This document shows, in pieces, positions 1-23,088 of a stretch of 23,088 nucleotides of DNA; position 1 is the stretch's first letter, and every line of letters starts with the position of its first letter. The translations under genes were made by a program, and so were the position numbers. The notes beneath the pieces are model-generated. The model was not told where the DNA came from. It made no database searches and saw only the letters and a program-made list of their open reading frames with translations. The stretch comes from a virus. The DNA is taken from positions 1 through 23,088 of IMG/VR virus record IMGVR_UViG_3300028008_002565. One strand, 5' to 3'.

Positions 1-223
1 GCCTTCTACGCCGAGCCCCCACCCCCTGCAGTTTCTTCTGGGCAGCAGGGGCAGGGGACAGCATCTGCTGCACCATGTGTGCAATTCCGCTGCCTGAGCT
101 TCGCTTTTCCATTGGAGCAGGCACGGTGTCATCCGGGAATAGCGATAGCTGAGCTTCGCTTTTTGTCAGAATGCGAAACTCACGAGGGGCAGGGGATCGG
201 GTTCTAGTTTTGTTCGGCTTCAT
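1..223 (-). CDS. Unidentified protein, N-terminal 74 residues only (cut by left window edge)
   Basis: An open frame runs from an ATG at 223 to the window edge with no stop, giving 74 residues starting MKPNKTRTRSPAPREFRILT. It is basic and rich in Pro/Ser/Arg at first, with the segment EAQLSLFPDD near residues 24-33. Its ATG overlaps the stop of the 46-aa frame upstream (ATGA), which suggests translational coupling behind the recombinase. There is no strong Shine-Dalgarno sequence. I do not recognise the family. Its position downstream of an iteron-like region and a recombinase would suit a replication initiator or partition protein, but that is only inference. A 15-bp direct repeat (94-108 and 149-163) lies inside it in two different frames, a mild argument against coding. 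Confidence 0.45.
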   Translation of the reverse strand, partial: MKPNKTRTRSPAPREFRILTKSEAQLSLFPDDTVPAPMEKRSSGSGIAHMVQQMLSPAPAAQKKLQGVGARRRR

Positions 224-360
224 GATTTTGCCCGTTCTGGGGTGTAGTTTCGAGCGCTGCGGAAACACCGCGCAACATCGCATAAACACTGCTTTCCTAT
301 GTCTTGGCAGGCGGCGGCAACATACGTTTCGTTCGCCGTCTGGTTTGCTCGGGGTCGCAT
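220..360 (-). CDS. Small 46-aa hypothetical protein
   Basis: A 47-codon frame starts at an ATG preceded by AGGA with 6-base spacing (GCAGGATCTGCCATG) and ends in a TGA that shares ATGA with the next gene. It starts 30 bases after the recombinase stop, so the three could be one transcript. The product has four cysteines (CQDIGKQCLCDVARC) and many basic residues, with no signal peptide or membrane segment. No function is recognised. Support comes from the ribosome-binding site and the coupled junction rather than from homology, so it may still be spurious. Confidence 0.4.
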   Translation of the reverse strand: MRPRANQTANETYVAAACQDIGKQCLCDVARCFRSARNYTPERAKS

Positions 361-390
361 GGCAGATCCTGCAAAAAAATCTGGGGCTCG

Positions 391-1449
391 TCAGGAGCGG
401 CGCAGCTTCGCCAGCAGCTCGTTGACTGGTGTCTTGATCTTTGCCAAGGGGCTGGACTTGTCGATCGCAGCAAACTTCTTCCTGGTGGCCAGGTGCGTGT
501 AGATCTTGGTCGAGTCGGCCTTGGCATGCCCCAGCAGTTCCTGGCGCACCAGCAGGTCGATGTCGTCTTCGGCCAGCTCGGTGCCGAACAGGTGGCGCAG
601 GGCATGGGGGTGGAGCTGCTTCTCATCGATGCCGGCCTTGCGGCCGTGCTTCTTCACGATCTCCCACACCGCCTTCGGCGCGAGCCGCCGGCGCTCCCCG
701 ATGTACAGGTGATCCGGCACCATCATGTTCATGAACGAGATGAACAGCACCCGGTCACCATCCGGCAGGTTGCGGTCGATGCCCTGGAGGTCAGGATGCT
801 CCAGATACAGCCGCAGCAGCATGTCGGCCTCTCTGGGCACGGGCACGAGGCGCTCCTTCTCGCCTTTTTCGAAGGTGCGGAGCATGTAGCGGGACTGGCC
901 GTCATATTCGGTGGCCATGAGCGCTGACTCATTGAGCCCGGCCACGCCGTCGCGGCGCAGGCCGCAGCCTGCCATGAGCGCCAAGATCGCGGCATCGCGC
1001 ACGCCCTGAAGCGTACTGAAGTCCGGTGCCCACATCAGCTTCTCTGCATTGGCCAAGGTCATCATCGAAGGGAGGCGCTTCCCCGCCTTGGGATAGTGCA
1101 GGGCCTCTGCGGGATCCTGGGCGATCACCTTGTGGTGCTTCGCCCATTCGTAGAACGCCTTGATCGCTGCGACGTACGGGCGCCGGCTATTGGCCTGGAC
1201 GCCCTGCTTATGGAGCCAAGCACCGGTGAACATTTCCAGCTGCTCCTCGGTGGCGGCGAGCAGGCCGTCCTGGCCGAGGAACTGTTCCAGGCGCGCCAGG
1301 TGGCGGCAGTACATATCGACGGTCTTGGCACCGCGCCCCTTGTTGAACCTGATGAAGCGCCGGAAGCGGGCAATTTGCTCGCTCTCAACCTTCTCCTCGG
1401 GGGTACCAGGGGCAGCGCAACTTGTGGAGCTGTGGATCGCTTGATTCAT
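391..1449 (-). CDS. Tyrosine recombinase / phage integrase (XerC/D-like, full length)
   Basis: This 352-aa protein has the two-domain layout of tyrosine recombinases. A SAM-like core-binding domain spans about residues 25-115 (ARFRRFIRFNKGRGAKTVDMY). A catalytic domain spans about 130-325. The catalytic set is visible: Arg165 in GCGLRRDG, Lys195 in the EKGEKER hairpin, His282 and Arg285 in HPHALRH, His308 in LLGHA and the nucleophile Tyr317 in KIYTHL. The family cuts and rejoins DNA through a 3'-phosphotyrosine, for integration/excision or for resolving dimers of circular replicons. The gene starts just beyond the first iteron-like repeat, so replication or repressor proteins binding there could affect its expression. 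The Shine-Dalgarno sequence is weak. Whether it is the phage integrase or a plasmid-type resolvase cannot be decided from the window. Confidence 0.9.
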   Translation of the reverse strand: MNQAIHSSTSCAAPGTPEEKVESEQIARFRRFIRFNKGRGAKTVDMYCRHLARLEQFLGQDGLLAATEEQLEMFTGAWLHKQGVQANSRRPYVAAIKAFYEWAKHHKVIAQDPAEALHYPKAGKRLPSMMTLANAEKLMWAPDFSTLQGVRDAAILALMAGCGLRRDGVAGLNESALMATEYDGQSRYMLRTFEKGEKERLVPVPREADMLLRLYLEHPDLQGIDRNLPDGDRVLFISFMNMMVPDHLYIGERRRLAPKAVWEIVKKHGRKAGIDEKQLHPHALRHLFGTELAEDDIDLLVRQELLGHAKADSTKIYTHLATRKKFAAIDKSSPLAKIKTPVNELLAKLRRS

Positions 1450-1490
1450 GATCTAACCAATTGATTTTAAAGAGTTTTATTTTCTATCCA

Positions 1491-1584
1491 ATCCACAGGT
1501 TAGGGGTGTTTCCACCTTCTAACCTGTGGAACTATTTTTTAAGCAACCGCATAACCTGTGGATTTTTGGCCTCAACCTGTGGAT
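1491..1584. repeat. Iteron group 1, four copies of AACCTGTGGA in both orientations
   Basis: ATCCACAGGTTA (1491-1502) is inverted relative to TAACCTGTGGAA (1520-1531), TAACCTGTGGAT (1552-1563) and CAACCTGTGGAT (1573-1584). The last two copies start exactly 21 bp apart, about two helical turns, which would put bound proteins on one face of the helix. A further copy of the same motif is at 1785-1796. The first copy lies about 40 bp upstream of the recombinase start. Confidence 0.65.
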
Positions 1585-1689
1585 GCCGCTCTCTGCGTTT
1601 TTTACCCTCTCTTCTCTCTTCTTCTTCTTTCTAATCAAAGAGATAGATAGAGATAGAGGAAGGCGTAAGGGGGAATAGCCGGTTTTCTG

Positions 1690-1741
1690 ACTTGTGGAAA
1701 AACAGGCATAACTTGTGGAAAAACGGCATCGACTTGTGGAT
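1690..1741. repeat. Iteron group 2, 21-bp direct repeats ACTTGTGGAAAAAC
   Basis: ACTTGTGGAAAAACAGGCAT begins at 1690. ACTTGTGGAAAAACGGCAT begins at 1711. A third, diverged copy ACTTGTGGATG begins at 1732. The period is 21 bp. The first two contain TGTGGAAAA (1693-1701 and 1714-1722), the reverse complement of TTTTCCACA, which fits the DnaA-box consensus TTWTNCACA. They can therefore be read as Rep iterons, DnaA boxes or both. Confidence 0.65.
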
Positions 1742-1773
1742 GTAGTTCTCTACAAAATCAAAGACTTAGCGAG

Positions 1774-1796
1774 TTTTCCACAGCAATCCACAGGTT
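1774..1796. promoter_or_regulatory. DnaA-box match next to an iteron copy
   Basis: TTTTCCACA (1774-1782) matches TTWTNCACA exactly. Two bases later AATCCACAGGTT (1785-1796) repeats the group 1 motif. It marks the right edge of the repeat cluster, about 40 bp from the end of the ASCH gene. Confidence 0.5.
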
Positions 1797-1836
1797 TTTT
1801 GCGCTGCCCCCATACCCCCCCCTTCATAGAAATTCG

Positions 1837-2394
1837 CTATTGCGGCCCCCTGGCTCTCTTCGTCGAGGTTTTCCCCGAGCCCGGCTCCTTGCTGAGGGGG
1901 AACGGGGGAACAGGCGAGGCGAATGGGTCCGGGCGGCCGATATCCTGATCAGCGGCCTGCGGCCGAGGGAGTCCTGGCCAGGCTGGAAGATGGGGCGACA
2001 CGCGCTGCAGGACCAGCTCCTCGGCGACATCGAAGAGGCCGAGCTTGCCGGGCATGGGAATGAACGGGAACGACGCTGGCCTGGCCAGCACGAAGCCATG
2101 CGGGCCGAAGAACCAGGGCGAGTTGCTCTCATCTACGCAGTCCACCATCTCTACGACGCCCACGAGCCCGCCTCGGCCGATCAGGTCCTCCGTAGGGATC
2201 ACGTGTACCAGATCGGGGCGCGCCTTCAGGATCGCCCTGTGGCCCTGATGGTCGTACTGTCCAGCGGCATGTATCAGCAGCGGCCCCCGGTGGTTGGCGC
2301 GCCAAGTCCGGTTCTCGATGCGCTTCGGGTGCGCGTAGTGTTCGGCGTTCAGGATGAGCCAGGCCCACGGCTGGCGGATGGATAAAGCCTTCAT
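1837..2394 (-). CDS. ASCH-domain protein
   Basis: This 185-aa protein opens with MKALSIRQPWAWLIL. The segment IENRTWRANHRGPLLIHAA at about residues 26-44 and GGLVGVVEMVDCV at about 75-87 are typical of the ASCH fold. ASCH domains are PUA-related and are thought to bind RNA or modified nucleic acids; some members act as RNA-linked amidohydrolases. The exact role here is unknown. The C-terminal 50 residues or so are Pro/Arg/Ser-rich and probably disordered. Its ATG overlaps the stop of the methylase gene (ATGA), so it is the last gene of the early operon. It ends 41 bp from the iteron cluster. Confidence 0.8.
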   Translation of the reverse strand: MKALSIRQPWAWLILNAEHYAHPKRIENRTWRANHRGPLLIHAAGQYDHQGHRAILKARPDLVHVIPTEDLIGRGGLVGVVEMVDCVDESNSPWFFGPHGFVLARPASFPFIPMPGKLGLFDVAEELVLQRVSPHLPAWPGLPRPQAADQDIGRPDPFASPVPPFPLSKEPGSGKTSTKRARGPQ

Positions 2395-3260
2395 TCGATT
2401 CCTAACAGTAAGGGTTGATGAGCCGCTTCATTCAGTGCATTTGCGGCCGCAGGATTGATCCAGACACACTCGGTTTTAACTTTTGTGCCGCGGCCGGCCG
2501 AGATCCGGGCTTTGGTCTGATGGAGCGTCCAGCCCGGTAGGCGCGCGTGATAGAGGTCTGTGTAGTACCCGGACAGCACCACCATGCCGCGCAACGAAGT
2601 GAGGATGGACAGCAGCTCAACGTGTGCAGCGTCATCCATCTCATGCCGGTAGGCTTGGATTTTTCCGTTCTTGATCCGAGGGACGCGGGTCTCAAACACG
2701 TACGGGGGATCTACGAAGTGCAGAGTTTCCGGACCGTCGTGCTGCACCATCACTTCTATCGCCGGCCGGTTCTCGATGAGCACCCCGCGCAGGCGCTCGC
2801 CTGCAGCCTCAATGGCGTCCGGATAAGCCGTCCAGTCGTGCTGTGCCGTGCCGTATGCGCGCTTCGTGTCGATCCTGAAGCCTGTCATGCCCTTCGTCGC
2901 GCCAGCAGAACCGAACCCCATCTGCGCGCGAATGCAAAGCCTTCGAGCGCGTTCAATGGGATCCTCGGACGGCGTCCACGCCTCGACGAATTCTTCGCGG
3001 GCATAGGGAGTCAGCCGCACGGCATCGACCAGCTGCGATCTGGTGATCGGGTCACGAAGGACGCGGAAAAGGTTCACGACATCACCATCGAGGTCGTTAT
3101 AGACCTCCGCATAGCAGCGCGGCTTCTGCAGCAATACCCCGGCCGCACCACCGAACGGTTCGACATAGCACGTATGCGGTGGGAAGAAGCTCTGAATCCA
3201 GCTGGATAGCCGGAACTTCGCCCCGTGATACCGGAGGGCCGGTCGGGTCACCTTGCTCAT
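2391..3260 (-). CDS. DNA adenine N6-methyltransferase (D12 class, Dam-like)
   Basis: The 289-aa product transfers a methyl group from S-adenosylmethionine to adenine N6. The N-terminus RYHGAKFRLSSWI is the family's opening motif. The SAM-binding motif I is EPFGGAAGVLL (FGGAAG at residues 36-41). The catalytic motif IV is FVDPPYVF, with DPPY at 184-187. The length is normal for the Dam/D12 family. The start overlaps the primase stop (ATGA) and the stop overlaps the ASCH start, so the three genes should be translated together. In phages such enzymes protect DNA from restriction or time replication and packaging. The target site is not deducible, although GATC is the usual one in this class. Confidence 0.93.
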   Translation of the reverse strand: MSKVTRPALRYHGAKFRLSSWIQSFFPPHTCYVEPFGGAAGVLLQKPRCYAEVYNDLDGDVVNLFRVLRDPITRSQLVDAVRLTPYAREEFVEAWTPSEDPIERARRLCIRAQMGFGSAGATKGMTGFRIDTKRAYGTAQHDWTAYPDAIEAAGERLRGVLIENRPAIEVMVQHDGPETLHFVDPPYVFETRVPRIKNGKIQAYRHEMDDAAHVELLSILTSLRGMVVLSGYYTDLYHARLPGWTLHQTKARISAGRGTKVKTECVWINPAAANALNEAAHQPLLLGIE

Positions 3261-6010
3261 GGCTTCTCGATCCGCGGGGCGGCATGCAGACCATAGCGCA
3301 GCAACCGATCCAGCGGGAGCACCTGAAGATTAGAGACCCGTCGGCCCAGGATGGTCCGTTCAGCAGTTCCGTCGATAATGCCGGCGTTCTCCATCTGCTT
3401 TTTGAAGACGCGATCTGACTTCACGGGCAGGCCGTTCCATTTTTCACGCAGTGCTGGGCTGGTAGATAGGTGATCCATGATGTGGCTTGTTCGGATCAAA
3501 AGAGCATCCCCGTCGTCAGGATTGATATCCCAACAGTAGGGGTATGAGAAACGACCGGCGGCGATTTCAGAGAGGGCAGTCTCCATGATCCAGACCCATG
3601 GCTCCCGGTCGGCGCTGGTCTCGCCGATGTGGCTGTTCATCTCGGTCAACAGGTCGCTATCGAATTCGCCCTGGGCGGTGTCAATGCCTGCAAAGTCGCA
3701 CAGGTAGATCCAGGCGAGGTACAGAGCGGCATAGTTGCCCGACATGCGGAGGGCACCGCTGTCCGATCCGCTGGCGATCGATGCGTCCAGGAAGGTCGCG
3801 CGCACCTCACGGTACTTTTCGAGCACCACCTTCTTCGGTAGCCGGGTGATGTATTCCAGCCATGCACGCACAGGGAATCGAGGCAGTTCGTCAGGGAGCA
3901 GGGGCCCCTTCTTACCGGTGAGGTCCGTACGGATGATCTTGCCCAGCAGCGATCGCACAGGGACATCCTCGCCGGCAAGCAGCACAGGTGCCGAGAGCAG
4001 GTATTCCGTCATCTCGGCCCCGCGGCGCGTCACCGTGTACTGATAGTTCTCCTGCAGCATGCCCACCGCCTTGTCGATGACTTCCTGCCGGCGGGCGGAG
4101 AGTTCCTCCCATCCGATCGGATGAGACGTGTGGCTGATTGAGGTCAACAACCGGAATTCCGTGGTCAGGGATTGGCCGGACAGCATGGTCATCCCGATGG
4201 CACGTTCCAGGCGCTTGATCAAAGTGGATTTGCCGCTGCCCTTATCGGACTGAATCATCATGTGTGGCCAGAAGCCCAGCAAAACCTTCAGGTGCGCGCC
4301 AAGGCCCCACACCAATGGGAAGAGGGCGGCATTGCTCTTGAAGGTCTCCTGGAAGGCCCCGATGACTTGACGAGCCTCTCGCTCACCTCCGGTCGGGAAA
4401 GTGAGGTTGTGGTACGGGCATTGCTTCTCGGGTTCCGTGAAATAGCAGTCCGGCCCCTCGTTGACGATGAGTTGGCCATCGCGCCAGGCCACCCCGACGA
4501 AGTTCGCCGCCTGCCGCGCGCCCAGGTCCGCGGTGCGCTCGAGGATGTTGACCATGCGCGAGAAGGCTCCGCTGTTCCAGACCGGGCCGAACTTTTTCCA
4601 GCCGTCGACGTTGTGGAGCTGCTCGTCCAACATGACGCGCCGCTGCAGCACTGGACCATGCCGCGGCGTCTGCACCGACACAGCGAAGTAGACCTGGGGC
4701 TGCTGGTCGGGATCTCCGGTCATGGTTGCGGTGGCGCTGGCCACAGAGACGCGGGAGATCGAGGCCACGCGGAAGCCCGCCAGATCCACCATGATCGGGG
4801 TCTTGATCATGCCGTCTTCGCCTTCCTTCTCCTCCATTTTGGCGATGTAGCTGGTGAAATCCTTCCGAACACGGAATTTCCAGTACTGCGCGAAATCATG
4901 CGCGGGCAGGTAGACGCGTTTGATGCCTGGTGTCCCGACCTCGCCCGACAGCCCAGGGATCAGCCAGTATTCGTGCTTATCGAGGGCCGCCCGCAGCTTC
5001 TCCGCGCCGAGCTCCTGCAGCATGTCGTTGACGTCGTTGATCGGTTCATCGTCCTCATCCTTCCAGTCGGCCTGGTCAACGAGCATCACGCCGATATTCA
5101 GGGCCACCAAGCGCTCCACGAGGCGCCACGCTGCCTCCGGCCCCTGTCGATGTCCGGCGAGCTTGTGGGGCGGTTCAAAGGGCTGATCGTTATCCAGGCA
5201 GAGCACTACCTGCTTACCGCGCAGGAAAGTCCAGTCTGCGTGGTCCACGTTGCCCAGGCCGCGAAGCGCGATGGCGAAAGCATGCTCGTCGGCAGTCTCG
5301 ATCGACAGGCAGTTGATCGCAGACTCGACGATGAAGACATTCCGGGCGTGCTTCAGGCGGCGCCAGTCGCTGCACCACAAGACGCCATCCTTCTCCCCCT
5401 GGGACTGCGTCTTCACGCCGCCATTGATATCGGGATCCAGGTAACGGAGGTCGACGGCACGTACCTGATCGGTGTGCTGGTCGCGGATGATGAAGGCTGC
5501 AGCAGGGCCGCCGTGGCCAACCTCTCCAGAGGGCCTCGAAGGAGAGACGTAGTTGTTGAAGCCCAGAGTCTTGCGACTGATGGCCTTGTCGATCACCTTA
5601 TCGGCAATGCCGCGGCTCGTGAGGTATTCACGCACCTGGGCTGCCTCGGCGACGCACTTGTCAGCGATGTGCTCCACGAGGCTTTTCTCGCGCGCCTCCT
5701 GGGTGTTCTGGACCCGGCGCTCGGTCGGGATCCCATATTGGTCATGAAGCCACCGCATGGCCTCGCTGACTTCCGTGATGCCGAGGACCCACATGACCAG
5801 GTCGACGCAGGAGCCGCGTGCGTGCGGCTGGCCTTCCGCACTGTAATCGCGGAAGCTCCGGCCATCCTTCGCAATGCCAATGGATGGTGATTTGTCCTCA
5901 TGGTGCGGGCTGTGGTAATTCGCGTTGCCGCCTTTCCCTCGCTTCAGGCCCAGCCTTTCTGCCAGGTCGTGAAGGTCAATGCGGTTCCGAAGTTCTTCGA
6001 TTGATGCCAT
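3257..6010 (-). CDS. Phage DNA primase-helicase (CHC2-like/Toprim/P-loop)
   Basis: This 917-aa replication protein has three parts. The N-terminal CHC2-like region (residues 1-95) keeps YHSPHHEDKSPS at 32-43, but the usual Cys of CPFH is Ser34 and only one later cysteine (Cys68) is seen, so zinc binding looks degenerate. A Toprim domain follows, with Glu229 in FIVESAIN and Asp273/Asp275 in CLDND; these bind metal for primer synthesis. The C-terminal half carries Walker A SDKGSGKST (Lys594) and GWEELSARR as a possible Walker B-like segment, giving an ATPase/helicase. It probably primes and unwinds DNA at the phage origin, perhaps the repeat cluster downstream. The start has only an A-rich leader and no clear Shine-Dalgarno sequence; it lies 5 bp after the previous stop. 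Confidence 0.9.
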   Translation of the reverse strand: MASIEELRNRIDLHDLAERLGLKRGKGGNANYHSPHHEDKSPSIGIAKDGRSFRDYSAEGQPHARGSCVDLVMWVLGITEVSEAMRWLHDQYGIPTERRVQNTQEAREKSLVEHIADKCVAEAAQVREYLTSRGIADKVIDKAISRKTLGFNNYVSPSRPSGEVGHGGPAAAFIIRDQHTDQVRAVDLRYLDPDINGGVKTQSQGEKDGVLWCSDWRRLKHARNVFIVESAINCLSIETADEHAFAIALRGLGNVDHADWTFLRGKQVVLCLDNDQPFEPPHKLAGHRQGPEAAWRLVERLVALNIGVMLVDQADWKDEDDEPINDVNDMLQELGAEKLRAALDKHEYWLIPGLSGEVGTPGIKRVYLPAHDFAQYWKFRVRKDFTSYIAKMEEKEGEDGMIKTPIMVDLAGFRVASISRVSVASATATMTGDPDQQPQVYFAVSVQTPRHGPVLQRRVMLDEQLHNVDGWKKFGPVWNSGAFSRMVNILERTADLGARQAANFVGVAWRDGQLIVNEGPDCYFTEPEKQCPYHNLTFPTGGEREARQVIGAFQETFKSNAALFPLVWGLGAHLKVLLGFWPHMMIQSDKGSGKSTLIKRLERAIGMTMLSGQSLTTEFRLLTSISHTSHPIGWEELSARRQEVIDKAVGMLQENYQYTVTRRGAEMTEYLLSAPVLLAGEDVPVRSLLGKIIRTDLTGKKGPLLPDELPRFPVRAWLEYITRLPKKVVLEKYREVRATFLDASIASGSDSGALRMSGNYAALYLAWIYLCDFAGIDTAQGEFDSDLLTEMNSHIGETSADREPWVWIMETALSEIAAGRFSYPYCWDINPDDGDALLIRTSHIMDHLSTSPALREKWNGLPVKSDRVFKKQMENAGIIDGTAERTILGRRVSNLQVLPLDRLLRYGLHAAPRIEKP

Positions 6011-6015
6011 CTTTT

Positions 6016-6258
6016 TTATCTATATCCGTTGATGCGGGCCCAGACATCGGGAGAGAGGTGCCCCTCCATGTCTGGATCCTCTTGCATGTCATCCAGGGCT
6101 GCGTTCACTGCGCCCAGCAGCGTTTCCCCCTCGCCCCAGGCCTGCGGCTCCGCCGCGTCACAGTAGATCGCTACCTCCCAGCCGGCTCCAAAGGATGGAA
6201 CGATGCTGACGCGCAGCTCCTCCATGAGGGAGCGCAAGTTCAGGGAGGTGGCGATCAT
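6016..6258 (-). CDS. Hypothetical 80-aa acidic protein
   Basis: A compact 80-residue acidic protein (AALDDMQEDPDMEG) with a central GWEVAIYCDAAE segment. It has no membrane segment and no motif I recognise. Its start shares ATGA with the stop of the J-domain gene, and it ends 5 bp before the primase start, so it belongs to the same operon. Small acidic proteins next to phage replication genes are common, but no specific role can be assigned. Confidence 0.75.
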   Translation of the reverse strand: MIATSLNLRSLMEELRVSIVPSFGAGWEVAIYCDAAEPQAWGEGETLLGAVNAALDDMQEDPDMEGHLSPDVWARINGYR

Positions 6259-6881
6259 TTCTTGAGCTCCCTCTCCGCTTCGGTCAATGCATTGTTCAAT
6301 TCGGTCATGCGCTCATGGCAGCCGCCTGGGCGATCGGGGTGGTGGATCGATGCCAGGCGCCGGTAGGCGTTTTTCACATCGTCGAGGGTGGGTCGCAGCA
6401 GTGCTTGCAGCTCAAGGACAGCCTGCCACTCCCGTTTCTGGCCTGGGCTTGGCAGGGCGGTGAAGCCCGTGAATACACGTTCTAGCACCACGGCGCCGCC
6501 ATGGCGCTCGATCGCGCGCATCGCATCAAGGGTTGCCGCGATGGCGGCCAGGTTGTCGGCGACACGGTCATACACATCGATCGCCATGACCTTGTTCTCG
6601 CCTTTCCGTGTGCGCCAGTACACGGCGGCGCCAGGGTCGCCAGGCTCGCTGCGATCAGAGCGCGGGAGGCCGTCCAGGCGAGTGGGCACGTTCGTGCTGA
6701 TCACGATATCGTCTCGGGTGTAGCCCATGCGGTCGAGTTCGCCGAGCACGCGCGCCACGCCCTCGCTGATGGTCAGGCTATCGAAGCGGTAGGAGCGGGC
6801 CTTTGTGCTGAAGCGTGCTGTCTTGCGGTTTGTGCAGCGTGGCCAGCCAGACGGCCACTGAAGCGGATACGCATTGATCAT
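6255..6881 (-). CDS. J-domain (DnaJ-like) phage protein
   Basis: The 208-aa product ends in a J domain at about residues 160-205: helix II DVKNAYRRLASIH, the HPD triad at 181-183, then helix III MTELNNALTEAERELKK. J domains stimulate the ATPase of Hsp70 (DnaK) and guide it to a client. Here the J domain is at the C-terminus rather than the usual N-terminus. The first 155 residues are not recognised, though they include a long amphipathic stretch (DRVADNLAAIAATLDAMRAI). The start is well supported by GGGAGG six bases before the ATG and by a one-base TAATG overlap with the upstream stop. It may recruit host DnaK to the replication complex, as lambda does with DnaJ/DnaK; this is inference. Confidence 0.82.
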   Translation of the reverse strand: MINAYPLQWPSGWPRCTNRKTARFSTKARSYRFDSLTISEGVARVLGELDRMGYTRDDIVISTNVPTRLDGLPRSDRSEPGDPGAAVYWRTRKGENKVMAIDVYDRVADNLAAIAATLDAMRAIERHGGAVVLERVFTGFTALPSPGQKREWQAVLELQALLRPTLDDVKNAYRRLASIHHPDRPGGCHERMTELNNALTEAERELKK

Positions 6882-7345
6882 TAGATACCTCCCTGGGCAA
6901 CGTTCATGGCCACTGCCACCGGCTGCACCGTGGAGGACTGGCAGAGTGCAGCGCGAGCAGCGTTTTTCAGAGTCATCACTTCGCTCAGGGCGCCCAATTC
7001 AGCGTGGTATGCCGCCTCCATTTGCTCGGCTTGATCGGTGTCAAAATAACGCTCACCGGTTTCGCCGTCGGTCCGCTGGTGGTCTTGGTAGCGAGACTGA
7101 ATGCGCTTCGTCAGCACGTTGATAACGTCATCCAGTGCCACGCAACGCTCATCCGTCACCGGCTGCGCCACCGCTGGCGAGGGTGCGATTGCGTCCAGTG
7201 CAGCGTCTGCTTCGTCCTTGCCGACACATGCCTTTGCGCCGTTGTGCAGCACGATGACGCCATGCGCCACAGCCTTGCGGTATCGTTGCGCATCCAGCGC
7301 ATCGCCTTCAGGCACCGGCCCTGCTGGTAGCTCTTCTGGTGTCAT
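6881..7345 (-). CDS. Hypothetical 154-aa phage protein
   Basis: A soluble protein that I do not recognise. The N-terminal half is Ala/Pro-rich with ALDAIAPSPAVAQP. The second half is predicted helical (DDVINVLTKRIQSRYQDHQ, DQAEQMEAAYHAELGALSEVM). The start has AAGG six bases before the ATG, and the stop overlaps the J-domain start by one base. It sits in the middle of the early operon. No catalytic motif is visible. Confidence 0.75.
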   Translation of the reverse strand: MTPEELPAGPVPEGDALDAQRYRKAVAHGVIVLHNGAKACVGKDEADAALDAIAPSPAVAQPVTDERCVALDDVINVLTKRIQSRYQDHQRTDGETGERYFDTDQAEQMEAAYHAELGALSEVMTLKNAARAALCQSSTVQPVAVAMNVAQGGI

Positions 7346-7357
7346 GGTTAGCCTTCC

Positions 7358-7708
7358 TTAGTGGCCGCACGGCAGCTCGCCGTCGACGTTGGTCTTGGCG
7401 CCGCAGCTGATGCAGGTGCGGCTCGTTTCTCCCGGGGTGTCAGTGATAGCGCGAAGAAAAATCTGGTGCGGCTTTCCAAACGACATGGTGTTTCCGTAGG
7501 GCTCATCCATCTCGCCCTTCAGCCACGGGCATGCTGTTTCACAGCACACCCCCAGTCCACCTGTCTGCGGATCATCAATGCAGCCGGCGAGGGAAATCTT
7601 TCCGCAGTCACCAAAGCAGTGCTTCTGGATCAGGTCCTTCTGGTCTGGATGGAGGAGGAGGAGGCCGAAAATCTTGATAGGCGGCTCTGCTGGCTGTCGG
7701 GCATTCAC
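7358..7708 (-). CDS. Cysteine-rich, probably zinc-binding small protein
   Basis: I place the start at the GTG at 7708 rather than the ATG at 7747. GGGAGG lies five bases before the GTG, and the GTG shares four bases (GTGA) with the upstream stop, a classic coupled junction. The product is 116 aa with clustered Cys/His: HCFGDC, VCCETAC, CISCGA and a terminal CGH. These fit one or two zinc ribbons, although no named family is recognised. Such proteins often bind nucleic acid or act as adaptors. It is soluble, with no membrane segment. Confidence 0.72.
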   Translation of the reverse strand: MNARQPAEPPIKIFGLLLLHPDQKDLIQKHCFGDCGKISLAGCIDDPQTGGLGVCCETACPWLKGEMDEPYGNTMSFGKPHQIFLRAITDTPGETSRTCISCGAKTNVDGELPCGH

Positions 7709-7944
7709 AGTTGCCTCCCTTCTACGGGCTGGCTGCTCGACCGCCACACATCAAGCATGTGCTGCATCGCTTCGGGTCCAACGCGATCGACTGCGTAGGG
7801 AATCGAGTCTTGGGGAGCCAGCTCTCGCATGCGGCCGGAGGCGAGGGCGACGTACAGTACTTCGCCGGTGGAGAGAGGACCCACGCGGCGGTAGTTTCCC
7901 GCCCAGGCCTCTCGCGCGATCTCGTCGAGGTATTCCAAGTTCAT
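7705..7944 (-). CDS. Hypothetical 79-aa phage protein
   Basis: A small soluble protein with a helical start (MNLEYLDEIAREAWAGNYRR), a middle STGEVLYVALAS segment and a final helix MQHMLDVWRSS. The start is strong: GAGGAG with six-base spacing. Its stop overlaps the GTG of the next gene. The family and function are unknown; the spacing places it in the early operon right after the HD-domain gene. Confidence 0.72.
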   Translation of the reverse strand: MNLEYLDEIAREAWAGNYRRVGPLSTGEVLYVALASGRMRELAPQDSIPYAVDRVGPEAMQHMLDVWRSSSQPVEGRQL

Positions 7945-7954
7945 GTCAGTCTCC

Positions 7955-8503
7955 TCACAGTTGGCCGGTGACTTCCTTGAAGCGACGGAGGAACTCAGCC
8001 TCTGCCGACAAGGGGAGCTTGGGGGTGATGGGAGCGCGGCGGGCCGATATCCCGGCCAGAGCAGGCCAGGGCGCGCTATCCGGTGCCAGGAGGTCGCGCC
8101 GCTCGGTGGCCAGCATCACGAGGTCTGCTTCATGAATTGCAGCTGCTGCGGCCGACGACGGATAAGGATCGAGGCCGAAGGCGATGTGGATCTTCGCCAG
8201 CATGCCGACCTCCAGCTCGCGGTTCTCGCTGTTGTGCGGCATGCGCTTCAGGGGCTGCACCATGTCGCCCAGGTAGGCCTCGGCCGAGTCGTGCAGCAGG
8301 CCATAGAGCTTCAGCTCCTTGGGCAGCAGGTCGGCCACGCCGACGCTGTGCTGTGCCACCGAGTAGAACTGGCGAGTGTGGCCGCCGAAGCGGCAGATCT
8401 GGGACAGGGCATGCGCGATGTCGACGATGTGGATATCGGCTGGCGTGGCCTCAGTGAGGCTCACGTAGTAGCCGAGAGTGGTATAGATCGAGTTCGGTTT
8501 CAT
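7955..8503 (-). CDS. HD-domain phosphohydrolase (YfbR-like 5'-nucleotidase family)
   Basis: A 182-aa protein read from the ATG at 8503. The reading frame stays open upstream to 8728, but that part duplicates the coding strand of the next gene in another frame. HD-family metal ligands are visible: His52 in VAQHSVG, His71-Asp72 in LLHDSAEAYLGD, and Asp127 in IHEADLVMLA near the expected third-Asp position. The arrangement SVAxHS...HDxxEAYLGDM...PLK matches phage and bacterial HD hydrolases that act on nucleotides such as deoxynucleoside monophosphates. A role in adjusting host dNTP pools during replication is plausible. The Shine-Dalgarno sequence is weak, so the start is slightly uncertain. 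Confidence 0.85.
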   Translation of the reverse strand: MKPNSIYTTLGYYVSLTEATPADIHIVDIAHALSQICRFGGHTRQFYSVAQHSVGVADLLPKELKLYGLLHDSAEAYLGDMVQPLKRMPHNSENRELEVGMLAKIHIAFGLDPYPSSAAAAAIHEADLVMLATERRDLLAPDSAPWPALAGISARRAPITPKLPLSAEAEFLRRFKEVTGQL

Positions 8504-8519
8504 TTGGGGTCTCGGTAGG

Positions 8520-8741
8520 TCAGATGGACTTGCTGGTGATCGAGGAGGGCGCCGGCGGCCGGGCGCACCAGGAACTGGGCTTGATCGAGCTGCTGCGCGC
8601 GGACGAGGTCTGAATGTGCTGCGCCGGCAGCATGCCGGCCAGCACGAAGGCGGACAGGACCCCGGCGAGCCAGGCACCGAGGAGGCGCAAGAGCATGCTG
8701 CGCTTGCTGATGACGAGCAGGACGCCAATGCGGTAGGTCAT
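8520..8741 (-). CDS. Small 73-aa membrane protein
   Basis: Read from the ATG at 8741, which shares ATGA with the stop of the upstream gene. A basic N-terminus (ISKRSMLLRLL) is followed by a hydrophobic segment, LGAWLAGVLSAFVLAGMLP, at about residues 20-38, then a Ser/Pro-rich tail. It could be an inner-membrane anchor or a signal-peptide-bearing protein with a short periplasmic tail. The family is unknown. It is one of three tiny membrane proteins around the second recombinase. Confidence 0.6.
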   Translation of the reverse strand: MTYRIGVLLVISKRSMLLRLLGAWLAGVLSAFVLAGMLPAQHIQTSSARSSSIKPSSWCARPPAPSSITSKSI

Positions 8742-8983
8742 TGCGAGACCTCCGCCAGACTGCTTACGCGCCACTTGTTCATCTTGTCGACGGCCAGGGC
8801 CATGCTCATGAGAGCGGCGGCCAGCTCGCGCGCCTGGTCGGCGTTGAGGCTGGAGGTAGCGAAGAGCCCGTCGTTATGCAGCATGATGGTCACGCGGGCA
8901 GGGACAAGGTTGCGGGGCGCGATCGCCTCGGCCTTCAGGGGCAAGCCATAGATCGGCTTGATCTCGTGAGATACGGCAGTCAT
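8738..8983 (-). CDS. Hypothetical 81-aa phage protein
   Basis: I use the ATG at 8983, preceded by TGGAG with seven-base spacing. The longer frame to 9202 only overlaps the neighbouring membrane protein out of register. The product looks like a compact alpha/beta protein: PARVTIMLHNDGLFATSSLN, then a helix DQARELAAALMSMALAVDKM. No motif or family is recognised. It is tightly spaced: its start is 2 bases after the stop upstream, and its stop overlaps the next start. Confidence 0.68.
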   Translation of the reverse strand: MTAVSHEIKPIYGLPLKAEAIAPRNLVPARVTIMLHNDGLFATSSLNADQARELAAALMSMALAVDKMNKWRVSSLAEVSQ

Positions 8984-8985
8984 AG

Positions 8986-9231
8986 TCAAACTCCAGAAAG
9001 AGGGCGCGCCCAGAGGCCACGCAGGTAGCGATACGACAAGAAAATGGCCAGCAGGAACATGCCCCACTGGTGCGAGGAAAAGGTCTCGATGAACCAGCAG
9101 GGCTGGCCAGCCAGGCCGATAAAGCACCCAAGGCGGCGGTTCTCTTCGCCACCACGGGTCATGTAGAGCACGGAGCCGGCGCTGGTGGCGAGGATCCAGC
9201 ACTGGACCAGCAGCCCGAGAAGGTCATTCAT
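8986..9231 (-). CDS. Small 81-aa membrane protein
   Basis: Starts at the ATG at 9231, overlapping the recombinase stop by eight bases. Two hydrophobic segments are visible: LLGLLVQCWILATSAGSVLY at about residues 4-23 and WGMFLLAIFLSYRYLRGLW at about 57-75, separated by a charged loop (TRGGEENRR). This suggests a two-pass inner-membrane protein with a basic C-terminus. A superinfection-exclusion or other membrane role is possible but not shown. The sequence is typical of uncharacterised phage proteins. Confidence 0.68.
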   Translation of the reverse strand: MNDLLGLLVQCWILATSAGSVLYMTRGGEENRRLGCFIGLAGQPCWFIETFSSHQWGMFLLAIFLSYRYLRGLWARPLSGV

Positions 9232-9895
9232 CGTTGTGTCTCCGATCGAAGCGGCGGCGCAGCTCGGCGCGGGTGATACGGTTGCCCTGATGGCGGTCCA
9301 GGTCGTCGAGGGTGTTCTCAACGTCCTCGCGCAGGACGCCGGTGTACACCCCGGTCGAGGCGATGGAGTTATGGCCGAGAGCAGCCTTGACGACGCCGCG
9401 TGGGTCAGCGGCCTTGCTTCGGCGCATGATGTCGATGGCGCGCGTATGGCGCAGCCAGTGCGGGCTGAACTTGTCAGTGAGGCCGGCGGCGATCGCCCAC
9501 TTCTTCAGGCGCAGCTCGATCGAGCGCACCGTCATCGGCCGGTCAGTGCTTTGACGGCTCACCAGGAGCGGTGCGGTCTTGGCAGGTCTCTCCTCACCGG
9601 TGATCAGCATCCGGATCTCCAGGAGGTCGCGCAGTGCCTTTGAGAGCCCCAAGGTGACGTACACGCTGTGATCGCGCTTGCCGCCCTTGCGGTTCTCTTT
9701 CGGGATGAAGTGGTACTTATCTGCCAGGGCCGCTTCAGCATCGCCCACCGTCATCAGGGCGAACTCCCCGACGCGCTCGGCGGAGAAGTAGAGGCCGCGA
9801 ATGATGGCGCTGTCGCGGCGGGCGTAGATGTCATTGGACTGTCCAGCAGCTTTGAAAAGCCGCTTTCGTTCTTCTGGTGTCAGGTATCGCAGCAT
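9224..9895 (-). CDS. Catalytic-domain-only tyrosine recombinase
   Basis: I choose the ATG at 9895, with GGAG six bases upstream; an alternative ATG at 9907 has no site. The 223-aa protein begins directly with the catalytic domain (MLRYLTPEERKRLF), so the core-binding domain of ordinary integrases is absent, as in FimB/FimE-type enzymes. The catalytic set is complete: Arg41 (AERVGEF), Lys70 or Lys73 (RKGGKRD), His146 and Arg149 (HWLRH), His175 (LGHNS) and Tyr184 (VYTGV). It may excise the prophage, invert a segment or need a partner protein for DNA binding. It is the second tyrosine recombinase in the window and sits in the early operon, so it should be expressed on induction. Confidence 0.85.
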   Translation of the reverse strand: MLRYLTPEERKRLFKAAGQSNDIYARRDSAIIRGLYFSAERVGEFALMTVGDAEAALADKYHFIPKENRKGGKRDHSVYVTLGLSKALRDLLEIRMLITGEERPAKTAPLLVSRQSTDRPMTVRSIELRLKKWAIAAGLTDKFSPHWLRHTRAIDIMRRSKAADPRGVVKAALGHNSIASTGVYTGVLREDVENTLDDLDRHQGNRITRAELRRRFDRRHNDE

Positions 9896-9919
9896 GTGGT
9901 TCTCCATGCGTATGAGTGG

Positions 9920-9939
9920 CCCGCGCTCCCCAGCGCGGG
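9920..9939 (-). other. Perfect 8-bp stem hairpin upstream of the second recombinase
   Basis: CCCGCGCT (9920-9927) and AGCGCGGG (9932-9939) form a perfect GC-rich stem with a four-base loop. It lies between the 36-aa membrane gene (stop at 9945) and the recombinase start. No T-run follows on the minus strand, so it is not a standard terminator. It could limit or stabilise the downstream message. Confidence 0.5.
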
Positions 9940-9944
9940 TGGGG

Positions 9945-10055
9945 TTAGAAAGTGCCGTCCAGCAGACCAGCGATGGTGATGAACAGGAGCACCGCCACCA
10001 GGGCTGAAAGCCAGTCGATCGGCTTGGTCTTTCCGTCGCTGTTGTTCTCGTTCAT
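9945..10055 (-). CDS. 36-aa single-pass membrane microprotein
   Basis: A 37-codon frame with an excellent ribosome-binding site (GGAGGAG, then AACTTC, then ATG) and a start sharing ATGA with the upstream stop. The product has a hydrophilic head (MNENNSDGKTKPIDW) and one hydrophobic segment, LSALVAVLLFITIAGLL, at residues 16-32. It should be an inner-membrane microprotein. No family is recognised. Strong translation signals make it more credible than most frames this short. Confidence 0.65.
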   Translation of the reverse strand: MNENNSDGKTKPIDWLSALVAVLLFITIAGLLDGTF

Positions 10056-10258
10056 GAAGTTCTCCTCCGGAGTTGTGCCGCTTGGGCGAAATTTTTAAGG
10101 GCCAGCGATATCGACCGGTGCTCCAACGCTGCCTCGAAGGGCAGGCGCTGCTTGTCGAACACGCAGGCGTCGTACGCTGCTCGCAGCTCGGCTTCCGTCG
10201 GTGGTCGAAGGTTGATCTGCAGGTGCAGCGAGCGCTGCCTCGGGTCGGGTCTCTTCAT
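10052..10258 (-). CDS. Hypothetical 68-aa protein
   Basis: The start at 10258 has AAGG six bases upstream (AAGGCCCGCCATG), and the stop overlaps the 36-aa gene start. The sequence reads as a normal small soluble protein: PPTEAELRAAYDACVFDKQR, then FEAALEHRSISLALKNFAQAA. No family is recognised. Most of it overlaps the next upstream gene in another frame. Of the two, this one looks the more protein-like in the overlap. Confidence 0.62.
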   Translation of the reverse strand: MKRPDPRQRSLHLQINLRPPTEAELRAAYDACVFDKQRLPFEAALEHRSISLALKNFAQAAQLRRRTS

Positions 10259-10418
10259 GGCGGGCCTTCTCGGTGAAAACCTGTTTCATGAGCTGGCTCT
10301 TGAAAAGGGCCAGGAAGATCGCGGAGATATCGACGGCTTTGCCGGCGGGAATCTGGTGCTCGATACGAGTGACCCCGAGGCGGCGCAGCGAAGGCGGTGG
10401 GCGGCGATCATTTGTCAT
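10095..10418 (-). CDS. Hypothetical 107-aa basic protein, overlapping its neighbour
   Basis: Starts at the ATG at 10418, eleven bases inside the end of the CII gene, with GAGG nine bases upstream. The first 53 residues (GVTRIEHQIPAGKAVDISAI, then LMKQVFTEKARHE) look genuine. The remainder (Ala/Arg/Ser-rich) overlaps the 68-aa gene by 164 bases in another frame and may simply be tolerated read-through to the next stop. The function is unknown; the basic N-terminus would allow DNA binding, but no motif supports this. Confidence 0.5.
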   Translation of the reverse strand: MTNDRRPPPSLRRLGVTRIEHQIPAGKAVDISAIFLALFKSQLMKQVFTEKARHEETRPEAALAAPADQPSTTDGSRAASSVRRLRVRQAAPALRGSVGAPVDIAGP

Positions 10419-10869
10419 CGACCATGCCCTCGATGCGGCTGACGCATTCCATTACTGCGCGGATGTAGCTCCATCCACGCTTTGCGATGCGCTGGTGCTC
10501 GTCAGGCTTGATACGACCGTCCTCCAGGGCGTCTTTGATCTCCTGGTGGAACTCACCGGACTTGGCGCCCAGCTCCAACATCACATCGAGGAGGGCCTCG
10601 TCAGAGACTGTCTCATCGATGGGCAGGCGGATGAACACACCGCCGAGCGTGGCCGCCATGGCCTCCACGATGCGATGGTCTTTTGTGAGGACCTGGACCA
10701 AGAGGGCATCGGCCAATGTTGGCTTCTGCTTGTTGGTCTCATTGGAGTTGGCCTTGTTGTAGAGGGAGCCAACCGGCATCCCCATCAGGTTGGCAAGCTT
10801 CGGCACGCCATGTTCTAAAACGATGGCGCGAAAAGCCTCCTGCACATCAAACAAAGGTTTGTGCGACAT
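10408..10869 (-). CDS. Phage regulatory protein CII (P2-type, CP76 family)
   Basis: The 153-aa protein resembles the CII-like regulators of P2-type and related phages. An N-terminal helix-turn-helix region (VPKLANLMGMPVGSLYNKAN, about residues 22-41) is followed by a helical C-terminal part (DEALLDVMLELGAKSGEFHQ). Family members bind DNA and influence early or lysogeny transcription. It is the first gene after a terminator, and a long dyad lies 40-70 bp upstream of its start. Expression therefore probably depends on read-through or on a separate regulated promoter. The Shine-Dalgarno sequence is weak (GGAATTCATATG). Confidence 0.8.
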   Translation of the reverse strand: MSHKPLFDVQEAFRAIVLEHGVPKLANLMGMPVGSLYNKANSNETNKQKPTLADALLVQVLTKDHRIVEAMAATLGGVFIRLPIDETVSDEALLDVMLELGAKSGEFHQEIKDALEDGRIKPDEHQRIAKRGWSYIRAVMECVSRIEGMVDDK

Positions 10870-10908
10870 ATGAATTCCAGCGAAAGATTAATAAACCGCT
10901 ATTGCTGG

Positions 10909-10937
10909 ACTCCGGCACACTGATGGTGTGCTGGAGT
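10909..10937. promoter_or_regulatory. Long dyad upstream of the CII gene, operator or leader hairpin
   Basis: ACTCCGGCACAC (10909-10920) and GTGTGCTGGAGT (10926-10937) are inverted copies with one mismatch and a five-base spacer. Four TCCAGC half-sites occur nearby: plus strand at 10876 and 10943, minus strand at 10904 and 10930. CCAGCGAAA also occurs as a direct repeat at 10877 and 10944. It may be a protein-binding site or an RNA hairpin in the CII leader. Confidence 0.5.
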
Positions 10938-10949
10938 GTCCATCCAGCG

Positions 10950-10990
10950 AAAAAAGAAAAGCCCGCTGCCCCTTGGAAGGGGCGGCAGGC
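10950..10990 (-). terminator. Rho-independent terminator after the 64-aa early gene
   Basis: On the minus strand, GCCTGCCGCCCC pairs with GGGGCAGCGGGC around a TTCCAA loop and is followed by TTTTCTTTTTT. It starts 4 bases after the 64-aa gene stop. Transcripts reaching CII and the long early operon must read through it or start after it. Confidence 0.82.
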
Positions 10991-10993
10991 TCG

Positions 10994-11188
10994 TTACTTC
11001 GGGTAGTTTTTCATCCCGCGTGCGATGAGATCACGGGCGAGACCCGATGCGCTCTGATCGGTGCTCGAAAGGAGATTGAAGAATTGTTTTCCCAAACTGC
11101 GGTGACGAACACCGAAGGTGATCATCACAAAGTCAGGTTTTGCGCTCTGCGCGGCTTTTTTGCCCCTATTTACCGCTGACTTGCTCAT
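10994..11188 (-). CDS. Small 64-aa basic early protein, possible Cro-position regulator
   Basis: First leftward gene from the switch region, divergent from the repressor. The 64-aa product is basic at both ends (SAVNRGKKAAQSAK; GLARDLIARGMKNYPK). The C-terminal SASGLARDLIARGM could be part of a ribbon-helix-helix or other DNA-binding fold, but no clear motif is seen. Its position is that of a Cro-type gene, so an early regulator is plausible but inferred from position only. There is no good Shine-Dalgarno sequence, while a strong terminator follows directly, so it forms its own short transcript. Confidence 0.65.
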   Translation of the reverse strand: MSKSAVNRGKKAAQSAKPDFVMITFGVRHRSLGKQFFNLLSSTDQSASGLARDLIARGMKNYPK

Positions 11189-11206
11189 ATTTCAGTAGCC
11201 CCGTTT

Positions 11207-11234
11207 GCTATACTCAGCCCGCCCCATGTCTTAA
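11207..11234 (-). promoter_or_regulatory. Putative leftward early promoter
   Basis: On the minus strand, TTAAGA (11234-11229) and TATAGC (11212-11207) are separated by 16 bases. Each matches four of six sigma-70 consensus positions. The -35 lies inside the left arm of the large inverted repeat, so a repressor bound there would block it. It would drive the 64-aa gene. Confidence 0.45.
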
Positions 11235-11258
11235 AGATTCCTCAAAAATCTTTAAGAC
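11228..11258. promoter_or_regulatory. Probable repressor operator, perfect 12-bp inverted repeat
   Basis: GTCTTAAAGATT (11228-11239) and AATCTTTAAGAC (11247-11258) are exact inverted copies around seven bases. It sits in the divergent region between the repressor and the 64-aa early gene. Each arm contains TTAAGA reading outward, usable as the -35 of a promoter in each direction. It is the best candidate site for the CI-like repressor. Confidence 0.72.
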
Positions 11259-11280
11259 TCCTATTTGTATGAATTGTATT
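11252..11280 (+). promoter_or_regulatory. Putative rightward promoter for the repressor
   Basis: TTAAGA (11252-11257) in the right arm of the inverted repeat and TGTATT (11275-11280) are 17 bases apart, each with four of six matches to the sigma-70 consensus. It lies 36 bp before the repressor ATG. It mirrors the leftward promoter, so the operator could control both. Confidence 0.4.
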
Positions 11281-11295
11281 CCTATCTTTAGGAAT
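11278..11295. promoter_or_regulatory. Second, shorter inverted repeat in the repressor leader
   Basis: ATTCCTA (11278-11284) and TAGGAAT (11289-11295) are exact inverted copies around TCTT. It overlaps the proposed repressor -10 and start. TCTTTAGGA here resembles TCTTTAAGA in the main operator, so it may be a second, autoregulatory site. Confidence 0.45.
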
Positions 11296-11315
11296 TGCAA
11301 GAGTTTTATCCGCCT

Positions 11316-12071
11316 ATGAACAAAGAACTTTCCCCGCTCGCACAACGCCTTGAATTCCTTGCAGCGGGAAGAGCGCTCCACGGCTGGGCCAAGTCCATCG
11401 GCCTGCCAAAGATCAGCATCGAGAACGTGATGAAGGGGAATGGCCTCTCGTATGAGTCGCTGGCGCACCTTCACCGTGTCGAGAATGTGCGTACCGACTG
11501 GCTGCTGGAGGGACGGGGTAATCCGTTCTCCGTCAATGCGTGCCTATGTGACGAATCTGCGTACGAGCTGCTCGACGAACTGCTGGTCGAGCGGTGGGAA
11601 GTAGATGTGATCACCGATGAAAACCGTGTGGCCATCGTGCTCAGCCAGCCGGCCCAGGTGCAGGTGAAGGACGGCAAGGACAGCGCTGGCCATCAGAAAT
11701 ATCGCGACATCAACTATCGCCTCGTGGAGATAGTGTGCGGTGCCCTGGGGACACGTACGATTGCTCGCGCCACAGCGTTCGGAATTCACCGAGTGCTGCA
11801 GATCGGTAGCGATATGATGAAGGAGCTAGAGAAGGGAAAGCTTGGCTCTTACTTCCTGTTCTCATCCCCTTCGGCGCTGATCCCTCACGCGGTCCAGTAT
11901 GCCCATGCCGGCAAGCTGTTCGAGAAGCTTGAGAAGGGTGAGCAGACAGCGTCGACGCCCGAGGAAAAGGCATTGCTCAGCAGCTACCGCAGCATGTCCT
12001 CCGACAAGCGACAGGCCGTAAGCCAGGTCGTTCTCTCGATGGCTGATCTTGGCAATCGAAAATTAAAATGA
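11316..12071 (+). CDS. CI-like phage repressor without visible S24 protease domain
   Basis: The only clear plus-strand gene, 251 aa from the ATG at 11316 (a TTG at 11295 is in frame but falls in the inverted repeat). The N-terminal part matches phage CI-type helix-turn-helix domains: LAQRLEFLAAGRALHGWAKS, LPKISIENVMKGNGLSYESL, then VRTDWLLEGRGNPF, at about residues 5-72. The remaining part is not the usual S24 autocleavage domain: no Ser/Lys dyad context is seen. Instead there is a helical region (LFEKLEKGEQTASTPEEKAL, then DKRQAVSQVVLSMADLG). It should maintain lysogeny by binding the adjacent operator. Induction may use an antirepressor rather than RecA-driven cleavage; this is inference. 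The Shine-Dalgarno sequence is weak. Confidence 0.82.
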   Translation: MNKELSPLAQRLEFLAAGRALHGWAKSIGLPKISIENVMKGNGLSYESLAHLHRVENVRTDWLLEGRGNPFSVNACLCDESAYELLDELLVERWEVDVITDENRVAIVLSQPAQVQVKDGKDSAGHQKYRDINYRLVEIVCGALGTRTIARATAFGIHRVLQIGSDMMKELEKGKLGSYFLFSSPSALIPHAVQYAHAGKLFEKLEKGEQTASTPEEKALLSSYRSMSSDKRQAVSQVVLSMADLGNRKLK

Positions 12072-12101
12072 AAAATGCCCGCCTCTCGAAGATGGCGGGC
12101 A
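12064..12101 (-). terminator. Rho-independent terminator of the late operon
   Basis: On the minus strand, TGCCCGCC (12101-12094) pairs with GGCGGGCA (12083-12076), then TTTTTCATTTTAATT follows. It lies 51 bp after the stop of the 803-aa gene and abuts the repressor stop. On the plus strand no T-run follows, so it mainly serves the late transcript and shields the repressor from convergent transcription. Confidence 0.8.
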
Positions 12102-12151
12102 AAGACCTCACAGCAGCTGGTGGCGGAAAGCCCCGCCCCCGATCCAATGTT

Positions 12152-14563
12152 TCAAGCCAAGGTATCGACTTCCTGACGCGTTTTATAGCCGGCCCAAACG
12201 CCGTACGGCGGATGTAAGCCGTCCGGGAAATGAGACTGAGCAGCCTTATAGCAGTTCGGATTAGTCGGATCGCTATTCAGGTTAAACAGATTGCGAATCG
12301 GGTTGAAGACATCGATAGTGCCGTCTGCTACTCGTGCCTGGCAATACGGCTCGAAGTTAGTCACGACATCACCGCCGACAGCGATGCGTGGGACCGATAC
12401 TTGATCACTCGACAGCGCATTTTGCGCGGTGTATGTGCTCAGGCGAATCATGTAGCCATTGCGAATGATCCTAAGCTGACGAATAGTGCCCGTTGCAGCT
12501 ACCGCCTTCAACTTCATCGTCGCCCATGCCTGGGAAGCCTGAGTAATGAGGTCGGATGAGTCGCTCGGGGATGCACCAGTTGTGATCGAGTTGATGCCAG
12601 CACCATCGATAACGACGTTGCAATACTTGACCAGGTTCTGCTGTGCATTGCCAGGAACGGTGCCAGAATTATAGATCGGCCAGCTTGCGCCGCTGCGTTG
12701 GAAGTTGAGTGCGGCCAATGGAGGTTTGCCAACGCAAATGTTGACTGCACCAGCAAAAATAGCGTTGCCCGTGCTGGTGTTGCCTTGGCCGAATGTGGAG
12801 TCCCCGAGACCAAAAACGACCTTGGGATCGCCCGCAACGAATTCACCGATAACGCGCAGCTTGGGGCCAATCTGCTGAATTGTTGTGCTGCCAATCACCT
12901 GCACAGAGACATAGCCTCCTTTATTTACCGTACTGCCAACGCCAGCAGTGATGTTTGCGGTAGTGGGATCATACACATACGCTTGTGCCGGTGTCGTCGG
13001 CCCGGTAGTGACTTCGACGGACGGCATATTGGTGTTCTTGGGCCAGTCCCAGCGCGTCTGAAGGTTGATAGTGGCGCCGGCCGGTATCTGTGTCAGACCG
13101 AACATGGACGGCGTCATGATATCTGAGAGGTTGTCGACGCTGCCGTCGGCAAACGTTGCGCCGGTGGCTCCGCTGTTCCATGTCACTCTTACCGGTGTAC
13201 CTTGGCGAGTTCCGTTGTAGAAGATGACTGCGTAGACATCCTCCAGCGTGATGGCGTTTCCGTTTGGCTGCGGCAGGTTGCTGACCGTGCGAATGCAATC
13301 GGCGGCCAGTCGGAAACTCTTGATCGCACCAGAACCCACGGTGTGCTCGTCGTTGCACATGATCTTGCGGTCGACAGTCGTCGAAAGCGTCATCGTGTAC
13401 AAGTTGATCTTGTTGTGCGCTGACACGGATCGGAAGATGCCGGAAGATGCCGGAGCGGCGATCACGTTCAATGCCGGCGTGTCGTAGGTGAGCGTGCCAG
13501 AACCGTTACTGATGGTCGTGCGCATCGCTAAGCTACCGGTAGCACTGGGCCAATACACGGGCGGCGTGCTGGTCGCCGAGCCCTGAAGCACCCCGTTCCA
13601 GAGAATCTGGTAGGTAATCGTCACGCCGGTTCCCTGAGCTGTTGCAGGCGAGAACATGGCAGGGCTGCCGACCACCGGACGGTAATCGTAGCAATACGGC
13701 AAGCTGGCAAAGGCAAGCGGGGCGCCGACCAATGGCGTGCAGACCATGGGAGCGCTGGCAGCGTCATCAGAGCCCAGGGTGTTGACCGCATGGTGGCGGA
13801 CACTGAAGTGGTGGCCCAAGTCGGCTAGGGTCGGTGTATAGGTGGGGGCTGTGCCGCTCGCCACGATCTGCCCGTCTCGCAGGATGTCGCGTGAGTGAGT
13901 CACGCCCGTACCGTCGTTGAGGGGACCATCGACCACGGTGAGCGGGACGCTTACCTGCGGGCTTCCGCTGAGCGACGGGGGAGCGGTGAAGCGCGGGGCT
14001 ACCGTCTCGGCTGGAGGAACGACGATGGACGATGCCGCGGACCACTGGCCCGAACCTTGAGCGTTCCGCGCGCGCACCTTGTGGTAGTACTGCGTCCCGT
14101 TCTGCAGCCCAGTTTTCACCAGGGGACTGGCCGTGCCGATCACATTCGGAGGCACGAGGGCATCGTTGGCCTTGAGGTATGTGGCGAGCTCGACATCAAT
14201 GATCGCAGAGCCACCATCGTCGGCCGGCGGAGAATACGGTACCGAAGACTGCCCAGATGCAGCGACCGGAGTTCCGATCGTCGGTGCCCCCGGGACATCG
14301 TACGGCACGCTGACCGTTTTCTTGCTTCCGATCGACACACCGGTAGCACGAACGGCAATCGCAAAGCCTCTGTCCGCCGATGTCTTGATGTAGGGGTTGG
14401 CCGCGCCGGCAGGCGCCGCAATATCGGTGGATTGGCCATTGCCGTCGATACGCGACCATTGAAGAGCGGTATAGATGATCCCCTTCGGGATCACTGCCTG
14501 GATGGTCGTACCGTTGTCCACCATATCCAGAGTCAGGGAAGATCCTTTGGCGGGAAAGCTCAT
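12152..14563 (-). CDS. Ig/FN3-like tail-associated protein with C-terminal SGNH hydrolase domain
   Basis: An 803-aa protein read from the ATG at 14563 (GGAG six bases upstream, ATGA overlap with the previous gene); an ATG 12 bases earlier is less well placed. An Ig-like segment covers about residues 1-88. A fibronectin III-like domain covers 90-190 (PGAPTIGTPVAASGQSSVPY, then GTQYYHKVRARNAQGSGQWS). Another Ig-like repeat follows to about 275, then a beta-rich middle. The C-terminal part has the SGNH blocks: Ser589 in GLGDSTFGQGN, Gly625 in NFQRSGASW, Asn658 in IDGAGINSI, and Asp781/His784 in FPDGLHPPYG. SGNH enzymes hydrolyse esters, including acetyl groups on bacterial surface glycans. A receptor-binding or glycan-deacetylating tail protein is the likely role. 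It ends the late operon. Confidence 0.78.
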   Translation of the reverse strand: MSFPAKGSSLTLDMVDNGTTIQAVIPKGIIYTALQWSRIDGNGQSTDIAAPAGAANPYIKTSADRGFAIAVRATGVSIGSKKTVSVPYDVPGAPTIGTPVAASGQSSVPYSPPADDGGSAIIDVELATYLKANDALVPPNVIGTASPLVKTGLQNGTQYYHKVRARNAQGSGQWSAASSIVVPPAETVAPRFTAPPSLSGSPQVSVPLTVVDGPLNDGTGVTHSRDILRDGQIVASGTAPTYTPTLADLGHHFSVRHHAVNTLGSDDAASAPMVCTPLVGAPLAFASLPYCYDYRPVVGSPAMFSPATAQGTGVTITYQILWNGVLQGSATSTPPVYWPSATGSLAMRTTISNGSGTLTYDTPALNVIAAPASSGIFRSVSAHNKINLYTMTLSTTVDRKIMCNDEHTVGSGAIKSFRLAADCIRTVSNLPQPNGNAITLEDVYAVIFYNGTRQGTPVRVTWNSGATGATFADGSVDNLSDIMTPSMFGLTQIPAGATINLQTRWDWPKNTNMPSVEVTTGPTTPAQAYVYDPTTANITAGVGSTVNKGGYVSVQVIGSTTIQQIGPKLRVIGEFVAGDPKVVFGLGDSTFGQGNTSTGNAIFAGAVNICVGKPPLAALNFQRSGASWPIYNSGTVPGNAQQNLVKYCNVVIDGAGINSITTGASPSDSSDLITQASQAWATMKLKAVAATGTIRQLRIIRNGYMIRLSTYTAQNALSSDQVSVPRIAVGGDVVTNFEPYCQARVADGTIDVFNPIRNLFNLNSDPTNPNCYKAAQSHFPDGLHPPYGVWAGYKTRQEVDTLA

Positions 14564-14844
14564 CGAACACTCCATGCTTCCCCGGGGGCGCCGGTAAATC
14601 GGATGTGGGAAATCGGGGTGCTGATGGCCAGCACCAGCATCGTGTTGGTGCTCACATCGTAGTCGACCGGAAAGAACTCATCGCCGCCATCGGCGGACAG
14701 CTCGATCTTGCGAGTTGCGGTGGCGTTGCTCTTGAGGACTGCTGTCAGGTTCACGCGGCTGGACGGCGAGACCGAAAGCACTTTCACTCCCATCGAGTCG
14801 AGCGTTCCTTTCAACACTCCAGTGGCGATATCAGGGCTTGGCAT
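14560..14844 (-). CDS. Small 94-aa late protein next to the SGNH gene
   Basis: Beta-rich 94-residue protein: SPSSRVNLTAVLKSNATATR, then VSTNTMLVLAISTPISHIRF and a terminal APGEAWSVR. There are no cysteines, membrane segments or catalytic motifs. AAGGA lies seven bases before the ATG, and the stop overlaps the start of the SGNH gene. Coupling to that gene suggests a partner, such as a chaperone, cap or small tail decoration protein. The family is not recognised. Confidence 0.72.
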   Translation of the reverse strand: MPSPDIATGVLKGTLDSMGVKVLSVSPSSRVNLTAVLKSNATATRKIELSADGGDEFFPVDYDVSTNTMLVLAISTPISHIRFTGAPGEAWSVR

Positions 14845-14877
14845 TTGATTTTCCTTGTTGGGCTGATAGGGGATCGC

Positions 14878-15147
14878 TTACTTGCCCGCCGGCGCTGTAC
14901 AACGGGTGCCGGCCGGGGGCTTCCAGCCGCAGTGCGCGGCGCCGACCTGGTTGTGATCGACGATCTGGCGCGCTGTCGTGTCTGCCACGACGTCATTGCA
15001 TGCTGGATAAATCGGCTTGAACAGATCGCAGGAGGTGTCGATCGTCCGGGTGATCGTCACCGAGGGCTGCTGTGGTGGCGTGGCCGCGCACGCGGCCAGC
15101 GCCATTCCTACGATCAGTGCGCTACATGCGCCATTGGTCCATTTCAC
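14878..15147 (-). CDS. Rz1-like lipoprotein, candidate outer-membrane spanin
   Basis: Read from the GTG at 15147, which has AGGAGG six bases upstream. The 89-aa product has a short lipoprotein signal (ALIVGMALAAC) with lipobox Leu-Ala-Ala-Cys at 17-20. The mature part contains DTSCDLFKPIYPACNDVV and TARQIVDHNQ, a pattern common in small phage proteins at this position. The gene overlaps the end of the TM/coiled-coil gene by 26 bases, as Rz1 genes do with Rz. It would join with the inner-membrane protein to disrupt the outer membrane. It is less proline-rich than classical Rz1, so another phage lipoprotein is possible. Confidence 0.72.
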   Translation of the reverse strand: MKWTNGACSALIVGMALAACAATPPQQPSVTITRTIDTSCDLFKPIYPACNDVVADTTARQIVDHNQVGAAHCGWKPPAGTRCTAPAGK

Positions 15148-15391
15148 GTTGCACCTCCTGTGGTGATTTGGCCGCGTTCTGGGTCTCGACCTGCTGCCGT
15201 ACGGCTGCAGCGTCGACGCGGGCCGTTGCGGCTGCTGCATCGGCCTTGGCTTCTGCCTTCTCCAGTTCTGAGACGCGGGCCGTGGCGGTGGCCTGGGTGG
15301 CCTTGGCTTGCTGATGTCGCACGTAGCCGAACAGCACGCCGGCGGCGCCAGCGATAAGCGAGAGGATCTGCAGAATTGCGGTGATAGTCAT
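15122..15391 (-). CDS. Rz-like inner-membrane spanin candidate
   Basis: 89 aa with an N-terminal membrane anchor (ILQILSLIAGAAGVLFGYV, residues 6-24) followed by an Ala/Glu/Lys-rich coiled coil to the end (VSELEKAEAKADAAAATARV). This is the layout of an i-spanin: anchored in the inner membrane, coiled coil crossing the periplasm. Its start shares ATGA with the endolysin stop, and its 3' end overlaps the lipoprotein gene. Low sequence specificity leaves some doubt, but the order endolysin, TM/coiled coil, lipoprotein is characteristic. Confidence 0.75.
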   Translation of the reverse strand: MTITAILQILSLIAGAAGVLFGYVRHQQAKATQATATARVSELEKAEAKADAAAATARVDAAAVRQQVETQNAAKSPQEVQREMDQWRM

Positions 15392-15891
15392 CCGGCTACC
15401 TCCTGCAGCGCCTGCGCGTGGTATGCCGGCCAGGTCTCCGGACGCGGCTTCCCCGGTCTCCAGATCCGGAGGTAAGCAGCCCAGGCCGCATCGGCGTCAT
15501 TGGCTGCTGGCAATCGCTGCGCATCCGTGAACAGCATCAGCCTCGCCACGCCGGCAGCCAGGATGTCGTTGTGCTCCATGGCTGCATAGATGGCCTGAGG
15601 GGTGAACGGCACCTTCAGCGCTGCACACAATCGCTCCAGGAGCGGCCTGCTGGCGCCGTGGAGATAGACGCCCCAGACGCCTCCGCGGCTTTCCTTGGTG
15701 CCCAGCTCAAACTGCCAGAAGCTGCGCGCCGGTCCATTCCCCATCTGGCGCCGAGCTTCGAAGCGGGACTCCTGGAGGCCGATGGCCAGCAGCATGACCA
15801 GTGCTTCGATGGAGTTGAGTCCGGGAGGTAACAGCGAAAGCGCCGGCCGGATGGCCAGGGCTAGGATCTCGCTAAGTTTCTGATTTGCCAT
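15388..15891 (-). CDS. Endolysin, lytic transglycosylase/lysozyme-like
   Basis: The 167-aa product has the signature AIGLQESRFEARRQ (candidate catalytic Glu41) followed by ARSFWQFELG at 56-65, as in goose-lysozyme and transglycosylase-like phage enzymes that cleave the glycan of peptidoglycan. The C-terminal AWAAYLRIWRPGKPRPETW suits phage muramidases. There is no signal peptide, so it needs a holin; the hydrophobic LVMLLAIGL stretch is part of the fold. AAGGAG lies seven bases before the ATG. It overlaps the holin-candidate gene by 20 bases and is followed by the spanin pair. Confidence 0.78.
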   Translation of the reverse strand: MANQKLSEILALAIRPALSLLPPGLNSIEALVMLLAIGLQESRFEARRQMGNGPARSFWQFELGTKESRGGVWGVYLHGASRPLLERLCAALKVPFTPQAIYAAMEHNDILAAGVARLMLFTDAQRLPAANDADAAWAAYLRIWRPGKPRPETWPAYHAQALQEVAG

Positions 15892-16162
15892 CGCTCTGCT
15901 CCTTCTTGTTGAAAATCTTGCGCACCTGGTCGAGGATGGCGCGTTGGCTGACCAGGCGTGCGGCGATAGTCAGCAGCAAGCCGATCACCGGCGCCACCTG
16001 CTCGCCATGCTTCGGGAAGAGGGCCACGAAGCCGGGAGCGACGTCGGGCCAGCGGTCGGCAAGGATCGGGACGGCGGTCACGGTGACTGCCGAGATGACG
16101 CCGATCCACACAGACCACCAGGTGCGAATGGCCGCCCATTCAGCTGCAAGGAACGACTTCAT
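15872..16162 (-). CDS. Holin candidate (96 aa, two membrane segments)
   Basis: Start at the ATG at 16162, with GAGGAGG upstream and ATGA shared with the preceding stop. Two hydrophobic segments are visible: WSVWIGVISAVTVTAVPILA at about residues 16-35 and VAPVIGLLLTIAARLV at about 56-71. A highly charged C-terminus (VRKIFNKKEQSDGKSET) follows. Size, topology, charged tail and position directly before the endolysin all fit a class II-type holin, which forms inner-membrane holes to release the endolysin. There is no family-specific motif, so the call rests on topology and context. Confidence 0.75.
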   Translation of the reverse strand: MKSFLAAEWAAIRTWWSVWIGVISAVTVTAVPILADRWPDVAPGFVALFPKHGEQVAPVIGLLLTIAARLVSQRAILDQVRKIFNKKEQSDGKSET

Positions 16163-16518
16163 TTCACCCACCTCCTCATGTCTGGGCGCCCCACGGGGCT
16201 GTTCTGAATCATCAGGTTGCGCAGTTCGTCGATCTTGTTGGACTGCTCCTTCTGTCCGTCCTTGATGTCGCGCAGTTGCTGGTTGGTTTCGCTGCGTTGC
16301 TCGCGCATGCCCACCTCGATGCGTGCCATGCGGTCCTCGTGCACGATGTCCTTGCTTTCCAGTTTTTCGACCCTGCTGACCAGCGTGAAGTAGCCCAGCG
16401 TGCACGCGAATGCAGCACCAGCAAAAGCACCGACAGCAGACTGCACATTGATGGTGGTGTCGAAGAGGCGAGTTTTCTGCGGGGGTGCAGGCACGGCGGA
16501 CGGCGAGTTGTCGGTCAT
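16159..16518 (-). CDS. Membrane-anchored coiled-coil protein in the lysis cassette
   Basis: 119 aa read from the ATG at 16518 (ATGA overlap with the previous stop). One membrane segment, AVGAFAGAAFACTLGYFTLV (about residues 28-47), is followed by a long coiled coil (VEKLESKDIVHEDRMARIEV, then QQLRDIKDGQKEQSNKIDEL). The layout recalls XhlA-type lysis helpers or antiholins, but orientation and role are not proven. The stop overlaps the holin-candidate start, so the two are probably made in fixed ratio. Confidence 0.68.
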   Translation of the reverse strand: MTDNSPSAVPAPPQKTRLFDTTINVQSAVGAFAGAAFACTLGYFTLVSRVEKLESKDIVHEDRMARIEVGMREQRSETNQQLRDIKDGQKEQSNKIDELRNLMIQNSPVGRPDMRRWVK

Positions 16519-17000
16519 GCGGTTGCTCCTGGTTCGGTCGGCCATGCCACTTCTTGCGGATAGCCCGGTTGCTGGGAAATGCGGTTCAGGGCGATGCGAT
16601 ACTGCTTCCACGACAGCAGCTCCGCTTCTTCCTGCTCGGTGGCCACGCCGAGGTCCTTGGCATCTTGCAGGGGTGAGATCCGTAACGTCGCCCGTTGCAT
16701 CAGTTGATCGCGCTTCGCCTGCACGGTTGCTGCGAGCTCCTCGGGGGAGGAATTGCCTGTGGCCGGCGTCGACTCGCTGGTACCTTCCGGCTGGTCGATA
16801 TAGACCCATTGACCAGCATCCAGGTCGATCTTCTGCAGCTTGCCGTCGATGTCAGGCCCTGGCTCAATGGGGCTGGTGCAGCCTGGATAAAGCCAGCTGC
16901 CAGGCACCTCTGGGTCGGGGTCCGCGTAACACGGTGCGGCAGTGCGAAGCAGCACACCGGTCATTGGATGAAAATTCCAGATTTCAGGGGCTTGTTCCAT
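16515..17000 (-). CDS. Tail fibre assembly chaperone (Tfa-like)
   Basis: 161 aa. The N-terminal half (EIWNFHPMTGVLL, then PGPDIDGKLQKIDLDAGQWV) and the C-terminal LLSWKQYRIALNRISQQPGY followed by EVAWPTEP are characteristic of Tfa/gpU-type proteins. These help fold and trimerise tail fibres and can stay on the fibre tip. It directly follows the collar-domain tail fibre gene, the usual arrangement. AGGA lies seven bases before the ATG. Confidence 0.82.
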   Translation of the reverse strand: MEQAPEIWNFHPMTGVLLRTAAPCYADPDPEVPGSWLYPGCTSPIEPGPDIDGKLQKIDLDAGQWVYIDQPEGTSESTPATGNSSPEELAATVQAKRDQLMQRATLRISPLQDAKDLGVATEQEEAELLSWKQYRIALNRISQQPGYPQEVAWPTEPGATA

Positions 17001-17010
17001 ATGGCGGTCC

Positions 17011-18162
17011 TTAATACTTGATGCAGATAAGAGCTGCGAGGTTGCGAACTAAGTTTTCAGATCCACCCGTTGCGTAAATACTCAAGCCGTGGGCGTGGGA
17101 GCCATTCCAGCTGGTCAGGGTGCCGGTATCCAGATCTCGCGAGTTGACCATGTAGCCGGTGCTGCCAGACCCAGCCAGTTCTCCCGTTCTGGTGAACGGG
17201 GAGAGGGAATATGAAACGTGCTGGTGGTCTCCTACGGCGGCGATTGCGCCACCGTGCGTGTGCGAAAGGATCTGTCCGGACTGCAAGGCCCAGAGCAAAC
17301 GGCCTACGTCCACGCCGCGGCCATCGTCCCACCCTCGCAGGAATTCACCGCGCGCATCCGGCAAGACGATGTAGCTTCCACTGATGCTTCGGGAAGTGGT
17401 CGGACTCGACTGGTTAGTGCAACGGTAGCCCCACGCCGCAGTGGCATTGTTGGCGTCGCCGCAATAAAGGAGTCCGGCCAGGGTGCTGTATGCCGCGATG
17501 GGGATGGCGGCTCCGTTCACTTTTAGCCAGCCAGAAGGCGCGGAAGAGAAGGGGAACAGTCCCAACATGCCGGTGGTGCCAGACAAAGCCCCGGCTTGGC
17601 CGAGTGTGATGAATTGATTGCTTTGCGTCGCGATCGCACCTTGTTGCGCACCACCAGCGCACCGCACCAGAATCCATGCGCCAGCATTGTTGTTCGCTGT
17701 GGGCGAGTAGGAGAGGGTAGCGATACCGCCTGCAACCATCTCGCCGCCCTGTAGCGGCTGCATCGCCAAACCGAGGATCGGCTTTGCCGCCAGTCCGTCA
17801 GGGGCGAAGGTGCTCGCGCCAGTATTGGTCCTGGCGAGCACGATACGCTGCTCCAGCCCGCGGCTGAGCGTGTCGTTCGTCAGCGGTATCACATTGGTCG
17901 CGGCGAAGGTATTGGCCGCGGTCCCGGTGTCGTCCAGAATCACCTGCTTCTGAATGAGAGCAAGAATCCCCTTCAGCAGTTGCGACACGTCGCCTTCCAC
18001 ATTGGTCTGGCCAGCGGCTACCTGCACCGCCAGGATCGAATCGACCAGATCGTTCATGAAGCCAGCATCGTCGACCGAAGCCGCGAGAAGGCCTGGTATC
18101 CCGCCGGTAAATTTTCCGTTGTACAGCCCGAGCTCACTGGCCCTGCTTTTGGGGTAGTCCAT
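17011..18162 (-). CDS. Tail fibre protein with phage collar domain
   Basis: 383 aa. The N-terminus (KFTGGIPGLLAASVDDAGFM) looks like a baseplate-attaching region. From about residue 205 onward a phage tail collar-like domain is visible: PSGWLKVNGAAIPIAAYSTL, then IVLPDARGEFLRGWDDGRGV and a His-containing SHTHGG. The C-terminal HAHGLSIYATGGSENLVRNL and the final ICIKY are typical of P2/Mu-like fibre tips. It would recognise the host surface. GAGGG precedes the ATG, two bases after the gp48-like stop. It corresponds in position to Mu gp49. Confidence 0.85.
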   Translation of the reverse strand: MDYPKSRASELGLYNGKFTGGIPGLLAASVDDAGFMNDLVDSILAVQVAAGQTNVEGDVSQLLKGILALIQKQVILDDTGTAANTFAATNVIPLTNDTLSRGLEQRIVLARTNTGASTFAPDGLAAKPILGLAMQPLQGGEMVAGGIATLSYSPTANNNAGAWILVRCAGGAQQGAIATQSNQFITLGQAGALSGTTGMLGLFPFSSAPSGWLKVNGAAIPIAAYSTLAGLLYCGDANNATAAWGYRCTNQSSPTTSRSISGSYIVLPDARGEFLRGWDDGRGVDVGRLLWALQSGQILSHTHGGAIAAVGDHQHVSYSLSPFTRTGELAGSGSTGYMVNSRDLDTGTLTSWNGSHAHGLSIYATGGSENLVRNLAALICIKY

Positions 18163-18164
18163 CG

Positions 18165-18755
18165 TTATCCCTCGTAATTAAAGATGACCGTGGTGTGTGC
18201 GGGCTTCAGTTTCAAGACGCGGCACTCCAAAGCACCGTTGCTGCTCTGCATGAACAGGCCGCCGAAGCGATCCGAGAATCTCCTGGGGATGTAGCCGTCT
18301 CCGGGGACATTCATCTGCCAAACGTTGCGCCACCGGATGCCGTAGAAGCGCGTTGCGAACCGGCTTCCGAAGCGGCGAACTGGAAATTCCTCGACGGTCG
18401 CGCCAGGGCGGCCCATCGCTGCCGCAATCGATATGAAATACGCGGCGCTGGCGCCACCGGTGCTGACAAGCTTGGAAGTAACAGCGGCGCGCCGTTCAAA
18501 GACGGTCGCCTCTGCAGTGGTGCATTCGTCCGGGAGGCCTGTGAAGGCTTCCCATTCGCTGAGCAAGATGCTCGCGCTGCGCGGGTCAAGTTCTCGCGCA
18601 ATGGTGTTGAGCAAGGACTCCACGCGGGGCGCTGCGGCGGATAGTCCGCGCAGCAGGCGCATGAGGACCGATGTCCGCTTGCGAGGCCATGCCAGGCCGG
18701 TGGGCATGAACTGCGCATGCGCCTGGGTGTATTCGTCTTGGCTTCTGGTTTCCAT
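18165..18755 (-). CDS. Baseplate/tail protein, Mu gp48-like (DUF2313, YmfQ family)
   Basis: 196 aa with the family's typical opening (QFMPTGLAWPRKRTSVLMRL) and SLLNTIARELDPRSASILLS, then EWEAFTGLPDECTTAEATVF with RRAAVTSKLVSTGGASAAYF. The C-terminal AHTTVIFNYEG is also typical. Members sit at the baseplate periphery and are needed for tail assembly, probably connecting baseplate J-type wedges with fibres. The gene lies one base after the gp47-like stop and two bases before the tail fibre, matching the Mu order. Confidence 0.85.
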   Translation of the reverse strand: METRSQDEYTQAHAQFMPTGLAWPRKRTSVLMRLLRGLSAAAPRVESLLNTIARELDPRSASILLSEWEAFTGLPDECTTAEATVFERRAAVTSKLVSTGGASAAYFISIAAAMGRPGATVEEFPVRRFGSRFATRFYGIRWRNVWQMNVPGDGYIPRRFSDRFGGLFMQSSNGALECRVLKLKPAHTTVIFNYEG

Positions 18756-18756
18756 G

Positions 18757-19824
18757 TCAGGCGACCCACTGTGGCGTACCCATCACCAGCACTTCGTTCG
18801 CCGCGCACTGGACATCCGCAGTGGGTGAAATCAGGGTGTGGTCGGTCTCCCCATCGGCCAGGGATATCTCTTCATCGATGTGCGAGAGCAGCAGCTTCCC
18901 GCCGAGATCTCGCTCTCGGGTGAGCAGGTCGTTCAGTTGAACGAGCACGGCATTGCGCACGGCCGGCGTATTGGGTACCACCCTGATGGTCGGCGTGAAC
19001 GCCTTCGGTGTCGGGGCGTACACCCCCACCGAGGCGGCGACTGGCTTGCGGCTGGGGTCCTTCAAATATGCGAGGGCCTGCTCTACCAGCTCAGGAGAGG
19101 GGATGATGCTTTCGGTGTTGTTCTCGCAGACGAAGAAGACCTGTACGGTATCAAGCCCATCCAGGCCGCTGCGCACCCAAACTTTCGTAGCGCCAACACC
19201 CGCTTCCTTGATCCATGTGACATAGTCATCGGCATTTCCACCATGGGCAGGCTTCTGAACACGGGCCAGGAAGCGATCCCAGAGGCTATCGATCGACTCC
19301 TCTTCGCGGCCGCCATCCAGGCCACCGGCGGCCACGAGACCATCAGCCGTGACCCCTTCAACGGTGGTCATCAGCGTCAACTTCGAACCTGCTGCGAGAT
19401 TGCCGGCGGTGCCGGCCGTTACCGCTTGGACTTGCACTGAGACGCTCCCACCAGATGCAACGCCGGCCACGACGACCGCATATTCCACTCCGGCATCCGA
19501 TTGCATCCGTTGGTCAACGTCGATGCCTTTGCCATCCGCAGCGGAGAATGTCGCCATGCCGGTGGCGGACGCCGGCGGCTCCTGGTAGATGGCCCAGATC
19601 TCGGCCCACTGGCGCAACAGGAAACCCTTGCACCACGGCAGGCATTGCTTGAGGAAATTCCTGATGAAGCCATACATGCCATGCGTAAAGCCGGCCATGA
19701 CCCGTGCGAGCACGTTGAGATTCCGACGCCGCAGGGTGGCATCGGTACCAGGGAGTTCGCCCTGGATATCGCTCTCGGCATCCACGATGAGTTTGCGGAG
19801 CGAGGGAATATCGAAGTCAGCCAT
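18757..19824 (-). CDS. Baseplate J-like protein (Mu gp47-like)
   Basis: 355 aa from the ATG at 19824 (MADFDIPSLRKLIVDAESDI); the frame is open further upstream but there overlaps the gp46-like gene. Baseplate J features include the N-terminal LARVMAGFTHGMYGFIRNFL, FLLRQWAEIWAIYQEPPASA, the central GGREEESIDSLWDRFLARVQ and NADDYVTWIKEAGVGATKVW. The protein forms the wedge of contractile-tail baseplates. It overlaps the previous gene by eight bases. The Shine-Dalgarno sequence is weak, so coupled translation is likely. Confidence 0.88.
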   Translation of the reverse strand: MADFDIPSLRKLIVDAESDIQGELPGTDATLRRRNLNVLARVMAGFTHGMYGFIRNFLKQCLPWCKGFLLRQWAEIWAIYQEPPASATGMATFSAADGKGIDVDQRMQSDAGVEYAVVVAGVASGGSVSVQVQAVTAGTAGNLAAGSKLTLMTTVEGVTADGLVAAGGLDGGREEESIDSLWDRFLARVQKPAHGGNADDYVTWIKEAGVGATKVWVRSGLDGLDTVQVFFVCENNTESIIPSPELVEQALAYLKDPSRKPVAASVGVYAPTPKAFTPTIRVVPNTPAVRNAVLVQLNDLLTRERDLGGKLLLSHIDEEISLADGETDHTLISPTADVQCAANEVLVMGTPQWVA

Positions 19825-20278
19825 AGGTGTTTTCCCACAATCTTTGGAATTGGAGGCGCAAGGTGCTTCCGTCAGGGCGTGTGATCCTGACTTCCAGCAA
19901 GCGAACGCCCATTCTCGGGTTGGTTGCTGTGATCTCCAGGCCTTCGGCGATCCCATCGTCGACCAGCCATTGCAGGGCTTCTGCCGCATACCGTTCGTCG
20001 GTCCGGAGCACGGATGTCAGCTGCTTGGCTGAGCCGTTGAGCCAGAGTCGGGAGCCGATCTTGTCACCCTCTACGGTCGGGAACAGGTCGCCCCAGAAGC
20101 CTCGGCGGTCTGTGCTGGTCTCATCGGGCAGGACGTCATCGACCTTGGCCTCGCCATCGGTGAACAGCGACATGACAACCGCAGTGACCAGGCCATCGTC
20201 ATCCTGGAGCAGTACGCCGTCGAGGGCGTAGTCAGCCCCGGTCGTAAAGTCGACGAAGACTGTCGCGATATCGCTCAT
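19817..20278 (-). CDS. Baseplate protein, Mu gp46-like
   Basis: 153 aa, close in length to the GP46 family. Typical segments are an early VVMSLFTDGEAKVDD, STDRRGFWGDLFP, then GSRLWLNGSAKQLTSVLRTD and EALQWLVDDGIAEGLEITAT. It is functionally related to the gp25/W wedge proteins of contractile tails. Its start overlaps the spike gene stop (ATGA), and it precedes baseplate J, the conserved order. Confidence 0.86.
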   Translation of the reverse strand: MSDIATVFVDFTTGADYALDGVLLQDDDGLVTAVVMSLFTDGEAKVDDVLPDETSTDRRGFWGDLFPTVEGDKIGSRLWLNGSAKQLTSVLRTDERYAAEALQWLVDDGIAEGLEITATNPRMGVRLLEVRITRPDGSTLRLQFQRLWENTYG

Positions 20279-20823
20279 GACAGCCCCTGCGTCGGTGGAT
20301 TGCTCTCAGCGTTGGTCCCATTGACATGGTGCGTATGGTCCAGCTGGTGCTGGCGCAGCTGGTCGACCGTGACGCTGTTCCCCAGGCTCAGGTCGGTAAT
20401 CGTGCCCGTGGATTTCACCTCGGGCGAATTGAGGATCACCTTTTTGCTGGCGTTGAGGACGAAGGTCTCCGTCGTGACCTCGACGATTCTGCCGCGCTTC
20501 ATGTGGATGGAGTCGCCTTCGTCGGTGTACATGGCTACCTCTCCAGCCTGCATAGCGATAGCCACACGACGGTCATCCATGCAGAGCACGACGGCCGCAT
20601 CGCGCACGCCGCCAATCGCGATGAGAATGCCTTCGGCGCCGGCCTGGGGCGCGGACCGGAAGCCATACTGTTGGAACAGCTCGACTCCATCGCGGGGCTC
20701 GCCTTCAAGGGCCTTGACCTGCATGAGCACATTGCTGTTGCGGACAGTGAGAACGGCACGACTTGCCAGCAGGCGAATCTTCCGTTCGAGTGGGCTGAGG
20801 AGACGGCGCAACTCATCGATCAT
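20275..20823 (-). CDS. Baseplate spike protein, Mu gp45-like
   Basis: 182 aa. The N-terminal helix (MIDELRRLLSPLERKIRLLA) is followed by an OB-like part (VELFQQYGFRSAPQAGAEGI, then AVVLCMDDRRVAIAMQAGEV, GDSIHMKRGRIVEV). A repetitive beta C-terminus ends in HQLDHTHHVNGTN, where the His-rich motif could bind an iron ion at the spike tip as in P2 gpV and Mu gp45. The protein would form the trimeric membrane-piercing spike. GGAGG lies five bases before the ATG, inside the end of the hub gene (11-base overlap). Confidence 0.88.
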   Translation of the reverse strand: MIDELRRLLSPLERKIRLLASRAVLTVRNSNVLMQVKALEGEPRDGVELFQQYGFRSAPQAGAEGILIAIGGVRDAAVVLCMDDRRVAIAMQAGEVAMYTDEGDSIHMKRGRIVEVTTETFVLNASKKVILNSPEVKSTGTITDLSLGNSVTVDQLRQHQLDHTHHVNGTNAESNPPTQGLS

Positions 20824-21991
20824 GGTTGCCTCCGATGTAGGTGCCGGTTTCGAAGGTCACGATCTCGCCCACCGCGTCCTTATCCTTCTTCGCACGGTGG
20901 CGCGCTTCTCTCTTGTTCACTTCCATCCCGTTGGCACCGGTGGCGCGGCGGCCGAGGCGCGTGGCCTTCACGCCGGCGATGATCTCGAAGGCGGACGGAT
21001 GCGCGAACTGCAGCTCTGTCACCTTTCCTCGACGCTCATCGAGGAAGAAGTCCGGCTTCACGACGAGCAGGTTCTCGCTGATGTCCAGGGCGGGGTATTG
21101 GACGTTGACGAGCATGTTCGGCCGCCATACCTTCCCGGCATCGTTGCGCCAGCCTTGCACGATGAATCGGCCGCGCGTGCCGCGCCCGCGCCGGATATTG
21201 CGTTCCCATTCCGCTCGTGCCTGGAAGTTGACGCCCTTTCCGTGCTGTTCGGAGATCACCACGAGGGGCCTGTAGCGAGTGATCGCTGTGTCGACGGCGA
21301 AAGCGGATCCGTGCGCGACTGCAGCGCCGAACTCGCTGTCGTTGCCCTTGCCCTGGCCCTTGACGATGATCTTGCTGTATCGCTCTTTCCAGGAGGTGAT
21401 GACCGATCCGTATTTGATGCGGTGAACACCCTGGGTGAGATTAGCGACTGCCGCGCCCGTGGAGGCACGAGTGAGGATCAGGCGGCCGGTGCCATCGGTA
21501 GTGAGCAAGACGCCGCGCATGCGCGCGGCCCGGTCGAGCGTTTCAAAGGCTCGCTCGCCTTCCTCGATGTTGAAGCTGGGGAATGGGTCACCGACGTCGA
21601 CGTCCACTACCACGGGAATGTTGAAGGGACTGGCCACGTCGCGGGCGATGCGATCGAGTTTTGCATTGGTCCACTGGCCCGAGCGGTAGATTGCCGAGCA
21701 GTCAATCAGATCTGCGGTGGTGTCTCGGCCAGTGACATTGACGCCGTAGTCCTCATCGGTGACGAATGGCTCTGCATCGTCAACGAAGCCCTGCATTACC
21801 GTCTCTCCCTCGATCCGCAAGGAGAATGCGTCGCCCGCGTAGATGCGGCGCCGGTCCACCTTCTCCGACCAGCGGCTCGCCACATGGAGGCTGAAGCGGC
21901 TGGATGACTGCTCCAGGCCGGTCTGCACCACGGCGCTCTTCCAGCCGCCGTACACGGCGCTGCCGATGATCAGCTCGATACCATCAGACAC
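20813..21991 (-). CDS. Baseplate hub protein, Mu gp44-like
   Basis: 392 aa starting at a GTG (21991) with GGAGG in front and overlapping the circularisation-protein gene by eight bases. Typical hub features are SSSRFSLHVASRWSEKVDR, then AFSLRIEGETVMQGFVDDAE, NVTGRDTTADLIDCSA and RAFETLDRAARMRGVLLTTD. Hub proteins of this family form the central ring between tube and spike, matching Mu gene P. The C-terminus is highly basic (KREARHRAKKDKDAVG), which is common in this family. Confidence 0.87.
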   Translation of the reverse strand: MSDGIELIIGSAVYGGWKSAVVQTGLEQSSSRFSLHVASRWSEKVDRRRIYAGDAFSLRIEGETVMQGFVDDAEPFVTDEDYGVNVTGRDTTADLIDCSAIYRSGQWTNAKLDRIARDVASPFNIPVVVDVDVGDPFPSFNIEEGERAFETLDRAARMRGVLLTTDGTGRLILTRASTGAAVANLTQGVHRIKYGSVITSWKERYSKIIVKGQGKGNDSEFGAAVAHGSAFAVDTAITRYRPLVVISEQHGKGVNFQARAEWERNIRRGRGTRGRFIVQGWRNDAGKVWRPNMLVNVQYPALDISENLLVVKPDFFLDERRGKVTELQFAHPSAFEIIAGVKATRLGRRATGANGMEVNKREARHRAKKDKDAVGEIVTFETGTYIGGNHDR

Positions 21992-23088
21992 GGCGCACCT
22001 CCAGAGGTACAGAGGCCGGCAAGAACAGCGGGTGGATCAGTTCTGCGCTCGCCTGGTTGCGGTCCACCAGCTCATCGGCATATACGACGTCGCGATACAG
22101 GCGGTAGGAGAGGACCGACGCGGGCATTGATGCGGTGAGGGTGGTGGCGACGAGGGTGGCCAGATCTGCGCCACGATCGGTGATGTCTTGCACCATGGCC
22201 GCACGAACGTCCAGCAGCGGGCGGTAGACGGTATCCGAAGCAGCAAGGATCTGCTCTTCCAGGGCTGCATACAGGGTATCGCGCAGCTCGACCGCGTCAT
22301 CCTTGCTGGAGAAGACCTCAAACGTGGATGCACGGGTCGCTTCGATGACTGCGGCGCGGGCCAGGAGAGTGAAAACCGCTGCCTGGTTGGCAGCTTGCTG
22401 GGATCGAACGGGAGTCGTGGCTGCGATCGTCGGGCGGGTCGATCCATACGACGCAAAGCCCAGGAGCTGGTTGATAGGGCGCCGCACAGCTGACGATTCG
22501 CCGAAGACCGACTGCTGGGCTGCAGAGAAATCGAAGAGGTTGACGACTCCCCGCACCAGCGAGCCCAACTCCGTGGCCAAGGCGTTCGGCGTGGCAAGAA
22601 GGCCGACCAGGCTCGACTTGAACTGTTCCCCGGCCAGTACGAGGGACGACAGGCCGGTGAGGTTGAAACTGATCCGCCGGCGCAGGTCGGATATCGCGTC
22701 GGCTGCAGCTTTGATTTCGCTCGTGATGGAATCGATCGACCAGCCGGGCATGCCCTTGATACTGAAGTTGTCGGCGAAGTCTGATTCCAGGGAGGCGTAG
22801 GCCGCATCGCATGCAGCGTCGACGGCCAGTTGTGTATCGACCTGGGAGAGAAGTTCGTCTTCGTCGTTGTCTTCGATGAACTTCAGCGAGAAGCTGACCA
22901 TGCCGCGCTGCTCGATGAACTGTTCGCGCAGGCGCGTCTTGTCCACCAGCTTGACGTCCAGGTATCCGTAGGTGGGATGCACCAGCGTGCCGGCACCAGG
23001 CTGCAGCAGTGCCTTGATCAGCTTGTTGCGGCCATTGAGGTATTCGTCGCCGATGATGAAGCCATCGACGATGATCTCGGTGGTGTCC
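21984..23088 (-). CDS. DNA circularisation/tail protein N-like (Mu gp43-like), cut by right window edge
   Basis: The frame stays open to the window edge, giving 367 residues of the C-terminal part; a GTG at 22982 is internal, not the start. The segment IIVDGFIIGDEYLNGRNKLI, then GAGTLVHPTYGYLDVK, is the hallmark of the DNA_circ_N family. The rest is mostly helical (FEVFSSKDDAVELRDTLYAA) with a PLFLPASVPLEVRRV end. Despite the family name these proteins are tail/baseplate components that lie between the tape measure and the hub in Mu-like phages. The tape-measure gene should lie just beyond the window. Confidence 0.85.
   Translation of the reverse strand, partial: DTTEIIVDGFIIGDEYLNGRNKLIKALLQPGAGTLVHPTYGYLDVKLVDKTRLREQFIEQRGMVSFSLKFIEDNDEDELLSQVDTQLAVDAACDAAYASLESDFADNFSIKGMPGWSIDSITSEIKAAADAISDLRRRISFNLTGLSSLVLAGEQFKSSLVGLLATPNALATELGSLVRGVVNLFDFSAAQQSVFGESSAVRRPINQLLGFASYGSTRPTIAATTPVRSQQAANQAAVFTLLARAAVIEATRASTFEVFSSKDDAVELRDTLYAALEEQILAASDTVYRPLLDVRAAMVQDITDRGADLATLVATTLTASMPASVLSYRLYRDVVYADELVDRNQASAELIHPLFLPASVPLEVRRV

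What the first reader, a model, noticed from the sequence alone, without database searches (positions are those of the whole stretch)
1485..1800. Iteron and DnaA-box cluster, probable phage or plasmid origin
Nine repeats with a TGTGGA/TCCACA core lie in about 305 bp of otherwise gene-free DNA. Start-to-start distances of exactly 21 bp are seen for 1552/1573 and for 1690/1711/1732. Three copies (1693-1701, 1714-1722, 1774-1782) fit the DnaA-box consensus TTWTNCACA. Iterons phased at two helical turns plus DnaA boxes are the standard layout of initiator-dependent theta origins. The adjacent primase-helicase fits this role.
Basis: partly seen in the sequence, partly recalled or inferred. Interest (0 to 1): 0.72.

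Follow-up and report, generated by a model that had tools for sequence, protein, structure and literature searches.

The report
Phage replication origin and its reader
A 390-base cluster of twelve short DNA repeats in a P2-like bacteriophage is almost certainly the place where the phage starts copying its DNA, and the phage's own primase-helicase appears to recognise it through a small tail domain that has changed in step with the repeats in dozens of related phages.

Summary
The repeats are real, and there are more of them than reported: twelve TCCAC-core sites at 1420-1795, two perfect IHF-consensus sites (the only two in 23 kb) and an easily melted centre. Simulated sequence never comes close to this density. 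The same layout, with site positions kept almost to the base, lies beside the same primase-helicase family (phrog_5629) in about 90 loci from P2-like phages, whatever integrase follows. It is also present in KS14, FLC5 and FLC10, which have no integrase, so it is not attP. Published att sites (KL3, AP3, KS5) lie on the other side of int. The site core drifts in concert per phage (TCCAC, GCCAC, GCCCC, TCCTC), so the 'DnaA boxes' are incidental. The drift tracks the primase-helicase C-terminal winged-helix domain: all five columns that perfectly separate GCCAC from GCCCC phages lie at residues 812-893 of 917. The N-terminal tree needs 8 class changes, the C-terminal tree 1. Best reading: a self-initiating origin of the SaPI-Rep/Cch2 type, used by a fused DnaG-type primase-helicase. 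Initiation itself is inferred, not shown. GC skew was inconclusive. I found no earlier description in the papers I could search.

The parts
1410..1800 (-). Whole iteron array (proposed origin), matched end to end by the family profile
   Evidence: nhmmer profile hit 1800-1410, E 2.2e-67; the seed alignment includes the window
1787..1795 (+). Iteron TCCACAGGT, outermost inverted site (primase side)
1777..1785 (+). Iteron TCCACAGCA (overlaps the DnaA-box look-alike TTTTCCACA 1774-1782)
1756..1768 (+). IHF consensus AATCAAAGACTTA
   Evidence: 83 of 96 arrays hold at least one perfect IHF consensus, 0.015 expected per array
1732..1740 (-). Iteron TCCACAAGT, first of the 21-bp-phased triplet
1711..1719 (-). 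Iteron TCCACAAGT, second of triplet
1690..1698 (-). Iteron TCCACAAGT, third of triplet
1600..1660 (.). Central pyrimidine/purine quasi-palindrome, proposed unwinding element; 1607-1657 is among the three most easily melted 50-bp stretches of the window
   Evidence: in KL3 and KS14 the single most meltable stretch of the genome is this spacer
1575..1583 (-). Iteron TCCACAGGT
1554..1562 (-). Iteron TCCACAGGT (21 bp from previous)
1531..1548 (-). Conserved A/T tract (GTTGCTTAAAAAATAGTT; CTGCCTATTTTTT in many relatives)
   Evidence: alignment; pattern
1522..1530 (-). Iteron TCCACAGGT
1511..1519 (+). Degenerate iteron TCCACCTTC
1492..1500 (+). Iteron TCCACAGGT, inverted
1454..1466 (-). IHF consensus AATCAATTGGTTA
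1428..1436 (-). Iteron TCCACAGCT (inside annotated 5' end of int-like ORF)
1420..1428 (-). Iteron TCCACAAGT, 8 bp from previous; conserved closely spaced pair
3257..6010 (-). Primase-helicase (phrog_5629): CHC2 zinc finger, TOPRIM, P-loop helicase, C-terminal winged helix; proposed initiator
3296..3595 (-). Codons 806-905: C-terminal winged-helix domain, proposed iteron reader (residues 840, 886, 893 co-vary with site class; wing = 882-899)
391..1449 (-). Tyrosine recombinase (int1) next to the array; not needed for the array and not next to the att site in close relatives
1837..3260 (-). Cargo between array and primase: ORF of unknown function (1837-2394) and D12 DNA methyltransferase (2391-3260); the methyltransferase is missing in L002/L003

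Best explanation
The array is the replication origin of a P2-like temperate phage, bound and opened by the phage's own primase-helicase. About a dozen iterons are held in fixed register around a melt-prone centre. They would be bound by the winged-helix domain at the C-terminus of the phrog_5629 protein, with specificity read mainly by its beta-wing (residues 886 and 893) and residue 840. IHF bends at two or three conserved sites would fold the flanks together, and the loaded hexamer would melt the central pyrimidine/purine tract. The fused DnaG-type primase would then prime synthesis. Shown by computation: the array, its family-wide conservation beside this gene, its independence from integrase and att, the concerted drift of the sites, the co-variation with the primase C-terminus, and the low duplex stability of the centre. 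Inferred: physical binding, IHF action, unwinding and initiation.
For: Array found beside the primase in about 90 related loci. A blind search of IMG/VR for the 21-bp triplets returned full-length arrays only where the primase is present, 19 of 19. Present in KS14, FLC5 and FLC10, which carry parA and no integrase; KS14 is a published plasmid prophage (PMC3091744). Att sites lie elsewhere: KL3 and KS5 (PMC3091744), AP3 (PMC5247547), and close relatives L001-L003, which end at a tRNA 3' end beside a serine recombinase. Concerted drift of site core (all twelve sites change A to C). Five perfectly class-separating columns, all at residues 812-893; none with random labels or pseudo-clades. Synonymous sites do not show it in the N-terminal part. 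Site class changes 8 times on the N-terminal tree and once on the C-terminal tree; one clade rejected, p-AU 2.6e-83. Residues 886/840/841/893 predict all four classes without error. C-terminus models as a winged helix resembling TcpK, which reads tandem 9-mers with its beta-wing (PMC6137059). Array centre among the three most meltable stretches in 15 of 16 genomes.
Against: GC-skew minima fall near the array in KL3, KS14 and FLC10 but not in most genomes (combined p 0.08). Three primase contigs (L023, L025, L026, all fragments) and Microcystis phage yong1 show no recognisable array. The primase 3' end and the array are physically close in most phages, so part of the co-variation could be linkage; synonymous separation is mildly raised in the C-terminus (0.20 against about 0.12). 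The winged-helix match is weak by E-value (0.066, probability 0.99). KS14 and FLC10 also carry a RepB gene. No binding or replication data exist.
Confidence: 0.85

Rival explanations
1. The array is the phage attachment site (attP): arm-type sites of the adjacent tyrosine recombinase with IHF sites around a core in the central palindrome.
For: Direct repeats plus IHF sites beside an integrase-like gene, with a palindromic centre, look like a lambda-type attP.
Against: Array intact in prophages; att sites of KL3, KS5 and AP3 mapped to the 3' side of int; relatives of the window end at a tRNA beside a serine recombinase; array kept beside unrelated integrases and in phages with none.
Confidence: 0.03
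2. The array is bound by the primase-helicase but is a copy-control or incompatibility element, like P4 crr, and DNA synthesis starts elsewhere.
For: P4 needs crr as well as ori (own knowledge). GC skew does not mark the array consistently.
Against: Only one array locus found in most genomes; the melt-prone stretch lies inside it.
Confidence: 0.08
3. DnaA-dependent origin with host DnaA boxes.
For: Three perfect TTWTNCACA matches inside the array.
Against: DnaA-box forms are absent from most arrays, which keep the layout with cores such as GCCCC or TCCTC.
Confidence: 0.02
4. Partition site (parS-like) of plasmid prophages.
For: In KS14, FLC5 and FLC10 the array lies 350-450 bp from parA.
Against: parA is missing near the array in the integrating phages examined, which keep the array; site specificity tracks the primase.
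Confidence: 0.02

Closest known systems
SaPI Rep helicase and SCCmec Cch2 with their iteron origins (PMC7581432)
   Same: Element-encoded initiator helicase, iteron origin just downstream of its own gene, origin read by the C-terminal domain; the fold search of the full model hits the SCCmec helicase Cch (E 5e-4).
   Different: Here helicase and a DnaG-type (CHC2 + TOPRIM) primase are one protein, the origin has about twelve iterons plus IHF sites in a fixed layout, and the carrier is a P2-like phage of Burkholderiales.
Bacteriophage P4 alpha primase-helicase with ori and crr (own knowledge)
   Same: Fused primase, helicase and C-terminal winged-helix origin binder.
   Different: No D5_N or P4-type primase zinc-ribbon Pfam match, different iteron, one array rather than two separated elements.
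Iteron plasmid origins with IHF and DnaA boxes (RK2, R6K, pSC101; own knowledge)
   Same: Phased 21-22 bp repeats, IHF sites, melt-prone region.
   Different: No conserved DnaA boxes; the proposed initiator is a primase-helicase, not a RepA/Pi-type protein.
TcpK of plasmid pCW3 at oriT (PMC6137059)
   Same: Winged helix on tandem 9-bp boxes with specificity in the beta-wing; best plausible fold match of the C-terminal model.
   Different: Stand-alone relaxosome protein in conjugation, not a replication protein.

Membership tests
Self-initiating helicase origin (SaPI Rep / Cch2 kind) | Iteron array just downstream of the helicase gene | tested here: met
   3' of the primase-helicase in most loci; in the window two cargo genes intervene; in KS14/FLC5/FLC10 the array is about 2.5-2.9 kb away
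Self-initiating helicase origin (SaPI Rep / Cch2 kind) | C-terminal domain of the helicase reads the iterons | tested here: inconclusive
   Strong co-variation and winged-helix model, no binding data
Self-initiating helicase origin (SaPI Rep / Cch2 kind) | MCM-like/Cch-type helicase core | tested here: inconclusive
   Foldseek hit to Cch 5dgk (E 5e-4) from a model of pTM 0.50
Self-initiating helicase origin (SaPI Rep / Cch2 kind) | Origin activity in vivo | not testable with these tools
   needs a replication assay
P4 alpha / ori-crr | Fused primase and helicase | tested here: met
   CHC2/TOPRIM and P-loop region in one 917-aa protein
P4 alpha / ori-crr | P4-type domain set (Prim_Zn_Ribbon, D5_N) | tested here: not met
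   no such Pfam match at E up to 5
P4 alpha / ori-crr | Two separate iteron elements | tested here: inconclusive
   one profile hit per genome in 13 of 16 genomes; a second profile hit in 3 was not examined
DnaA-box iteron origin | Conserved DnaA boxes | tested here: not met
   TTWTNCACA in 7 of 86 arrays, TTATCCACA in none
DnaA-box iteron origin | Phased iterons and melt-prone region | tested here: met
   21-bp triplet, central melt-prone spacer
Lambda-type attP | Prophage junction within the array | tested here: not met
   array intact in prophages; att elsewhere

The most novel reading that the evidence does not exclude
The primase-helicase C-terminal wing and the iteron array form an exchangeable origin-specificity cassette with a simple wing-to-base code (886 T or R with first base T or G; 893 small, R or Q with fourth base A, C or T). 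Phages would switch it under selection, for example to keep co-resident phages or satellites from using each other's replication machinery.
Probability: 0.35. Interest if true: 0.65.

Novelty: new variant of a known kind. Interest (0 to 1): 0.52.

Why it matters
P2 itself replicates by rolling circle with gpA (own knowledge). Many P2-like phages of Burkholderiales have no gpA match (PMC3091744) and carry this primase-helicase instead, with no described origin that I could find. This locates the likely origin in a whole group of phages, including isolates KL3, KS5, KS14, AP3, Mana, FLC5 and FLC10, names the protein and residues likely to read it, and gives natural specificity variants that make a direct binding and swap experiment possible. 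It also shows that an integrase-adjacent repeat array with IHF sites need not be attP, and that DnaA-box matches in one genome can be a side effect of a phage iteron.

Tried and rejected
attP (rejected: integrase-less phages keep the array and mapped att sites lie elsewhere). DnaA boxes (rejected as a defining part). GC skew as origin marker (inconclusive: near the array in 3 of 16 genomes, combined p 0.08). A RepB initiator as general binder (only in KS14 and FLC10). Sequence search of the C-terminal domain in the PDB (only an implausible Cas2 hit, E 0.14). Pfam on the C-terminal domain (none). Satellites carrying the array without the primase (none convincing; L166 and L192 have weak partial hits only). 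phrog_5629 search of 369 genomes of the Polaromonas class (few full-length members). The first-base covariation with residue 886 follows clades, so alone it proves little. The independent-pairs test had too few pairs for significance (3 of 3 in agreement).

Full report
OBSERVATION. The window is a 23,088-base virus record with the gene content of a P2-like temperate phage. Between a tyrosine-recombinase ORF (391-1449, minus) and a cargo ORF (1837-2394, minus) lie the reported repeats. All reported coordinates hold. All nine perfect TCCACARGT copies of the window lie in 1420-1795. Including imperfect copies there are twelve TCCAC-core sites, at 1420, 1428, 1492, 1511, 1522, 1554, 1575, 1690, 1711, 1732, 1777 and 1787. 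Eleven TCCACA cores fall in 380 bp; the maximum in 300 simulated windows was 4. The only two perfect IHF consensus sites of the window flank the array's two ends (1454-1466, 1756-1768). Four of the eight most easily melted 50-bp stretches of the window lie in or at the edge of the array, one being the central pyrimidine/purine tract.

FAMILY. The primase-helicase (3257-6010, phrog_5629 at E = 0) has relatives in 128 viral stretches (80 kept) and in 20 phage records, 19 of them Burkholderia phages including KL3, KS5, KS14, AP3, Mana and FLC5. I aligned the DNA 3' of the primase in diverged relatives and built a profile. It finds the array in nearly all loci long enough to hold it, from 98% identical down to about 47% identical primases. 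The register is kept almost to the base: for example the sites starting at 82, 103, 218, 239, 271, 305, 365 and 373 of the window array correspond to 82, 103, 219, 240, 272, 306, 367 and 375 in L030. IHF consensus sites are kept while the sequence drifts: 83 of 96 arrays have at least one and 46 have two or more, against 0.015 expected (the arrays are related, so this is descriptive). A search of IMG/VR for the 21-bp-phased triplets alone, blind to genes, returned 44 + 6 stretches; every full-length array among them (19 of 19) lies beside this primase, and the other triplets are unrelated repeats or weak partial hits.

NOT attP. KS14, FLC5 and FLC10 carry the array (KS14 29652-30019; FLC5 221-588) next to parA and have no integrase annotated; KS14 is a published plasmid prophage (PMC3091744). 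KL3 joins the host at bases 1-45 of its record, KS5 at its base 1, and AP3 within the 3' end of its integrase (PMC3091744, PMC5247547), all on the far side of int from the array. In the window's closest relatives (L001-L003) the record ends at a tRNA 3' end beside a 521-522-residue serine recombinase, 2.4-3.0 kb from int1, with the array intact. In Polaromonas L016 the analogous serine recombinase runs into a tRNA-Asn gene. The array therefore tracks the primase, not an integrase.

WHAT READS IT. Within each phage all sites share one core, but the core differs between phages: TCCAC, GCCAC, GCCCC or TCCTC. Comparing GCCAC with GCCCC arrays, the class-separating columns fall on the fourth base of all twelve sites, with some linked flanking changes, while the central tract, the IHF site and the CTGCCTATTTTTT motif are shared. 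In the 917-residue primase-helicase, the only columns that perfectly separate the two classes are 812, 816, 818, 840 and 893. Random labels and N-terminal pseudo-clades of equal size give none. On a tree of residues 1-760 the site class changes 8 times and a single GCCCC clade is rejected (p-AU 2.6e-83); on the C-terminal tree it changes once. Synonymous sites show no class separation in the N-terminal 800 codons and only a mild rise in the C-terminus (0.20 against about 0.12), so linkage explains a part at most. Over all four classes the residues 886/840/841/893 predict the site core without error. Arg at 886 goes with G at base 1; Arg, Gln or a small residue at 893 go with C, T or A at base 4, which fits common Arg-G and Gln-A contacts on the complementary strand (inference).

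STRUCTURE. AlphaFold2 of the C-terminal 152 residues gives pLDDT 86-92 over most of the core and a helix-helix-helix plus beta-wing arrangement; residues 886 and 893 sit on the wing. The best plausible PDB matches are TcpK of pCW3 (probability 0.99, E 0.066), a winged helix that reads tandem 9-mers through its beta-wing (PMC6137059). The full-length model (pTM 0.50, so weak) matches DnaG primases and the SCCmec helicase Cch.

MECHANISM. The closest worked-out systems are SaPI Rep and SCCmec Cch2, initiator helicases that bind iterons just downstream of their own genes with their C-terminal domain (PMC7581432). By analogy the phage protein would bind the iterons, with IHF folding the flanks, melt the central tract and prime synthesis with its fused primase. 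In KL3, KS14, FLC5, FLC10, Mana and L091 the most easily melted 50 bp of the record is the array centre, and it ranks in the top three in 15 of 16 genomes. Cumulative GC skew is not a consistent marker. Binding, melting and initiation are not shown.

EXCEPTIONS AND LIMITS. L023, L025 and L026 have a 71-75% identical primase and no array in the sequence held, but all are fragments. Microcystis phage yong1 (53% primase) has no recognisable array. Three genomes gave a second profile hit that I did not examine. The profile seed included the window, so its own score is not independent; the blind pattern search is. I searched open-access papers only and found no description of this origin; a subscription paper may exist.

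NOVELTY. A self-initiating iteron origin is a known kind. Its use by a fused DnaG-type primase-helicase in P2-like phages, the fixed twelve-site plus IHF layout, and the wing-linked specificity cassette make this a new variant.

Noticed in passing
window 391-1449 and 9224-9907; L001-L003 from 7862 (L002 from 8504) to the end: The phage carries two tyrosine recombinases (352 and 227 aa), and close relatives have a 521-522 aa serine recombinase at the tRNA-bordered prophage end, which is the likelier integrase. The job of the two tyrosine recombinases is unknown.
   Followed up: partly
window 2391-3260: A D12-class DNA methyltransferase lies between primase and array in the window and L001 but is absent from the near-identical L002 and L003; recent cargo.
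   Followed up: no
L101 1809-2420 (AP3 gp50) and L097 7162-7848 (Mana 046): Annotated proteins ('baseplate J', 'membrane protein') overlap the array in AP3 and Mana; these ORF calls are probably spurious.
   Followed up: partly
L016 4685-7284: In Polaromonas sp. P2-4 the primase is broken by frameshifts and stops while the array beside it is still well preserved; a decaying prophage.
   Followed up: no
KS14 27740-28495 (L128); FLC10 (L138 1123-1878): KS14 and FLC10 carry an additional RepB-type initiator gene that FLC5 lacks; they may have a second, plasmid-stage origin.
   Followed up: partly
L023, L025, L026: Primases 71-75% identical to the window's, with no array found in the sequence held; fragments, unexplained.
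   Followed up: partly
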